Positions 1-64,000 of a stretch of 64,000 nt of DNA are shown here, in pieces. The notes below the pieces were generated by a model that was not told where the DNA came from, did no database searches, and saw only the letters and a program-made list of their open reading frames with translations. Within the stretch, counting starts at the first letter, position 1; every line of letters starts with the position of its first letter. The stretch spans positions 1-64,000 of the forward strand of contig JAOARP010000053.1 in assembly GCA_025210525.1 (NCBI GenBank), written 5' to 3'. The position numbers and the translations under genes were made by a program. This DNA is from Marinisporobacter sp. GTDB lineage: Bacteria > Bacillota > Clostridia > Peptostreptococcales > Thermotaleaceae.

Positions 1-136
1 GAAGCCCCCCTTAAGATAAGATTTCCCATAGCGTTAAGCTAGTAAGACCCCAGAAAGACTATCTGGTTGATAGGTCGGAGGTGTAAGGGCAGTAATGTCT
101 TAAGCTGACCGATACTAATAGGTCGAGGACTTGACC
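1..136 (+). rRNA. 23S ribosomal RNA, 3' end (partial)
   Basis: The window opens inside the last part of a 23S rRNA. The sequence up to about 136 matches the conserved 3' end of Firmicute 23S rRNA, with the closing GACCGATACTAATAGGTCGA segment followed by GGACTTGACC. The 5' part lies outside the window. A spacer of about 115 bases without a tRNA separates it from 5S. Confidence 0.95.
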
Positions 137-249
137 AAAGGAATATGCATTGTTTGGTTTTGAGAGTATAATCTCAAAATGAAACTAAGAAACATGAAGT
201 TTCTTAGTACTACAATCACACCAAATGAAAGATTTGGGGGATTGCAGCA

Positions 250-366
250 TCTAGTGGCTACAGCGAAGGGGTCACACCTGTTCCCATACCGAACACAGAA
301 GTTAAGCCCTTCAGCGCTGATGGTACTTGGTGGGTAACTGCCTGGGAGAGTAGGTCGTCGCTGGTT
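250..366 (+). rRNA. rrf: 5S ribosomal RNA
   Basis: A complete 5S rRNA of about 117 nt. Conserved segments are visible: GGTCACACCTGTTCCCATAC, GAACACAGAAGTTAAGC and TGGTACTTGGTGGGTAACTG, ending in GGGAGAGTAGG. The ends are set by pairing of the 5' and 3' strands and are good to a few bases. It directly precedes the rRNA operon terminator. Confidence 0.96.
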
Positions 367-410
367 AAAAAGAATCTAAAACGAGAAAATCGTTTTAGAT
401 TCTTTTTTTT
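367..410 (+). terminator. rRNA operon Rho-independent terminator
   Basis: An inverted repeat (AAAAGAATCTAAAACG, 7-nt loop, CGTTTTAGATTCTTTT) followed by a run of T closes the rRNA operon just after 5S. Confidence 0.92.
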
Positions 411-495
411 AGCAAAAATAATGGATATTGTGTTTTTATTGAAAGAATTTTTTGTAATCAAATCATAACAAAAGTTGATAGGTATTTTTTATGTA

Positions 496-524
496 TTTAC
501 ACATTTTTTCTTAAGTGATATAAT
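496..524 (+). promoter_or_regulatory. Promoter of glpP copy 1
   Basis: TTTACA at 496-501 and TATAAT at 519-524 with a 17-nt spacer form a good sigma-A promoter. The predicted start near 531 lies just before the first GlpP-type leader, so the leader would be at the 5' end of the transcript. Confidence 0.7.
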
Positions 525-539
525 AAATAGATACTTGTA

Positions 540-604
540 GGCATGAGACATTGAGAGCCGCACAAGTTAACCTATCTATATAGGCTTAGCTTTGTGGTTT
601 TTTT
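540..604 (+). promoter_or_regulatory. GlpP-type antiterminator leader 1 (before glpP1)
   Basis: The box GCATGAGACATTGAGAGCC runs into an imperfect hairpin and a T-run (597-604). Five further copies of this arrangement precede other glp genes in the window. Here the box is the most divergent (GACATTGAG in place of GAAATGGAG). In Bacillus subtilis GlpP binds glp leader mRNA when G3P is present and prevents termination. Assignment to GlpP here is inference from repetition and context. Its place before glpP itself suggests positive autoregulation. Confidence 0.75.
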
Positions 605-751
605 GATTATAATGAATATTGTGAAAATTGATTCTTTGGAAAGCTTTGAATAATATAAACTTCAAAAGTTGATTTTTAAAATTTCATTGACTACTTTATG
701 TCATAATATAGATGCTTTAGGGAACTCTATTTACTTAAGGGAGGGGTTTTA

Positions 752-1318
752 GTGAATAAAAATTTTTATGAAAAAGTAGAAGCAAATCCCATTATTGCAG
801 CGGTAAATAGTATGGAAAAATTGGATTTAGCTATTCAATCACCTTGTGAGATTATTTTTTTACTTACAGGAAATATTTTCAATTTGAAAGGGATTATAGA
901 TAAAGTAAAAGATCAAGGTATGGATATTTATGTACATATTGATTTAATGGAAGGATTTTCAAAGGATACGGTTGCACTAAAGTATATTCACGAGAATATG
1001 AAGCCTGATGGAATTATTACTACAAAGAGTAGCCTTGTTAAAAAGGCGAAAAATATGAATATACGTGCTATACAAAGACTTTTTATACTAGATTCTTTAT
1101 CTCTTGAGACGGGGATTCATTCAGTAAAATCTACAAGACCTGATGCAATAGAAATTATGCCAGGAATCATGCCTAAGATTATTAAGAAGGTATATGATAA
1201 AACAAAGCTACCGGTTATAGCCGGTGGATTAATTAATGATAAAGATGATGTAATACAGAGTCTTAAAGCTGGAGCTATGGCAATATCAACTAGTAAGAAA
1301 GAAATTTGGGATATGTAA
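752..1318 (+). CDS. glpP: Glycerol-3-phosphate responsive antiterminator GlpP (copy 1)
   Basis: This 188-residue protein belongs to the GlpP family of RNA-binding antiterminators, which bind G3P and let transcription pass leader terminators of glp genes. It has a TIM-barrel-like sequence with the family pattern: an early EANPIIAAVN segment, an FLLTGNIFNL segment, GIITTKSSLV in the middle and a C-terminal GAMAISTSKKEIW. The start is GTG, chosen because GGGAGGGG lies 7-8 bases upstream. A GlpP-type leader and sigma-A promoter precede it and a terminator follows. A close paralogue lies at 15116. The two keep long identical stretches but differ near both ends and in the C-terminal third. Confidence 0.93.
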   Translation: MNKNFYEKVEANPIIAAVNSMEKLDLAIQSPCEIIFLLTGNIFNLKGIIDKVKDQGMDIYVHIDLMEGFSKDTVALKYIHENMKPDGIITTKSSLVKKAKNMNIRAIQRLFILDSLSLETGIHSVKSTRPDAIEIMPGIMPKIIKKVYDKTKLPVIAGGLINDKDDVIQSLKAGAMAISTSKKEIWDM

Positions 1319-1327
1319 GAATTATTT

Positions 1328-1370
1328 ACGATCCACTTTGAGGAGTATTAGTGGATCGTAATATTTTTTA
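1328..1370 (+). terminator. Terminator after glpP1
   Basis: ACGATCCACT and AGTGGATCGT form a 10-bp stem with a 12-nt loop, followed by AATATTTTTT. It separates glpP1 from pyk. Confidence 0.85.
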
Positions 1371-1433
1371 TATAATATAGAAAAATAAGTTTATCACACA
1401 CTAACTTATGAAAATTGAAAGGAGATTTGTTTT

Positions 1434-3191
1434 ATGAAAAAAACAAAAATTGTATGTACTATTGGACCTGCAAGTGAAAAGAAAGAGATTTTAGCAGAAC
1501 TTATTAAAAATGGGATGAACGTGACAAGATTGAACTTCTCTCATGGAAATCATGATGAACATCAAAAGAGAATTGATACAATAAAGGAAATAAGAAAAGA
1601 ATTAGATATACCTGTAGCTATCTTATTAGATACAAAGGGACCTGAAATTAGAACAGGAAATTTTAAAGAGGGAGAAGCCTTTTTAAATGAAGGAGAATTC
1701 TTCACATTAACAACAAGAGATATTCTTGGAGATGTAACTATTGGAAGTATTACATATAAAGAGCTACCTAAAGATGTAAAACCAGGAGATACAATCCTTA
1801 TTGATGATGGTTTAGTAGGACTAGAAGTTTTAGAAATTTGTGATGGAACAGATATAAAATGTAAAATTAAAAATTCAGGAATGATTAAAAACCATAAGGG
1901 AGTAAACGTACCGGGAGTTAAGATTAATCTTCCAGCATTAACAGAAAAGGATAGAAGCGATATTATTTTTGGTATTCAAAATGGAATCGATTTTATTGCT
2001 GCTTCCTTTGTAAGAAAAGCAGAAGACGTACTTGCAATAAGAAAGGTTTTAGAAGAACATAATGCAGAAGATATTCAAATTATATCAAAAATTGAGAACC
2101 AAGAAGGTGTAGACAATATAGATAAAATCATTGAAGTATCTGATGGAATTATGGTTGCTAGGGGAGACTTAGGGGTTGAAATTCCAACAGAACAAGTGCC
2201 ACTTGCTCAAAAAATGATGATTCAAAAATGTAATAGTGTAGGAAAACCAGTTATTACAGCTACACAAATGCTAGATTCTATGATGAGAAATCCAAGACCT
2301 ACTAGAGCAGAAGTAACAGATGTAGCAAATGCTATATTTGATGGTACAGATGCTATTATGTTATCTGGAGAAACAGCTGCTGGAAAATATCCTGTTGAAG
2401 CTGTACAGACTATGGGAAACATAGCAAAAACTACAGAGGATGCACTAGATTATCAAGCAATTCTTAGAGAAAAGAGTGTAGGAAAAAATATAAGTATTAC
2501 AGATGCAGTAAGTCATGCTACTTGTACAAGTGCACAGGATTTAGGAGCGTCAGCAATTATTACAGCAACTTCATCAGGTCATACTGCAAGAATGGTATCA
2601 AAATTTAGACCAAAGGCACCAATTATTGCATCTACAACAAATGAAAAGGTAGTAAGAAGATTATTATTAAACTGGAACGTATACCCTATTATGACAGCTA
2701 AAGGTGACTCTACAGATGAAATCTTCGATCTTTCAGTAAAAAAATCATTAGAAGAAGGATATATAAAAGCAGGAGATCTGGTAATCATTACAGCAGGTGT
2801 TCCAGTAGGAGTTGCAGGTAGCACAAATACAATCAAAGTTCATATAGCAGGAGAAGTACTTGTTAAGGGAACAGGAATCGGAAGAAAATCAGAAACTGGT
2901 ACTGTATGTATAGCAAATAATGCACAAGAAGCAAATGAAAAGCTTAAAGAAGGAGATATTCTTGTTACTATAGCAACAGATAAAGATATGGTACCATATA
3001 TGGAAAAAGCGTCTGCTATCATTGCAGAAGAAGGAGGACTTACTTCTCATGCTGCTGTTGTAGGGTTAAATATAGAAAAACCAGTAATTGTTGGAGCAAC
3101 TAATGCTACAAAATTATTAAAGGATGGGCAAGCAGTAACTGTAGATGGAACAAGTGGTTTAATATATGATGGGAAAATAAGTATTTTATAA
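1434..3191 (+). CDS. pyk: Pyruvate kinase with C-terminal PEP-utiliser domain
   Basis: Pyruvate kinase converts phosphoenolpyruvate and ADP to pyruvate and ATP, the last step of glycolysis and of glycerol breakdown. The 585-residue length, the N-terminal KIVCTIGPAS, the active-site signature MVARGDLGVEIP near residue 240 and a C-terminal extension from about 475 show the long Bacillus-type enzyme. The extension carries GLTSHAAVVG near residue 535, typical of the PEP-utiliser mobile domain. A GGAG ribosome site precedes the ATG. It stands between glpP and glpF, so the lower end of the glycerol pathway sits with the uptake genes, though it has a terminator before it and the glpF promoter after it. 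Confidence 0.96.
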   Translation: MKKTKIVCTIGPASEKKEILAELIKNGMNVTRLNFSHGNHDEHQKRIDTIKEIRKELDIPVAILLDTKGPEIRTGNFKEGEAFLNEGEFFTLTTRDILGDVTIGSITYKELPKDVKPGDTILIDDGLVGLEVLEICDGTDIKCKIKNSGMIKNHKGVNVPGVKINLPALTEKDRSDIIFGIQNGIDFIAASFVRKAEDVLAIRKVLEEHNAEDIQIISKIENQEGVDNIDKIIEVSDGIMVARGDLGVEIPTEQVPLAQKMMIQKCNSVGKPVITATQMLDSMMRNPRPTRAEVTDVANAIFDGTDAIMLSGETAAGKYPVEAVQTMGNIAKTTEDALDYQAILREKSVGKNISITDAVSHATCTSAQDLGASAIITATSSGHTARMVSKFRPKAPIIASTTNEKVVRRLLLNWNVYPIMTAKGDSTDEIFDLSVKKSLEEGYIKAGDLVIITAGVPVGVAGSTNTIKVHIAGEVLVKGTGIGRKSETGTVCIANNAQEANEKLKEGDILVTIATDKDMVPYMEKASAIIAEEGGLTSHAAVVGLNIEKPVIVGATNATKLLKDGQAVTVDGTSGLIYDGKISIL

Positions 3192-3216
3192 AAACGACGA
3201 AATTTTTAGAAAACTA

Positions 3217-3245
3217 TTTACAAATTGCTTTTGAAATGATATCAT
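3217..3245 (+). promoter_or_regulatory. Promoter of glpF
   Basis: TTTACA at 3217-3222 and TATCAT at 3240-3245 with a 17-nt spacer, placed about 20 bases before the second GlpP-type leader. Confidence 0.6.
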
Positions 3246-3265
3246 AGATTTAAATATGAATATTC

Positions 3266-3333
3266 AAGGCGGAGAAATGGAGAGCCATGCAGATCACCCT
3301 AGAGGTAGGGTTGGTTTCGCATGGCTTATTTTT
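3266..3333 (+). promoter_or_regulatory. GlpP-type antiterminator leader 2 (before glpF-glpK)
   Basis: The box GGCGGAGAAATGGAGAGCC is followed by a strong hairpin, GCCATGCAGATCACCCTA against TAGGGTTGGTTTCGCATGGC, and a T-run. The last GCC of the box is also the first part of the terminator stem, as in the other copies, so protein binding to the box would compete with the stem. In B. subtilis the glpFK transcript has a GlpP-dependent leader in the same place. Confidence 0.8.
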
Positions 3334-3381
3334 CTGTAGTTAGAAGGAGGGGGCGAAAAATTAAAGGGAGAGAAGCTTTAT

Positions 3382-3483
3382 GTGAAGAAGGAAAACGTTA
3401 TCTATAAAGAATTCATCTCTGAGAATATTCAGAAAACGTTTTCTGCATCATTAAACTACGAAGGGAGGATAGGGAAGCAGTAA
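3382..3483 (+). CDS. Possible 33-residue small ORF before glpF
   Basis: A GTG-started frame of 33 codons begins MKKENVIYKEFIS and ends EGRIGKQ. A GGGAGAG sequence lies about 10 bases upstream of the GTG. I recognise no family. It overlaps both cre-like palindromes, so the DNA may be conserved for regulation and not for coding. It could be a leader peptide, the remnant of a gene, or chance. Confidence 0.25.
   Translation: MKKENVIYKEFISENIQKTFSASLNYEGRIGKQ
3390..3445 (+). promoter_or_regulatory. Two cre-like sites before glpF
   Basis: A perfect 16-bp palindrome CAGAAAACGTTTTCTG occupies 3430-3445, and a related GGAAAACGTTATCT lies at 3390-3403. Both resemble the CcpA cre consensus (TGWAANCGNTNWCA type). 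They lie downstream of the glpF promoter, where CcpA could act as a roadblock. Carbon catabolite repression of glycerol uptake genes is well known in Firmicutes. The assignment is by consensus only. Confidence 0.5.
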
Positions 3484-3646
3484 ATGAAACTTTATTTAAA
3501 TAAAAAAAATCTTTGTAATAATAAATATTACAAAGAAAAAAGAATAGAACAGATAAAATGTTAAATTATTAACAATACTCAGGTATTATTTTATAAGATT
3601 AGGATAAGAATGTCAATATAAATTAATTATATAGGGGAGGAATATT

Positions 3647-4351
3647 ATGTCAGCATTTATGGGTGAAATTATAGGTACAATGATATTAATCATTTTAGGT
3701 TGTGGTGTGAATGCAGGGGTTACACTAAATAAGTCTTATTCGAAAGCTTCAGGCTGGATTGTTATTACTATAGGTTGGGGTCTTGGTGTTGCTATGGCAG
3801 TTTATGCTGTTGGAGGTATAAGTGGTGCTCACCTTAATCCAGCTGTAACCATAGGATTAGCTTCTATTGGAAGTTTTCCATGGGCAGATGTTCCAGGATA
3901 TATAGTAGCTCAAATGATAGGAGCTATTATAGGAGCAACACTTGTATGGCTACACTATTTACCTCATTGGGCTGAAACAGAAGATCCAGGAAGTAAATTA
4001 GGAGTATTTTCAACAGGACCAGCTATAAAAAATACATTTGCAAATGTGATGAGTGAGATCATAGGTACTTTCGTATTAGTACTAGGAATATTAGCAATTG
4101 GGCAGAATGAATTTGCACAAGGATTAAATCCATTTATTGTAGGTGCATTGATTGTAGCTATTGGTATTTCTTTAGGAGGAACTACTGGATATGCAATCAA
4201 TCCGGCTCGTGATTTAGGACCTCGTATTGCACATTTTATCCTTCCAATAGCAGGTAAAGGAGATTCAAACTGGGGATATGCTTGGATTCCAGTAGTGGCA
4301 CCTATTATTGGTGGGGTTCTAGGTGGCGTATTCTTTCAAACATTCTTTTAA
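3647..4351 (+). CDS. glpF: Glycerol uptake facilitator (aquaglyceroporin)
   Basis: GlpF is a membrane channel that lets glycerol diffuse into the cell. The 234-residue protein has six hydrophobic segments and the two NPA half-helix motifs of the MIP family: GAHLNPAVTIG near residue 64 and GYAINPARDLGPR near residue 184. The Asp after the second NPA-Arg is typical of glycerol-conducting members as opposed to water channels. GGGGAGG precedes the ATG. glpK follows after 120 bases without a clear terminator, so the two are likely cotranscribed. Confidence 0.95.
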   Translation: MSAFMGEIIGTMILIILGCGVNAGVTLNKSYSKASGWIVITIGWGLGVAMAVYAVGGISGAHLNPAVTIGLASIGSFPWADVPGYIVAQMIGAIIGATLVWLHYLPHWAETEDPGSKLGVFSTGPAIKNTFANVMSEIIGTFVLVLGILAIGQNEFAQGLNPFIVGALIVAIGISLGGTTGYAINPARDLGPRIAHFILPIAGKGDSNWGYAWIPVVAPIIGGVLGGVFFQTFF

Positions 4352-4450
4352 AATACTTTTAAGTAGTTGTTAAATGAAAAACTGTATGTATTCAATAAAA
4401 ATAATATCAAAACTACTAAAATAGATGATCCTAAAATTAGGATAACTTAA

Positions 4451-5971
<1,521 letters not shown>

Positions 5972-6047
5972 ATCATATAAGGGTAAAGATGATAAAACAT
6001 TTACAATAGATAGCTTATATGATAAAGTGAGATAAATGAATATCTAA

Positions 6048-6114
6048 AGGCGTGAGAAATGGAGAGCCGCATGAAGCTATCTAAAAAATTAGAGATAGCT
6101 TTGTGTGGTTTTTT
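6048..6114 (+). promoter_or_regulatory. GlpP-type antiterminator leader 3 (before dehydrogenase operon 1)
   Basis: AGGCGTGAGAAATGGAGAGCC runs into a hairpin made of CCGCATGAAGCTATCT and AGAGATAGCTTTGTGTGG, followed by TTTTTTG. A TTTACA at 6000-6005 with a weak TAAAGT at 6023-6028 (17-nt spacer) could be its own promoter. B. subtilis has a GlpP leader before glpD at the corresponding place. Confidence 0.8.
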
Positions 6115-6141
6115 GTTTTGTAATTTAAAGGAGGGAATCAT

Positions 6142-7620
6142 ATGTATGATGTAGCGGTAATAGGTGCGGGCATTATAGGAACTTTTATAACAAGAGAGTT
6201 ATCAAAATTTGATTTAAAAACGATTATGATTGATAAAGATGCAGATATAGCTAATGGAACAACAAAGGCAAATAGTGCTATTATTCATGCTGGTTATGAT
6301 GCAAAACCAGATACACTAAAGGGAAAGCTAAATGAAAAGGGAAATGCTGTATATGGAAAAGTTTGTGAAGAATTAGATGTACATTTTAAAAGAATAGGTT
6401 CTTTAGTTATTGCTAGTAACGAAGAAGAAATGGAAAGTATAAAAGAATTGTATGAAAGAGGACTCAAAAACAATATTCCAGATATGAAGATTTTATCTCA
6501 AGAAGAAGTAAGAGAAATGGAGCCTAACTTAAATGAAGAAATTATTGCTGCTTTGTATGCGCCAACTGCGGGGATTGTTAGTCCTTGGGAACTTGCAGTA
6601 GCATTAGCTGAAAACGCAGTCGACAATGGTGCTGAGATTAAGCTTGAAATGGAAGTTTTAGGTATTGAGAAAAATGAAGAAGGTTATATTATTCAAACAA
6701 ATAATGGAGAGATAAAATCAAAATACATTTTTAATTGTGCAGGGGTATACGCTGATCGTATCAATGAAATGGTAGCATCAAGAACCTTTAGTATTCATCC
6801 AAGAAGAGGACAATACAATATTTTAGATAAGAGTACAGGAAATATTATTAATCATGTAATCTTTCAAGCACCAACAAAGCTTGGAAAAGGTGTATTGGTT
6901 GCCCCTACTGTTCATGGAAATCTATTAGTAGGACCAGATGCAGAGGACCTTGAGGATAAAGAAAATATAGCAACAACTAGGGAAAGAATTGCATTTATTC
7001 AAGAAAAATCAAAAAAGACAACTACAAAAATTCCTTTTAGTGGAACTATCACAAGCTTTGCAGGGTTAAGAGCTGTTCCAAGTACGGAAGATTTTATCAT
7101 AGAAGAGTCTAAAGAAGCAAAAGGGTTTATCAATGTTGCTGGAATAGAATCTCCAGGATTATCAGCAGCACCAGCTATAGCAGAATATGCCATTGAACTT
7201 TTAAAAGGGATTATAGGTGAACTTAAAGAAAGAAAAGATTTCAATCCAAGAAGGAAACCTGTGATTCGTTTTATGGAGTTAAGTGATGAAGAAAAAGCAG
7301 AAGTTATTAAGAAAGATCCAAGATACGGAAGGATTATTTGTAGATGTGAAAATATTACAGAAGGTGAAATCGTAGACTCTATCCATAGGAATGCAGGAGG
7401 AAGAACTGTAGATGCTATTAAAAGAAGAGTAAGACCTGGTATGGGAAGATGTCAGGGGGGCTTTTGTGGACCAAGAGTTATGGAAATCTTAGCCAGAGAA
7501 TTAAAAATAGATATTAAAGAGGTCGTGAAGGATAGTAAAGCATCGTACATTTTAACAGAAGAAACGAAACAAAATAAGGCAGATCAAGTAGAAAATTTAG
7601 AAGAAACAAAAATATCTTAA
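6142..7620 (+). CDS. glpA: FAD-dependent glycerol-3-phosphate dehydrogenase, GlpA-like (copy 1)
   Basis: This 492-residue flavoprotein is predicted to oxidise G3P to dihydroxyacetone phosphate. An N-terminal dinucleotide fold VAVIGAGIIGTFITREL starts at residue 3, a DAO-type FAD oxidoreductase domain follows to about 370, and a BFD-like [2Fe-2S] domain has CRCENITEGEI near residue 400 and GRCQGGFC near 437, giving four Cys. This layout is that of anaerobic GlpA. It forms an operon with the next two genes (17-base gap to the second) behind a GlpP-type leader. A nearly identical copy lies at 17522. Confidence 0.88.
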   Translation: MYDVAVIGAGIIGTFITRELSKFDLKTIMIDKDADIANGTTKANSAIIHAGYDAKPDTLKGKLNEKGNAVYGKVCEELDVHFKRIGSLVIASNEEEMESIKELYERGLKNNIPDMKILSQEEVREMEPNLNEEIIAALYAPTAGIVSPWELAVALAENAVDNGAEIKLEMEVLGIEKNEEGYIIQTNNGEIKSKYIFNCAGVYADRINEMVASRTFSIHPRRGQYNILDKSTGNIINHVIFQAPTKLGKGVLVAPTVHGNLLVGPDAEDLEDKENIATTRERIAFIQEKSKKTTTKIPFSGTITSFAGLRAVPSTEDFIIEESKEAKGFINVAGIESPGLSAAPAIAEYAIELLKGIIGELKERKDFNPRRKPVIRFMELSDEEKAEVIKKDPRYGRIICRCENITEGEIVDSIHRNAGGRTVDAIKRRVRPGMGRCQGGFCGPRVMEILARELKIDIKEVVKDSKASYILTEETKQNKADQVENLEETKIS

Positions 7621-7637
7621 GGGAAGGGAGTGATCAT

Positions 7638-8903
7638 ATGTTAAAATACGATATTGTTGTAGTTGGAGGAGGTCCAGCAGGACTGGCAGCAGCTATTGAA
7701 GCTAAGAAAAACGGAGTAGATCATATTTTAGTCATAGAAAGAGATAGAGAGTTAGGTGGAATCCTTCAGCAATGTATTCATAATGGATTTGGACTTCATG
7801 TTTTTAAAGAGGAATTAACAGGACCTGAATATGCAGAAAAATTTATTGCTGAACTAAAAAATATGGGAATAGAATATAAGCTAGATACAATGGTACTAGA
7901 AATCGGAGAAGAAAAAACCATTCATGCCATTAATACAGTAGATGGATTTATGAGTATAGAGGCAGGGGCTATTATTCTTTCTATGGGATGTAGAGAGAGA
8001 ACACGAGGAGCTATAAATATTCCTGGAACAAGACCAGCTGGCGTATTCACAGCAGGAACTGCTCAAAGATTTGTGAATATGGAAGGTTATATGGTAGGGA
8101 AAAGGGTAGTCATTTTAGGTTCAGGTGATATAGGTCTTATAATGGCAAGAAGAATGACATTAGAAGGAGCAAAGGTACTTGCAGTAGCAGAGCTTATGCC
8201 TTTTTCAGGAGGACTTACTAGAAATATTGTACAATGTTTAGATGATTATGATATTCCTTTATACTTAAGTCATACCCTAATGGATATAAAGGGAAAAGAT
8301 AGAGTAGAAGGGGTAGTCATTGCAGAGGTAGATCAAAATAGAAAGCCAATTGGAGGAACAGAAAAATATTATGATTGCGATACTTTATTATTATCTGTAG
8401 GTCTTATTCCAGAAAATGAAATTTCTAAAAATGCAGGGATTGCGTTAGACCCTGTTACGTCGGGACCTATTGTAAATGAATCTATGGAAACAAGCATAGA
8501 AGGAGTTTTTGCTTGTGGAAATGTAGTACATGTACATGACTTAGTAGATTTTGTAACAGCAGAAAGTAAAAGAGCTGGTAAAAATGCTGCAAGATATATT
8601 AAAAAAGAGATTAAAGCAGAAGGCAAAAAAGCAAAGACAAACCCAGGAAATGGTATTCGCTATATTGTTCCTCACACTGTTAGACCAGAAAATGTTGAAG
8701 ATACACTAGATTTATTTATGAGAGTAGATAATGTATATCAAGATATGAATATGGTCGTAAAGGTAGATGGAAAAGAAATCAAAAAAATGAAAAAGAGACA
8801 TTTAGCTCCTGGAGAAATGGAATCTATAAAAATCAAAAAAGAAGATTTAGGATTCAAAGAAGATGCAGTAATTACTGTTGAATTAGAAAGGGAGGGAGCA
8901 TAA
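7638..8903 (+). CDS. NAD(P)/FAD-dependent oxidoreductase, partner of GlpA (copy 1)
   Basis: A 421-residue pyridine nucleotide-disulfide oxidoreductase-like flavoprotein. VVVGGGPAGLAAAIEAKK at residues 6-23 binds FAD. ILGSGDIGLIMARRM near 155-170 is a second nucleotide-binding fold, probably for NAD(P)H. EGVFACGNVVHVHDLVD near 285 is the closing FAD motif. It probably takes electrons from the G3P dehydrogenase and passes them to NAD(P)+ or another carrier, a role played by GlpB/GlpC in other anaerobes. The exact acceptor is not visible. The stop codon abuts the start of the next gene. Confidence 0.8.
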   Translation: MLKYDIVVVGGGPAGLAAAIEAKKNGVDHILVIERDRELGGILQQCIHNGFGLHVFKEELTGPEYAEKFIAELKNMGIEYKLDTMVLEIGEEKTIHAINTVDGFMSIEAGAIILSMGCRERTRGAINIPGTRPAGVFTAGTAQRFVNMEGYMVGKRVVILGSGDIGLIMARRMTLEGAKVLAVAELMPFSGGLTRNIVQCLDDYDIPLYLSHTLMDIKGKDRVEGVVIAEVDQNRKPIGGTEKYYDCDTLLLSVGLIPENEISKNAGIALDPVTSGPIVNESMETSIEGVFACGNVVHVHDLVDFVTAESKRAGKNAARYIKKEIKAEGKKAKTNPGNGIRYIVPHTVRPENVEDTLDLFMRVDNVYQDMNMVVKVDGKEIKKMKKRHLAPGEMESIKIKKEDLGFKEDAVITVELEREGA

Positions 8904-9257
8904 ATGGAAAAGCATCAATTAATATGTATTGTATGTCCGATGGGATGTCACTTGGAAGTGACAAAGGAAAATGAAGAATATCATGTAACAGGAAATAAAT
9001 GCCCTAGAGGAAAAACATATGGGGTGAAGGAACTTACGAACCCTACAAGAGTTGTGACAACAACTGTAAAAATTGAAGGTGGACTACTTAATAGGCTTCC
9101 AGTAAAAACAAAAGAAGCTATCCCAAAGGAAAAAATAGTTGAGTGTATGAAATTGATTGATTCCATAGAAGTAAAATCACCTATTTCAGTAGGAACGGTT
9201 ATTGTAAAAGATCTTCTAGGAACAGGAATAGATCTTGTAGCTTCAAGGAGTATGTAA
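8904..9257 (+). CDS. DUF1667 Cys-rich small protein (copy 1)
   Basis: A 117-residue soluble protein of the DUF1667 family with three Cys in CIVCPMGC (residues 8, 11, 15) and a fourth in GNKCPRG near residue 33. This four-Cys pattern resembles a metal or iron-sulfur site, as seen at the start of molybdopterin oxidoreductases. In Clostridia the family is regularly the third gene of G3P dehydrogenase operons, as here. A role in electron transfer is inferred. Its ATG follows the preceding TAA with no gap. The copy at 20290 differs at 17 positions by my count. Confidence 0.82.
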   Translation: MEKHQLICIVCPMGCHLEVTKENEEYHVTGNKCPRGKTYGVKELTNPTRVVTTTVKIEGGLLNRLPVKTKEAIPKEKIVECMKLIDSIEVKSPISVGTVIVKDLLGTGIDLVASRSM

Positions 9258-9288
9258 AGAGAGTGTACAAAATGTACCCTCTCTTTTG
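9256..9288 (+). terminator. Terminator of dehydrogenase operon 1
   Basis: AAAGAGAGTGTAC, loop AAAAT, GTACCCTCTCTTTT: a hairpin with small mismatches and a short T-run directly after the stop codon. Confidence 0.8.
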
Positions 9289-9391
9289 TATTTTTGTGTA
9301 CAAATAAACTTTTGGAATGATTTTCTAATGTGATAAAATAGTATTGGATTAATAAGAGAATTTTGCTGGATAGAATGAAGGAGAATGGCTT

Positions 9392-10066
9392 ATGTATGAA
9401 AAAATATTTGATGTAGACGCCCAAAAAAGGATGGATCTTTTTTTTATGGAAGAATTATCGAAATATGGTAAAATTGAAACATTTCAAAAGGGACAAATTA
9501 TTAACCCCAAAAAACCAAACTATATTTATATTATTCTTGAGGGTGAATTAAATCAGGTCATGTATTCTAGAAATGGGGATGAAATCATTTTTTATAGAAT
9601 AACAGAAGGAAGTATATTTGGAGAAATAGATTTTTTTGATAAAAATAGAACCTTTGTTGTGAATAAAGCAGTAACGAATTGTAAAATATCTATAGTAAAC
9701 AGGGAGGTTGTAGAAAGTAAATTAAAAGAAGAACCTAAGATCTATGAACACTTCCTTATGAGTATTGTAATAAAATATAGGATGATTATGCTAGAATTAG
9801 CTAACTTTCAATTTAATGATGCGATAGGAAAATTAGCAGATTTTTTTACAAGGTTATATTACACAGAAAATATCAATGAAAAGAATAATATAAGTATTGT
9901 ATTGACCCATGAAGAAATTGCCAATCGAGTAGGACTCAATAGAATTACAGTGACAAATGGCATGAAGCTATTTAAGGAGAAAAACTTGATAGAAATGAAA
10001 GATAGAAGAATAGTTATTAAGGATATTGAAGGGCTTAAGAAGCTTACGAATATACCTATAGAATAA
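9392..10066 (+). CDS. Crp/Fnr family transcription regulator
   Basis: A 224-residue regulator with an N-terminal cyclic-nucleotide-binding-like beta barrel (about residues 15-130, including EGELNQVMYSRNGDEIIFYRI), a dimer helix and a C-terminal winged helix with LTHEEIANRVGLNRITVTNG as recognition helix region (about 170-195). No cluster of Cys is seen, so it is unlikely to be an oxygen-sensing Fnr. It stands alone between terminators, downstream of the glp dehydrogenase operon and before the peptide-use genes. Its ligand and targets are unknown. Confidence 0.8.
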   Translation: MYEKIFDVDAQKRMDLFFMEELSKYGKIETFQKGQIINPKKPNYIYIILEGELNQVMYSRNGDEIIFYRITEGSIFGEIDFFDKNRTFVVNKAVTNCKISIVNREVVESKLKEEPKIYEHFLMSIVIKYRMIMLELANFQFNDAIGKLADFFTRLYYTENINEKNNISIVLTHEEIANRVGLNRITVTNGMKLFKEKNLIEMKDRRIVIKDIEGLKKLTNIPIE

Positions 10067-10093
10067 TCAGAACAATATTCTGATTATTTTTTA
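10065..10093 (+). terminator. Terminator after the Crp/Fnr gene
   Basis: AATCAGAA, 5-nt loop, TTCTGATT, then ATTTTTT. Confidence 0.82.
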
Positions 10094-10189
10094 ATTTGCC
10101 TAAAATTGTAATCTAGACTACAGAAAAAAACTTTTTTTTCATATAAAATTCCAATGACGATAAAAAATAAATAAAAAAGAGGATGGATC

Positions 10190-11533
10190 ATGAAAAGAAT
10201 AAGAGAAAAAGTCGAAGGCAATTTTAATGAGTTTATTGAAGATCTCAAAGATTTGATTCGAGTACCTAGTGTTTATGAAGAGGATGAAAGTCCTTATCCC
10301 TTTGGAAAAAACATAGACATGGCTTTAAAACAAATGCTAGCTATAGGAGATAAGCTAGGATTTAAAACCTATTATGATCCTAAAGGATATTATGGGTATG
10401 CTGAATATGGAAATGGCGATGAAATGATTGGTATTTTAGGCCATTTAGACGTAGTTCCACCAGGAGATTTAAAGAAATGGAATACAGGTCCCTTTGATCC
10501 TACTATCAAAGATGGAAAATTATTCGGAAGAGGAACACAAGATGATAAAGGTCCTACTTTAGGAGCTATGTATGCTTTTAAAGCCCTTATAGATAGTGGG
10601 GTTGAGATTAATAAAAAAGTAAGGTTTATATATGGAACAGATGAAGAATCTCTTTGGAGAGGCATTGACGAATATAAAAAGAAAGAAAAAATGCCTGATT
10701 ATGGATTTACTCCAGATGCAGATTTTCCATTAATTTATGCAGAAAAAGGATTATTGCAAGTGAATCTAGTTGCAAAGAATGAAACCAATATAAGATTAGA
10801 AGGAGGAGACGCATATAATTCGGTTCCTTCAAAGATTTCTTATCAGACAAAAGATGCAGAATCATTAGCAAAAATTTTAGAAAATTTAAACTTTGAATAT
10901 AAAAAAGATAATGATGTTATTACGGTTATGGGAAAAAGTGTACATGCAAAGGATTCAGAAAAAGGAATCAATGCTATATGTAGATTACTTATAGCTATGA
11001 ATAAAATGGGACTTAAATCTAAATGTATTGACTTTATATTAGAAAATATATTAGAAGATGCACTAGCAGAAAAAGTTTTTGGAAAGTGTGAAGATGATGT
11101 ATCGGGTCCATTGAAATTCAATATTGGGAAAATAAAGATAGATGATAGTCATGAGACTTTAAATGTTGATATAAGAATTCCAGTAAGTGTAGAAAAAGAA
11201 TTTGTTTTAAATAAATTAAATGAAATTATAGAAAAATATGGATTTAGTATAGAAGAAAACGATTATTTAAGAGCCATCTATACACCTCTTGATGCAGAGC
11301 TTGTAAAAACATTAATGGAAGCTTATGTAGAAGTTACAGGAGACGCTAAGAGTCTACCTATTTCATCTGGTGGTGCAACCTATGCTAGAGCTATGGATAA
11401 TTGTGTAGCTTTTGGAGCAGCTTTTCCACACACAGAAGAGACAGAACATCAGCCTAATGAATATATTCAATTAGAGGATATGAAAAAAGCTATAGAAATT
11501 TATGGATGTGCTTTATTAAAATTATTAAGATAA
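10190..11533 (+). CDS. M20 family dipeptidase (PepV/Sapep-like)
   Basis: A 447-residue metallopeptidase of the M20 family. Metal-binding motifs are visible: GHLDVVPPGD near residue 85, GRGTQDDKGP near 115 and TDEESLWRG near 150, with late HTEETEHQPNE providing the last His/Glu region. Length and layout fit PepV-type dipeptidases that split short peptides in the cytoplasm. AGAGGAT lies before the ATG. The next gene is a YfcC-type transporter and then peptidase T, suggesting a local peptide and amino acid use group. Confidence 0.88.
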   Translation: MKRIREKVEGNFNEFIEDLKDLIRVPSVYEEDESPYPFGKNIDMALKQMLAIGDKLGFKTYYDPKGYYGYAEYGNGDEMIGILGHLDVVPPGDLKKWNTGPFDPTIKDGKLFGRGTQDDKGPTLGAMYAFKALIDSGVEINKKVRFIYGTDEESLWRGIDEYKKKEKMPDYGFTPDADFPLIYAEKGLLQVNLVAKNETNIRLEGGDAYNSVPSKISYQTKDAESLAKILENLNFEYKKDNDVITVMGKSVHAKDSEKGINAICRLLIAMNKMGLKSKCIDFILENILEDALAEKVFGKCEDDVSGPLKFNIGKIKIDDSHETLNVDIRIPVSVEKEFVLNKLNEIIEKYGFSIEENDYLRAIYTPLDAELVKTLMEAYVEVTGDAKSLPISSGGATYARAMDNCVAFGAAFPHTEETEHQPNEYIQLEDMKKAIEIYGCALLKLLR

Positions 11534-11559
11534 AAAATTTTTAAAAGTAGAAACTTAAT

Positions 11560-11592
11560 CCTTTAGGTGAAAAGACTTATTCCACCTAAAGG
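11560..11592 (+). terminator. Inverted repeat after dipeptidase gene
   Basis: CCTTTAGGTG and CCACCTAAAGG form a stem of about 10 bp, but no T-run follows. It may be a weak terminator or an mRNA 3' stabiliser. Confidence 0.45.
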
Positions 11593-11615
11593 AGAGAGAT
11601 ACTTCTTAAAGGAAC

Positions 11616-11630
11616 AATTGTCAGAAAATT
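11616..11630 (+). promoter_or_regulatory. CodY-box-like operator before the YfcC gene
   Basis: AATTGTCAGAAAATT matches the CodY consensus AATTTTCWGAAAATT at 14 of 15 positions. It lies 107 bases upstream of the transporter start. CodY represses peptide and amino acid use genes when branched-chain amino acids and GTP are plentiful. Confidence 0.55.
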
Positions 11631-11736
11631 TCAAACAAGTGTTGAATAGAGTAACATCTATATAGAGCGATAAAATATAGATATTATTCAATTTAATAAA
11701 ATCTTCAGATTCATATTAAAAATAAGGAGGAAAAAT

Positions 11737-13254
11737 ATGACTAACAAAAAAGAAAAGAAAAAACGGAGCTTTCCTACGGCTTATACGGTATTATTTATTG
11801 TTTTAATTTTTGCAGCCATTTTAACATGGACAGTTCCAGCAGGTTCATATGCGAAGCTTTTATATGATGGGGATGCAGGGGTGTTTGTAGTAACATCACC
11901 AGATGGAGAGACAACAGAGGAATATCCAGGGACACAAGAGACACTAGATCAACTTGGTGTTAAGGTAGATGTTGCTAAATTTACAGATGGAAGTATTTAT
12001 AAAGCTGTTGCTATTCCTGATACTTATGAGGAGTTACAAAGTAATCCACAAGGAATATTTGAAATTCTAAGATCTCCTATTCAAGGGCTTTATGACACAT
12101 CTGATATTATTATGTTTGTATTTATTATAGGTGGAATTATTGGAGTACTTAATAGTAGTGGTGCCTTTGATGCTGGTTTTGCAAGTCTTTCACGTGCAAC
12201 AAATGGTAAAGAATATTTATTGATTGTTGTTGTTACTTTCTTAATATCCTTAGGGGGAACAACTTTTGGTCTTGCAGAGGAGACTATAGCTCTTTATCCA
12301 ATTTTGGTTCCAGTATTTATGGTTGCAGGCTATGATGCTATTGTCTGTATAGCAGCTTTATATATGGGTTCATCTATTGGTACTATGTTCTCAACAGTAA
12401 ATCCATTTTCTTCTGTAATTGCATCCAATGCTGCAGGAATATCCTTTACAAATGGATTAACTATGAGAGGAATTGGTCTTTTAATCGCTACAATTATAAC
12501 AATTGTGTATATTGTTAAATATGCTGAGAAAATTAAAAAGAACCCTCAAGCTTCACTTATTTATTCTCAAAAGGCAGAAATAGAAAAGAGATTTTTACAT
12601 ACAGGAAGAGAAGTTCCAGAATTTACTGGTAGAAGAAAATTAATGCTTTTAACCTTTGCGCTTACTTTCGTTGTAATGATTTGGGGTGTTTCTTCACAGG
12701 GTTGGTGGTTTGAAGAAATGACTACGCTATTCTTAGCTTCAGGAATATTTATTTGCGTTGTTTCTGGAATGGGTGAAAAGAAGGCTGTAGGAGATTTTGT
12801 TACAGGTGCATCAGAACTTGTAGGAGTTGCTTTAACCATTGGTGTTGCGAGAGCTGTAAATATCATTATGGACAATGGATTGATTTCTGATACGATTTTA
12901 CATGGTGCAACAGGGATTGTTAGTGGTATGAATGCAGGGATATTCTCTATATTGATGCTATTAATATTCTGTGTATTAGGATTCTTTATCCCATCTTCAT
13001 CAGGTCTTGCTGTATTATCAATGCCTATCATGGCACCTCTTGCTGATACCGTTGGATTACCAAGAGATGTAATCGTTAGTGCTTACCAATATGGACAAGG
13101 TCTAATGGCATTTATTACACCAACAGGACTAATACTTGTTACCCTATCGATGGTGGATGTAACCTATGATAAGTGGTTAAAATTCATCATGCCACTAATG
13201 GGAATCATTGGAGCATTCTCGGCGGTTATGCTATTAGTTCAAGCTTTTATTTAA
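11737..13254 (+). CDS. YfcC family membrane transporter
   Basis: A 505-residue polytopic membrane protein of the YfcC/DcuC-like (C4-dicarboxylate anaerobic carrier-like) superfamily. A basic N-terminus (TNKKEKKKRSF) precedes the first membrane helix. There is then a hydrophilic extracellular loop (about residues 40-110) and about 11 further hydrophobic segments. GGTTFGLAEETIALYPI and a late PSSSGLAVLSMPIMAPL are the conserved re-entrant-like signatures. Members are linked to amino acid or peptide-derived substrates such as arginine/ornithine. The neighbours here, a dipeptidase and peptidase T, fit that. The substrate cannot be read from sequence. Confidence 0.85.
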   Translation: MTNKKEKKKRSFPTAYTVLFIVLIFAAILTWTVPAGSYAKLLYDGDAGVFVVTSPDGETTEEYPGTQETLDQLGVKVDVAKFTDGSIYKAVAIPDTYEELQSNPQGIFEILRSPIQGLYDTSDIIMFVFIIGGIIGVLNSSGAFDAGFASLSRATNGKEYLLIVVVTFLISLGGTTFGLAEETIALYPILVPVFMVAGYDAIVCIAALYMGSSIGTMFSTVNPFSSVIASNAAGISFTNGLTMRGIGLLIATIITIVYIVKYAEKIKKNPQASLIYSQKAEIEKRFLHTGREVPEFTGRRKLMLLTFALTFVVMIWGVSSQGWWFEEMTTLFLASGIFICVVSGMGEKKAVGDFVTGASELVGVALTIGVARAVNIIMDNGLISDTILHGATGIVSGMNAGIFSILMLLIFCVLGFFIPSSSGLAVLSMPIMAPLADTVGLPRDVIVSAYQYGQGLMAFITPTGLILVTLSMVDVTYDKWLKFIMPLMGIIGAFSAVMLLVQAFI

Positions 13255-13317
13255 ATTGAAAAGAATGGAGTGATCATCAGTAAAAAATATTTTTTATGAA
13301 GAGACCCCATGATAATG

Positions 13318-13365
13318 AAAACCTATGGAATTCTATATATACATATAGATTTACATAGGTTTTTC
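13318..13365 (+). terminator. Terminator after the YfcC gene
   Basis: AAAACCTATG at 13318-13327 and CATAGGTTTT at 13354-13363 pair around an AT-rich, partly self-paired loop, with T residues at the end. Confidence 0.6.
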
Positions 13366-13503
13366 AAAAATATTTTTAGGTGTATAAGTGCAAGGGATGA
13401 TAAGTTATTGTCTATAATATAGACGATAATCCTTTTGTGAATAATAGATAAAAAATTACAATAAAATGATATGGAAAGTAAAAAAATAAAGGAGGCAATA
13501 AAG

Positions 13504-14724
13504 ATGGAGAGAGCATATGAAAAATTTCTTAGATATGCAGTGGTCAATACAAAATCAGATGAAGCTTCTGAAACTACACCAAGTACTATGATTCAATTTG
13601 ATTTAGCCCATATATTAGTAAAAGAGTTAAAATCTATGGGGATAGAAGATGCTCATGTGGATGAGAATTGCTATGTAATGGGAACCCTAAAGGGGAATAT
13701 TGGAAATGCACCAACGATTGGTTTAATTGCTCATTTAGATACAAGTCCTGATTGTTCAGGAGAAAATGTTAAACCAAATATGATTAAAAATTATGATGGA
13801 AAAGATATCGTTTTAAATAAAGAGTTAAATATTATTATGCGTACAAAAGATTTTCCTTATCTAGAAGACTATAAGGAAAAAACTCTTATTACTAGTGATG
13901 GAACAACTTTACTTGGAGCAGATGATAAAGCTGGAATAGCAGAAATCATGACAACTATAGAATATTTTATCAATCATCCAGAGATCAAACATGGAGATAT
14001 TAAGATTTGTTTTACTCCAGATGAAGAGATTGGAAGCGGTGCAGACAAATTTGATGTAGAAAAATTTGGTGCTGACTTTGCTTATACCATAGATGGTAGT
14101 TTTCTTGGAGAAATTGAATATGAAAACTTTAATGCAGCTTCTGCTTCTATTAAAGTTCATGGAGTAAATATTCATCCAGGTTCAGCAAAGCATAAGATGA
14201 AAAATTCAATATTAATAGGAATGGAACTTAATAATCTTCTTCCAACCTTTGAAGTTCCTCAATATACAGAAGGCTATGAGGGTTTTTACCTTTTAGATGA
14301 GTTTAATGGAAGTGTTGAGCTTACGAAGATGGAATATATTATTCGTGATCATGATATGGAAAAATTCCTAAATAAAAAAGCTTTTCTTGAAAAAGCTTGT
14401 GAGTTTATCAATGATAAATATGGTGAAGGAACGGTTGAACTTGAACTTACAGATTCATATTTTAATATGAAAGAAAAAATTGAACCAGTAATGCACATTG
14501 TTGATTCGGTAGTAACTGCTATGGAAAATGTAGGGGTAACACCTATTGTCAAAGCTATAAGAGGAGGTACAGATGGAGCTAGACTTTCTTTTATGGGACT
14601 TCCTACGCCTAATATATTTACAGGTGGCTTTAACTTCCATGGTAGATTTGAGACCATATGTGTAGAAGATATGGATAAGGCTGTAGAGACTATTGTTGAG
14701 GTTATAAAATTATATGCTAGATAA
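13504..14724 (+). CDS. pepT: Peptidase T (tripeptide aminopeptidase)
   Basis: PepT removes the N-terminal residue of tripeptides. The protein starts MERAYEKFLRYAVVNTKSDE, which matches the family N-terminus. I chose ATG 13504, not the in-frame ATG 33 bases upstream, because AAAGGAGG lies 8 bases before it. The length is then 406 residues, normal for PepT. M20B metal motifs are IAHLDTSPDCSG, LLGADDKAGIAEIM and TPDEEIGSGAD, with NFHGRFETICVED near the end. It completes the peptide-use group with the dipeptidase and YfcC-type transporter. Confidence 0.94.
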   Translation: MERAYEKFLRYAVVNTKSDEASETTPSTMIQFDLAHILVKELKSMGIEDAHVDENCYVMGTLKGNIGNAPTIGLIAHLDTSPDCSGENVKPNMIKNYDGKDIVLNKELNIIMRTKDFPYLEDYKEKTLITSDGTTLLGADDKAGIAEIMTTIEYFINHPEIKHGDIKICFTPDEEIGSGADKFDVEKFGADFAYTIDGSFLGEIEYENFNAASASIKVHGVNIHPGSAKHKMKNSILIGMELNNLLPTFEVPQYTEGYEGFYLLDEFNGSVELTKMEYIIRDHDMEKFLNKKAFLEKACEFINDKYGEGTVELELTDSYFNMKEKIEPVMHIVDSVVTAMENVGVTPIVKAIRGGTDGARLSFMGLPTPNIFTGGFNFHGRFETICVEDMDKAVETIVEVIKLYAR

Positions 14725-14772
14725 ATAGAAAAAGAGATTACAATAATTATAGATTATATGTAAAGTGAATTT

Positions 14773-14818
14773 AAAAGAATCTTGACCTGTGAAAAGTCAT
14801 AAGGTTAGGATTCTTTTT
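14773..14818 (+). terminator. Terminator after pepT
   Basis: AAAAGAATCTTGACCT and AGGTTAGGATTCTTTT pair over 16 positions with two G-U pairs, followed by T residues. Confidence 0.85.
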
Positions 14819-14938
14819 TACCCTTGTATCATTCAAAGTGGAGAATAATGGGAAAATTTGATCAAGACACAAAAATATAATTATTTGTAAAATTATATAA
14901 ATATTTTCATAAATATATAAAATTTTACAAAGAAAATA

Positions 14939-14967
14939 TTTACAAAATATTTTCAAGGTGATATAAT
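14939..14967 (+). promoter_or_regulatory. Promoter of glpP copy 2
   Basis: TTTACA at 14939-14944, a 17-nt spacer and TATAAT at 14962-14967, about 20 bases upstream of the fourth GlpP-type leader. The layout is the same as for glpP1. Confidence 0.7.
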
Positions 14968-14986
14968 GCTTATGAATTTAATATAA

Positions 14987-15054
14987 AAGGCATGAGAAAT
15001 GGAGAGCCGTACAAATAAACCTGTGAAAATGGGTTTTGTTTTGTGCGTTTTTTT
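14987..15054 (+). promoter_or_regulatory. GlpP-type antiterminator leader 4 (before glpP2)
   Basis: AGGCATGAGAAATGGAGAGCC followed by CGTACAAATAAACCT paired with ATGGGTTTTGTTTTGTGCG and a seven-T run. As with glpP1, the regulator gene itself carries the leader. Confidence 0.78.
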
Positions 15055-15115
15055 ATGTACAACTAAAAATAGATAGCACATGAGTTAAAGAAAAAGCATT
15101 AGGAGGGGAATTTAT

Positions 15116-15682
15116 ATGAACCATCGATTGTATGAGAAAATAGAAGCAAATCCTGTTATTGCAGCAGTAAATAGTATGGAAAAGCTAGATTTAGCTATTC
15201 AGTCCCCTTGTGAAATCGTTTTTTTATTAACAGGAAATATTTTTAATTTAAGAGGGATTATTGATAAAGTGAAGAATGCAGATATGGATATATATGTACA
15301 TCTTGACTTGATGGAAGGATTTTCAAAAGATATGATGGCATTAAAATATATTCATGAAAATATGAAACCAGATGGGATCATTACTACAAAAAGTAGCCTT
15401 GTAAAAACTGCAAAAAGTATGAATATATGTGCTATACAAAGGTTTTTTATCTTAGATTCCTTATCTCTTGAGAGAGGTATTCATGCTATACATCATACAA
15501 GACCTGATGCAATAGAGATCTTACCTGGGGTAATGCCTAAGATCATAAAAAGGATTCATCATGAAACAAAGGTACCTGTTATAGGAAGTGGACTCATTAT
15601 AGATAAAGAAGATGTAATTGAAAGTCTTAAAGCTGGAGCTATGGGGATTTCTACAAGTAAAGAAGAAATTTGGTATATGTAA
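15116..15682 (+). CDS. glpP: Glycerol-3-phosphate responsive antiterminator GlpP (copy 2)
   Basis: A second GlpP-family protein, also 188 residues, with the same EANPVIAAVNSMEKLDLAIQ, FLLTGNIFNL and GIITTKSSLV stretches as the copy at 752. Differences are spread over the last third (for example RIHHETKVPVIGSGLI against the corresponding KVYDKTKLPVIAGGLI). Its ATG follows AGGAGGGG by 8 bases. It heads the second glp block (glpT and dehydrogenase operon 2). Two GlpP proteins and six leaders could mean division of labour, for example different G3P affinity, but the sequence alone does not show it. Confidence 0.92.
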   Translation: MNHRLYEKIEANPVIAAVNSMEKLDLAIQSPCEIVFLLTGNIFNLRGIIDKVKNADMDIYVHLDLMEGFSKDMMALKYIHENMKPDGIITTKSSLVKTAKSMNICAIQRFFILDSLSLERGIHAIHHTRPDAIEILPGVMPKIIKRIHHETKVPVIGSGLIIDKEDVIESLKAGAMGISTSKEEIWYM

Positions 15683-15805
15683 AAATTTCTTAGAAGGGCG
15701 AAATTTTTTATCATGGCCTAATCAAAAAAGGTCTAAGTATAGAGAAAAATAATTATTAATAAATATATTTAAATATATAGAAAATTAATACATTATAGAA
15801 ATATA

Positions 15806-15834
15806 TTGACATATTATATAACATATTGTAAAAT
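15806..15834 (+). promoter_or_regulatory. Promoter of glpT
   Basis: TTGACA at 15806-15811 (perfect -35), a 17-nt spacer and TAAAAT at 15829-15834. The leader follows about 30 bases on. The rest of the stretch between glpP2 (ends 15682) and glpT shows nothing else. Confidence 0.7.
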
Positions 15835-15863
15835 CAACACGAAATTATACATGTGAACAATGA

Positions 15864-15931
15864 AGGCATGAGAAATGGAGAGCCGCACAAGTTAACCTAT
15901 GAAAGTAGGTTTAGTTTTGTGTGGCTTTTTT
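15864..15931 (+). promoter_or_regulatory. GlpP-type antiterminator leader 5 (before glpT)
   Basis: AGGCATGAGAAATGGAGAGCC, then GCCGCACAAGTTAACCTA paired with TAGGTTTAGTTTTGTGTGGC and TTTTTT. This is the best-paired terminator of the six. B. subtilis glpTQ is also GlpP-controlled. Confidence 0.82.
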
Positions 15932-16026
15932 ATTCACTCAAAAGAAAAGGTTTTCTATAGTAAATGGGTGTGTATATACACACATAAACATTTAAATTAT
16001 AAAAAATTAAGAAAGGTGGCAAAAAA

Positions 16027-17370
16027 ATGTTAGAATTTTTCAAACCTGCACCGGCTATTGCACGTATGGCAGATGACAAGATTGACGGTGCATATAAAAG
16101 ATACCGATTCCAAGTATTTATGAGTATCTTTATTGGATATGCAGCTTATTATTTTATTAGAAAGAACTTTAATATGGCTGCACCTTATTTAATTGAAACC
16201 TACGGGTACACAAAAATGCAAGTTGGAGCAGTAGGCTCTGCATTAGGATTAGCTTACGGATTAAGTAAGTTTGTTATGGGAAATGTTTCTGACAGGTGTA
16301 ACCCAAGATATTTTATGGCAGCTGGACTTATATTATCAGGTATTATAAATATGTTATTTGGGTATGCATCGTCTATTCCCATGCTATGTGTTTTAATGTT
16401 CTTAAATGGATGGTTCCAAGGGATGGGATGGCCTCCATGTGGAAGAACAATTACCCACTGGTTTTCAGATAAAGAACGTGGTGTGAAGATGTCTGTATGG
16501 AATGTAGCACACAATATTGGGGGAGCTTTAGTTCCAACATTAGCACTAGCAGGACTTGCAATATGTTCTACTTGGAGAGGTATGTTCTATTTTCCTGCAG
16601 CAATATCTATTGCTATAGGTATCGGAATTTTAATATTCTTAAAAGATACACCACAATCAGTTGGTCTTCCACCAATTGAAGAATATAAAGATGATTATCC
16701 AGAAGTAAAAGTAGATGATAGAGAAAGAGAATTATCAGCAAAAGAAATATTATTTAAATATGTGTTAAGCAATAAATATATTTGGTATATTGCTATTGCA
16801 AATATATTTGTATACTTAGTAAGATATGGTATTATGGACTGGATTCCTATTTATTTAAAAGAAGTAAAAGGATTTAATATTGAAGAAGCAGGGACAGCAT
16901 TTGCTTTGTTCGAGTGGGCAGCTATTCCAGGAACAATCATCGTTGGATGGATTAGTGATAAAATATTCCATGGAAGACGTGCTCCGATGGGTGTAATCTG
17001 TATGCTAGGTGTAATTGCAGCAGTATTTACATACTGGAAGAGTGATAGCGTAATGGCTATTAATATAGCTGTTGCTGCAGTCGGAGCTTTAATCTATGGG
17101 CCAGTAATGCTTATAGGTGTTGCAGCTCTTGACTACGTTCCTAAAAAGGCAGCTGGTACTGCAGCTGGATTTACAGGATTATTTGGTTATGTAGGAGGAG
17201 CTGTTTCAGCAAATATTATTATTGGTGCTGTAGTTGATAGTACTGGTTGGGATGGAGCATTCAAACTTATCATTGCAGCTTGTTTAATATCAGTTGTATT
17301 CTTAGGACTTACTTGGAATACACATGATAGATCAAAGGATAGCAAAAGAGAGGCTGTAGCTAAAGCTTAA
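16027..17370 (+). CDS. glpT: Glycerol-3-phosphate transporter (MFS)
   Basis: GlpT is a 12-helix major facilitator that imports G3P in exchange for phosphate. The 447-residue protein starts MLEFFKPAPAIARM and has the organophosphate:phosphate antiporter family features: AYYFIRKNFNMAAPYLIE in helix 1 (with the substrate-binding Arg), YGLSKFVMGNVSDRCNPR between helices 2 and 3, and GWFQGMGWPPCGRTITHW in helix 4. Length is normal. It has its own promoter and GlpP leader. No clear terminator is seen between it and the next GlpP leader, so read-through into dehydrogenase operon 2 is likely. Confidence 0.95.
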   Translation: MLEFFKPAPAIARMADDKIDGAYKRYRFQVFMSIFIGYAAYYFIRKNFNMAAPYLIETYGYTKMQVGAVGSALGLAYGLSKFVMGNVSDRCNPRYFMAAGLILSGIINMLFGYASSIPMLCVLMFLNGWFQGMGWPPCGRTITHWFSDKERGVKMSVWNVAHNIGGALVPTLALAGLAICSTWRGMFYFPAAISIAIGIGILIFLKDTPQSVGLPPIEEYKDDYPEVKVDDRERELSAKEILFKYVLSNKYIWYIAIANIFVYLVRYGIMDWIPIYLKEVKGFNIEEAGTAFALFEWAAIPGTIIVGWISDKIFHGRRAPMGVICMLGVIAAVFTYWKSDSVMAINIAVAAVGALIYGPVMLIGVAALDYVPKKAAGTAAGFTGLFGYVGGAVSANIIIGAVVDSTGWDGAFKLIIAACLISVVFLGLTWNTHDRSKDSKREAVAKA

Positions 17371-17425
17371 TATAAAGTTTTAATAATAAGAATTTTTATA
17401 AGAAACATTAAAAATAAATAATTAA

Positions 17426-17495
17426 AGGCGTGAGAATTGGAGAGCCGTATAAAGTTAGCCTAAATTTTAGGGGGTAGCTTTATGCGGCTTTTTTG
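17426..17495 (+). promoter_or_regulatory. GlpP-type antiterminator leader 6 (before dehydrogenase operon 2)
   Basis: AAGGCGTGAGAATTGGAGAGCC leads into GCCGTATAAAGTTAGCC paired with GGGGTAGCTTTATGCGGC and TTTTTTG. I see no good promoter between glpT and this leader. If glpT transcripts read through, operon 2 would be gated by two leaders in series. Confidence 0.8.
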
Positions 17496-17521
17496 TTTTG
17501 TAATTTAAAGGAGGGAATCAC

Positions 17522-19006
17522 ATGTATGATGTAGCGGTAATTGGTGCGGGGATTATAGGAACTTTTATAACAAGAGAATTATCTAGATACAACTTAAAAA
17601 CAGTAATGATTGACAAAGAAAATGATATAGCAAATGGAACAACAAAGGCAAATAGTGCTATTGTCCATGCTGGATATGATGCAAAACCAGGTACATTAAA
17701 AGGAAAGCTTAATGCAAAGGGAAATGCTATGTATGCTCATGTTTGCGAAGAAATGGATGTACACTTTAAAAGAATAGGTTCCTTTGTCATTGCTAGTAAT
17801 GAAGAAGAAATGGAAAGTGTAAAAGAATTACATGAAAGAGGATTAAAAAACAATATTCCTGATATGAGAATATTATCTCAAGAAGAAGTAAGAGCAATGG
17901 AACCTAACTTAAATGAGGAAATTATTGCTGCTTTATATGCCCCAACTGCGGGAATCGTTAGTCCATGGGAGCTTGCAGTAGCATTAGCTGAAAATGCAGC
18001 AGATAATGGTGCTGAGATTAAGCTTGAAACAGAAATTTTAGGGATTGAGAAAAAAGAAGAAGGCTATGTGATTCAGACAAATAATGGTGAAATTAAAGCA
18101 AAATATATATTCAATTGTGCTGGTGTATACGCACAAGAAATCAATGAAATGATTGCTCCTAGAAGCTTTAAAATTCACCCAAGAAGAGGACAATACAACA
18201 TTTTAGATAAGAGTACTGGAGACCTTATAAATCATGTAATCTTCCAAGCACCGACAAAATTTGGGAAAGGTGTATTGGTTGCTCCTACAGTACATGGAAA
18301 TCTATTAGTAGGACCAGATGCAGAGGACCTTGAGGATAAGGAAAATACAGCAACTACTAGTGATAGAATTGCATTTATTCAAGAAAAATCAAGAAAAACA
18401 ACAATAAAAGTGCCATTCAATAAAACAATTACAAGCTTTGCAGGGTTAAGAGCTGTATCGGATGTAGGAGATTTTATCATACAAGAAGCAAAAGAAGCAA
18501 AAGGATTTATTAATGTGGCAGGAATAGAATCACCTGGATTATCAGCAGCACCAGCAATAGCTGAATATGCCATTGACATTTTAAAAGGTATTACAGGAGA
18601 ACTTAAGGAAAAAGAAGATTTTAATCCAAGAAGAAAGCCTGTAATTCGTTTTATGGAGTTAAGTGATGAAGACAAGGCAGAAGTTATAAAAAAAGATCCA
18701 AGATACGGAAGAATTATTTGTAGATGTGAAAATATTACAGAAGGTGAAATAGTAGATGCCATCCATAGAAATGCAGGGGGAAGAACGGTAGATGGCATTA
18801 AAAGAAGGTCAAGACCTGGTATGGGAAGATGCCAAGGAGGTTTTTGTGGGCCAAGAGTTATGGAAATATTAGCTCGAGAATTAAAAATGGATATTAAAGA
18901 GGTAGCGAAGGACAGTAAAGAAGCTTATATATTAACAGAAGAAACAAAACAAAATAAACCAGAAGAAGAAGTAGTAGAAACTTTAGAAGAAACGAAGATA
19001 TCTTAA
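17522..19006 (+). CDS. glpA: FAD-dependent glycerol-3-phosphate dehydrogenase, GlpA-like (copy 2)
   Basis: A second 494-residue GlpA-like protein, closely matching the copy at 6142 along its length: same FAD fold at the start (VAVIGAGIIGTFITREL), same four-Cys BFD-like domain (CRCENITEGEI and GRCQGGFC). Differences cluster in surface stretches and in the Lys/Glu-rich tail, which has two extra residues. Upstream DNA is also alike (AATTTAAAGGAGGGAATCA before both ATGs), which points to duplication of leader plus operon as one unit. Confidence 0.88.
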   Translation: MYDVAVIGAGIIGTFITRELSRYNLKTVMIDKENDIANGTTKANSAIVHAGYDAKPGTLKGKLNAKGNAMYAHVCEEMDVHFKRIGSFVIASNEEEMESVKELHERGLKNNIPDMRILSQEEVRAMEPNLNEEIIAALYAPTAGIVSPWELAVALAENAADNGAEIKLETEILGIEKKEEGYVIQTNNGEIKAKYIFNCAGVYAQEINEMIAPRSFKIHPRRGQYNILDKSTGDLINHVIFQAPTKFGKGVLVAPTVHGNLLVGPDAEDLEDKENTATTSDRIAFIQEKSRKTTIKVPFNKTITSFAGLRAVSDVGDFIIQEAKEAKGFINVAGIESPGLSAAPAIAEYAIDILKGITGELKEKEDFNPRRKPVIRFMELSDEDKAEVIKKDPRYGRIICRCENITEGEIVDAIHRNAGGRTVDGIKRRSRPGMGRCQGGFCGPRVMEILARELKMDIKEVAKDSKEAYILTEETKQNKPEEEVVETLEETKIS

Positions 19007-19023
19007 GGTAAGGGAGTGATCAT

Positions 19024-20289
19024 ATGTTAAATTACGATATTGTTGTAGTTGGAGGAGGTCCAGCAGGACTTGCAGCAGCTATTGAAGCAAAGAAAAACGG
19101 TGTAGATACTATTTTAGTAATAGAAAGAGATAGAGAATTAGGTGGAATATTACAACAGTGTATCCACAATGGATTTGGACTTCATGTTTTTAAAGAGGAG
19201 CTAACAGGACCTGAATATGCAGAGAAATTTATCACTGAATTAAAGAATATGGGAATTGAATACAAGCTAGACGCAATGGTACTAGAAATAGGAGAAAATA
19301 AAACCATTAGTGCTATTAATACGGTAGATGGATTTATGCGTATCGAAGCAGGAGCTATTATTCTTTCTATGGGATGTAGAGAAAGAACAAGAGGAGCTAT
19401 AAACATTCCTGGATATAGGCCAGCAGGAGTATTTACAGCAGGAACAGCACAAAGATTTGTAAATATGGAAGGATACATGGTAGGAAAAAGAGTAGTCATC
19501 TTAGGTTCAGGAGATATTGGACTTATAATGGCAAGAAGAATGACATTAGAGGGAGCAAAGGTACTTGCAGTAGCAGAACTTATGCCTTTCTCTGGAGGAC
19601 TTACTAGAAATATTGTACAATGTCTAGAAGATTATGATATTCCTCTATATCTAAGCCATACCCTAATGGAGATAAAGGGAAAAGATAGGGTAGAAGGAGT
19701 AGTCATTGCAGAGGTAGATGAAAATAGAAAACCAATTCCGGGAACAGAAAAACATTATGATTGTGACACCTTATTATTATCTGTCGGTCTTATTCCAGAA
19801 AATGAAATATCTAATAATGCAGGTATTGCATTAGATTCAGTTACGTCTGGACCTATTGTAAACGAATCTATGGAAACCAGTATAGAAGGAGTTTTTGCTT
19901 GTGGAAATGTAGTACATGTACATGATTTAGTAGACTTCGTAACAGCAGAAAGTAAAAGAGCTGGTAAAAATGCTGCAAGGTATATTAAAAAAGAAATTAA
20001 AGCAGGAGGTAAAACAGCAAAGACAAAGCCAGGAGAAGGTATAAGATATATTGTTCCTCATACGGTTAGACCAGAAAATGTTGAGGAAACACTAGAGTTA
20101 TTCATGAGAGTAGATAATGTATATAAAGATATGAATATGGTAGTAAAGATAGATGGAAAAGAAATCAAGAGAATGAAAAAGAAACATTTAGCTCCTGGAG
20201 AAATGGAATCTGTAAAAATTAGAAAAGAGAATTTAGGGTTTGGAGAAGATGTAGTTATTACTGTTCAATTAGAAAAGGAGGGAGCATAG
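19024..20289 (+). CDS. NAD(P)/FAD-dependent oxidoreductase, partner of GlpA (copy 2)
   Basis: The second copy of the 421-residue flavoprotein at 7638, of identical length and with the same three nucleotide-binding motifs (VVVGGGPAGLAAAIEAKK, ILGSGDIGLIMARRM, GVFACGNVVHVHDLVD). It keeps the same 17-base gap to glpA and the same gapless junction with the DUF1667 gene. Both copies appear intact, with no stop or frameshift, so both dehydrogenase systems are probably in use. Confidence 0.8.
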   Translation: MLNYDIVVVGGGPAGLAAAIEAKKNGVDTILVIERDRELGGILQQCIHNGFGLHVFKEELTGPEYAEKFITELKNMGIEYKLDAMVLEIGENKTISAINTVDGFMRIEAGAIILSMGCRERTRGAINIPGYRPAGVFTAGTAQRFVNMEGYMVGKRVVILGSGDIGLIMARRMTLEGAKVLAVAELMPFSGGLTRNIVQCLEDYDIPLYLSHTLMEIKGKDRVEGVVIAEVDENRKPIPGTEKHYDCDTLLLSVGLIPENEISNNAGIALDSVTSGPIVNESMETSIEGVFACGNVVHVHDLVDFVTAESKRAGKNAARYIKKEIKAGGKTAKTKPGEGIRYIVPHTVRPENVEETLELFMRVDNVYKDMNMVVKIDGKEIKRMKKKHLAPGEMESVKIRKENLGFGEDVVITVQLEKEGA

Positions 20290-20643
20290 ATGGAAAAGCA
20301 TCAATTAATATGCATTGTATGTCCAATGGGATGTCATCTAGAAGTGACAAAAGAGAACAATGAATATAATGTAACAGGAAATAAATGTCCTAGAGGAAAA
20401 GCTTATGGAGTGAAGGAACTTACGAACCCTACAAGAGTTGTAACAACAACTGTAAAAGTAAAAGGAGGACTTCTGAATAGACTTCCTGTGAAAACAAAAG
20501 AAGCTATTCCAAAGGAAAAATTATTTGAGTGTATGAAATTTATTAATTCTATCGAAGTGAAATCACCTGTTTGTGTAGGAGAGATTATTGCAAAAAATCT
20601 TTTAGGAACAGGCGTAGATCTTGTAGCAGCAAGAAGCATGTAA
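20290..20643 (+). CDS. DUF1667 Cys-rich small protein (copy 2)
   Basis: Second 117-residue DUF1667 protein with the same four-Cys pattern (CIVCPMGC, GNKCPRG). It gains one more Cys late in the chain (SPVCVGEI where copy 1 has SPISVGTV). Third gene of dehydrogenase operon 2, read directly after the flavoprotein stop codon and closed by a strong terminator. Confidence 0.82.
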   Translation: MEKHQLICIVCPMGCHLEVTKENNEYNVTGNKCPRGKAYGVKELTNPTRVVTTTVKVKGGLLNRLPVKTKEAIPKEKLFECMKFINSIEVKSPVCVGEIIAKNLLGTGVDLVAARSM

Positions 20644-20652
20644 AACAATGTG

Positions 20653-20682
20653 AACTTCCACCTGCATAGGTGGAAGTTTTGT
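20653..20682 (+). terminator. Terminator of dehydrogenase operon 2
   Basis: AACTTCCACCT, loop GCAT, AGGTGGAAGTT: a perfect 11-bp stem, then TTGTTG. Confidence 0.8.
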
Positions 20683-21079
20683 TGAATAGACGAAAAGCGT
20701 TTGAGAAAAATGATTTAGGTAAAAATTGTGAAATATAAGACGATTTTCAAAATAAATAATGTTTATAGTTGTACAAATGCAAGAAATGCAAGGTGAAATG
20801 CCATACTAAGTATACGGTCATATTTCTAATAAAGTTATATGGAATAGTGGAGGTGCTTTAAATCAATAAGGTTCCAAAAATAAAAATGATATAGGAAATA
20901 GAATGGATAAAAGGATAAAATGCAATGAAGATATGTTTTTACTGCAAATACTTGAAAATACTTGCATACATTGACATTATCGTATATTTGTATTAAAATA
21001 TCCTTGCAAGGAGTATACTTACCAATGCTGTCGACAAATGATGGAATTAGGTAAAATATGAAAATATGTGGGGGATAGT
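20683..21079 (+). other. Intergenic region before the GntR gene
   Basis: About 400 bases with no convincing ORF or RNA. The only clear signal is a promoter, TTGACA 20971-20976 and TAAAAT 20994-20999 with a 17-nt spacer. CTTGCAAGGAGTATACTTACC just after it may include the operator of the FadR-type regulator that follows. Confidence 0.5.
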
Positions 21080-21748
21080 ATGGCAAGGGATCTATTAAAT
21101 GAAGATAATACAGGTTTGTCCCTAACATCAAAGATATTCAATATACTAAGAGAAGATATATTGAATGGGAAATATGCTGAAGGCGAAAAGCTAGGAGAAG
21201 CAAAATTAGCGGAAGAACTAGGAGTTAGTCGTACACCAGTAAGAGAAGCCCTTAAACAGCTTGAACTAGATGGCATTGTGGAGAATAAACCTAATAGAGG
21301 AGTTGTTGTATTAGGTATATCTAAGCAAGACATTGAAGATATATATACCATAAGAACTGCCATAGAAGGAATAGCTGCTAGATGGGCTGTAGAAAGAATT
21401 ACAGAAGAAGAACTGGAAGAATTGAAAGAATCATATGAATTGATGGAATTTTACACTTTTAAAAATGATATTGAAAAATTTGCAGAATTAAACACAAAAT
21501 TTCATGAAGTTATTTATAAAGCAACCAAGAGTAGACATCTTGAACAAGTACTTAAGGATTTCCAGTACTATATGAAGAAAACAAGAAGAAAGTCTTTACA
21601 TGTTGAGGGAAGGATTAAGGAATCATTAAAAGAACATAAAGTTATTTTAGATGCTTTTCTCAATAAGGATCAAGAGGCAGCACAAAAGGCTCTTACAATC
21701 CATGTAGAGAATTCAAAAAAAAATGTAGAAAAGAACGTAAACGCTTAA
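21080..21748 (+). CDS. GntR family regulator with FCD domain
   Basis: A 222-residue FadR-subfamily regulator. The N-terminal winged helix has LNGKYAEGEKLGEAKLAEEL and GVSRTPVREALKQLELDGIV (about residues 25-70). The all-helical FCD ligand-binding domain follows (about 85-215), with Asp/His residues that usually hold a metal and a small carboxylic acid. I place the start at ATG 21080 behind GTGGGGGA. A GTG 12 bases upstream is in frame but overlaps that site. The Orn/Lys/Arg decarboxylase-like gene follows and may be its target. Ligand unknown. Confidence 0.85.
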   Translation: MARDLLNEDNTGLSLTSKIFNILREDILNGKYAEGEKLGEAKLAEELGVSRTPVREALKQLELDGIVENKPNRGVVVLGISKQDIEDIYTIRTAIEGIAARWAVERITEEELEELKESYELMEFYTFKNDIEKFAELNTKFHEVIYKATKSRHLEQVLKDFQYYMKKTRRKSLHVEGRIKESLKEHKVILDAFLNKDQEAAQKALTIHVENSKKNVEKNVNA

Positions 21749-21773
21749 GACTACTATAATGGTAGTCTTTTTT
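21747..21773 (+). terminator. Hairpin between GntR gene and decarboxylase gene
   Basis: AAGACTAC and GTAGTCTT with a 7-nt loop, then TTTTTTG. The left arm includes part of the GntR stop codon. Confidence 0.75.
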
Positions 21774-21793
21774 GCATGGAGGGAGAATGAAAT

Positions 21794-23239
21794 ATGAAAG
21801 ATTCTATAATCCTAAAAAAATTAGTAGCGTTAGCAGATGAAAATATTGTATCTTTTCATGTGCCGGGACATAAAAATGGAAAAGTTTATAAAAAATGTAA
21901 AAATCATATTTTAAACAATGATTTATTATCTCTAGATGTAACAGAAATTCCAGAAACAGATAATCTTCATGCACCAGAAGAGATGATAAAAAAAGCTCAA
22001 GAAATGGCAGCAAAATTTTTTGGAGCAGAGCAAACTTTCTTTTTGATTAATGGTACATCTACAGGAAATATTTCAGCTCTTATGGCAGTGGCAAATCCAA
22101 ATGAAAAAGTGATTATACCAAGAGATTGTCATAAGTCTATTATGCATGGATGTATTCTTGGAGGATTAGTTCCTGTATATGTTTATCCTGAAGTAAGTAT
22201 GGAGCATAATATTTCCATGGGAATAAAAGCTGAAACAATAGAAAAGGCAATTCAGGAAAATTTAGATGCGAAGGCAGTTGTTTTAACGTATCCTAATTAT
22301 TACGGAATTTGTTCTGATATTGAAGCAATTGAAAAGGTTGTACATAAATATGAAAAGATTCTTATTGTAGATGAAGCCCATGGCTCTCACCTCAATTTAA
22401 GTAAAGCCTTACCGATAGATGCAATAGATGCAGGGGCAGATATTGTGATTCAAAGTACTCATAAAACCCTGTCTAGCTTTACGCAAAGTTCTATGCTTCA
22501 TGTAAAATCAAAGAGAGTGGATATAGATCGACTAAGATTTATGTTAATGATGAATCAAAGTAGCAGCCCATCTTATTTATTGATGACATCCCTAGACGAA
22601 GCAAGAAACGTTGCAGAAAGAGATGGAAAAGCTCTTATGAATAAGCTTTTAGCAAATATCAATGACTTTCATGAAAAAATTTCAAAAATTTCTGGTATGA
22701 AAGTATTTGATGAAAGGTTAGTGGGCAAATACGGTATAAAACATATAGACAGAACAAGACTTGTTATAGATCTAACAGATTTGGGAATTAGTGGAACGCA
22801 GTTAGAGGTTTTATTAAGAAAGAAATATGGTATACAAGTGGAAATGAGTGATATGAAGAATATTGTGGCTGTATGTACCATTGGTAATACTAGGGATGAT
22901 TTTGAAAAACTATTAAAGGCTTTAGTTAATATAAAAGAAAAAAATGCAAAAAAAGTCATAAAAACAGAAAAGATTACAGTGTTACAAAGAACCCCTAAAA
23001 TAAATATACTTCCAAGAGATGCAGCATTTGCGAACAAAAAAGAAATCAAGTTTGAAGAAAGTGCTGGGAAGACTAGCGGAGAATATATTATCCCTTATCC
23101 CCCAGGAATACCCGTTGTATGTCCAGGAGAAGAGATCACAAAAGAAATCATTGAATATGTAAAAACGTTGAAAGAAAGTGACATAAACATCATGGGATTA
23201 GATGATAACCATTTAGAAAAAATAAAAGTGATTGAGTAA
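21794..23239 (+). CDS. Orn/Lys/Arg decarboxylase-like PLP enzyme
   Basis: A 481-residue fold-type I pyridoxal phosphate enzyme of the Orn/Lys/Arg decarboxylase major-domain family, in the short Gram-positive form (SpeA/YaaO-like). It begins with a substrate-gating FHVPGHKNGK, has NGTSTGNISALMAV (cofactor phosphate loop), VDEAHGSHL (Asp to the pyridine N) and STHKTLSSFTQ with the Schiff-base Lys near residue 224. The C-terminal PYPPGIPVVCPGE is typical. It would make a polyamine precursor such as agmatine or cadaverine; arginine versus lysine cannot be decided here. Confidence 0.88.
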   Translation: MKDSIILKKLVALADENIVSFHVPGHKNGKVYKKCKNHILNNDLLSLDVTEIPETDNLHAPEEMIKKAQEMAAKFFGAEQTFFLINGTSTGNISALMAVANPNEKVIIPRDCHKSIMHGCILGGLVPVYVYPEVSMEHNISMGIKAETIEKAIQENLDAKAVVLTYPNYYGICSDIEAIEKVVHKYEKILIVDEAHGSHLNLSKALPIDAIDAGADIVIQSTHKTLSSFTQSSMLHVKSKRVDIDRLRFMLMMNQSSSPSYLLMTSLDEARNVAERDGKALMNKLLANINDFHEKISKISGMKVFDERLVGKYGIKHIDRTRLVIDLTDLGISGTQLEVLLRKKYGIQVEMSDMKNIVAVCTIGNTRDDFEKLLKALVNIKEKNAKKVIKTEKITVLQRTPKINILPRDAAFANKKEIKFEESAGKTSGEYIIPYPPGIPVVCPGEEITKEIIEYVKTLKESDINIMGLDDNHLEKIKVIE

Positions 23240-23359
23240 ACGATGAAAAATTCAAAAATTTCAATATTTAAACATTGATAAAATAAAAGGAAAAGTAAAA
23301 GATTTGTAGAAATATCAGAAAAATGAGCAAAATATAAAAATGTATTTGGGGGAAATTTT

Positions 23360-25447
23360 ATGAAAAGCTTAAGGAACCAATTGATTGCTATTATGATACT
23401 TGTTGTGATTGTACCTTTTATTGCATCTAATGTTATGGGGTATTATGTGATCTCTAAAAATTATCAGAAAGAAATGGAAAAGAATAATGAAATTCTTGCC
23501 CAATCTATTGCTGATAATGTAGCTAGCTTTGTAGATAAGGCCTATGCAGTAACAGAAGAAGTCGCTCATAATAATGATGTAAAAGGGTTCATATCGGAAA
23601 AACAAAAAAAAGTATTATTAGATACCAACCATAGAAACTTCTATTTTGATTTATTATATATACAAGGAACAGATGGTATGCAGACAGCAAAAACAAAGGG
23701 AACCTTAGGAAATCGATCAAGTAGATGGTGGTTTGAAAAATTTATGAAGGATAAGCAGCCCTTTGTGAGTAAGTCTTATCCTACAGTTTTAGGAAATGCA
23801 ACCATTCCTGTTACTTCTATATTTTTACCTATATATGATGAAGATGATCACCTAAAAGGAATTATGGGTTCAGACCTAAAGCTAGATTATATTCAAATGA
23901 TGGTAGAGAAATTTAGTGCAGGAAATCAACGCTATGCATATGTATTAGATGGTGAAGGAGTAGTGATTGCCCATCCAGATAAAAAACAGGTGGAAGAGCT
24001 TTATAATTATAAAACACTGCAAAAAACTGTAGTAGTAAAAGATGATAGTGGAAAGGCTGTTCTAGATGAAAGAGGCAATCAAAAAAAAGAAACAAAAAAA
24101 ATTGATATACCAGAGAAATTAAAAGCAGTAACTGAAAAGGCTTTAAAGGGTGAAGTAGGTGTAGTTGAATACATAGATGGTAATGGGGAAAAGGTAATCA
24201 GTGCATATACCACTATTGATTTACCAGGGAACTCAGATAATTGGGCAGTCATTACTGTTCAAGATAAAAAAGCAGCCATGGGATTTGTTAAAAAGGTCAA
24301 TGAAAAGAATATATTTGTAGGAGTAGGGTTTATAATATTAGTTATATTTGTTGCATATATAGTGGCTAGTAAAATTACAAAACCCATTGCTCATATGATG
24401 AAGCTTATGGAAACGGCTGCTAATGGGGATTTAACAGTTGCATCGGATGTTAAATGTAAGAGTGAAGTTGGAAAGTTAAGTGAGAGTTTTAATAAGATGA
24501 TCAAAGAAATAAGAGACTCTCTTGAGAAAATAATTGATTTATCCCTTTCAGTAGAAAAATCATCTGAGCTTCTTTCAATGACTACTGAACAATCAGCATT
24601 AGCTATTGATGAAGTGGCAAGAACTATTGGAGAAGTTGCAAATGGAGCAAATGAGCAGGCTAAAGATGCAGAACAGGGGGTTATGGCTACTGAGGAACTT
24701 TCAAAAGAAATTGAAAAAATGTCAGATCAAATAAAAACGAGTCAAGAATATGCAAATGAAGTATATGCTGTTCATGATCAAGGACTAGAAGCCATAAAGA
24801 TATTAGAAAACAGGACTATTGAAAGCAATAAAGCATCAAAGCAAGTATCAGAAGTTGTAAATGAATTAACCAATAAGACAAAGGAAATCGATCAGATTGT
24901 AGAAACTATTATGAGTATAGCTGAGCAGACGAATTTATTAGCTTTAAATGCAGCTATTGAAGCAGCAAGAGCGGGAGATGCTGGAAGTGGATTTGCAGTA
25001 GTAGCAGAAGAAGTTCGAAAGCTTGCTGAGAATACAGGAGATTCTAGTAACAATGTAAAAGAAATTATAATAGATATTCAAAAGGAAGTAACCTTAGCGC
25101 AAAAGACTATGAAGAATGCAGATGAATTAGTAAAGGAGCAAAATGAAGCGATTCACCACGTACAACAAACTTCTGAAAAAATTGCAAGGGCTGTAGGAGA
25201 TATTGTAGAAAAGATTCAGGAGCTTTCTAGAAGTGCAGAAAATATATCTAATAATAAAGATCAGGTATTAGCTGTAATAGAGAATGTATCTGCTGTATCA
25301 GAACAAACAGCAGCAGCATCTCAGGAAGTTTCTGCTTCTACTGAGGAACAAACAGCTTCTATGCAGCAACTAAGCTCTTTAGCAGAAGAACTAGATAAAA
25401 TGGCAAAAGAACTTGAACAAACAACAAGAATATTTAAATTAAATTAA
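23360..25447 (+). CDS. Methyl-accepting chemotaxis protein with dCache-type sensor
   Basis: A 695-residue chemoreceptor. Membrane helix 1 is at about 7-28 ([20 protein letters not shown]). A large extracellular dCache-like domain spans about 30-310, with the [19 protein letters not shown] and [10 protein letters not shown] segments often seen in amino acid-binding Cache domains. Helix 2 is at about 316-336. HAMP follows, then the coiled-coil signalling domain with the hairpin-tip sequence [18 protein letters not shown] near residue 525. It senses a small extracellular ligand and signals to CheA. GGGGG precedes the ATG. It stands alone with its own terminator. Confidence 0.95.
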
Positions 25448-25450
25448 TAA

Positions 25451-25479
25451 AAAAGCCTAAGAATTCTTAGGCTTTTTAT
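25451..25479 (+). terminator. Terminator after the chemoreceptor gene
   Basis: AAAAGCCTAAG, loop AATT, CTTAGGCTTTT, then TTATT: a perfect 11-bp stem. Confidence 0.88.
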
Positions 25480-25551
25480 TGAAGGTAAAAAAATCTTATT
25501 TATAAAATTGTGGTATACTATGAGCATGACAAAAAAGGGAAGGAGGATTTT

Positions 25552-26076
25552 ATGACAACGGAAGAAAGAAGAAAAGCGATTATAAAAATATTAAAAGACC
25601 AGAAAGAGCCTATAACAGGAACAAATCTTGCTAAGAAATTTAAAGTGAGCAGACAAGTGATTGTCCAGGATATTGCTGTCATGCGTGCACAAGGAGAAAA
25701 TATTTTAGCCACTTCTAATGGATATATGATACCTCAATTTGGAGGAGAAAATAAAAATATCAAGACAATTATATGCAGACATAAGGGATATACTCATATG
25801 GAAGAAGAACTAAAAATCATGGTAGATATGGGTGCAAAGGTATTAGATGTAATTGTAGAACATCCTATTTATGGAGAAATTAGAAGCTCTTTGATGATTG
25901 GTTCAAGAATGGATATAGAAGATTTTATAAAGAAAATAAAAGAAAATGATGCAGCACCATTAGCTTCTTTAACTGGAGGAGATCATATTCATACGGTAGA
26001 GGTTCCAAATGATAGAGCTTATGAAAAGATGTTAGAAGCTTTAAAAGAAAAAGGATATCTAGTAAAAGGAGAATAA
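25552..26076 (+). CDS. niaR: NAD biosynthesis repressor NiaR
   Basis: NiaR (YrxA) represses de novo NAD synthesis genes when niacin is plentiful. The 174-residue protein has an N-terminal HTH (GTNLAKKFKVSRQVIVQDIA near residues 20-40) and a C-terminal 3H domain with conserved His residues in KGYTHMEEEL, VEHPIYGEI and GGDHIHTVEV, which bind metal and nicotinate. The ATG at 25552 is preferred over an in-frame start 42 bases upstream because GGGAAGGAGGA lies just before it. The nadABC operon follows, and repeated ACAGGTG motifs lie at its promoter. Confidence 0.93.
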   Translation: MTTEERRKAIIKILKDQKEPITGTNLAKKFKVSRQVIVQDIAVMRAQGENILATSNGYMIPQFGGENKNIKTIICRHKGYTHMEEELKIMVDMGAKVLDVIVEHPIYGEIRSSLMIGSRMDIEDFIKKIKENDAAPLASLTGGDHIHTVEVPNDRAYEKMLEALKEKGYLVKGE

Positions 26077-26131
26077 TAGCTGTAAAATTGTTTAAAGGAT
26101 ATAAATAAATGAAATTTACAAATCTAGGGTA

Positions 26132-26187
26132 TTGAATTCCTCTTAAAGATTTGTTATATTTTTTATAACAGGTGACAAGACAGGTGT
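26132..26187 (+). promoter_or_regulatory. nadA promoter with probable NiaR operator
   Basis: TTGAAT at 26132-26137 and TATATT at 26155-26160 (17-nt spacer) form the promoter. Two ACAGGTG direct repeats, at 26168-26174 and 26180-26186, cover the predicted transcription start. From memory, Firmicute NiaR sites contain ACAGGTGT-like half-sites. Position over the start fits repression. Confidence 0.6.
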
Positions 26188-26246
26188 AAAATCATGTTTT
26201 GATTGAGGAATTTATAAAAACTATCCATAAAGGAAGGATTGAAAAT

Positions 26247-27158
26247 ATGAACGAAAAAGAGATGATAGAGGAAATACAACGTTTGAAAAAAGAAAAAAAT
26301 GCTGTGATCTTAGCACATAACTATCAAATACCAGAGGTGCAAGATATTGCTGATCTTGTAGGAGATTCATTAAAGCTTAGTCAAGAGGCTTCAAAAACAG
26401 AGGCAGATGTAGTTGTCTTTGCTGGAGTTCATTTTATGGCTGAAAGTGCCAAAATATTATCTCCTGACAAAAAAGTATTATTACCAGTATATGATGCAGG
26501 TTGTCCAATGGCAGATATGGTAGATGCTGAAAGTCTTAGGATTTTTAAAAAGGAATATCCAGATATTGCTATTGTCTGTTATGTAAATTCTTCAGCAGAA
26601 GTAAAAGCAGAAAGTGATATTTGTTGTACCTCTTCTAATGCTTTAAAAATTGTAAAAAGTCTAAAGAAAGATAAGATCTTATTTGTACCTGATCAAAATT
26701 TAGGAAGTTATATTAAAGAGCAAGTGCCAGAAAAAGAAATCATTCTTTGGGAAGGATATTGTATTACTCATCATAGGGTAAAAAGCATAGAAGTAAGTGC
26801 TGCAAGAAAAGGTCATCCAGATGCATTAGTTTTGGCTCATCCAGAATGTACTAAAGCTGTAGTTGAAAAGGCTGACTTTGTAGGAAGTACTGCTCAAATT
26901 ATTGAATATGCTAAACAATCAGCACATAAAAAGTTTATCATTGGTACAGAGATGGGGGTACTTCATCAACTGAGAAAGGACAATCCTGATAAAAAATTCT
27001 ATTTGATTTCTCCAGCTTTAACTTGTTATAACATGAAAAAAACATCCCTTGAAGATATTTATAATGCTTTAAAATCTGAGCAATATGAAATAAAGGTAGA
27101 GGAAGAAATAAGAGAGCGTGCATTCTTTTCTCTTGATCAAATGCTTAAGACCAATTAA
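26247..27158 (+). CDS. nadA: Quinolinate synthase
   Basis: NadA condenses iminoaspartate with dihydroxyacetone phosphate to quinolinate, using a [4Fe-4S] cluster. The likely start is ATG 26247 behind AAGGAAGGA, giving 303 residues, the usual length; a TTG 48 bases upstream is in frame but has no ribosome site. [29 protein letters not shown] and the cluster Cys regions [23 protein letters not shown] and HPECTKAVV are present. First gene of the nad operon; nadB starts 13 bases after its stop. Confidence 0.95.
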
Positions 27159-27171
27159 GGAGATGAAGACA

Positions 27172-28734
27172 ATGAAATCCAGATATATAAGTGGTTTTCA
27201 TGATGTAAATGACAAAAAAGATTGTGATGTAGTGATTATCGGTACAGGTGTTGCAGGACTTTTTACAGCTTTGAATATAGACTCAAAAAAAGAAATTATT
27301 ATTCTTTCCAAAACAAAAATAGATAACAATAATAGTAATTTAGCTCAAGGTGGTATTGCAGCCTGTGTAGATGAGGATGATGATTTTAAATCTCATTATG
27401 AAGATACATTAAGGGCTGGAGCGTATTACAATAGATCAGAAACTACCCATGTACTGATTCAGGAAGCACCAAAGAATATTAAAAAGCTATTAGATTATGG
27501 AACAAATTTTGATCAAAATGAAAATGGAAACCTTAGGGTAACTCGAGAAGGAGGACATAGCAAAAGAAGGATTCTTCATGCAAAGGATGCTACCGGAAGA
27601 GAATTAATTAGATCTTTAAGTGTAGAAATAAAAAGCAGAAAAAATATAGTAGTGGATGAAAATGTTTTTGGAATAGATCTAATAACGAATCAAAATAGAG
27701 TGTGTGGGGTTTTGGCTGTAAATGAAAAGGGTGAAAAAATAATTTATCAAAGTAAGGCGGTTGTTTTAGCAACTGGAGGGATCGGTCAAATCTATAAAAA
27801 TACCACAAATCCAGAAGTTACTACAGGAGACGGAATCGCTATGGCTCATCGTGCCGGAGGGGTTATTCATGATATGGAGTTTATACAATTTCATCCTACG
27901 GCAATGTATAGTGAAAAAAATGGACAAAAATTTTTAATTTCTGAAGCTGTAAGAGGGGAAGGGGCAGTACTGAGAAATATAAAAGGTGAAGCCTTTATGA
28001 AAAAATATCATAAGCTGGCTGATTTAGCACCAAGGGATATTGTTGCAAGGAGCATTTTTACAGAAAAAATGATTACCAATGTACCTTATGTTTATTTAGA
28101 TATAACCCATAAGAGCCCTTCCTTTATCAAGAATAGGTTTCCTACTATCTATGAGAGATGTTTAGAAGAAGGAATAGATATGACAAAGGAATATATTCCT
28201 GTATCTCCTGTACAGCACTATATCATGGGAGGAATCTATACAGACATAGATGGAAAAACAAATGTTGAAGGGCTTTATGCATGTGGAGAATGTGCTTGCA
28301 CAGGAGTTCATGGAGCTAATCGACTTGCCAGTAATTCATTACTTGAAGGGATTGTCTTTGGAAATAGAGTGGTAGATTCCTTAACTCATTATATTTCAAA
28401 TAGCAATTTAACCCCATTGCCAGTTATACCAAATATTCAATATACTACCCATAAGGATTTAGATTTTGATCATATAAAGGAAAAGCTTGAAAATATTATG
28501 GATGAATATGTATCCATTGTAAGAAGTCAAAATGGATTAAAAATTGCATTAAAAGAGATGGAAAAATTAAGGAACCAATTAGCAGGCTGTGAAGAAGATA
28601 GAAGATATTATGAATGTGTAAATATGTGTACGGTTGCAATATTGATTATTAAAGCAGCATTAAAAAGAAAAGAAAGTCTTGGAGCTCATTATAGAGTAGA
28701 TACGGAGGGAAAGGGTTGTATAATAAATTTTTAG
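27172..28734 (+). CDS. nadB: L-aspartate oxidase
   Basis: NadB oxidises aspartate to iminoaspartate for NadA. FAD motifs of the fumarate reductase / succinate dehydrogenase flavoprotein family are seen: VVIIGTGVAGLFTALN near the N-terminus, SNLAQGGIAACVDEDDD, and late NSLLEGIVFGNRVVDS. The start at 27172 is chosen because TAAGGAG lies 9-10 bases before it, giving 520 residues. Upstream in-frame ATGs are inside or too close to that site. The 3' end overlaps nadC by 19 bases, which suggests translational coupling. Confidence 0.94.
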   Translation: MKSRYISGFHDVNDKKDCDVVIIGTGVAGLFTALNIDSKKEIIILSKTKIDNNNSNLAQGGIAACVDEDDDFKSHYEDTLRAGAYYNRSETTHVLIQEAPKNIKKLLDYGTNFDQNENGNLRVTREGGHSKRRILHAKDATGRELIRSLSVEIKSRKNIVVDENVFGIDLITNQNRVCGVLAVNEKGEKIIYQSKAVVLATGGIGQIYKNTTNPEVTTGDGIAMAHRAGGVIHDMEFIQFHPTAMYSEKNGQKFLISEAVRGEGAVLRNIKGEAFMKKYHKLADLAPRDIVARSIFTEKMITNVPYVYLDITHKSPSFIKNRFPTIYERCLEEGIDMTKEYIPVSPVQHYIMGGIYTDIDGKTNVEGLYACGECACTGVHGANRLASNSLLEGIVFGNRVVDSLTHYISNSNLTPLPVIPNIQYTTHKDLDFDHIKEKLENIMDEYVSIVRSQNGLKIALKEMEKLRNQLAGCEEDRRYYECVNMCTVAILIIKAALKRKESLGAHYRVDTEGKGCIINF

Positions 28735-29552
28735 TAGAGAAAATCATAAAAAATGCATTGATAGAAGATATGAATTATGGAGACACTACTACTGATTTAT
28801 TGATTGATGACAGTAGTGTTTCAGAGGCATATATGGTTGCAAAGGAAAGTGGTGTTATAGCAGGTTTATATGTGGCTGAAAGGGTGTTTAAATTATTAGA
28901 TGAAAATATAGTATTTAAAGTACTAAAGAAAGATGGAACCCTTGTAGAAAAAGGAGAAAAAATATCAGAAATCAAAGGAAGTACAAAGAATATATTAAAA
29001 GGAGAAAGACTGGCTTTAAATTTACTGCAAAGAATGTCCGGGATTGCATCAGCATCAAGAAAATATGCAGATCTTGTAAAAAATTATGAAACAAGGATTG
29101 TAGACACGAGAAAGACAACGCCAAATCTTAGGATCTTAGAAAAATATGCAGTTGGAGTAGGGGGCTGTTATAATCATCGATTTAATTTATCTGATGCAGT
29201 AATGATTAAGGATAATCATATCAAGGCAGTAGGAAGTATAAAGACAGCAGTAAGAAAAATAAGAGAAAATATTCCTCATACAACAAAGATTGAAGTAGAG
29301 GTGACTTCTTTAAAGGAATTAGAAGAAGCATTAGATATAGGGGCTGATATTATCATGTTGGATAATATGGATTTAGACAATATGAAAAGAGCCGTTGAGA
29401 TTACAAAGGGAAGAGCGATTCTTGAAGCTTCTGGAAATATTACATTAGAAAGAATAAAGGATATTGCTACAATAGGCGTAGATGTCATTTCTGTAGGAGC
29501 CCTTACGCATTCTGTAAAAGCAATGGATATTAGTTTAATGATGATGGATTAA
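28716..29552 (+). CDS. nadC: Nicotinate-nucleotide pyrophosphorylase (carboxylating)
   Basis: NadC turns quinolinate and PRPP into nicotinate mononucleotide. It is 278 residues with the family signatures ALNLLQRMSGIAS, VDTRKTTPNLRILEKYAV and DAVMIKDNHI. The start is TTG, chosen because GGAGG lies 7 bases upstream and because nothing better exists; it lies inside the end of nadB. The next gene begins 40 bases after its stop with no terminator between, so it is likely in the same transcript. Confidence 0.94.
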   Translation: MYNKFLVEKIIKNALIEDMNYGDTTTDLLIDDSSVSEAYMVAKESGVIAGLYVAERVFKLLDENIVFKVLKKDGTLVEKGEKISEIKGSTKNILKGERLALNLLQRMSGIASASRKYADLVKNYETRIVDTRKTTPNLRILEKYAVGVGGCYNHRFNLSDAVMIKDNHIKAVGSIKTAVRKIRENIPHTTKIEVEVTSLKELEEALDIGADIIMLDNMDLDNMKRAVEITKGRAILEASGNITLERIKDIATIGVDVISVGALTHSVKAMDISLMMMD

Positions 29553-29592
29553 ATTTTGGTAGTGGCTATTTAGAAGAAAAGAGGTGAAACCA

Positions 29593-30630
29593 ATGAAGAA
29601 AAGTGAATTTTCATTTAGAGAATATATCACAAAAGCATTAAATGGCATGGCTTTAGGATTATTTTCTTCTTTGATTATTGGACTTATATTAAAACAAATT
29701 GGAGATTATGCAGGGATCGAAGCTTTGGTGAAGTTTGGTAAAATTGCTCAGTTTGTAATGGGACCCGCTATTGGTGCAGGAGTAGCCTTTAGTGTAGGAG
29801 CTCCGCCACTAGGAGTTTTTGCATCTATCGTTACAGGAGCTATAGGTGCAGGAACTGTTGCTTCAGGAAATGATGGAGCCTTTATTGTGAAAATAGGAGA
29901 GCCTGTAGGTGCTTTTATAGCTTCCTTAATTGGAGCAGAGTTTTCAAAGATGATTACAGGAAAAACAAAGGTGGATATTGTTTTAGTACCAGCAGGAACG
30001 ATTATTATTGGAGGTTTAGCAGGAATCTTTATAGGACCTGTTATGGCATCTGTTATGAAAAGCTTAGGTGGAATTATCAATAGAGCAACAGAGCTTCAGC
30101 CGATTCCTATGGGAATTGTTATTGCAGCTCTTATGGGAATGATTTTAACTCTTCCAATAAGTAGTGCTGCCCTTTCTATATCATTAGGGCTTAGTGGTCT
30201 TGCAGCAGGGGCTTCTGCAGTAGGCTGTGCAACACAAATGATTGGTTTTGCTGTAGCGAGCTACAGAGAAAATGGTGTAGGAGGAGCTATTGCTCAAGGA
30301 CTTGGAACTTCTATGCTACAGGTTCCGAATATCATTAAAAATCCTCTCATATGGGTACCACCAACCTTAGCTAGTGCTATCTTAGGGCCTATTGCGACCT
30401 ATGTATTGAAAATGGAAAACAATAGCATTGGTGCAGGTATGGGGACAAGCGGTCTTGTTGGACAATTTGGAACGATTGCTGCTATGAGTGGCAACCAGTC
30501 GATGACTTTGATTATAGGAAAAATTGCATTGTTACATTTTATCTTACCAGCTGTTTTAACATTGATCATTTCTGAATATATGAGAAAAAAAGGATGGATT
30601 TCTTATGGAGATATGAAATTAAATCCGTAG
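29593..30630 (+). CDS. PTS IIC-like membrane protein in the nad operon
   Basis: A 345-residue polytopic membrane protein of the PTS_EIIC_2 family, which lacks the phosphoryl-transfer domains of true PTS permeases. It is very rich in Gly and Ala (for example GPAIGAGVAFSVGAPPLGVF) with about ten hydrophobic segments. ATG 29593 follows GAGGTG by 6 bases. It sits 40 bases after nadC and before a strong terminator, so it probably belongs to the NiaR-controlled operon. Uptake of a pyridine precursor of NAD is a fair guess; no substrate-binding residue is known to me. Confidence 0.78.
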   Translation: MKKSEFSFREYITKALNGMALGLFSSLIIGLILKQIGDYAGIEALVKFGKIAQFVMGPAIGAGVAFSVGAPPLGVFASIVTGAIGAGTVASGNDGAFIVKIGEPVGAFIASLIGAEFSKMITGKTKVDIVLVPAGTIIIGGLAGIFIGPVMASVMKSLGGIINRATELQPIPMGIVIAALMGMILTLPISSAALSISLGLSGLAAGASAVGCATQMIGFAVASYRENGVGGAIAQGLGTSMLQVPNIIKNPLIWVPPTLASAILGPIATYVLKMENNSIGAGMGTSGLVGQFGTIAAMSGNQSMTLIIGKIALLHFILPAVLTLIISEYMRKKGWISYGDMKLNP

Positions 30631-30645
30631 TTTGAAATATTTTCC

Positions 30646-30694
30646 GCTCAATAGTATAATGAGACTAAGATTATGCTATTGAGCTTATTTTTTT
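30646..30694 (+). terminator. Terminator of the nad operon
   Basis: GCTCAATAGTATAAT and ATTATGCTATTGAGC pair over 15 positions with one mismatch, then TTATTTTTTTG. Confidence 0.88.
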
Positions 30695-30776
30695 GACAGA
30701 AAATAAGCAAAGATGGACATATTATTACTAAGAGAATAAGATTATAATGATGATTATAAGAATAGGGGTGAAGAAT

Positions 30777-33524
30777 TTGAAAAAAGCAAAAGGCACATTT
30801 TTTGGTGTGGCAATAGTAGTTGTTATATTTCTTTTAACTTCCTTTACGACTATTATTAATTTTGTAACAGATTATCAGTGGTTTAAGGAAGTAGGATATG
30901 ACAAAGTTTTTTTAACAAAGCTAATGACTCAATTTAAAATTGGAATACCTATTTTTATTGTACTTACCTTGCTTATTCATTTTTATCTATTATCTATTAA
31001 GAAAAATTACAATAAAAAAATTGATACAGCCCATAATAGAATAAGTGAAAAAGGAATCAATCGGATTGCATTAGGAATTTCAGTTATAGTATCCTTTTTG
31101 GCAACTATGAGTGTAACAAGTAATCTTTGGTTTGAAATATTAAGGTTTTTCAATGCAACAGATTTTAATATTTCTGATCCTATATTTAAAAACGATGTAG
31201 CTTTTTATATGTTTAAGCTTCCTTTATTAGAACAAATTTATTATTTGTTCATGAGCTTTATTGTTTTTTTAGTGATTGTTACAGTTATTTTTTATATGAT
31301 TTTGATGAGTGTCAAAAGACCTACTTTATTTGATGTAAATCATGACCCAGAAGATAATGTTAGAAGAATTCATCCGAACATGAATATGAATAATGGGAAG
31401 CAATTATTAAATATTGCATTAGGGCAGTTGACTGTTTTAGGTGTTACATTCTTTGTGATTTTAGGACTTGGGTACATACTTAAAACATATGACTTATTGT
31501 ATTCGCCTCGTGGAGTAGCTTATGGAGCAAGCTTTACAGATATTCATGTAACTTTATGGGTGTATAGAATAAAAATTGTATTATCTATTGTTTCAGCCAT
31601 TGTCTTAATGGTAGGTGCAAAAAGAAAGCAATTAAAATTAGTTCTTACAGGACCTGTAATCATGATTGTATTATCTATAGTAGGAAATGCTGCTGCTTTA
31701 GGGGTACAGAATTTTATTGTAGCTCCTGATGAAATTTCTAAGGAAAGAACTTATTTAGATCATAATATAAACTATACTAAAATGGCTTATGGACTAGATG
31801 AAATAGAAGAAAAGGATTTTCCTGCAACAAAGGATTTAACAAGGGAAGATTTAGAAAAGAATATAGAGACCGTGAAAAATATTCGCATCAATGATTATCG
31901 TCCTACAAAGCAGTTTTATAATCAAAGTCAAGGGATTCGACTTTATTATCAATTCCATGATGTAGATATTGATAGATATACTATTGGAGGACAGTTGACT
32001 CAAGTATTTTTATCAGGAAGGGAGATTAACGAAGAAAAAATCAATGAACAATGGATCAATCAGCATTTAAAGTATACTCATGGGTATGGACTTGCATTAT
32101 CACCGGTGAATGCTATTACGAGTCAGGGACAGCCTGATCTTTTGATAAAAAATATTCCACCAAAATCAGATATAAAGGATATAGAGATAAAATATCCACA
32201 AATTTATTTTGGAGAACTTACCAACAATTATGTGATTACTAACACAAAGGAAAAGGAATTTGACTATCCAAGTGGAGGACAAAATGAAGAAACGACTTAT
32301 GAAGGAAATGCAGGAATCCACTTAGGAGGAATGAATAAGCTTTTATATGCTATTAAGGAAAAAAGCTCGAAGATATTAATATCTGGAAATATTACGAAGG
32401 ATAGTAAAATTTTAATCTATAGAAATATCAAAGAAAGAGCACAGAAGATTGCACCCTTTATATACTACGATGAAGATCCGTATCTTGTAATCAATGAAGG
32501 AAAATTATATTGGATGTTAGATGGTTATACTATTAGCGATAATTTTCCTTATGCAAAGCCTTTTGGAGAGGGACGTGCTAATTATATCAGAAACTCTGTA
32601 AAGGTAGTAGTAGATGCTTATAATGGAGATATTACTTATTATGTATCAGATGAAAAAGATCCTGTGATAAAAACCATGGCAAAAATTTTCCCTCAGTTAT
32701 TCACAGGTATGGATAAAATGCCTGAAGGAATAAAAGAACATATAAGATATCCACAAACTTTATTTGATATACAGGCAAATGTGTATAAAGTCTATCATAT
32801 GACAGATACAGATGTATTTTATCAACAGGAAGATTTGTGGGATATTGCTCATGAGATTTATGAACAAGAAAAACAAGTGATGGAATCAAATTATTTCATT
32901 ATGAAATTACCAGAAGAAGAAAAGGAAGAATTTTTACTTTCTATTCCATATACACCAAAAAACAAGCCAAATATGACAGCTCTTTTCATGGCAAGGAATG
33001 ATGGAGAAAACTATGGAAAGCTTATTATTTACAAAATGCCAAAGCAAAAGAATGTATATGGACCAATGCAGGTAGAATCTAAGATTGATCAGGATACAAC
33101 GATTTCTAAGGAATTTTCTCTTTGGGGACAAAAGGGATCTAGTTATATTCGAGGAAATCTATTGACTATACCGATAGAAAATTCACTCCTTTATGTAGAA
33201 ACCATCTATTTAAAGGCAGATAATGAAAACAGCTTGCCAGAAGTAAAAAGAGTAGTTGTAGCTTATGGAGATCGAATCGCTTATGAAGAAACCTTAGAAA
33301 AGGCACTAGATAAATTATTTGGAGGTGCTAAAAAACCAGAAGTAACTATTCCAGAACAAGATACAGAAGATCTAAATATAAAACAAATGATACAAAAAGC
33401 TAATGAAATATTCATAAAAGCACAAGAATCTCAAAAAAATGGAGATTGGGCGAACTATGGAAAATACTTAGATGAATTGAAGGTATTATTAGAAAGATTA
33501 AACAAAATGGAAAATATAGAATAA
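30777..33524 (+). CDS. UPF0182 family membrane protein
   Basis: A large membrane protein of the UPF0182 family, found in many Clostridia, actinobacteria and cyanobacteria, of unknown function. The first ~320 residues hold about seven hydrophobic helices. The remaining ~600 are a soluble, probably extracytoplasmic domain with the family sequences DNINYTKMAYGLDEI-like (here DHNINYTKMAYGLDEIE), DPYLVINEGKLYWMLDGYT and GSSYIRGNLLTIPIENSLLY. The C-terminal tail is a predicted helical pair. I prefer TTG 30777, 6 bases after AGGGGTG, giving 915 residues; an in-frame ATG at 30747 would give 925 but has no good ribosome site. Confidence 0.87.
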   Translation: MKKAKGTFFGVAIVVVIFLLTSFTTIINFVTDYQWFKEVGYDKVFLTKLMTQFKIGIPIFIVLTLLIHFYLLSIKKNYNKKIDTAHNRISEKGINRIALGISVIVSFLATMSVTSNLWFEILRFFNATDFNISDPIFKNDVAFYMFKLPLLEQIYYLFMSFIVFLVIVTVIFYMILMSVKRPTLFDVNHDPEDNVRRIHPNMNMNNGKQLLNIALGQLTVLGVTFFVILGLGYILKTYDLLYSPRGVAYGASFTDIHVTLWVYRIKIVLSIVSAIVLMVGAKRKQLKLVLTGPVIMIVLSIVGNAAALGVQNFIVAPDEISKERTYLDHNINYTKMAYGLDEIEEKDFPATKDLTREDLEKNIETVKNIRINDYRPTKQFYNQSQGIRLYYQFHDVDIDRYTIGGQLTQVFLSGREINEEKINEQWINQHLKYTHGYGLALSPVNAITSQGQPDLLIKNIPPKSDIKDIEIKYPQIYFGELTNNYVITNTKEKEFDYPSGGQNEETTYEGNAGIHLGGMNKLLYAIKEKSSKILISGNITKDSKILIYRNIKERAQKIAPFIYYDEDPYLVINEGKLYWMLDGYTISDNFPYAKPFGEGRANYIRNSVKVVVDAYNGDITYYVSDEKDPVIKTMAKIFPQLFTGMDKMPEGIKEHIRYPQTLFDIQANVYKVYHMTDTDVFYQQEDLWDIAHEIYEQEKQVMESNYFIMKLPEEEKEEFLLSIPYTPKNKPNMTALFMARNDGENYGKLIIYKMPKQKNVYGPMQVESKIDQDTTISKEFSLWGQKGSSYIRGNLLTIPIENSLLYVETIYLKADNENSLPEVKRVVVAYGDRIAYEETLEKALDKLFGGAKKPEVTIPEQDTEDLNIKQMIQKANEIFIKAQESQKNGDWANYGKYLDELKVLLERLNKMENIE

Positions 33525-33526
33525 TA

Positions 33527-33556
33527 AAAGGGAATCTCATGTTGAGATTCCCTTTT
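33527..33556. terminator. Bidirectional terminator between convergent genes
   Basis: AAAGGGAATCTCA, loop TGT, TGAGATTCCCTTT: a perfect 13-bp stem with T-runs on both strands, serving both the UPF0182 gene and the site-2 protease gene. Confidence 0.9.
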
Positions 33557-34188
33557 TAGACGCCTAAAAGATTTCTTAAAAATAAATAGACCATTGAAAT
33601 AGGAAGACTAATGATTTTGCCTATTATACGGGTAAAGACTAATAATAAAAGGATGAATCTTCCTTTTGTATAAATTTCATAATAAATCGGTTTATCTTTT
33701 AATCCGATTAGACCAAAGAAAATATGTGAACCATCTAGTGGTGGTATAGGTAATAGATTAAATACAAATAAAACAATATTAATCCATACAGTATAATCAA
33801 ATACTTCCATGATTGTTCCATAAAGGTCATTTGGCAAAAGTGTAATAGGAGCTTCATATAGTATTTTCATGAGTGTAAGGAAGAATAAAGCAATCAATAG
33901 GTTCATCATAGGACCTGCAAAGGATACTAAAAGATCATCCCTTTTTCTATTTCTAAAGTTTAGTTCATTTACTTGAACAGGTCTTGCCCAACCGAAACCA
34001 GCAAGGATGATAGCAAGGAAACCTAAAGGATCAAGGTGAACAGTAGGATTTAGTGATAATCGGCCTTGAAGCTTTGGTGTATCATCTCCCATCCAAACGG
34101 CTACCTGAGCATGCGCATATTCATGTAAGGAGAGACCGATAATGATTCCTGGAAGTGTTAAAAGTATTTCTCTTATGTCGATATTCAT
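33556..34188 (-). CDS. Site-2 protease family zinc metalloprotease (M50)
   Basis: A 210-residue integral membrane protease of the short M50 group. The zinc motif HEYAHA is at about residues 23-28 in the first membrane segment, the FAGPMMNLLIALFF segment is near 90, and the third zinc ligand region NLLPIPPLDGSHI is near 145. There are about five hydrophobic helices and no PDZ or CBS domain. Such enzymes cut membrane proteins within the bilayer; the substrate is unknown. AAGGAGGAAATT precedes the ATG. The lipoprotein gene upstream on the same strand may share its transcript. Confidence 0.9.
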   Translation of the reverse strand: MNIDIREILLTLPGIIIGLSLHEYAHAQVAVWMGDDTPKLQGRLSLNPTVHLDPLGFLAIILAGFGWARPVQVNELNFRNRKRDDLLVSFAGPMMNLLIALFFLTLMKILYEAPITLLPNDLYGTIMEVFDYTVWINIVLFVFNLLPIPPLDGSHIFFGLIGLKDKPIYYEIYTKGRFILLLLVFTRIIGKIISLPISMVYLFLRNLLGV

Positions 34189-34254
34189 GAATTTCCTCCT
34201 TCTTAGTAAAAAGTCTACGTTTATTTTATAATAAATTCATGAATTAGGAAATAC

Positions 34255-35040
34255 TTAACTTGAGAAATGATTTTTATATTGGTCATATTTTTTATTTACA
34301 ATAATATGAGATTCTTTTAGTTGATTTTTTATATATCGATCAAGCTGATAGGTACCTAATTCTTTTGTTAGTTTTTGTAGAATTAATTCTTTTTTTATTT
34401 TTTGAAGTTCATAAGAATGATAGTCATCTTCTGTATCTAAATGAAAAAGTTCTTTTTCTTTTGATAGGCGAAAGGTATGAAAATATTCATAGTAGATATT
34501 TGTAGTTATTTTTTCTTGATTGCTTAATAAATAATCTTTGTATGAAGCTTGAATTTCCTTTTCAGTTGGAACAAGAGATCTATTCTTTGCTTCTTGCATG
34601 AGCATTAAATCTTTTAAAACTTCTTCAAAAGCAGTAATAACATTATCTTGTTTATCTAATATTTGCCCATAATGATCAATCTCTTTTAATAGAAAATATT
34701 TTAAAGTTTCTATGTCTTCATAGTCTTCTAAAGAAGAAATAAAATTTTTTGCTTCTTCAAGCTTTTGTTCTTTTAATAAATGAATGATATGATCAATCAA
34801 GTCGCGCCTTAAATGAAGAAGTTCGAGATTTCGATAGATATTGTTTTGAAAACCATTATATTCATATAAAGCTTTTTCTAATTGGAATGTTGCTAATTTT
34901 TCTTTTACTTTTTCTACCGTAATGGCATCACCATTTACAATAGCGATTTCATTGGGATTTAAATTTTTATGCTCTACACAAGCAGTAAGAATCACAGCAA
35001 GAGTTAAAATAATTACCATGAATAAAGGAAATTTTTTCAT
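34255..35040 (-). CDS. Lipoprotein with SurA_N-like segment
   Basis: A 261-residue predicted lipoprotein. A signal peptide (MKKFPLFMVIILTLAVILTAC) has the lipobox LTAC with Cys at residue 21. After it, EIAIVNGDAITVEKVKEKLATF resembles the N-terminal chaperone segment of SurA/PrsA proteins. No parvulin (PPIase) domain follows; the rest is mainly charged helix. It could be a secretion chaperone remnant or a separate helical lipoprotein. Function unknown. GGTGATATC-like sequence precedes the ATG, a weak ribosome site. Confidence 0.72.
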   Translation of the reverse strand: MKKFPLFMVIILTLAVILTACVEHKNLNPNEIAIVNGDAITVEKVKEKLATFQLEKALYEYNGFQNNIYRNLELLHLRRDLIDHIIHLLKEQKLEEAKNFISSLEDYEDIETLKYFLLKEIDHYGQILDKQDNVITAFEEVLKDLMLMQEAKNRSLVPTEKEIQASYKDYLLSNQEKITTNIYYEYFHTFRLSKEKELFHLDTEDDYHSYELQKIKKELILQKLTKELGTYQLDRYIKNQLKESHIIVNKKYDQYKNHFSS

Positions 35041-35170
35041 TAGATATCACCTCTATAGGGTATATACCCCAGAATTTTATTAATAATTAGACGGAAAACA
35101 ATTAAAAAAAGTTTCTAAAGCTTAATTATTTTTTTAGTGTACTGTTATATGTATAAAACGTATAAAAATA

Positions 35171-35204
35171 GAACAAAAGATCGTTTCATAAAGATCTTTT
35201 GTTC
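35171..35204 (-). terminator. Terminator after the 63-residue gene
   Basis: GAACAAAAGATC and GATCTTTTGTTC, a perfect 12-bp stem with a 10-nt loop. On the minus strand it is followed by TATTTTTATA. Confidence 0.7.
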
Positions 35205-35243
35205 TTGATAGACTATATGAAAGCTATAAAATGATAAAAATAG

Positions 35244-35435
35244 TTAATTATTTCTCAATAATTTTAATTCTTCTATAGACATAGCATCTAAATTTTTTGC
35301 CATTCTAGAAAATTCAGTTCGGTCAATGAATCCCTTTGAAATAAGAATTTCTATAAGTGTAGCCATTGCTAAGGTGTTTCTATAATCTACTTCCTTTAAA
35401 TCTCCTATTTGTGCGTATAAATCAATATCGTACAT
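35244..35435 (-). CDS. Small acidic protein of unknown function (63 residues)
   Basis: A short gene whose real start I place at ATG 35435, 8 bases after GGGGGG on the minus strand; the longer open frame upstream has no translation signal. The product is MYDIDLYAQIGDLKEVDYRN at its start and helical throughout, ending MSIEELKLLRNN. I recognise no named family, though it resembles short helical regulatory or spore-related proteins of Clostridia. It is divergent from the unknown gene at 35583. Confidence 0.6.
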   Translation of the reverse strand: MYDIDLYAQIGDLKEVDYRNTLAMATLIEILISKGFIDRTEFSRMAKNLDAMSIEELKLLRNN

Positions 35436-35582
35436 AATCATTTCCCCCCATGAATATTTATTGTATCTATAAGTATTAACTGTTATGAAGAAAAATATAC
35501 ATAAAATAGCATTGCATATTATGAACATTGGACAAATATAATTCATAGTATAAAGATCATGAAAGCTAGGGAGGGAAAAAAT

Positions 35583-36080
35583 ATGGAACATGCTGAATTG
35601 ACTCCATGTAGATATTTTTTTAAGCTGACGAAGTATTTTCTAAAATCCCTTGTAGCCTATTGTTTGAAAAGGGACGAGGAACTTGAAAAAATATATTATC
35701 ATACAATGGATATACATACAGAATATATTGAGAAATATTATAATGGAAAGGAGAAGGAAGAAAGCTTTAAAGAAAGAATTTACGAATTATTAGATTTAAT
35801 TGTTTTAAGAGAACAAACAGATATCCTAGAAATAAAAGGGGATACCTATAGAGGATTAAAGCTAAGAGAAAATATTATTCACAATATGTATGTAGAACTA
35901 TGGTTGATAAAGAAAAGCTTATGCTTATATATATATGAAAAAGCTGGGAAGCATCAAAGGTTAATACCTTTTCGTATTGATTTTCCGTACCTTTTGCGAT
36001 TAGATCAAGTATATTATTCTTTAAGGAACAAAAGGGTTCCTGGACTTTTAAGTTTTTTATATAAGAGCAAACAGGAGTAG
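35583..36080 (+). CDS. Unknown helical protein (165 residues)
   Basis: The start is ATG 35583 behind AGGGAGGG; an upstream ATG in frame lacks a site. The product is rich in Tyr, Lys and Glu (EKIYYHTMDIHTEYIEKYYN), predicted mostly alpha-helical, with no signal peptide, membrane helix or Cys pair that I can interpret. I recognise no family. It lies between a divergent 63-residue gene and the serS leader, with no terminator signal of its own. Confidence 0.6.
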   Translation: MEHAELTPCRYFFKLTKYFLKSLVAYCLKRDEELEKIYYHTMDIHTEYIEKYYNGKEKEESFKERIYELLDLIVLREQTDILEIKGDTYRGLKLRENIIHNMYVELWLIKKSLCLYIYEKAGKHQRLIPFRIDFPYLLRLDQVYYSLRNKRVPGLLSFLYKSKQE

Positions 36081-36124
36081 TAGAAAGGGAAGATAAAAAG
36101 AAAATGAATAAAAGGACAAAAATA

Positions 36125-36153
36125 TTGAAAAACTAGGTGTAATATGTTAAAAT
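36125..36153 (+). promoter_or_regulatory. Promoter of serS
   Basis: TTGAAA at 36125-36130, a 17-nt spacer and TAAAAT at 36148-36153. The predicted start near 36160 lies at the 5' end of the T-box leader. Confidence 0.65.
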
Positions 36154-36161
36154 ATCCTAAA

Positions 36162-37706
<1,545 letters not shown>

Positions 37707-37721
37707 ATGATGCTTAAAAAT

Positions 37722-37755
37722 ATTAAGAGAGGTTCTTAGGAACCTCTCTTAATAT
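37722..37755. terminator. Terminator between serS and the convergent 202-residue gene
   Basis: ATTAAGAGAGGTTC, loop TTAG, GAACCTCTCTTAAT: a perfect 14-bp stem, with ATTTTTA on the plus strand. Confidence 0.88.
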
Positions 37756-37767
37756 TTTTACATAAAT

Positions 37768-38376
37768 TTAGAAGAAAGCTACAATTTTATCTCCATAGAT
37801 AAATGTGATTATGCCACCAGCAGCTTTAAGGGCAATCATATTTTCAAAGTCATAAACAACTTCACCTGAATGAGTTTTTCCATCTGTAGTGTGAATAGTT
37901 ATGTTAGCTCCCTTAAAATTCTTTTTAATCATATCAACGATAGGGATTTCTGGTGGAGTTGCACGATCCTTTACTATTTCTTTTAAAAGATTTTTTAGAA
38001 GAGAAATCTCTTTAGAATTAAATTGAATATTATTGTCATCATTAAGGGGATGAACATTTTGTTTTACATTAGATACATCAACATTATCTTCACTTTCCAC
38101 ACTATATTTTTCATCAGGGAGATTTTCTTTGATATAGATTGTTTCTTTAAACTTTGGAGGAGGTTGTGAATCTATTTTTGTATTATGTTGCGTAGGCATC
38201 CTTTCACCTTCTTTTTTGGATGATTTTTCTTCACTAACCGTATTAAAATTAGGAGGATTTATAATACCTTGATGATGTGATGGATAGGCAGATTTGTTTG
38301 AAGGAGGAAAAAGAAACTGGATGCTATTTCTATAAACATAGTAGGTTTTACCAGAGTATTTGGATTTTTTCTTCAT
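37768..38376 (-). CDS. Probable spore-surface protein with C-terminal Sm-like/DUF2642-like module
   Basis: A 202-residue protein, start taken at ATG 38376 because AAAAAAGGG lies 9 bases upstream (the ATG 9 bases further out touches that site). The N-terminal ~130 residues are low-complexity, rich in Pro, Asn, Lys and Gln, without structure I recognise. The last ~50 residues (from FKGANITIHTTDGKTHSGEV to GDKIVAFF) align with the two 56-residue proteins encoded just upstream on the same strand. With cotS nearby this suggests a coat or spore-surface role. That is inference; the module resembles DUF2642/Sm-like small barrels by pattern only. Confidence 0.6.
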   Translation of the reverse strand: MKKKSKYSGKTYYVYRNSIQFLFPPSNKSAYPSHHQGIINPPNFNTVSEEKSSKKEGERMPTQHNTKIDSQPPPKFKETIYIKENLPDEKYSVESEDNVDVSNVKQNVHPLNDDNNIQFNSKEISLLKNLLKEIVKDRATPPEIPIVDMIKKNFKGANITIHTTDGKTHSGEVVYDFENMIALKAAGGIITFIYGDKIVAFF

Positions 38377-38486
38377 AATTTTCATCCCTTTTTTATATTA
38401 GGTGAATTCTATAGTAATATTATATTTTCATAGGGGATAAAATGTGCTTTTGTATATTTTATTTAAAGTATGAAAAGGTATGTAAA

Positions 38487-38518
38487 GATTGGATATGGGA
38501 AGATTTCCATATCCAATC
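38487..38518 (-). terminator. Terminator after the first 56-residue gene
   Basis: GATTGGATATGG, 8-nt loop, CCATATCCAATC: a perfect 12-bp stem just downstream (minus strand) of the stop codon at 38529. Confidence 0.75.
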
Positions 38519-38528
38519 GAATTGTTTA

Positions 38529-38699
38529 TTATGCTGGAACATAAGATACGATTTGATCTGTTGCAATAGTTGTAAGTGCACCAACAACATTAAGAATAGT
38601 CCAATTAGCATCAGTACTTACTAATTCACCAGTAATAGCAGCGCCAGCTGTAGGTTGAACAGTTATATTGCATCCTTGAAAATCATTTAATGGGGGCAT
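38529..38699 (-). CDS. 56-residue Sm-like/DUF2642-like small protein A
   Basis: A complete small gene with a strong ribosome site (AGAAAGGAGGT, 7-8 bases before ATG on the minus strand). The product begins MPPLNDFQGCNITVQPTAG and ends ATDQIVSYVPA, alternating in a way that suggests a small beta barrel. It is a close paralogue of the gene at 38898: the two share MPPL, QGCN, AAITGELVSTDANWTI and TTIATDQIVSYV. It has one Cys. Its promoter-like upstream repeat is also shared. Probably a spore-surface or coat-associated protein, given the neighbours. Confidence 0.72.
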   Translation of the reverse strand: MPPLNDFQGCNITVQPTAGAAITGELVSTDANWTILNVVGALTTIATDQIVSYVPA

Positions 38700-38758
38700 T
38701 AAAAGACCTCCTTTCTGAGTATTGAATATCAGTGAAAATCTTTTGTTTTTTATTTGTC

Positions 38759-38800
38759 CTAATACATACTATTTATTGTCCAGTAAAAAGGTTACACATC
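38759..38800 (-). repeat. Promoter-like repeat, copy 1
   Basis: On the minus strand: AACC, then TTTACT (38782-38787), a 17-nt spacer and TATTAG (38759-38764), followed by GACAAA. Copies at 39175 and 39289 share AACCTTTT, an AATAAATAnTATnTA core and the 17-nt spacing. It lies about 60 bases before the 38699 start. Confidence 0.6.
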
Positions 38801-38853
38801 AAAGAAAAAATATTATATTTTCATAAGGATCTTCTCTTTAAAAGTAGGAATAG

Positions 38854-38888
38854 GGCTTTGATATAGATATATTTTCTATATCAAAGCC
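38854..38888 (-). terminator. Terminator after the second 56-residue gene
   Basis: GGCTTTGATATAG, 9-nt loop, CTATATCAAAGCC: a perfect 13-bp stem just downstream (minus strand) of the stop at 38898. Confidence 0.78.
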
Positions 38889-38897
38889 AGCTTTTTA

Positions 38898-39068
38898 TTA
38901 TGCTAGAACGTAGGATACGATTTGATCTGTTGCAATAGTTGTGAGTGTACCAGAAGCATTGATAATAGTCCAATTAGCATCAGTACTTACTAATTCACCA
39001 GTAATAGCAGCACCAGCTACAGGTGTTATAATCATGTTACATCCTTGAAGATTGCTTAGTGGGGGCAT
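38898..39068 (-). CDS. 56-residue Sm-like/DUF2642-like small protein B
   Basis: Start at ATG 39068, 7-8 bases after GAAAGGAGGT on the minus strand; the longer upstream frame has no site. The product starts MPPLSNLQGCNMIITPVAG and ends ATDQIVSYVLA. Same length as protein A, with about a dozen differences. The conserved G-E-L-V, N-W-T-I and D-Q-I-V positions match the C-terminal module of the 202-residue protein downstream. Each small gene has its own promoter-like repeat and its own terminator, so the pair arose by tandem duplication of the whole unit. Confidence 0.74.
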   Translation of the reverse strand: MPPLSNLQGCNMIITPVAGAAITGELVSTDANWTIINASGTLTTIATDQIVSYVLA

Positions 39069-39174
39069 TAAAAAACCTCCTTTCAGATTAGGAATATCAG
39101 TAAAAATCTTTTGCATTTTAAAATAAAATGATCTCCGGAGAAACTTTCTTTTGTATGTACATGCTTTACTTGTC

Positions 39175-39216
39175 TTAATATATAATATTTATTTGCGGTT
39201 AAAAGGGTTACAGTTA
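39175..39216 (-). repeat. Promoter-like repeat, copy 2
   Basis: Minus strand: TTTAAC at 39198-39203, 17-nt spacer, TATTAA at 39175-39180, with upstream CTAACTGTAACCC shared with copies 1 and 3. It would give a leader of about 100 bases for protein B. Confidence 0.58.
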
Positions 39217-39288
39217 GGAAAAAATATTATCTTCACTTGATCATTGAATCTAAATGCACCTTTTAGTAGAGGATACTATTTCCTTGTC

Positions 39289-39330
39289 CTGATACATACT
39301 ATTTATTATCTAGTCAAAAGGTTCTGTTAG
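39289..39330 (-). repeat. Promoter-like repeat, copy 3 (orphan)
   Basis: Minus strand: TTGACT at 39312-39317, 17-nt spacer, TATCAG at 39289-39294, with CCTAACAGAACC upstream. No gene lies between it and copy 2, so it may be what is left of a third small-protein unit. Confidence 0.5.
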
Positions 39331-39564
39331 GAGGATAGATTTTTAAATAGGAATAGTGCCTTTACGAAAATGATAAGGATCGCTATAAATTTAATATATA
39401 AATAAGAAATCTATATGAATGAAGAAATATCACATTTATAAAGTTAAAGAATATAATGTATTAAGTAAAAAAGAAAGGAAAAGCATTTTACAGGGTAATA
39501 GCATGAATAGGGGGAGAAATCCCCCTATTATCTTAAGGAGGAAAGAAGAGGGGTCAAATCTATT

Positions 39565-40581
39565 ATGAATGATTTAAAAAGAGTATTAAATGAATATGAT
39601 ATAGATATTTTAAGTATAAAGACACAATATTATAAAGGGAAAAAAGGTGTGTGGTGGATTCAGACACTAGATGATTATATGATCTTAAAAAAACAGGAAT
39701 ACCTAGATAAAACTTTAGAATGTATTATTGCTGCTATGGAACACCTTGTGAATAATGGTATTTATATGCCAAAGATTATTAAAACAAAGAGAGGAAACAA
39801 GTATGTACTTATTAATAGAGACTCTTATATATTAAGTGAAGCAATCAATGGAAAAACATTAGATTATAATAGTTTTGAAAACATAAAAAGAATTGTAGAG
39901 GCCCTTGCTAATTTCCATAAAGCATCTGTAGGGTTTACACCCCCTCAAACTTGCAAAATCAGAACTCATTTGGGAACTTGGATAACTGAATATGAAGAGG
40001 AAATAGATAGACTAAAAAAATATTACTATATGGAATGTAATAAAGAAATTCATACAGAGTTTGGAAAAGAGATATTAAAAGAATTTCCATATTTTCATAA
40101 AAGAATGAAAAATGCCATGAATGATTTTAATGGTTCTTCTTATTACAAGTGGGTGAAGGAGTTTGAAAATACAGGAGGGTTATGTTATGAGGATTTTACA
40201 GCTGAAAAAATTACTTTTACAGATATAGATGAAATATATGTATTAGATCCAGATTCTATTACAATAGATATCCCTCTTAGAGATATTAGAAAAATTTTAA
40301 ATGAGATTATGAAAAAAAAGAAGAAGTGGGATTCATTATTACTGAAAAATATTTTGAATTGGTATCAAATGATTAACCCTTTGAAACCTTATGAGTGGGA
40401 GGTTTTGAAGGCAGATCTCACATATCCTCATCTATTTGTAGCAATTATGAGTAAATATTATGAAAAAAGGGAAAAAGCATGGTCTGAGGAAAAATATTTA
40501 AGCTATTTAAAAGAAATGATTAAAATAGATAAATCTTTAGAGTATATTATACAAAGTTTTGATAAAATTCTTCCAGCATAA
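39565..40581 (+). CDS. CotS family spore coat protein
   Basis: A 338-residue protein of the CotS/YutH family, which has an aminoglycoside-phosphotransferase-like kinase fold and is built into the spore coat. Features include VWWIQTLDDYMILKKQEY (N-lobe), YILSEAINGKTLDYNS (hinge), ALANFHKASVGF, and CYEDFTAEKITFTDIDEIYVLDPD, where the kinase catalytic HGD is replaced by CYED-F, so phosphotransfer is doubtful. AAGGAGG and a 9-bp hairpin precede the start. It shows the organism forms spores, and it gives the context for the small proteins next door. Confidence 0.86.
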   Translation: MNDLKRVLNEYDIDILSIKTQYYKGKKGVWWIQTLDDYMILKKQEYLDKTLECIIAAMEHLVNNGIYMPKIIKTKRGNKYVLINRDSYILSEAINGKTLDYNSFENIKRIVEALANFHKASVGFTPPQTCKIRTHLGTWITEYEEEIDRLKKYYYMECNKEIHTEFGKEILKEFPYFHKRMKNAMNDFNGSSYYKWVKEFENTGGLCYEDFTAEKITFTDIDEIYVLDPDSITIDIPLRDIRKILNEIMKKKKKWDSLLLKNILNWYQMINPLKPYEWEVLKADLTYPHLFVAIMSKYYEKREKAWSEEKYLSYLKEMIKIDKSLEYIIQSFDKILPA

Positions 40582-40609
40582 TTCCGTAGTGATTTATGCT
40601 GTTTTTTTT
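40574..40609 (+). terminator. Terminator after the cotS-like gene
   Basis: CAGCATAA and TTATGCTG with a 12-nt loop, then eight T. The left arm overlaps the end of the gene. Confidence 0.85.
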
Positions 40610-40717
40610 AATGTGGCTAAATATTGCTTATATAGGGAAAATAGTAATTTGATTTTTTACATATATTCTGATAAATTAATTATGAATGATGAAATACCCA
40701 ACTAAGGGGGGGCATAT

Positions 40718-41824
40718 ATGCGATTAGTTCCAATAAATGCAGCAAAAGAAGACACATTTTTGGCACAAACAATATACGATGATAAAGGACGTGTATTATT
40801 AGCAAAAGGTGTGAAATTGACCAAGAGTTTATTAGGTAGAATTAAAGCCCATGGTTTTTATTGTATTTACATTATTGATGAATATAGTCAAGGAGAGCTA
40901 GATGATATTATTAAGCCTCAAATAAGACAAAAGGCGATTGCTACTGTTCGAGCTACTCTTAATACTGGTGAAGAGTTAGATAATGAAAGAATAAGTAAAT
41001 TTGAGAGAAAAAAAATTGAAAAGAGAGCACAACAAGAATTAGAAGATATTCAGAAGCTTTCAAAATTGATTGTGGATGATATTTTTACTCAAAGAGATAT
41101 TATGATCAATCTTGTAGATATTAAAAGTGTAGATAATTACACATATAATCATAGTGTAAATTCAGCAATTATGGCACTTGTATTAGGGATTGGTTATGGG
41201 CTTAATAAGAATGATCTTTATGATTTAACAATGGGATTGATGGTTCATGATATTGGAAAGATGTTTATCCCTAAAGATGTACTCAACAAGCAGGGAAAAT
41301 TAGATGATGATGAATATAAACTCATAAAGGAGCATGTAACCCGAGGATTTAATTATTTAAGAGAAAATACAAATATGAGTACAAAAGTACGAATTGTTGC
41401 ATTGCAGCATCATGAAAAGGTAGATGGTAGTGGATATCCTTATGGATTAAAGGATGCACAAATTTACAAATTATCAAAAGTAGCTGCTGTAGCAGAAGTA
41501 TATGATGCTCTTACCTCAGGAAGACCTTATAGAGGCGCGTTACCTCCAAATGAGGCTGTAGAGTATATTATGGGGGCAGGTGGAAGGCATTTTAATATGG
41601 ATATGGTAAAAGCTTTTATAAAAAATGTAAATCCTTATCCTGTTGGAACTATTGTATATTTGAGCAATAATAGTATAGCGGTAATAGAAGAAATCAATAA
41701 TTTATATATATTAAGACCTATTGTTCGAGTAATCAAACAAGATAACAAAATTGTAGAACCCTTTTTATGTGATTTAAAGAGAGAAAGTAATATCGTAATA
41801 AAAGGAATTTGTTATGAAGTATAA
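40718..41824 (+). CDS. HD-GYP domain protein (tandem copy 1)
   Basis: A 368-residue cytoplasmic protein. An N-terminal domain of about 110 residues (MRLVPINAAKEDTFLAQTIY, then a stretch ending DDIIKPQIRQKAI) is followed by an HD-GYP domain: HSVNSAIMALVLG, VHDIGKMFIPKDV (HD) and HHEKVDGSGYPYGL (GYP) near residue 235. HD-GYP proteins break down cyclic di-GMP. A C-terminal tail of about 60 residues (GTIVYLSNNSIAVIEEINN) is typical of this clostridial group. AAGGGGGG precedes the ATG. A close paralogue follows directly. Confidence 0.92.
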   Translation: MRLVPINAAKEDTFLAQTIYDDKGRVLLAKGVKLTKSLLGRIKAHGFYCIYIIDEYSQGELDDIIKPQIRQKAIATVRATLNTGEELDNERISKFERKKIEKRAQQELEDIQKLSKLIVDDIFTQRDIMINLVDIKSVDNYTYNHSVNSAIMALVLGIGYGLNKNDLYDLTMGLMVHDIGKMFIPKDVLNKQGKLDDDEYKLIKEHVTRGFNYLRENTNMSTKVRIVALQHHEKVDGSGYPYGLKDAQIYKLSKVAAVAEVYDALTSGRPYRGALPPNEAVEYIMGAGGRHFNMDMVKAFIKNVNPYPVGTIVYLSNNSIAVIEEINNLYILRPIVRVIKQDNKIVEPFLCDLKRESNIVIKGICYEV

Positions 41825-41910
41825 ACTTTTTGTCAATATGACCGATATACTATTTATATAATGAAAAAAATTATTTTTTGATAATAAATATTCCATGGAA
41901 GGAAGATTCT

Positions 41911-43017
41911 ATGAGACTAGTTCCAATAAATGCAGTACAAGAAGGATCTTTTTTGGCACAAGCTCTATATGATGAGAAAGGTCGTATTTTATTAGCAAAA
42001 GGTGTGAAATTAAGTGAAAGACTGAAAGATAAAATTAAAGAAAGTGGCTTTTATTCTGTTTATGTTTTAGATGAATTTAGTCAAGGGGAGTTAGATGACA
42101 TTATAAAGCCTCAAGTAAGACAAAAAGCAATTGCTACCATTCGAGCTACTTTAAATACTTATGGAGATATGGATAATGATGCATTAAATTCTTTTCAAAA
42201 GAAAAAGCTTCATGAGCAATCAGAACAGCAATTAGAAGATATGCAACAGATTACAAAACTAATCGTGGATGATATATTTAGTCAAAAAAATATTATGATT
42301 AATCTTGTAGATATTAAAAGTACTGATAACTATACCTATAATCATAGTGTAAATGCAGCTATTTTAGCTTTAACATTAGGAATTGGTTATGGGCTGAATA
42401 GAAATGATCTTTATGACTTAACAATGGGAGCCATGCTTCATGATGTAGGGAAAATGTTTATTCCAAAGGAGATATTAGATAAAAAAGGAGAACTTACACC
42501 TGAAGAATATAAAATTGTACAAGAACATACAACTAGAGGATATAATCATTTAAGAGAAAACTCAGATATGAGTAATAAAATTAGAATTGTTTCTTTACAA
42601 CATCATGAAAAAGTAGATGGTAGTGGATATCCATTTGGTTTAAAGGAGCCGCAAATATATATTTTAGCAAAGATTACTGCTATTGCAGAAGTGTACGATG
42701 CCTTAACCTCTGACCGACCGTATAGAAGGGCGGTGCCACCGAATGAAGCAGTAGAATATGTAATGGGTTCAGGAGGAAGACATTTCAATATAGATTTGGT
42801 GAAAACCTTTTGTAAAAAGATTAACCCATATCCTGTTGGAACCATTGTATATTTGAGCAATAATAGCATTGCTGTGGTAGAAGAGATTAATAGTTTATAT
42901 ATATTAAGACCTATTGTAAAGGTTATTAAGCAAGAGGGAAAAATTGTAGAGCCTTTTATATGTGATCTAAAAAAAGAAAATAATATAGTAATAGATGGAA
43001 TTTGTTACGAGATATAA
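41911..43017 (+). CDS. HD-GYP domain protein (tandem copy 2)
   Basis: Start at ATG 41911 (MRLVPINAVQEGSFLAQALY) behind GGAAGGAAG; an in-frame upstream start is not needed and would break alignment with copy 1. Both copies are then exactly 368 residues and co-linear, with the same HDVGK and GSGYP catalytic motifs. The variable part is around residues 90-120. A gap of 86 bases without terminator separates them, so they are probably cotranscribed. Two active-looking copies suggest duplication with divergence, not decay. Confidence 0.92.
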   Translation: MRLVPINAVQEGSFLAQALYDEKGRILLAKGVKLSERLKDKIKESGFYSVYVLDEFSQGELDDIIKPQVRQKAIATIRATLNTYGDMDNDALNSFQKKKLHEQSEQQLEDMQQITKLIVDDIFSQKNIMINLVDIKSTDNYTYNHSVNAAILALTLGIGYGLNRNDLYDLTMGAMLHDVGKMFIPKEILDKKGELTPEEYKIVQEHTTRGYNHLRENSDMSNKIRIVSLQHHEKVDGSGYPFGLKEPQIYILAKITAIAEVYDALTSDRPYRRAVPPNEAVEYVMGSGGRHFNIDLVKTFCKKINPYPVGTIVYLSNNSIAVVEEINSLYILRPIVKVIKQEGKIVEPFICDLKKENNIVIDGICYEI

Positions 43018-43047
43018 GGAGTAGGTGAAATAGGCTACTCCTGTTTT
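43017..43047 (+). terminator. Terminator after the HD-GYP pair
   Basis: AGGAGTAG, 10-nt loop, CTACTCCT, then GTTTTAAT. Confidence 0.75.
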
Positions 43048-43145
43048 AATGGGTGAAATATAACTTGACGAAAAAATAGATTCATGAGACGATAAATACA
43101 TAAATTGTTTCATATAGGAAAATATAACAAAATGGAGGAAGTCAA

Positions 43146-44066
43146 ATGAGCATAGTAGAGAAAGCGTCAAATAAAAAAACAAGTTTGTATGCAGATATTT
43201 CATTGCTTTTAGTAGCTATGATTTGGGGTGGAGGATTTATTGTTATGAAAGATACTCTACACATTCTTCAACCTTTTTATATGAACGCTTTACGTTTTTG
43301 TGTAGCTTCCATTACATTAGCTATTATATTTTGGAAAAAAACAAGAAAAATTACAAAGAAGGATTTGAAATATGGAGCTATTGTAGGAGTGTTTTTATGG
43401 ATTGCATTTATTACTCAAACGGTAGGACTTCAGTATACAACAGTTAGCAAATCAGCTTTCTTGACGGGAACAAATGTGGTGGTTGTACCCTTTTTAGTAT
43501 GGGGACTTACAAAAAAGCATCCTGACTGGTATGCATTATTAGGAGCGATTTTGTGTGCTATAGGAATAGGTCTTTTGACATTGCAAGGAAGTTTACATAT
43601 TGGCTTAGGAGATAGCCTTACTCTTGTTTGTGCTGTATTCTTTGCAGCCCATATCACTTCTGTAGGCTATTTTGCAGAAGGGATGGACCCTATTAATCTT
43701 GCTACGATCCAGATGGGTGTAACAGGGATACTTAGTATCATAGGTGCGTTAATCCTTGAACCTGTTCCTAAATTTACAGGAAATGTATTTGATTTAACCA
43801 TTTCTCTTAGCTATATGACTTTTGTGTCTACGATGGGAGCATTTTTTATTCAAAATGTAGCACAAAAGTATACTACGTCTACTCATGCAGCCATTATATT
43901 GTCATTGGAGTCTGTATTTGGAACAATATTTGGAGTTGTACTTATGGGAGATCTTTTAAATGGTCATATGCTTATAGGTTGTGTTCTCATATTTTGTGCT
44001 ATTATTATTGCAGAAACAAAACTTAGTTTTTTATTTCCCAAAAAGAAAACAAAAGAAGTATCATAA
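43146..44066 (+). CDS. DMT superfamily (EamA) transporter
   Basis: A 306-residue membrane protein with ten hydrophobic helices in two EamA repeats. MIWGGGFIVMKDTL in helix 1 and the pairing ESVFGTIFGVVLMGDLL in helix 9 are family signatures. Such proteins export or import small metabolites, often amino acids or nucleobase derivatives; the substrate cannot be predicted. ATGGAGGAAG precedes the ATG and a terminator follows. It is a single-gene unit. Confidence 0.9.
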   Translation: MSIVEKASNKKTSLYADISLLLVAMIWGGGFIVMKDTLHILQPFYMNALRFCVASITLAIIFWKKTRKITKKDLKYGAIVGVFLWIAFITQTVGLQYTTVSKSAFLTGTNVVVVPFLVWGLTKKHPDWYALLGAILCAIGIGLLTLQGSLHIGLGDSLTLVCAVFFAAHITSVGYFAEGMDPINLATIQMGVTGILSIIGALILEPVPKFTGNVFDLTISLSYMTFVSTMGAFFIQNVAQKYTTSTHAAIILSLESVFGTIFGVVLMGDLLNGHMLIGCVLIFCAIIIAETKLSFLFPKKKTKEVS

Positions 44067-44071
44067 ATCTA

Positions 44072-44105
44072 AAAGAACTTCCATGGGAAGTTCTTAATTT
44101 TTTTG
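44072..44105 (+). terminator. Terminator after the EamA transporter gene
   Basis: AAGAACTTCC, loop ATG, GGAAGTTCTT, then AATTTTTTT. Confidence 0.87.
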
Positions 44106-44209
44106 GGAATAATATTTTTTTAGGGATGGCTATATTGAACCTTGGAGGGGGATATAGTATGATTATGATAAAGTTTCGATGTATTGTATAAATATGCGAA
44201 GGAGGAAGA

Positions 44210-45283
44210 ATGTTGAAAGATTACAAAATAGCAGTTATTCCTGGAGACGGAATAGGTATAGAAGTTATGCAGGAAGGTATAAAAGTATTAAATGTTCTAG
44301 AAGAATTGAATAAAGACATAAGATTTACTTTTGATTGGTATGATTGGGGTTGTGAATATTATTTAAAGCACGGAAAAATGATGGATGAGGATGGGCTTGA
44401 GAAATTAAAAGGATATGATGCTATTCTTCTTGGGGCAGTAGGCTTTCCAGGAGTACCTGATCATATATCTCTTCGTGATTTATTGCTTAAAATAAGACAA
44501 GGATTTAACCAATATATTAATTTAAGACCTATAAAGCTCCTAACAGAAGAGGATTGTCCTCTTAAAAACAAGGGTGTAGAAGATATTGATATGGTCTTTG
44601 TTAGAGAAAATACAGAAGGAGAATATGCAGGGGTTGGAGGAATCCAAAGAGAAGGAACAGAGGAAGAGGTAGCTATCCAAACGAGTGTATTTACTAGAAA
44701 AAATACAGAAAAGGTAATGGAGTATGCTTTTAAACTAGCAAAGAGTAGAAATAAATTGAATAAGGTTACTAGTGTAACAAAATCAAATGCATTAAATTAT
44801 AGTATGGTTTTTTGGGATAGATTATTTAAGGAAAAAGCAGAAGAGCATAAAGAAATTAAGACAGAATCTTTCCATGTAGATGCTACTTCTATGTATATGA
44901 TTCAGCGTCCAGAAACTTTTGATGTAGTAGTAGCTTCTAATCTTTTTGGAGATATTCTTACAGATCTGGGAGCGACCCTACAAGGAGGACTTGGATTTGC
45001 TGCTGGAGCGAATATCAACCCTGAAAGAGAATATCCATCTATGTTTGAGCCTGTGCATGGTTCAGCACCAGAGATTGCAGGAAAAGGACTTGCAAATCCT
45101 ATTGCTATGATTTGGACAGTAAAAATGATGCTTGACTTTTTAGAGCATGAAGATTTAGGGGAAAAGATAATGAATGGTATAGAGGAAATTTTAAAGGATA
45201 GAAAAAAACTGACACCTGATTTAGGTGGACAGGGTACCACTAGTGAAGTTGGAGAATTGATTTGTGAATTTATAAAAAAATAA
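44210..45283 (+). CDS. Tartrate/D-malate dehydrogenase-type decarboxylating enzyme
   Basis: A 357-residue enzyme of the isocitrate / isopropylmalate dehydrogenase superfamily. VIPGDGIGIEVMQEG at the start, GAVGFPGVPDHISLRDLLLKIR (substrate-loop with the DHISL that marks tartrate/D-malate dehydrogenases instead of the LeuB pattern), FVRENTEGEYAGVGG, and the late NLFGDILTDLGATLQGGLG and EPVHGSAPEIAGKG motifs are present. It probably oxidises tartrate or D-malate with NAD+. GGAGG precedes the ATG. It stands alone, away from leucine genes, which supports a catabolic role. Confidence 0.85.
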   Translation: MLKDYKIAVIPGDGIGIEVMQEGIKVLNVLEELNKDIRFTFDWYDWGCEYYLKHGKMMDEDGLEKLKGYDAILLGAVGFPGVPDHISLRDLLLKIRQGFNQYINLRPIKLLTEEDCPLKNKGVEDIDMVFVRENTEGEYAGVGGIQREGTEEEVAIQTSVFTRKNTEKVMEYAFKLAKSRNKLNKVTSVTKSNALNYSMVFWDRLFKEKAEEHKEIKTESFHVDATSMYMIQRPETFDVVVASNLFGDILTDLGATLQGGLGFAAGANINPEREYPSMFEPVHGSAPEIAGKGLANPIAMIWTVKMMLDFLEHEDLGEKIMNGIEEILKDRKKLTPDLGGQGTTSEVGELICEFIKK

Positions 45284-45308
45284 GATTGGGCCTAAGGCCT
45301 AATCTTAT
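45282..45308. terminator. Terminator between convergent dehydrogenase and pepD genes
   Basis: AAGATTGGGCCT and AGGCCTAATCTT pair with one mismatch, followed by ATTTTATTT on the plus strand. Confidence 0.82.
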
Positions 45309-46762
45309 TTTATTTCTTTTAATACAGAAAGAAGATAATCCCAAGTTCTTTCTGTAGAAGAAATGCTTAAATGTTCATCTGGTGTATGGACATCAAACAT
45401 ATTAGGTCCTACAGAAATCATATCTAAATCATTGATTTTTTCTTTAAACAAACCACATTCAAGTCCTGCATGAATAGCTGTTACTTCAGGCTTTTTACCA
45501 TAGAGCTTTTCATATACATCTACAAATATTGGACGAAGTTTAGAATCAGGATTGTATGCCCATTCAGGATAACTTGCATCTCCTATAAACTCACATCCTA
45601 AAGCATCCGCAACTAATTTTGATTGGTTCTCTATATTATCTTTTAAGCTTTTTACAGAGCTTCGAATAGCACTTTCAAAAGTAACTGATTTATCAGTTGT
45701 TGTTACAACTCCTAAATTTGTAGAGCTTTCTACTAAACCTTCAATTTCCATACTCATGCTTTGAACACCATTTGGAATAAGAACTAAAGAGCTAACAGCT
45801 TTTTTTGTTGTTTCTTTAGAAAAAACTTGTTCAAAATTATTTTCAGTTTCTTTATAGCTTATATGTACTTCAGGGTCAGCAGTTCTTAGCTCGTTTTTAA
45901 AAATTTCATTCCATTCATTAATTTTTTCTTCTAATAGAGAAATATGAGCTTGATCCATTAAAATAAATGCATCAGCTTCTCTTGGAATAGCGTTATTTTT
46001 AGATCCCCCGCTAAGTTTACTCATAGTATAAGGAATTGTACCTAATAAATCATTTAAAAATCTACCCATCAATTTATTAGAATTTCCTCTGCCCTTTTCA
46101 ATTTCTGCTCCTGAGTGACCACCGCGAAGACCTCTAAGGCTAATATGATAAGCTATATGGTCTTTGTTTGGAGCTTCCCAAGTAATCGGCAGGATTTGTC
46201 TTGCGCGCATACCTCCTGCACAGCTTACTAAAAGAAAACCTTCTTCTTCAGAGTCTATATTAATAAGAAGTCTACCTTTTATATTTTTAGGATCAATTGC
46301 GATAGCACCATCCATGCCTGTTTCCTCTGATGTTGTAATAAGTATTTCTAAAGGAGGATGTGGAATATCATCTGATGCTAAAAGGGCAAGACCATAAGCT
46401 ACTGCAATACCATCATCAGCACCAAGGGTAGTGTTTGTACCATAGATCATATCTCCTTCAATTCTTAATTTGATAGGATCTTTTTCAAAATCATGGATGG
46501 TATCACTATTTTTTTCACAAACCATGTCCATATGACCTTGAATAATAACAATAGGAGCATTTTCATATCCAGCTGTTCCATTTTTTCTAATAATTACATT
46601 AAGGGCTTCATCTTGTATTACTTCTAAACCATGTTTCTTTGCAAAAGCAACTAAATAGTCACTGATTTCTTTTTCATTACCAGAACCTCTAGGAATATTT
46701 GATATCTCTTCAAAATACTTAAAAACAGATGCTGGTTTTAAATTTTCTAAAACGTTACTCAT
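45305..46762 (-). CDS. pepD: Aminoacyl-histidine dipeptidase (Xaa-His dipeptidase)
   Basis: PepD is a cytoplasmic M20C metallopeptidase that splits dipeptides such as Xaa-His (carnosine-like). I take ATG 46762 (MSNVLENLKPASVFKYFEEI), behind AAAGGATG, giving 485 residues, the family length. Motifs are IIQGHMDMVCEKN, TLGADDGIAVAYGLAL, TTSEETGMDGA and late HAGLECGLF and VGPNMFDVHTPDEHLSI. It is divergent from the hutP homologue (about 155 bases apart). As it releases histidine, this neighbourhood may be linked to histidine supply. Confidence 0.94.
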   Translation of the reverse strand: MSNVLENLKPASVFKYFEEISNIPRGSGNEKEISDYLVAFAKKHGLEVIQDEALNVIIRKNGTAGYENAPIVIIQGHMDMVCEKNSDTIHDFEKDPIKLRIEGDMIYGTNTTLGADDGIAVAYGLALLASDDIPHPPLEILITTSEETGMDGAIAIDPKNIKGRLLINIDSEEEGFLLVSCAGGMRARQILPITWEAPNKDHIAYHISLRGLRGGHSGAEIEKGRGNSNKLMGRFLNDLLGTIPYTMSKLSGGSKNNAIPREADAFILMDQAHISLLEEKINEWNEIFKNELRTADPEVHISYKETENNFEQVFSKETTKKAVSSLVLIPNGVQSMSMEIEGLVESSTNLGVVTTTDKSVTFESAIRSSVKSLKDNIENQSKLVADALGCEFIGDASYPEWAYNPDSKLRPIFVDVYEKLYGKKPEVTAIHAGLECGLFKEKINDLDMISVGPNMFDVHTPDEHLSISSTERTWDYLLSVLKEIK

Positions 46763-46917
46763 AAAAATCATCCTTTCTTTAAACCTTAACACCATTATAA
46801 TATTATTTAGAATATATGTAAAATTATTACACTAATATTTGTAAATTGGAAAGCTTTACTTTCCTTTAGGGATATAATAATATAAAACTTAGAAGGAATA
46901 CATAAGGAGGGAAAAGA

Positions 46918-47340
46918 ATGAAATATGATAGTTTGGATGTTGCAAGAGCAGCCGTTAAAATTGCTATTTCTTCTTCAAGAAGTGGAGAAGAGGAGATGGT
47001 AAAAAAGTTTAAGTCTATAGGCATTAGAACAGTAGCTGTTGACATAGGAGGAAATTTAATAGATTCTATTCCAAAGATCATTGAAAGAGCTATTGTTTCA
47101 GCAAGAAAAACAGGCGTGATTGTAGAAAGTCATGTTCATGATGGAGCTGTTGCAGGAGCAGCAAGGGAAGCAATCATGCAGGTGGCAGCAAAGGCTAATG
47201 GACTGAATGCAGGTGGAAAAATCGGCATTGCAAGATATGGAGAACATTTAAGTGTATGTATTTTTATGAGTATAGGACTATTACATTTAAATGAGGTTGT
47301 TATTGGCCTTGCCCATAGATCTATTCCTGATACGAAATAA
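46918..47340 (+). CDS. hutP: HutP family histidine-responsive RNA-binding protein
   Basis: A 140-residue HutP homologue. In B. subtilis HutP hexamers bind UAG triplet arrays in hut mRNA when L-histidine and Mg2+ are present, and change terminator folding. Here the conserved ligand-site segments are seen: ESHVHDGAVAGAAREAI near residue 75, GGKIGIARYGEHLSVCIFMS near 100-120 and VVIGLAHRSIP near the end. AAGGAGGG lies before the ATG. No hut degradation genes are in the window. The gene is followed, after a strong promoter, by an ABC transporter operon whose leader carries UAG arrays, and it is divergent from pepD. Confidence 0.88.
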   Translation: MKYDSLDVARAAVKIAISSSRSGEEEMVKKFKSIGIRTVAVDIGGNLIDSIPKIIERAIVSARKTGVIVESHVHDGAVAGAAREAIMQVAAKANGLNAGGKIGIARYGEHLSVCIFMSIGLLHLNEVVIGLAHRSIPDTK

Positions 47341-47369
47341 TTTGAAAATTTTAAATATTGTATTTAGTG

Positions 47370-47398
47370 TTGACAGATATAGGAATTTTCTATATAAT
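47370..47398 (+). promoter_or_regulatory. Promoter of the ABC transporter operon
   Basis: TTGACA at 47370-47375, a 17-nt spacer and TATAAT at 47393-47398: a perfect consensus sigma-A promoter. Start near 47405, five bases before the first UAG triplet of the leader. Confidence 0.85.
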
Positions 47399-47404
47399 CA
47401 AATT

Positions 47405-47558
47405 TAATTTAGTAGATTAGTAGATATGTAGGTAGAAGTTTGTAAGTGTTATGAAATACGTAGGCGAGTAGTTTGGTAGGAAATAATGTAAAATACGCCC
47501 TTTAGAAAGGGTTTATTTTGATATGCCAAAACACTCTCGCCTCGAGAGTTTTTTTATT
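47405..47558 (+). promoter_or_regulatory. UAG-array transcription attenuator, proposed HutP target
   Basis: TAG triplets start at 47413, 47421, 47429 and again at 47461, 47469, 47477, two arrays of three at exact 8-nt spacing (extra TAGs at 47410, 47418, 47433). A terminator, ACTCTCG-CCT-CGAGAGT plus T-run, lies at 47533-47556. The second array can instead pair with the terminator's 5' arm: AGGCGAG(T)AGT (47462-47472) with ACTCTCGCCT (47533-47542), extended by TTTGGTA with TGCCAAA and enclosing a CCCTT/AAGGG hairpin. UAG arrays are the known HutP ligand and hutP is the adjacent gene. The link is inferred. Confidence 0.72.
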
Positions 47559-47582
47559 TTAAATATTTAGGAGGATGGTAGC

Positions 47583-48605
47583 ATGGTAGGAAAAAGATTT
47601 TTAAAAAGTATTTCAGTAGGTTTAGTAGGATTAGTATTATTGGTAGGGTTAGTAGGCTGTGGGAGTCAAGAAGCTTCTACAAAAGTAGAAGCAGAAAGTA
47701 AAGAAAATAAGACAAAAATAGGGATTACTCAGATTGTAGAACACCCTGCACTAGATGCAGCAAGAAAGGGATTTATTGACGCATTAGAGGAAAAAGGATT
47801 TAAGGATGGAGAAAAGGTAGAAATTGATTTTCAAAATGCCCAAGGGGATATGCCAACAGCACAAACAATTGCTCAAAACTTTGTATCACAAAAAAAGGAT
47901 ATGATATTAGCAATTGCAACACCAACAGCTCAAGCAGCTTTTAATGCAACAAAGGATATTCCTATTATGATTACAGCAGTGACAGATCCACAAAAAGCAG
48001 GGCTTGTTGAATCTTGGGAAAAGTCAGGAACAAATGTTGCAGGAACAAGTGATATGGCACCTATCAAAAAACAATTTGAGTTAATGAAAAAATTAGTTCC
48101 AGATGTGAAAAAAGTAGGGATTTTATACAATACAAGTGAAACAAATTCTGAAATACAAATTGAGCGTGCAAAAAAAGTAGCACCTGAATTTGATTTAGAA
48201 ATCATTACAACAGGTATTACAAATGTAAATGAAGCAGCCCAAGCATTAAATGAATTGGTTGATCAAATAGATGTTTTATATACACCGACAGATAATTTAG
48301 TTGCATCAGCTATGCCTTTAGTATCGGCGGAATGTATGAAGAAAAGTATTCCGATTATTGGAGCAGAAAGAGCCCATGTAGAAAATGGCGCTTTAGCTAC
48401 AGAAGGAATCAATTACTACAAATTAGGATTTCAAACAGGACTTATAGCGGTAGAGGTGATGGATGGGAAAGCTCCAAAAGATTTATCTATAGAGACTTTA
48501 AAGGAAACGGAGTTAGTTGTTAATGTAGATACTTTAAAAGCATTAAATATTGAATTGCCTCAGGATTTACAAGAAAAAGCTGAACTTTTAGGAGGCGAAA
48601 AATAA
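47583..48605 (+). CDS. ABC transporter substrate-binding lipoprotein (TrpX-like)
   Basis: A 340-residue lipoprotein of the ABC_sub_bind (COG2984) family. The signal peptide ends in VGLVGC with Cys at about residue 23. The mature part has the two-lobe binding-protein pattern (KIGITQIVEHPALDAARKGF, then KKVGILYNTSETNSEIQIERAKK). The family includes TrpX, a predicted tryptophan-binding protein, but ligand differs between members. Here the UAG-array leader and HutP suggest histidine or a related compound. AGGAGG lies before the ATG. The stop overlaps the permease start by one base. Confidence 0.88.
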   Translation: MVGKRFLKSISVGLVGLVLLVGLVGCGSQEASTKVEAESKENKTKIGITQIVEHPALDAARKGFIDALEEKGFKDGEKVEIDFQNAQGDMPTAQTIAQNFVSQKKDMILAIATPTAQAAFNATKDIPIMITAVTDPQKAGLVESWEKSGTNVAGTSDMAPIKKQFELMKKLVPDVKKVGILYNTSETNSEIQIERAKKVAPEFDLEIITTGITNVNEAAQALNELVDQIDVLYTPTDNLVASAMPLVSAECMKKSIPIIGAERAHVENGALATEGINYYKLGFQTGLIAVEVMDGKAPKDLSIETLKETELVVNVDTLKALNIELPQDLQEKAELLGGEK

Positions 48606-49498
48606 TGGGCTTTTGGTTAAATATTTTAGAACAAGGATTATTATTTGGCGTAATGGTTCTTGGTGTCTATATTACTTATAAGATATTAGATTTTCCAGAT
48701 CTTTCAGTAGATGGCAGCTTCCCATTGGGAGCTGCTGTTACAGCTGCACTTTTAGTGATGGATGTTAATCCATTTATAGCAACTTTAATTTCACTTATGG
48801 CAGGGATGATTGCAGGAGGGGTTACAGGATACCTTCATGTAAAATTTAAAATCACCAATTTGTTATCAGGAATTTTAGTAATGATTGGTTTATATTCTGT
48901 GAATCTAAGAATTATGGGAAAAGCAAATGTTCCCCTTTTTAATAAAGCAACGATTTTTAGTAGTGGGGTAAAGCCGATCTTTATTATTTTTGTATTTGCT
49001 ATATTTGTAAAGATTGTATTAGATATCTTCTTAAAAACAAAATTTGGATTTATCATAAAAGCTACAGGGGATAATCCTCAATTAGTTACTTCTTTAGGAA
49101 TTGATATAGGAAGGATTAAGATTATTGCCCTTATGGTTTCAAATGGATTGGTAGCATTATCAGGTTCATTGGTTGCTCAATATCAAAGATTTTCAGATGT
49201 GGGTATGGGAACAGGAATTATTGTGATGGGTCTTGCTTCTATTATCTTTGGGGAAGCCATCTTTAAAAGAATTCCTTTAATTATTCCTACTACAATGGCT
49301 TTATTTGGATCTATTTTATATAAGACCAGCACAGCTTTTGCATTAAAATTAGGATTTCCACCAACAGATTTAAAATTAATTACTGCTGTTATTGTTGTTA
49401 CTGCTTTAGCTATTAATCAAGGGAAAAATCCTTTTAAAGGAAAGAAACTATTTTCTATAGGGGGTGATTCTGTTGCTACGAATCCGAAATCTGTGTAA
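48605..49498 (+). CDS. ABC transporter permease (TrpY-like)
   Basis: A 297-residue membrane permease of the BPD_transp_2 (branched-chain amino acid type) family, COG4120. It has about eight hydrophobic helices. FPDLSVDGSFPLGAAVTAALL near residue 30 and ALSGSLVAQYQRFSDVGMGTGIIVMGLASIIFGEA (split here by position, about 185-220) are family-typical. It overlaps the upstream gene by one base and the downstream ATPase by about 25 bases, indicating a tightly coupled operon. Confidence 0.88.
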   Translation: MGFWLNILEQGLLFGVMVLGVYITYKILDFPDLSVDGSFPLGAAVTAALLVMDVNPFIATLISLMAGMIAGGVTGYLHVKFKITNLLSGILVMIGLYSVNLRIMGKANVPLFNKATIFSSGVKPIFIIFVFAIFVKIVLDIFLKTKFGFIIKATGDNPQLVTSLGIDIGRIKIIALMVSNGLVALSGSLVAQYQRFSDVGMGTGIIVMGLASIIFGEAIFKRIPLIIPTTMALFGSILYKTSTAFALKLGFPPTDLKLITAVIVVTALAINQGKNPFKGKKLFSIGGDSVATNPKSV

Positions 49499-50267
49499 GA
49501 CATTTCATAAAAATACGGTTAATGAAAAGATTGTTTTTAATGGATTTTCATTAGATGTACAAGAGGGAGATTTTATTACGATTATTGGAAGCAATGGAGC
49601 AGGGAAATCAACTCTTTTAAATATGATATCTGGATCGATTGAAGCAGATGATGGATCTATTCTATTAAAGGGTAATGATATATCTTCTGAGCCAGAATAT
49701 AAGCGTACAAAATCGATCGGAAGAGTATTTCAAGATCCCACTATGGGAACTTCACCTTCTATGAATATTATAGAAAATTTATCTATGGCTATGAATAAAG
49801 GGAAAAAATTTAATTTTTCTATGGGCGTTTCAAAAAAAGATATTCCTTTATTTGAAAAACTTTTAGCTCCCCTTTCATTAGGTCTTGAAGAGCAATTATA
49901 TACAAAGGTAGGATTATTATCTGGAGGGCAAAGACAATCCTTATCTCTTTTAATGGCTACTTTATCTAGTCCTCATATACTTCTTTTAGATGAGCATACA
50001 GCAGCATTAGACCCAAAGACCTCTGAGAGAATTATTGAGCTTACAGAAAAAATTGTTACAGAGAAAAAAATGACAACTTTAATGGTTACTCATAATCTAA
50101 ATCAAGCTATTACCTTGGGGAATCGGCTATTGATGATGCACAAAGGAGAAATTGTTTTAGATATTAGGGGAGAAGAAAAGAAAAAATTAACTATTCCAAA
50201 GCTATTAACTTATTTTGAAAAAAATCAATCAAAGGATTTAATCAGTGATCGCTTGCTGTTTTCATAA
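49473..50267 (+). CDS. ABC transporter ATP-binding protein (TrpZ-like)
   Basis: The ATPase of the same transporter, COG1101 type. Walker A is GSNGAGKST near residue 37, the ABC signature is LLSGGQRQSLSLLMA near 150 and Walker B is ILLLDEHTAALDP near 173, with a His switch in MVTHNL. I prefer TTG 49473 (MLLRIRNLCKTFHKN), 8 bases after AGGGGG; a GTG 9 bases upstream lies within that site. It starts inside the permease gene. About 264 residues. Confidence 0.9.
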   Translation: MLRIRNLCKTFHKNTVNEKIVFNGFSLDVQEGDFITIIGSNGAGKSTLLNMISGSIEADDGSILLKGNDISSEPEYKRTKSIGRVFQDPTMGTSPSMNIIENLSMAMNKGKKFNFSMGVSKKDIPLFEKLLAPLSLGLEEQLYTKVGLLSGGQRQSLSLLMATLSSPHILLLDEHTAALDPKTSERIIELTEKIVTEKKMTTLMVTHNLNQAITLGNRLLMMHKGEIVLDIRGEEKKKLTIPKLLTYFEKNQSKDLISDRLLFS

Positions 50268-50347
50268 ATGGCAAGTGATTTATTTTTAGTTGACAGCTTT
50301 TGTAGAATAAGATAGATTTAGAGAAAAAACAAAAAGGAGCTATAAAA

Positions 50348-51292
50348 ATGATCGTAGCAGATGCCATACAAAGTGTATTTAGTATTATGGTAATGATTGG
50401 TGTAGGATATACATTAACCCATAAAGGATGGTTTGATGAAAGAATCTCTAAATTATTTTCAAAGCTAGTAGTGAGAGTATCTTTACCTGCATTAATGTTT
50501 TCAAATCTCATGAAAAATTTTAATAAGGAACTGTTAATAGAATCGAAAATTGGTATAGGGATTGCTTTTTCAACCATGTTTTTAGCCTATGGTGTTAGTA
50601 TACTTTTAGTAAAAGTTTTAAAAATTCCTCCTAAGAGGAGAGGCTTGTTTCAATCTATGTTTGCTTTATCCAATACGATTTTTATAGGACTTCCTGTAAA
50701 TTTAGCTTTGTTTGGTGAAAAAAGTGTTCCGATGGTTTTACTTTATTATATTGCTAATACCACAACCTTTTGGACCATTGGGGTATATAACATTAGAAAA
50801 GATAGTGGAAATGATGATGGAGAGGGGATTTTCACTTTTAATACATTAAAAAGGATTTTCTCTCCGCCGCTGATGGGATTTTTGGTAGCACTTATTTTTA
50901 TATTGCTGAAAATAAATCCACCAAGGTTTATTATGGATAGCTGTAGATATATAGGAAATCTTACTACAGCTCTATCTATGTTTTTTATAGGAATTATTAT
51001 TCATGGTATCCATATAAGCGATATTCGATTTGATCAGCATATGATGATTCTTTTAATTGGAAGATTTGTATTCTGTCCATTATTGGTTTTTACAGCTCTT
51101 TCTTATTTTGAGGTGCCACTATTAATGGAGAAGGTATTTGTGATAGAAGCAGCTATGCCAGTTATGACCCAAAGTGCAATTGTAGCACAAGCTTATGGAG
51201 CAGATTACAAATATGCAAGCGTTATGGTGAGTGTTACAACTATTGCTAGTTTGATTTTTATTCCTGTTTATACGGTTTTATTAAGTTTGTAA
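50348..51292 (+). CDS. AEC family transporter
   Basis: A 314-residue membrane protein of the auxin efflux carrier family, with ten predicted helices. YTLTHKGWFDERISKLFSKLV near residue 25, SLPALMFSNL and the last-helix region AMPVMTQSAIVAQAYGADYKYASVMVS match bacterial AEC permeases that export malate, malonate or similar acids. Substrate unknown. AAAAGGAGC precedes the ATG. No terminator separates it clearly from the ABC operon 80 bases upstream. Confidence 0.88.
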   Translation: MIVADAIQSVFSIMVMIGVGYTLTHKGWFDERISKLFSKLVVRVSLPALMFSNLMKNFNKELLIESKIGIGIAFSTMFLAYGVSILLVKVLKIPPKRRGLFQSMFALSNTIFIGLPVNLALFGEKSVPMVLLYYIANTTTFWTIGVYNIRKDSGNDDGEGIFTFNTLKRIFSPPLMGFLVALIFILLKINPPRFIMDSCRYIGNLTTALSMFFIGIIIHGIHISDIRFDQHMMILLIGRFVFCPLLVFTALSYFEVPLLMEKVFVIEAAMPVMTQSAIVAQAYGADYKYASVMVSVTTIASLIFIPVYTVLLSL

Positions 51293-51294
51293 CT

Positions 51295-51340
51295 AAAAAG
51301 AACCCCTGTATGCAAAAGCGAAAACAGCGGGTTCTTTTTA
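51295..51340. terminator. Bidirectional terminator
   Basis: AAAAAGAACCC at 51295-51305 and GGGTTCTTTTT at 51329-51339, with inner CTGT/ACAG pairing, between the convergent AEC transporter and S1-domain genes. Confidence 0.82.
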
Positions 51341-51745
51341 TTATTTTTTAGATTGTTCTACCCAAGCTTTTAATTGATCTGCAAGTGGATTAAAGCTTTC
51401 GTTGTTCTTTGGATCTTGGTAGTTCATTCCGCCTCTTTTTTGCTTTGGACGACGAGGACGATCTGTCTTTTGTTCAGGTTTACGCTCTGTAGCTTCAGGT
51501 GCTGGTAATGTTTCACGAATAGAAAGAGAAATCTTTCCAGATTCTTGATCCATAGATAAGATCTTTACGTTTACTTCAGCACCAACAGAAAGATGTTCGT
51601 TGATATCCTTTACAAATCCGTGAGCGATTTGTGAAATATGAACTAATCCTTCTTTTCCCTCTTCGATTGCTACGAAAGCACCGAAAGGTTTGATAGCAGT
51701 TACTTTTCCTACTACAATGTTTCCAACTTCAATATTGTTTGACAT
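51341..51745 (-). CDS. S1 RNA-binding domain protein (general stress protein 13-like)
   Basis: A 134-residue protein. The N-terminal 75 residues are an S1 OB-fold (VGKVTAIKPFGAFVAIEEGKEG-type start, GLVHISQIAH, GAEVNVKILSMD, GKISLSIRET). A basic, disordered tail follows (RKPEQKTDRPRRPKQKRGG), ending PLADQLKAWVEQSKK. It resembles YugI/GSP13, thought to bind ribosomes or RNA. The start is ATG 51745 behind AGGAGTG. Single-gene unit. Confidence 0.88.
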   Translation of the reverse strand: MSNNIEVGNIVVGKVTAIKPFGAFVAIEEGKEGLVHISQIAHGFVKDINEHLSVGAEVNVKILSMDQESGKISLSIRETLPAPEATERKPEQKTDRPRRPKQKRGGMNYQDPKNNESFNPLADQLKAWVEQSKK

Positions 51746-51929
51746 AAGCACACTCCTAATTATCTTATTTTCCTTATCTAGTATACCACAATAGATGAAA
51801 AAAACAAGGAAAGTGAAATCGAATTTGTCAATAAAAAAATGATAAATAAAAGTATTTTGTTTATTTAGAGTATTTTATAAGGAGGATGAAGAAAGATTTT
51901 AAAAAATTTATTATTATACAAAAAAACTA

Positions 51930-51979
51930 TTGCACAAATATACTTTGTTATATATAATCATATTAGAATATTCTAATAT
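51930..51979 (+). promoter_or_regulatory. Promoter and palindromic operator of the arsR-type operon
   Basis: TTGCAC at 51930-51935, a 17-nt spacer and TATAAT at 51953-51958 form a strong promoter. Right after it, 51960-51979 is a perfect 20-bp palindrome, ATATTAGAATATTCTAATAT, across the transcription start, as expected for autorepression by the ArsR-family protein encoded next. Confidence 0.82.
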
Positions 51980-51996
51980 AGTTAGGAGGGAAAATA

Positions 51997-52320
51997 GTGA
52001 GCTCTATGTATTATGAATTATCTGCATCACTACTAAAGGCGCTAGCCCATAAAACGCGTATTCAGATTCTTGAAAGGTTAAAAAGTGAAGAAGAGCTTTG
52101 CGTATGTCATATTTATGAAGATTTGGAATTAGAACAATCTAATGTTTCACAACACCTTAAAATCTTAAAGGATAAAGGTATTCTTACAAGTAGAAAAGAT
52201 GGATTAAAGGTTATGTATAGCGTAAGGTATAAGGAAATCTATACGATTTTAGATTTAGTAAAGGATATTTTATCAAAACAATTAGAAGAAGCACATGAAC
52301 AATTAGGGATAAAGAAGTAA
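51997..52320 (+). CDS. arsR: ArsR family metalloregulator
   Basis: A 107-residue winged-helix repressor. ALAHKTRIQILERLKS, then EELCVCHIYEDLELEQSNVSQHLKIL with ELCVC at about residues 34-38, the arsenite/antimonite-binding Cys pair of ArsR proteins (usual form ELCVCDL), then the wing. It would leave the DNA when a thiol-binding ion is present. GTG start, 6 bases after AGGAGGG. The palindromic operator lies at its own promoter. First gene of a probable arsR - permease - thioredoxin operon. Confidence 0.9.
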   Translation: MSSMYYELSASLLKALAHKTRIQILERLKSEEELCVCHIYEDLELEQSNVSQHLKILKDKGILTSRKDGLKVMYSVRYKEIYTILDLVKDILSKQLEEAHEQLGIKK

Positions 52321-52400
52321 TTGAAATATCGAATATAGAAAAATGAGTAAATGTTTTATAGGGAAGAAAAAATAATCATTTTAAGATAGGAGGGATGATG

Positions 52401-53348
52401 ATGTTAAAAGGATTTGCTGATTGGTTTGTAGAAAATGTATTAGGATTAGATTTACATTCTAGATTAGGAGATAGTGTAGACTTTTTTGTATATGATACAC
52501 TAAAAATTATTTTACTCCTTAGTTTTATGATTTTTACTATTTCTTATGTGAGAAGTTATTTCCCACCAGAAAAAGTAAAAGGGATGCTCTCGAAATTTGG
52601 TGGAGTGTGGGCTCATGTAGCAGCAGCTATATTAGGAGTATTGTCTCCATTCTGATCATGTTCAACAGTGCCTATATTTATAGGCTTCGTGGAATCGGGT
52701 ATTCCGCTAGGCGTTACATTTACATTTTTAGTTACATCACCAATTGTTAATGAAATTGCATTAGGATTTTTATTCATCAGCTTTGGCTTTAAAATAGCAT
52801 TTCTTTATACAATTGCAGGAATGATTATAGGAATCGTTGCAGGGCTCATTATTGAAAAGCTTAACTTAACTCATTTAGTAGAAAGCTATGTTTTTGAGAT
52901 TCATATGGGTGAAGCTGTTATTGAAGAGATGGATCATAAAAAGAGATTGAAATTTTCTATTGATGCAGTAAAGGATATTGTAAAGAGAGTATGGCTTTAT
53001 GTAGTAATAGGAATTGGTATAGGGGCATGGATTCATGGCTATGCACCACAGGATTTCTTGGTAAAATATGCAGGACCTAATAATCCATTTGCAGTCTTTA
53101 TAGCTGTAGTATTAGGAATTCCTCTTTATTCAAATGCAGTAGGAACAGTTCCTATTGTAGAGGCTTTGATTGGTAAAGGGGTAGGCGTTGGAACAGCGCT
53201 TTCTTTCATGATGAGTGTGGTAGCCTTATCGCTTCCTGAGATGATTTTACTTAAGCAAGTAATGAAACCAAAGCTTATTGGGATATTCATTGCCATTACA
53301 GGGACAGCTATTATACTTGTAGGATATTTATTTAATATTATTCTGTAG
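52401..53348 (+). CDS. ArsP-like permease with in-frame TGA (probable selenocysteine)
   Basis: An integral membrane permease of the ArsP/DUF318 family, which exports trivalent arsenicals or related ions. The frame is open from ATG 52401 (6 bases after AGGAGGG) to 53348 except for one TGA at 52653-52655, codon 85. Sequence on both sides is in the same frame and fully conserved in style: GVLSPF-(TGA)-SCSTVPIFIGFVESG, where relatives have Cys (SPFCSCS). Reading the TGA as selenocysteine gives 315 residues, normal for the family. Hairpins at 52670-52685 and 52689-52707 could serve as a SECIS element. A Cys-to-stop mutation or read error is the alternative. Confidence 0.8.
52670..52707 (+). promoter_or_regulatory. 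Candidate SECIS hairpins after the TGA codon
   Basis: GCCTAT-ATTT-ATAGGC (52670-52685) starts 14 bases after the TGA. GTGGAAT-CGGGT-ATTCCGC (52689-52707) starts 33 bases after it and has G residues in its apical loop, as bacterial SECIS elements usually do. Both are within coding sequence. Which one, if either, binds SelB cannot be told by eye. Confidence 0.4.
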
Positions 53349-53445
53349 ATGTATGAAATGAAAAGAAAAGTTGAATGCTGATTATAGAAAGAATGAAAAA
53401 TTTTATTCTTATATAACTTTCAAATAAAAAATAGGAGGGGTTTAC

Positions 53446-53679
53446 ATGAACATTAAAATTTTAGGTGGAGGATGTAAAAACTGTACAACACTTTATGAAA
53501 ATGCAGTAGAAGCAGCAAAAGAACTAGGGATTGATGCAGAATTTGAAAAGGTAACACAGATGAAGGACATTTTATCCTTTGGGGTAATGAAAACGCCAGC
53601 TCTTGTAGTAGATGGTGCTGTGAAGGTTTCTGGAAGAGTTGTTTCAAAGGATGAAGTAAAGGAAATATTAAATAAGTAG
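53446..53679 (+). CDS. Small thioredoxin-family protein
   Basis: A 77-residue thioredoxin-fold protein of the MTH895/TM0996-like 'redox-active disulfide' group. MNIKILGGGCKNCTTLYENA has the CxxC active site at residues 10-13. VMKTPALVVDGAVKVSGRV contains the cis-Pro. AGGAGGGG precedes the ATG. Such proteins are regular partners of ArsR and ArsP-like permeases and could keep the permease Sec/Cys residue or the substrate reduced. That role is inferred. Confidence 0.88.
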   Translation: MNIKILGGGCKNCTTLYENAVEAAKELGIDAEFEKVTQMKDILSFGVMKTPALVVDGAVKVSGRVVSKDEVKEILNK

Positions 53680-53704
53680 GGGGACGCTTTTGCGTCCCCT
53701 TTTA
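53679..53704 (+). terminator. Terminator of the arsR-type operon
   Basis: GGGGACGC, loop TTTT, GCGTCCCC, then TTTTA, directly after the thioredoxin stop codon. Confidence 0.85.
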
Positions 53705-53807
53705 AAATCCACTTATTTATTTAACAAGAATTTAACAGCTAAAACTATTCATATCTATTTGTGTATTTTGTTATAATAACAAAAAAATAGCCAAGGAGGA
53801 AATGCAT

Positions 53808-54521
53808 ATGCAGTTTGCAGTTATTACAGATATTCATGCTAACATTTATGCTTTAAAAGCTACTTTAGAAGATATAAAAAAGAAAGGGATCGATAAAGTT
53901 TATTGTTTGGGCGATTTAGTAGGCTATGCACCTTTTCCAAACGAAGTAATCGATCTTATAAAAGAAGAAAAAATAGTGACTATTCAAGGGAATTATGATG
54001 AAAGTGTAGGAGAAGAACTATTTGCTTGTGGTTGTGATTATAAGGATGAAAAAACAATGGCTATGGGAACGAAGTCTCTTTATTGGTCTCAAGAAAATAC
54101 TACAGCTGAAAATAAGACGTGGTTAAAAAATCTACCAAAACAGTTAGAATTAGAAATAGAAGGAAAGAAAATAGTATTGGTACATGGAAGTACGAGAAGA
54201 AATAATGAATATCTATATGAAAATTCTGAGGAGTTAAAAGAAATTGCAAAGACGGCAGATTTTAATGTTTTGATATGTGGTCATACGCATAAACCATTTC
54301 ATGAGGTAGTAGAGGGTGTTCATTTTATTAATGCTGGAAGTGTAGGAAAACCAAAGCATGGAAATCCTCAGGCAACATATGTAATTGTTGAAATAAATCA
54401 AGAGGATATAAAAACACAAAATGTTGAGGTGATTTATGATTATGAAAGAGCTGCAAAAGCAGTAGAAGAAAGCGAACTTCCAAATGAATTTGCAGAAAAG
54501 CTTAGAAAAGGAATTAGCTAA
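53808..54521 (+). CDS. Metallophosphoesterase (YfcE/calcineurin-like)
   Basis: A 237-residue phosphoesterase with metal-binding motifs AVITDIHANIYAL (DxH), CLGDLVGYAPFP (GD), IQGNYDESV (GNxD), VLVHGSTRRNNEYLY and CGHTHKPF (GHTH). Length and order fit the Metallophos_2 family of bacterial phosphodiesterases/phosphatases. The substrate is unknown. I use ATG 53808 because AGGAGGA lies 7 bases before it; an ATG 6 bases upstream is too close. Confidence 0.9.
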   Translation: MQFAVITDIHANIYALKATLEDIKKKGIDKVYCLGDLVGYAPFPNEVIDLIKEEKIVTIQGNYDESVGEELFACGCDYKDEKTMAMGTKSLYWSQENTTAENKTWLKNLPKQLELEIEGKKIVLVHGSTRRNNEYLYENSEELKEIAKTADFNVLICGHTHKPFHEVVEGVHFINAGSVGKPKHGNPQATYVIVEINQEDIKTQNVEVIYDYERAAKAVEESELPNEFAEKLRKGIS

Positions 54522-54549
54522 AAAATATTAAAGAAAAAAAATCATTTAA

Positions 54550-54602
54550 AGAGATAGCCGAGAATATGTTTGTAAAAAGACGTACTCTCGGTTTTATCTT
54601 TT
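54550..54602 (+). terminator. Terminator after the phosphoesterase gene
   Basis: AGATAGCCGAGAATATGT and ACGTACTCTCGGTTTTATCT pair with small interruptions, then TTTTG. Confidence 0.72.
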
Positions 54603-54646
54603 GTAAAATGGGTATAATTTAGTTGTATAAGTGGGGAGGGATATTT

Positions 54647-55462
54647 ATGGAATCAAGTAATATATGGATTGCGTTTGGATTAACGTTATTTGCAGGACTT
54701 TCTACAGGAATCGGAAGTGCTTTAGCTTTTTTTGCAAAAAAGACGAATAAGAAATTTCTTTCTTTAGCCCTCGGTTTTTCTGCTGGGGTAATGATTTATG
54801 TATCTTTTGTTGAGATTTTCTTCAAAGCAAAGGATGCTTTAATAGATGAGTTTGGATATAGTAAAGGCTATTGGATTACAACGCTTTCTTTTTTTGGAGG
54901 GATGGCGTTCATTGCTTTAATAGATAAATTGGTTCCAGATTTTGAAAATCCTCATGAAATGAGAAATGTGGAAGAAATGGGAAAAGAACAGTTAAAAGAT
55001 AAAGAAAATAAACAGCTTTTAAGAATGGGAATGTTTTCAGCTCTTGCTATAGCCATACATAACTTTCCAGAAGGGCTGGCTACTTTTACATCAGCTATGA
55101 AGGACGTAAACATAGCGATTCCCATTGCTGTAGCTATAGCTATACATAATATACCTGAAGGAATTGCTGTTTCCGTTCCTATTTATTATGCAACAGGAGA
55201 TAAAAAGAAAGCTTTTTATTATTCCTTTTTATCAGGATTAGCAGAGCCTGTAGGGGCTGTGATTGGATATGTTTTACTTCGAAGTATTTTTAGTGATACA
55301 GTTTTTGGTGTGATTTTTGCTAGCGTTGCAGGGATTATGGTATTTATCTCTTTAGATGAACTTCTTCCAGCAGCTCATGAATATGGAGAACATCATTTAT
55401 CTATATATGGTGTTATTTCAGGAATGGCTGTAATGGCTTTAAGTCTTCTAATGTTTTCATAA
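54647..55462 (+). CDS. zupT: ZIP family zinc/metal transporter ZupT
   Basis: A 271-residue metal importer with eight helices. The two characteristic helices carry IHNFPEGLATFTSA and IAIHNIPEGIAVSVPIYYA, whose His, Asn, Pro and Glu residues bind Zn2+/Fe2+. The loop HEMRNVEEMGKEQLKDKENKQ between helices 3 and 4 is charged. The start is ATG 54647 behind GGGGAGGG; an in-frame ATG 24 bases upstream has no site. Single-gene unit. Confidence 0.93.
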   Translation: MESSNIWIAFGLTLFAGLSTGIGSALAFFAKKTNKKFLSLALGFSAGVMIYVSFVEIFFKAKDALIDEFGYSKGYWITTLSFFGGMAFIALIDKLVPDFENPHEMRNVEEMGKEQLKDKENKQLLRMGMFSALAIAIHNFPEGLATFTSAMKDVNIAIPIAVAIAIHNIPEGIAVSVPIYYATGDKKKAFYYSFLSGLAEPVGAVIGYVLLRSIFSDTVFGVIFASVAGIMVFISLDELLPAAHEYGEHHLSIYGVISGMAVMALSLLMFS

Positions 55463-55581
55463 AAATAGTAGATTTAATTAATTTTCATCTATAACCAACC
55501 CTTTCAAATAAATATGAAAATATTGCATAAACTATTAGATACAGTATAAAGATATATAATTGGTTGAAAGGGTGAATCTGG

Positions 55582-56721
55582 ATGAAAAAGATTACTTCTA
55601 TAGGGTTGCCTAAAATTCGTGGAATAAAAGGAGAAATACGAGGGTTTCTTCCAAGTTTTATCAAAAAGTTAAAGCTCTATCCTATAAAATTATTTTTAGA
55701 AGAAAATTATGGTGCTGAAATGGGATTTTCAGAGGAAGATTATTTAAAAGCAAATGATCAGGTGAAATTTGTATCTTATGAAGAGGTTTATGAGAAGGAT
55801 TTAGTGATTATACTAAAAGCCCCTAATGATGATGAAATAGAGATGATGAATAGGAACTGTATGCTTATTTCTATGCTTCACTATGATTCAAGACCGAAGC
55901 TTGTGAAGAGGTTAAAAGAAAAGGAGATTATTTCTTATTCTATGGATTCTATTGTGGATGATGATCATAATCGCATGGTAGTAACTTATGAGCTAACAGC
56001 TTTAGGGGGTGTAAAAGCAGCCTTTAAAGAAATGAAAAAGAGAAGAAAAGATTTCTTTTCAAAGGAAAGAGGGCCTATAAAAGCAACTGTTATTGGAATG
56101 GGTCAGCTAGGTGTAAGAGCGGGAAGAATCTGTATGTCTTTTGGAGATGAAGGAATACTAGAAGAGATAAGAGAGAAGGATGTACCCGGTGTGATGGTTC
56201 AATATATTGGAAGACATATTACAAAACATAAGAATTTACTTCCTCGTATTTTTTCTGATACAGATGTGTTGGTAGATGCAACTAGAAGAATTGATTTTTC
56301 AAAAGCTATTATACCCAATGAATACATCCATTTTTTAAAAGAAGATAGTATGATATTGGATCTAACAGCTGATCCTTATGATACATCTGTAGATCCTATT
56401 CAAATAAAAGCAATAGAAGGAATTCCTCATGGTGATTTGGAAAAGTATGTTTTTGAAAAAATGGATGATGCTTATGAGGATATTCCCCCTCAGGTCAGTA
56501 CAAAATATCGTAGAGTGACAATAAGCTGTAGCGGATGGCCAGGAACCCTTCCAAAACAATCTATGAAGATTTATGAAGAAAAATTAATTCCTTTTGTGGA
56601 TATCCTTTTAAAGAAGGGTGATAACTTAACTTTAAGAAGTGATAATCCTTTTGAAAGAGGTTTATATAGAGGAACTTTAGATTTTTTTCTACAAAATAAC
56701 CAATATGAAGACAAGATATAG
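55582..56721 (+). CDS. Alanine dehydrogenase/transhydrogenase-like protein
   Basis: A 379-residue protein related to the AlaDh/PNT family. The N-terminal part (ENYGAEMGFSEEDYLKAND, DLVIILKAPNDDE) corresponds to the catalytic lobe. PIKATVIGMGQLGVRAGRIC near residue 170 is a nucleotide-binding GxGxxG. SDTDVLVDATRRID and SMILDLTADPYD follow. Typical AlaDh catalytic Lys/His positions are not obvious to me, so the reaction is uncertain; it could be a dehydrogenase on an amino or 2-oxo acid. AAAGGGTG precedes the ATG. Confidence 0.7.
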   Translation: MKKITSIGLPKIRGIKGEIRGFLPSFIKKLKLYPIKLFLEENYGAEMGFSEEDYLKANDQVKFVSYEEVYEKDLVIILKAPNDDEIEMMNRNCMLISMLHYDSRPKLVKRLKEKEIISYSMDSIVDDDHNRMVVTYELTALGGVKAAFKEMKKRRKDFFSKERGPIKATVIGMGQLGVRAGRICMSFGDEGILEEIREKDVPGVMVQYIGRHITKHKNLLPRIFSDTDVLVDATRRIDFSKAIIPNEYIHFLKEDSMILDLTADPYDTSVDPIQIKAIEGIPHGDLEKYVFEKMDDAYEDIPPQVSTKYRRVTISCSGWPGTLPKQSMKIYEEKLIPFVDILLKKGDNLTLRSDNPFERGLYRGTLDFFLQNNQYEDKI

Positions 56722-56735
56722 TGGACAAGCTTTAT

Positions 56736-56769
56736 CTATCCACAAACTGTTGTGGATAGATGTGGATAA
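56736..56769. promoter_or_regulatory. Cluster of three DnaA-box-like sequences
   Basis: CTATCCACA at 56736-56744, TGTGGATAG at 56751-56759 and TGTGGATAA at 56761-56769. The last is an exact DnaA box (TTATCCACA on the minus strand); the first two each differ at one end base and form an inverted pair. They lie between two convergent genes. Confidence 0.55.
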
Positions 56770-56778
56770 CTCATAAAA

Positions 56779-56847
56779 ATTTAAAGTTTATACACAAAGA
56801 AGAAGCTTATATAAGGTAAGCTTCTTCTTTGTGTATAAACTTTAAAT
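56779..56847. terminator. 31-bp perfect palindrome between convergent genes
   Basis: Arms at 56779-56809 and 56817-56847 are perfectly complementary over 31 bp with a 7-nt loop (TATAAGG). The stem is far longer than a normal terminator and has no long T-run. It lies between the AlaDh-like gene and argJ and probably ends both transcripts. Confidence 0.75.
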
Positions 56848-56887
56848 CTATAGGATAAAAAGCTATCTATTCAAATACTTTTTATCC

Positions 56888-58105
56888 TTAAGTTCTATAA
56901 CAACCATTAATCTTCACGTAATCATAACTTAAATCACAACCCCATGCAGTAGCTGAGCTTTCTCCATCCTTTAGATCAATAAGAATATTTACGTATTCCT
57001 GTTCTAATATGGATTTTGCTGTATCCTCATCAAAAGAAATACCCATACCATTTTTCGCCACCTGTATAGAGCTTATATGATTTTTAAAGAAGATGTCCAC
57101 TTTTTGTGGTTTGAAATCTCCATCTGCATAACCAATAGCACATAATATTCTTCCCCAATTGGCATCGCTTCCGAATAAAGCAGATTTTACAAGACTTGAA
57201 GAGATCACAGATTTTGCACAAAGCTGAGCATCTTTCTTTGTTTTAGCATGGATGACATTTGTTTCGATGAGTTTTGTAGCTCCTTCTCCATCCTTTGCAA
57301 TCAATTTAGCTAGTGTCTTATTTACAAAATCAAGAGCTTCTTTAAATTTTACATAAGAATCATTCGTTGCAGTAATGAATGAATTTTCAGCTAAACCATT
57401 AGCCATGACAATAACCATATCATTTGTACTTGTATCTCCATCTATAGAAACCATATTGTAAGTATCTTCTACACTATTCTTTAAAGCTGCTTGAAGTAAT
57501 GATTTTTCCATATTTACATTTGTAGTAATAAAGCTAAGCATTGTGCCCATATTTGGATGAATCATACCAGAGCCTTTTGCCATACCGCTTATATAGATAT
57601 CTTTGCCGTCTATATGGGTGAGGACCGTTATTTTTTTCGTAAAGGTATCTGTAGTCATGATGGCTTTGGCAGCAGAATCACCATCGTTTTGATCAAGACT
57701 TTCACAGGCTGTTTGGATGCCTTTTGTAATTTTATCCATAGGCATGGGAGCTCCTATAATTCCTGTAGAGCATACCATAACCTCGGGAGGGGTTAGACCT
57801 AATTCCTTTGCTGTTACCTTTGCCATAGTTACAGCATCTTCAAAACCTTCACTTCCAGTACAGGCATTGGCATTACCGCTGTTTATAACAATTGCTTGGG
57901 TGTTTTCTGATTTTACGTGCTCCATATTAAGTAAAACAGGAGCTGCTTTTACTTTGTTTTTAGTAAAAGTGGCAGCTGCGACAGCAGGCTTTTGACTGTA
58001 AATAACGCATAAATCGTTTTTTCCACTTCTTTTTACACCACTATATATGCCTACAGCCTGAAAGCCAGGTACATCTGATATCGTTTTATTTTCTAAAATT
58101 TTCAA
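56888..58105 (-). CDS. argJ: Bifunctional ornithine acetyltransferase / N-acetylglutamate synthase
   Basis: ArgJ moves the acetyl group from N-acetylornithine to glutamate and can make N-acetylglutamate from acetyl-CoA. The autocleavage site KAIMTTDTFTKK (Thr nucleophile) is near residue 185. VICSTGIIGAPMP-like (here VMVCSTGIIGAPMPMDK) forms the oxyanion region, and DGDTSTNDMV follows. I prefer TTG 58105 (MKILENKTISDVPGF, 9 bases after AAGG) giving 405 residues; ATG 58114 would add three residues but touches the ribosome site. 28-37 bases follow argC on the same strand: one operon. Confidence 0.94.
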   Translation of the reverse strand: MKILENKTISDVPGFQAVGIYSGVKRSGKNDLCVIYSQKPAVAAATFTKNKVKAAPVLLNMEHVKSENTQAIVINSGNANACTGSEGFEDAVTMAKVTAKELGLTPPEVMVCSTGIIGAPMPMDKITKGIQTACESLDQNDGDSAAKAIMTTDTFTKKITVLTHIDGKDIYISGMAKGSGMIHPNMGTMLSFITTNVNMEKSLLQAALKNSVEDTYNMVSIDGDTSTNDMVIVMANGLAENSFITATNDSYVKFKEALDFVNKTLAKLIAKDGEGATKLIETNVIHAKTKKDAQLCAKSVISSSLVKSALFGSDANWGRILCAIGYADGDFKPQKVDIFFKNHISSIQVAKNGMGISFDEDTAKSILEQEYVNILIDLKDGESSATAWGCDLSYDYVKINGCYRT

Positions 58106-58142
58106 TTGGACCATCCTTTCTTTTTATCTGGTAGTTAAAAAA

Positions 58143-59180
58143 TTATGGATTCATTGGGAGTAGCTCTAATCCTTCTGTTTCTTTTAGATCAAATAGAATA
58201 TTCATATTCTGTACTGCTTGTCCCGCAGCACCTTTCATTAGATTATCAATAGCCGATAGTATGATGACTCTTCCCGTTCTTTCGTCTACACATACGGCTA
58301 TATCACAAAGGTTTGTTCCTTTTACCCATTTTGTCTCAGGAAGATTTTTTCTGATTCTTATAAAATATTCATTCTTATAAAAATCCTTATAGGTTTTATA
58401 CACACTTTCTTGAGAGTGTTTTTCTTTAAGACTTGCATAACAGGTCGCGAGAATACCTCTATTCATAGGGATCAAATGAGGTGTAAAGGATAAGGTGATC
58501 TCTTTTCCATAAATATTTGATGTTTCTTGTTCGATTTCTGGTGTATGACGGTGTCCTCCTACACCATAGGCTTTGATGGATGCATTACATTCTGCAAAAA
58601 GAGTAGGAATACTTGCTTTTCTTCCAGCTCCAGACACACCTGATTTTGCATCGATGATGATGGATTTTGGGTCAATTAGCCCATGTTTGAGTATGGGAGC
58701 TAGAGCTAAGATGCTTGCTGTAGGATAACAGCCTGGATTAGCAATTAACTGAGCTTTTCTTATAGCTTTTCTATGAATTTCAGGTAAACCATATACACTA
58801 GCAGATAATAAATTGATACAGCCATGCTTTAGACCATACCACTTTTCATAAGAATCGGAACTTTTTAATCGAAAATCAGCACCTAAATCAATAACCTTTA
58901 CCTCAAGATTTAGAGCCTTTTTAGTGATTTCAAAAGATTTTCCGTGAGGGAGAGCGATAAATAATAAATCAATTTCTTGAAGCTTATTTTCTACACTTTG
59001 GATATCTATACATAAATTCTCTAAAAATTTATCATATTGAGGATAAATATCTGAAAAGGAATTACCTGCATAACTATAAGAAGATAAAAATATGATTTCT
59101 GTTGATTTGTGTTGGTGGAGGAGCCAAACTAGCTGTTGACCAGCATATCCTGTTGCTCCTATTATACCTACTCTGATCAT
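58143..59180 (-). CDS. argC: N-acetyl-gamma-glutamyl-phosphate reductase
   Basis: ArgC reduces N-acetylglutamyl phosphate to the semialdehyde with [25 protein letters not shown] is the NADP fold at the N-terminus; [12 protein letters not shown] near residue 148 has the catalytic Cys; [14 protein letters not shown] follows. 345 residues, normal length. AAAGGAGGTTCC-like site before the ATG (minus strand). It is divergent from argB, with a shared 120-base control region. Confidence 0.96.
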
Positions 59181-59229
59181 AAAGGAACCTCCTTTTTAAT
59201 AAAAAAATTTAACTAATTATATAATAAAC

Positions 59230-59266
59230 TAAATAAATATACAATAAAATATTGAATATTTATTTA
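59230..59266. promoter_or_regulatory. Candidate ArgR operator between argC and argB
   Basis: TAAATAAATAT at 59230-59240 and ATATTTATTTA at 59256-59266 form an 11-bp inverted repeat, with TTGAATATTTATTTAA at 59252-59267 resembling an ARG box (TGAATAAAAATTCA type). The AT-rich background makes chance matches likely. Confidence 0.4.
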
Positions 59267-59312
59267 AATTTAAGTATAATTATTAAAAATCATAATTAAG
59301 GGAGTGAAATCT

Positions 59313-60194
59313 TTGGACTATCAAAAAGTAGCTATATTAATAGAGGCTTTACCTTATATAAAGAAGTTTAGTGGGAAAACTTTTGTGATCAAATATGGTG
59401 GAAGCATTATGAAAAATATTGAAGCAAAAAAGGCTTTTATAGAAGATGTAGTGCTATTAAAGCTCGTAGGAATCAATGTAGTGATTGTTCATGGGGGAGG
59501 ACCTAATATCTCAAATTGGCTGAGTAAACTAGAGATGAAGACAAATTTTATAAAAGGACTAAGAGTTACAGATGAAAAAACCATGGAAGTTGTAGAAATG
59601 GTTCTTTCAGGAAAAATCAATAAATCTATTGTTGGGGAGCTATGTAGTCATGGAGTCAAAGCTGTAGGGGTTAGCGGAAGAGATAATCATCTTATTAAAG
59701 CTACTAAAAAATATTTATATGAAGGAAATGAAAAAATAGATATAGGCTATGTGGGGGAAGTGGTATCTGTTAATGAGCAATTATTAAATGATTTATTAGA
59801 TACAGAATATATTCCTGTGATTTCTCCTATTGGATGTGATGAGGAAGGAAATAGCTACAATATTAATGCGGATTATGTAGCATCAGCTGTAGCTTCTGTG
59901 TTAAAAGCAGAAAAGCTTATATTATTAACAGATGTAGAAGGACTGTATAAAGATATGAATGATCCTTCAACCTTTATTTCTAGCATTTATATAGAAAAAA
60001 TAAAAGAATATATAAGAACAGGGGTGATCTTAGGGGGAATGATTCCTAAAATGCAGTGCTGTATAGAAGCCATAGAAAATGGGACAAAAAATATACATTT
60101 GATTGATGGAAGAGAATCACATAGTTTACTTTTAGAAATATTTACAGATAAGGGGATGGGTACAATGATCAAAGGAGGAGAAAAAAATGAGTAA
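59313..60194 (+). CDS. argB: Acetylglutamate kinase
   Basis: ArgB phosphorylates N-acetylglutamate. FVIKYGGSIMKN near residue 22 and VIVHGGGPNISNWL near 60 bind ATP and substrate; NINADYVASAVASVL and the late GGMIPKM complete the amino acid kinase fold. I use TTG 59313 (MDYQKVAILIEALPY), 8 bases after AAGGGAG; GTG 59304 overlaps that site. 293 residues. The end overlaps argD by 8 bases. This Gram-positive argJ pathway recycles the acetyl group. Confidence 0.94.
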   Translation: MDYQKVAILIEALPYIKKFSGKTFVIKYGGSIMKNIEAKKAFIEDVVLLKLVGINVVIVHGGGPNISNWLSKLEMKTNFIKGLRVTDEKTMEVVEMVLSGKINKSIVGELCSHGVKAVGVSGRDNHLIKATKKYLYEGNEKIDIGYVGEVVSVNEQLLNDLLDTEYIPVISPIGCDEEGNSYNINADYVASAVASVLKAEKLILLTDVEGLYKDMNDPSTFISSIYIEKIKEYIRTGVILGGMIPKMQCCIEAIENGTKNIHLIDGRESHSLLLEIFTDKGMGTMIKGGEKNE

Positions 60195-61350
60195 AAGCAA
60201 TGTAATGAATACCTATGGAAGATTTGATGTAACCTTTGAGAAGGGAGTAGGGAGCAAGGTATACGATACAAATGGAAAAGAATATATTGACTTTGTATCT
60301 GGTGTTGCAGTAAACTCTTTAGGACATAGTCATGAAGCTATGATAAAAGCATTAAATGAACAAAGTTTAAAGCTTATACATGTCTCTAACTTATATTGGA
60401 ATATACCTCAAATCAATTTAGCAAAAAAACTAGCAGCATATAGTCATCATGATCAGGTGTTCTTTTGTAATAGTGGAACAGAAGCAGTAGAGACTGGGCT
60501 TAAGCTAGCAAGAAAATATGGGAAACTCAAAAGTAACACAAAAAATACAATTATTCATATGAAAAACTCTTTTCATGGGAGAACATTAGGAGCACTAGCA
60601 GTAACAGGGCAAGAGAAATACCAAAAGGATTTTATGCCTTTGATGGAAGGGATAAAAGCTGTAGCATTTAATGATATACAGGATTTAGAGAAAAATATGA
60701 ATGAAGATATTTGTGCAGTAATCATAGAGCCTATTCAAGGAGAAGGAGGAGTCCTTAAAGCCCAGAAAGATTTTTTACAAAAAGCTAGAGAGTTATGTGA
60801 TGAATTTGATGCATTATTAATATTTGATGAGGTGCAATGTGGAATAGGAAGAACAGGAAATCTATTTGCTTATCAAAGCTTTGGGACTGTTCCAGATGTA
60901 ATATGTATGGCTAAGGGATTAGGGGGAGGTTTTCCAATAGGTGCTACTCTTGCTAATGAAAGATCAGCAAGTGCTTTTTCACCAGGAGATCATGGATGTA
61001 CTTTTGGAGGAAATCCATTAGCTTGTGCAGTATCTTTATCAGTTTTAGAAGAATTAGTAGACAAAGGAATTATTGATCAAGTAAATGAGAAGAGTGAGTA
61101 TTTTGTAGATAAAATTGAAAATTTAAAAAATAAATACCCTATTATTGAAGATATTCAAGGAATGGGATTAATGCTTGGAATGAAGGTGAATATAGAGCCA
61201 AAGGCTATTGTAAATAAATGTTTTGAAAAAGGTCTTTTATTAGTAGGGGCAGGGAAAGATGTAGTGAGAATTTTGCCACCACTCAATGTAAAAAATGAGG
61301 ATATAGAAAAAGCTTTAGGGATATTAGAAAAAGTATTAAGAGAACTTTAA
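60187..61350 (+). CDS. argD: Acetylornithine aminotransferase
   Basis: ArgD transfers the amino group to N-acetylglutamate semialdehyde to give N-acetylornithine. A 387-residue class III PLP aminotransferase: FCNSGTEAVETGLKLARKYG, FHGRTLGALAVTG, IIEPIQGEGGV, FDEVQCGIGRTG and MAKGLGGGFPIGA with the Schiff-base Lys near residue 243. ATG lies inside the 3' end of argB, behind GGAGGAG, so translation is coupled. Confidence 0.95.
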   Translation: MSKSNVMNTYGRFDVTFEKGVGSKVYDTNGKEYIDFVSGVAVNSLGHSHEAMIKALNEQSLKLIHVSNLYWNIPQINLAKKLAAYSHHDQVFFCNSGTEAVETGLKLARKYGKLKSNTKNTIIHMKNSFHGRTLGALAVTGQEKYQKDFMPLMEGIKAVAFNDIQDLEKNMNEDICAVIIEPIQGEGGVLKAQKDFLQKARELCDEFDALLIFDEVQCGIGRTGNLFAYQSFGTVPDVICMAKGLGGGFPIGATLANERSASAFSPGDHGCTFGGNPLACAVSLSVLEELVDKGIIDQVNEKSEYFVDKIENLKNKYPIIEDIQGMGLMLGMKVNIEPKAIVNKCFEKGLLLVGAGKDVVRILPPLNVKNEDIEKALGILEKVLREL

Positions 61351-61367
61351 TATAGCTTTTTATAAAA

Positions 61368-61418
61368 AAAGGGTAGCTTCAGAATAATTTAAACATTATT
61401 TTGAAACTGTCCCTTTAC
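61368..61418. terminator. Terminator between convergent argD and ribB
   Basis: AAAGGGTAGCTTCAGAATAAT and ATTATTTTGAAACTGTCCCTTT pair with a few mismatches around a 6-nt loop. Confidence 0.65.
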
Positions 61419-61436
61419 TATTTAATCTGAAATAAA

Positions 61437-62105
61437 TTAATTAGAACAGGATTCAACTTTTCCAAGGGCTAGCTTTTTATACTGAACAATATCTTCAATG
61501 GTGACAACAACCATATCATGTTGTTCAGCAAAATTAATGATTTCAGGTAATTTTGCCATGGTACCATCAGGATTTGTTAATTCGCATAAAATCCCAGCTG
61601 GATTATATCCTGCAAGGCTCATAAGATCAACTGTTCCTTCTGTATGTCCACGCCTAGTAAAAACACCACCTGAACGAGCACAAAGTGGAAAAACATGTCC
61701 AGGACTACTAATATCTTTAGGTTTACAGTCATTTTTTACTGCTGTACGGATAGTAGTCACTCTATCGAAGGCAGAAACACCTGTTGTTACGCCTTGAGAA
61801 GCTTCAATTGAAACAGTAAAGGCTGTTTGATATTTACTTGTATTTTTTGTTACCATTGGAGGTAAATTTAATTGATGGATTTTTTCATCTGTGAGACAAA
61901 GACATACAATACCGCTGCATTCTCGAATTAACATAGCCATTTGAGATTCTGTAATAGTTTCAGCAGGAAAGATAAGGTCGCCCTCATTTTCACGATCTTC
62001 ATCATCTACCAGAAGGATTCCTTTTCCTTTACGAAGATCTTCTAGTGCTTGCTCAATACGCTCAATAGGGTTACCAAATTTGGATAATAGTGATTTGTTC
62101 ATCAT
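61437..62105 (-). CDS. ribB: 3,4-dihydroxy-2-butanone 4-phosphate synthase
   Basis: RibB makes dihydroxybutanone phosphate from ribulose 5-phosphate for riboflavin. 222 residues, a stand-alone RibB with no fused GTP cyclohydrolase [20 protein letters not shown] near residue 33 holds the acidic metal/substrate site; [25 protein letters not shown] near 138-160 has the conserved His and Glu. An FMN riboswitch precedes it. The start is one of two adjacent ATGs behind AGGGAG. No other rib genes are in the window. Confidence 0.94.
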
Positions 62106-62216
62106 AAAACTCCCTTTCTAAAAATAAAATTTTCATCAGGAATTATGATGAGAGATAGAAATGTATAAAAAATGTGAAATTAAAAAAACATATAAAAAGC
62201 ACGTAAAAACATTTCA

Positions 62217-62358
62217 TCCTCTCCCATCCGGACTATTACCGTCGGCCTTGGATTCTCACCAAGTCTGCTGACCTTGTTCATTGAAACAAGCGCTCGCGGG
62301 CTTATTTGCAAAATAGCAAAAATACCGCCGGTGGGGAATTACACCCCGCCCTGAGAAT
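62217..62358 (-). promoter_or_regulatory. FMN riboswitch (RFN element)
   Basis: On the minus strand, beginning near 62358 with CTCAGGGCGGGGTGTAATTC, then CCCCACCGGCGGT, further AGCCCGCGAGCGC, GGTCAGCAGACTTGGTGAGA and closing CCGACGGTAATAGTCCGGATGGGAGAGG. These are all conserved segments of the RFN element. Its promoter is TTGTAA 62390-62395 and TATAAT 62367-62372 (minus strand, 17-nt spacer). It would switch ribB off when FMN is high. The ~110 bases between it and ribB hold no strong terminator that I can see, so control of translation is possible. Confidence 0.95.
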
Positions 62359-62449
62359 ACAGTGATATTATAACAAAAGTTGTAATATTTTACAACGTAT
62401 TATTTTTTCAAGATAGATATAAGTGGTGAAATGTAAAAAGGCATAATTT

Positions 62450-62514
62450 AAGCCACAGATCTAAGATCTGTGGCTGATAATTCACCGTTACGCCCGAAAG
62501 GTTACGCCAGTGAG
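62450..62514. repeat. Palindromic segment after the DeoR gene, possible IS200/IS605-type end remnant
   Basis: AGCCACAGATCT at 62451-62462 and AGATCTGTGGCT at 62464-62475 form a perfect 12-bp palindrome; next comes TTCACCGTTACGCCCGAAAG with a direct repeat of GTTACGCC and an imperfect outer pairing (TTCAC / GTGAG). It may be only the DeoR gene terminator, but the GC-rich, doubly folded makeup is unlike other terminators in this window and resembles ends of IS200/IS605 elements. No transposase is near. Confidence 0.35.
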
Positions 62515-63282
62515 TTATTTTTTTGGAAACAATACTTTTATATTATGCTCATTAAAAATTTTCATAAACCTCTCCGGAGGTTTTTGATCTGTAACGAGTA
62601 TATCTATTTGTGATAATTCAGCAAATTTGAAGAAAAATTTCTTGTTAAACTTTGAATGATCTGCTAATACAATAGCTTGATCTGCTTGTTCAATCATTTT
62701 TTTCATGACAAAGCCATCGTCTTCATGACCAACAGTCAATCCATTTTCTGTAATGCCTCCTGTGCCTACAAAAACTTTATCCGTATAATAATTTGAAAGC
62801 ATGGTGATGGTAGATAATCCATATAAATATCTGTGCTCTTGATGTAATTGACCACCTAGTAAATGAATTTTTACTCCTGGTTTATTAGCAAGAATATCTG
62901 CTAAATAAATAGAATTTGTAATAATGGAACAATCATCTATATTTAAAAATTCTGCACAAGCTAGAACCGTTGTAGATGTATTCATAATAATTTTTTCTCC
63001 CTTATGAACGAGGGAAGTTGCTAATTTTCCTATTGCTTTTTTTTCTTTTGAATCATATCGAAGACGATCTTCATAGGCTTTTAGTTCTTTTTGTAAAGTT
63101 GGTAAAATAGCTCCTCCGTGGGTTCTTAGAATGGTTCCCTTTTCTTCTAATTTTACTAAGTCTCTTCTTGCTGTATCTCTTGAAACATCACAAAGAGTGC
63201 AAATGGTATCCACATTGATTCGTTTATTTTTTTTTAGATATGCTAAAATTACTTGCATTCGTTCTTCTTGATACAAGATCAT
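62515..63282 (-). CDS. DeoR/GlpR family transcription regulator
   Basis: A DeoR-family repressor of about 255 residues. The N-terminal HTH reads YQEERMQVILAYLKKNKRIN, then DTICTLCDVSRDTARRDLVKLEEKG. The C-terminal DeoRC sensor domain has IMNTSTTVLACAEFL, GGITENGLTVGHEDDGFVMKK and VLADHSKFNKKFFFKF, and normally senses a sugar phosphate. ATG 63282 or TTG 63276 could start it; AGGAGTG lies just before. No sugar operon is adjacent, so its target is unknown. Confidence 0.87.
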   Translation of the reverse strand: MILYQEERMQVILAYLKKNKRINVDTICTLCDVSRDTARRDLVKLEEKGTILRTHGGAILPTLQKELKAYEDRLRYDSKEKKAIGKLATSLVHKGEKIIMNTSTTVLACAEFLNIDDCSIITNSIYLADILANKPGVKIHLLGGQLHQEHRYLYGLSTITMLSNYYTDKVFVGTGGITENGLTVGHEDDGFVMKKMIEQADQAIVLADHSKFNKKFFFKFAELSQIDILVTDQKPPERFMKIFNEHNIKVLFPKK

Positions 63283-63429
63283 CACTCCTGCATTCATTTA
63301 TTCTTAAGTATATTATAATTGATTAACAAGCATTGTTCAAGTATATTTAATTGTTTTTAAGTAAATATAAGCATTGTTATTTTGAGAGGAATAAATAATT
63401 ACATAATAGGAAATTGTCAAAAATGATTG

Positions 63430-63459
63430 TTGACACATAGGAGAAAAACATGATATCAT
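63430..63459 (+). promoter_or_regulatory. Promoter of the pyr operon
   Basis: TTGACA at 63430-63435 and TATCAT at 63454-63459, 18-nt spacer, just upstream of the PyrR leader. Confidence 0.65.
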
Positions 63460-63469
63460 GTATTGAAAA

Positions 63470-63600
63470 CAAAATAGGTACCTTTAAATCGGTCCAGAGA
63501 GGCTGAAAAGGATGTGATAGGGAAGATACACAAAGAATTCGTGATATCTTATTTCTGTACGCAAATGCAAGCCTTTTACCTCTGGTAGAAGGCTTTTTTA
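63470..63600 (+). promoter_or_regulatory. PyrR-binding attenuator leader
   Basis: The anti-antiterminator with the PyrR binding loop is at 63481-63511: CCTTTAAATCGGTCCAGAGA then GGCTGAAAAGG, matching the conserved pyr leader. A terminator GCCTTTTACC-TCT-GGTAGAAGGC with T-run lies at 63571-63599. Between them is sequence that can form the antiterminator. PyrR bound to UMP would favour termination. Confidence 0.92.
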
Positions 63601-63900
63601 TTTATCAGGATAAGAAATGTATAAAATGATTATTATAAGCAATGAAATAATATGAAAGATTATAAAATGAGATAATAATAATACACAAATGAATTATTGG
63701 TAAAAGCATGGATAGAATGCGAAGTATAAGTCAAACGCTTTATTATAGCTGGGTGGTTATAAAAAAATGAAATTTACCAAAGAAAATTTTTTAAAACGAA
63801 TTGAATAAATATATTATTTTATGTATAATTATAAATAATGTTCACATGGATAAATATAATTATTGATGAATAAATATAAATAATATTGGAGGGATACAAA
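63600..63900 (+). other. Stretch between pyr attenuator and carA
   Basis: About 300 AT-rich bases between the attenuator terminator and carA. I see no ORF with a ribosome site, no further terminator and no clear promoter; GGAGGG at 63888-63893 serves carA. Confidence 0.5.
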
Positions 63901-64000
63901 ATGAATGGAATATTGTATCTAGAAGATGGAACGGTATACAAAGGAAAAGGATTTGGAAAAAAAGGAACATCTATAGGGGAATTGGTATTCAATACATCTA
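63901..64000 (+). CDS. carA: Carbamoyl phosphate synthase small subunit (partial)
   Basis: The first 33 codons ([20 protein letters not shown], then [12 protein letters not shown]) match the N-terminus of CarA, the glutaminase subunit that feeds ammonia to carbamoyl phosphate synthesis. GGAGGG precedes the ATG. The gene continues beyond the window. Position behind a PyrR leader shows that it serves pyrimidine synthesis, and perhaps arginine synthesis too. Confidence 0.92.

Follow-up and report, generated by a model that had tools for sequence, protein, structure and literature searches.

Does the single TGA inside an ArsP-like permease gene of the window (the whole 64,000-nucleotide stretch of Marinisporobacter sp. 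DNA analyzed here) end a protein chain, or is it read as selenocysteine (Sec)? Rereading the frame bore out the original prediction that it is interrupted nowhere else: positions 52401 to 53348 specify 315 residues, the sole in-frame TGA is codon 85 as counted from the ATG at 52401, and the frame closes with a TAG. The motif context reads ...ILGVLSPF-U-SCSTVPIFIGF... As had been anticipated for automated annotation, a standard-code listing of open reading frames (ORFs) splits the gene into two pieces, 52395-52655 and 52668-53348. When read through, the product scores 246 bits against PF03773 (ArsP_1; gathering cut-off, 32.3) across residues 25 to 312. The 3' piece alone scores 197.8 bits and the 5' piece alone 28.6 bits, which is below the curated cut-off of 32.3. 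A six-frame scan of the window for TGA codons joining at least 40 upstream and at least 80 downstream open codons returned seven bridged cases, among which the permease TGA is the only one on the plus strand; the other six are on the minus strand. An internal-repeat test scored 79, with 76 as the highest shuffled value, which is suggestive only, and a phmmer search of the Protein Data Bank returned no solved homolog up to an E value of 1.

The permease gene and its surroundings

The gene stands between arsR and a gene for an ArsE/MTH895-type thioredoxin, in that order, behind an inverted repeat. The upstream regulator with its palindrome and the downstream thioredoxin had been described as intact, and the ORF listing, family models, and a repeat check agree. 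Coordinates are collected in Table 1.

Table 1 Features of the permease locus, in window positions
Feature	Position	Strand	Details
Inverted repeat, probable ArsR operator (putative role)	51955-51984		87% complementary; 51960-51979 form a perfect 20-bp palindrome; lies shortly before arsR
ArsR/SmtB metalloregulator, CVC motif (ELCVC)	51997-52320	+	PF01022; NF033788 over cut-off
PF03773 ArsP-like permease, TGA predicted to be read through as Sec	52395-53348	+	Possible starts at 52395, 52398, and 52401
TGA, predicted Sec85, first Cys of PF[C/U]SCS	52653-52655	+	Gene comparison
Hairpin H1, probable SECIS core	52670-52685	+	GCCTAT/ATTT/ATAGGC; 6-bp stem; 14 nt after TGA
Hairpin H2, possible accessory SECIS part	52689-52707	+	GTGGAAT/CGGGT/ATTCCGC; 7-bp stem; 33 nt after TGA
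ArsE/MTH895-type small thioredoxin, CKNC motif, probable partner	53446-53679	+	TIGR00412 over cut-off

The same genome has another full-length PF03773 permease, distantly related and with FCSCS intact (L024:4573-5526, contig C32), and two pairs of half-length PF03773 permeases (L024:8265-9300 and L025:5267-6279), in which the stop of the first gene overlaps the start of the second. One further TGA-bearing family match, at C32:26836, was rejected as a recoding candidate: it belongs to a half-permease pair, and its first TGA is an ordinary ATGA overlap stop.

Recurrence of TGA at the motif codon

Homologous genes were collected from family, order, class, and phylum samples, which overlap, from the order of genome G603, and from a search of genome contigs. 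The 125 genes fetched came to 115 distinct ones after removal of identical DNA; the motif residue was read in these fetched genes and not in the other matches of the genome searches. The TGA proved not to be peculiar to the window: 22 distinct genes, from 21 genomes, have TGA at the motif column and 93 have Cys, numbers that give no frequency because TGA genes were fetched by preference. The TGA always takes the place of the first Cys of the motif, where the original prediction had put it in the window gene, and the same codon recurs in 21 other distinct genes. The motif PF[C/U]SCS is present in all 125 fetched genes, none of which has TAA or TAG at this codon. Random stops in homologs, named beforehand as evidence against a selenoprotein, were confined among the 125 to the truncated or decayed copies L112, L128, and L129. 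A 26-sequence alignment, with TGA entered as C, shows no variation at C85, S86, C87, or S88.

The exchange of Cys and TGA that was to be looked for at this column is frequent. Twelve of the 16 genomes in the family sample have a match at an E value of 1e-30 or better, and eight have a single-TGA copy, 80 to 100% identical. A TGA copy at the motif column was found in 10 of 128 matching genomes in the order sample (393 searched), where an eleventh, G221, has a frameshifted copy; in 3 of 24 in the class sample (391 searched); and in 10 of 120 in the phylum sample (398 searched). Genome G251 has a partial match with one TAA. The most distant TGA cases are 51% identical. Among close relatives the residue varies: Cys is present in L045 (82% identity) and TGA in L072 (77%). 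Carriers of the TGA form include a cultured environmental strain, Anaerosolibacter carboniphilus DSM 103526 (L044). TGA and Cys copies occur together in genomes G001, G012, and G862. Mapped onto a tree of 110 proteins, the Cys/Sec label must change at least 10 times (starred branches force 6 of the changes), compared with an average of 20.5 for shuffled labels; the exact number is soft because the method was quick, branch support was SH-aLRT only, and several branches are long. For this tree the motif column was masked, identical proteins were merged, and L112, L128, L129, and L069 were left out. Plasmid records with a relative number 158, all under 60% identity, and the motif, read in one of them, is the Cys form. 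The 2.6-Mb Acetoanaerobium sequence NZ_CP154629.1 (L157), entered as a plasmid, is perhaps a chromosome.

Purifying selection acts on the part of the gene that follows the TGA. In comparisons of the window gene with seven TGA relatives, dN/dS was 0.06 to 0.15 after the TGA (finite dS in six of the seven comparisons) and 0.03 to 0.19 before it. The codon that precedes the TGA is also constrained. Phe84 (window 52650-52652) is encoded by TTC in all 22 TGA genes versus 17 of the 93 Cys genes, 76 of which use TTT. At a UUU UGA junction, tRNA-Phe could slip one base forward while the UGA waits, and the release-factor-2 site CUU UGA is a known slippage site. The strict UUC would fit a slowly decoded UGA and possibly serves to avoid +1 slippage.

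Downstream hairpins and the decoding of UGA

Both of the hairpins forecast to begin shortly after the TGA were located (Table 1). H1 is built from the codons of V-P-I-F-I-G, and in two of the six pairs both partners are silent third positions. Across the 22 TGA genes, 132 of 132 cells are paired, and every gene has all six pairs. The outer silent pair appears as G-C, A-U, C-G, G-U, and U-A and the inner one as U-A and G-C, with no mismatch at either. Both sides have changed in 21 cells, and two pairs show compensatory changes. The covariation score of 0.465, against a shuffled mean of 0.152, was reached by none of 500 shuffles, and sliding the partner strand by one to three columns gave pairing of 26 to 46%. 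Both silent pairs form in 22 of 22 TGA genes versus 19 of 93 Cys genes, or 17 of 87 after six rows were dropped from the comparison (the truncated or partial L112, L128, L129, and L069 and the outgroup L040 and L041). Among Cys genes that encode the same P[IV]FIG peptide, the count is 10 of 46 (Fisher P = 1.6e-10; kinship is ignored in all of these counts). All six pairs are also present in 11 of the 87 Cys genes, and pairing in some Cys genes arises in part because the PIFIG peptide favors it.

H2 is less uniform. Over the TGA genes 81.8% of its cells are paired, with compensatory changes and a covariation score matched by none of 500 shuffles. All seven pairs form in 12 of the 22 genes, namely L140 and the 11 near-clade genes; the remaining 10 retain three to five of the seven in the same register, and a shifted stem was recognized by eye in L105, L144, L145, L146, and L149. 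Silent differences at codons +5 to +14 among the 11 near-clade TGA genes were 0.24, compared with 0.474 gene-wide, and two sets of 11 Cys genes showed no such dip (0.575 versus 0.569 and 0.437 versus 0.471). Folding energies, expressed relative to synonymous recodings, were lower in the TGA genes (mean z, -1.50; n = 22) than in the Cys genes (mean z, -0.56; n = 87; Mann-Whitney P = 3e-4). The window's own 48-nt segment is not unusually stable by this measure (z, -0.18).

That a SECIS element follows the TGA was upheld in one respect and not in another: the hairpin carries compensatory silent changes, but neither hairpin agrees with every term of the bSECIS model. As given in the available part of a 2026 review (PMC13188914), that model has a loop of 3 to 9 nt, a stem of 4 to 16 bp, a UGA-to-loop distance of 16 to 37 nt, a G in the first two loop positions, and a minimum free energy of -7.5 or lower; the same source states that a subset of bacterial SECIS elements falls outside it. 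Compared by hand, H1 fits in loop (4), stem (6), and spacing (20), and its loop, AUUU, has no G. H2 fits in loop (CGGGU, with G second) and stem (7), and its spacing of 40 lies outside the range of 16 to 37. In genes with both hairpins, a folded H1 may shorten the path and so bring the GG loop of H2 within reach. H1 is a SECIS candidate that covariation supports and that the usual model does not cover.

The genome itself is equipped to insert Sec. Of the four components to be sought, selB (402.5 bits), selD, and tRNA-Sec (74.5 bits, about 3.3 kb downstream of selB) all match their models above cut-off, and SelA was recognized by eye in the ORF directly upstream of selB; the four lie in one cluster. 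SelD also carries an in-frame TGA, in SGUAAKIGP (L009:1732-1734, contig C29), and its standard ORF listing starts past that codon. Above-cut-off selB was present in 20 of 20 TGA genomes tested (the L046 genome lay outside this test) and in 50 of 56 genomes without TGA at the motif column among their matches, the residue having been read only where a gene was fetched. Carriage of selB, though required, does not tell TGA genomes from Cys genomes, and its use as a contrast was set aside. Of 11 TGA genomes searched for tRNA-Sec, 10 have it, the one without a hit being G603 (80% complete); of 17 other genomes, 16 have it too. In G221, whose frameshifted copy has FCSCS, neither selB nor tRNA-Sec was found. 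Past the tRNA-Sec gene of the window's genome lie ABC transporter genes (L009:11937-14886); the binding protein among them is SsuA-like (94.7 of 163.5 bits), and the match to SaoX is weak (45.1 of 300 bits).

From these comparisons we conclude that the TGA at codon 85 is almost certainly decoded as Sec; SelB would read UGA85 with the guidance of the hairpin or hairpins just downstream. A trivial account would be that the gene is a pseudogene or the sequence is in error, the TGA being a nonsense mutation or an artifact. The frame is indeed formally split, and decay does occur in the family, as in L112 and L129, which carry multiple stops outside the region of the match, and in the frameshifted G221. 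However, TGA recurs at one codon in 22 distinct genes, drawn from 21 separate genomes, TAA and TAG never occur there in the fetched genes, selection is purifying past the TGA, the silent changes in H1 are compensatory, and the operon neighbors are kept, all of which make this account exceedingly improbable. Programmed termination, in which an 84-residue product and a separate chain from an internal start would make up a two-part permease, draws on the GTG at 52668 that opens the 3' frame and on the two-gene half-permeases of the same genome. Unlike the division of those pairs, which lies near the middle of the protein, the cut here would fall inside an invariant motif; moreover, no ribosome-binding site is visible before the GTG at 52668, and full-length Cys homologs are single open frames. 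We consider it very unlikely.

The UGA might instead be read as a residue other than Sec, through suppression or a frameshift bypass, and the strict TTC before it does show that the junction is under selection. Yet Cys is the only alternative residue at the column (93 genes), selB accompanies the TGA in all 20 genomes tested, and a half-permease gene of the same genome ends normally at TGA, so that readthrough of this kind is scarcely credible.

Relation to known permeases and proposed function

The closest functional parallel is ArsP, a methylarsenite efflux permease. The likeness consists of PF03773 membership, the position of the motif, an adjoining ArsR-type regulator, and an ArsM neighbor in one relative, and it is a likeness to a family model and a motif rather than one drawn by direct comparison with a characterized ArsP sequence. 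ArsP orthologs have been defined by PXCSCXXXP, according to the available part of PMC5552862. The window permease differs, reading PFUSCSTVP, and conforms only if Sec is counted as Cys; a filter that requires Cys, as described there, would discard Sec forms. Since ORF calling in addition splits the gene, Sec-type pumps are likely to escape arsenic-resistance surveys.

Two named families of the same superfamily come near. SO_0444 (NF033936) is a Cu/Zn efflux transporter whose selenoprotein form, with UxC in the motif, is annotated in GenBank and catalogued in the portion of PMC13188914 available; the window protein scores 90.8 bits against its curated cut-off of 300. Among the 398 genomes of the phylum sample, a single one yielded an SO_0444 member (L156); it has no stop, and its CSC, in ...LCSCGVVP, looks to be at the same site when compared by eye, unaligned. 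The nearest NCBIfam model is SaoE (NF040736), of the selenoprotein-rich Sec-assisted organometallic (SAO) system, against which the window protein scores 117.6 bits (curated cut-off, 325); SaoE is not among the Sao selenoproteins named in the available portion of PMC13188914. A 51%-identical TGA protein, P0002, also falls below both cut-offs, and no NCBIfam model (June 2026, including families credited to Haft 2023 and to Haft and Tolstoy 2025) was reached by the window protein. On a plasmid of Peptoclostridium acidaminophilum (H25/L158) the same ArsR, permease, and thioredoxin genes occur in the same order; there the permease has the Cys form, TPFCSCSSIP, and is annotated simply as a permease.

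The original prediction knew of no characterized selenoprotein in this permease family. That statement needs qualifying, as the UxC form of SO_0444 is already catalogued within the superfamily, and it holds to the extent that the window gene lies outside SO_0444. Among the titles and abstract openings listed by literature searches, none concerned a Sec-containing permease of the ArsP type, the only related entry being SO_0444 in the part of PMC13188914 available. Because its scores are far below the SO_0444 and SaoE cut-offs, we judge the window permease to be a putative new selenoprotein subfamily; one Sec form is already known in the superfamily, and priority is uncertain. A membrane permease of the arsenic class would thereby be added to the bacterial selenoproteome. 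Because Cys and Sec forms occur naturally as pairs at a single site, in some cases within a single genome, the reason why a transporter would use Sec becomes directly testable.

We propose that the ArsP-like permease of this ArsR-controlled operon is a membrane selenoprotein in which Sec85 and Cys87, two residues on, would form a selenolate/thiolate site within a hydrophobic stretch. During export this site may bind a thiol-seeking metalloid, likeliest As(III) or methyl-As(III), and the ArsE-type thioredoxin may keep the Se/S pair reduced or hand over the metalloid. Export of As(III) or methyl-As(III) is the probable role of the permease; whether Sec85 serves as a direct ligand in transport is close to an even bet.

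The chief rival of the metalloid-ligand role is a redox switch, in which a Se-S bridge between Sec85 and Cys87, opened by the thioredoxin, would gate the permease and Sec85 would not be a metalloid ligand; both roles can coexist. The UxC spacing and the frequent thioredoxin neighbor speak for a switch, which is favored also because Sec usually replaces a redox-active Cys. Matches to both ArsR and thioredoxin flank the permease in 19 of 22 TGA loci versus 61 of 93 Cys loci, as counted in flanks of 0.6 to 2.5 kb per locus. However, ArsR, ACR3, and ArsM neighbors suggest metalloid handling. At L141 the Sec permease is preceded, in order, by ArsM, one more ORF, ArsR, and thioredoxin and followed by ArsR and then ACR3, two genes on from the permease; ArsM and ACR3 both exceed the cut-offs of their models. 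At L148, ACR3, over its cut-off, directly follows the permease, and a nearby methyltransferase scores below the ArsM cut-off. The CSC motif is, besides, the very one used to recognize ArsP (PXCSCXXXP, in the available part of PMC5552862), and we hold a switch in place of a ligand to be unlikely. The substrate could also be another soft ion, such as Hg, Sb, a selenium species, or the Cu or Zn of the SO_0444 name, given that PF03773 subfamilies such as SaoE and SO_0444 are named differently. L140 (genome G1099) points the same way: no ArsR or thioredoxin was matched within about 2.5 kb of its Sec permease, which adjoins a convergent CopZ-type gene (L140:1932-2480) with an in-frame TGA of its own, in GSUC; the CopZ-type protein scores 61.9 bits against zf_CopZ, over cut-off, and falls below both NCBIfam CopZ models. 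Against such a substrate stand the CVC motif of ArsR, the ArsE-type thioredoxin, and the ACR3 and ArsM neighbors in other lineages, and we find it doubtful, if a real contender.

With export of a metalloid as the preferred reading, a wider proposal can be put forward tentatively. These permeases may be widespread, recurrently arisen metalloid pumps in the window's phylum (the nearest named relatives being Clostridia), in which selenium itself would be the main ligand for the metal along the path of transport, the SECIS would be nonstandard, and a strict UUC would guard against slippage at the UGA. Among the neighborhoods surveyed, that of L105 (genome G603) has a gene for a Cys-rich DUF2703 protein (L105:770-1366) directly upstream of the Sec permease.
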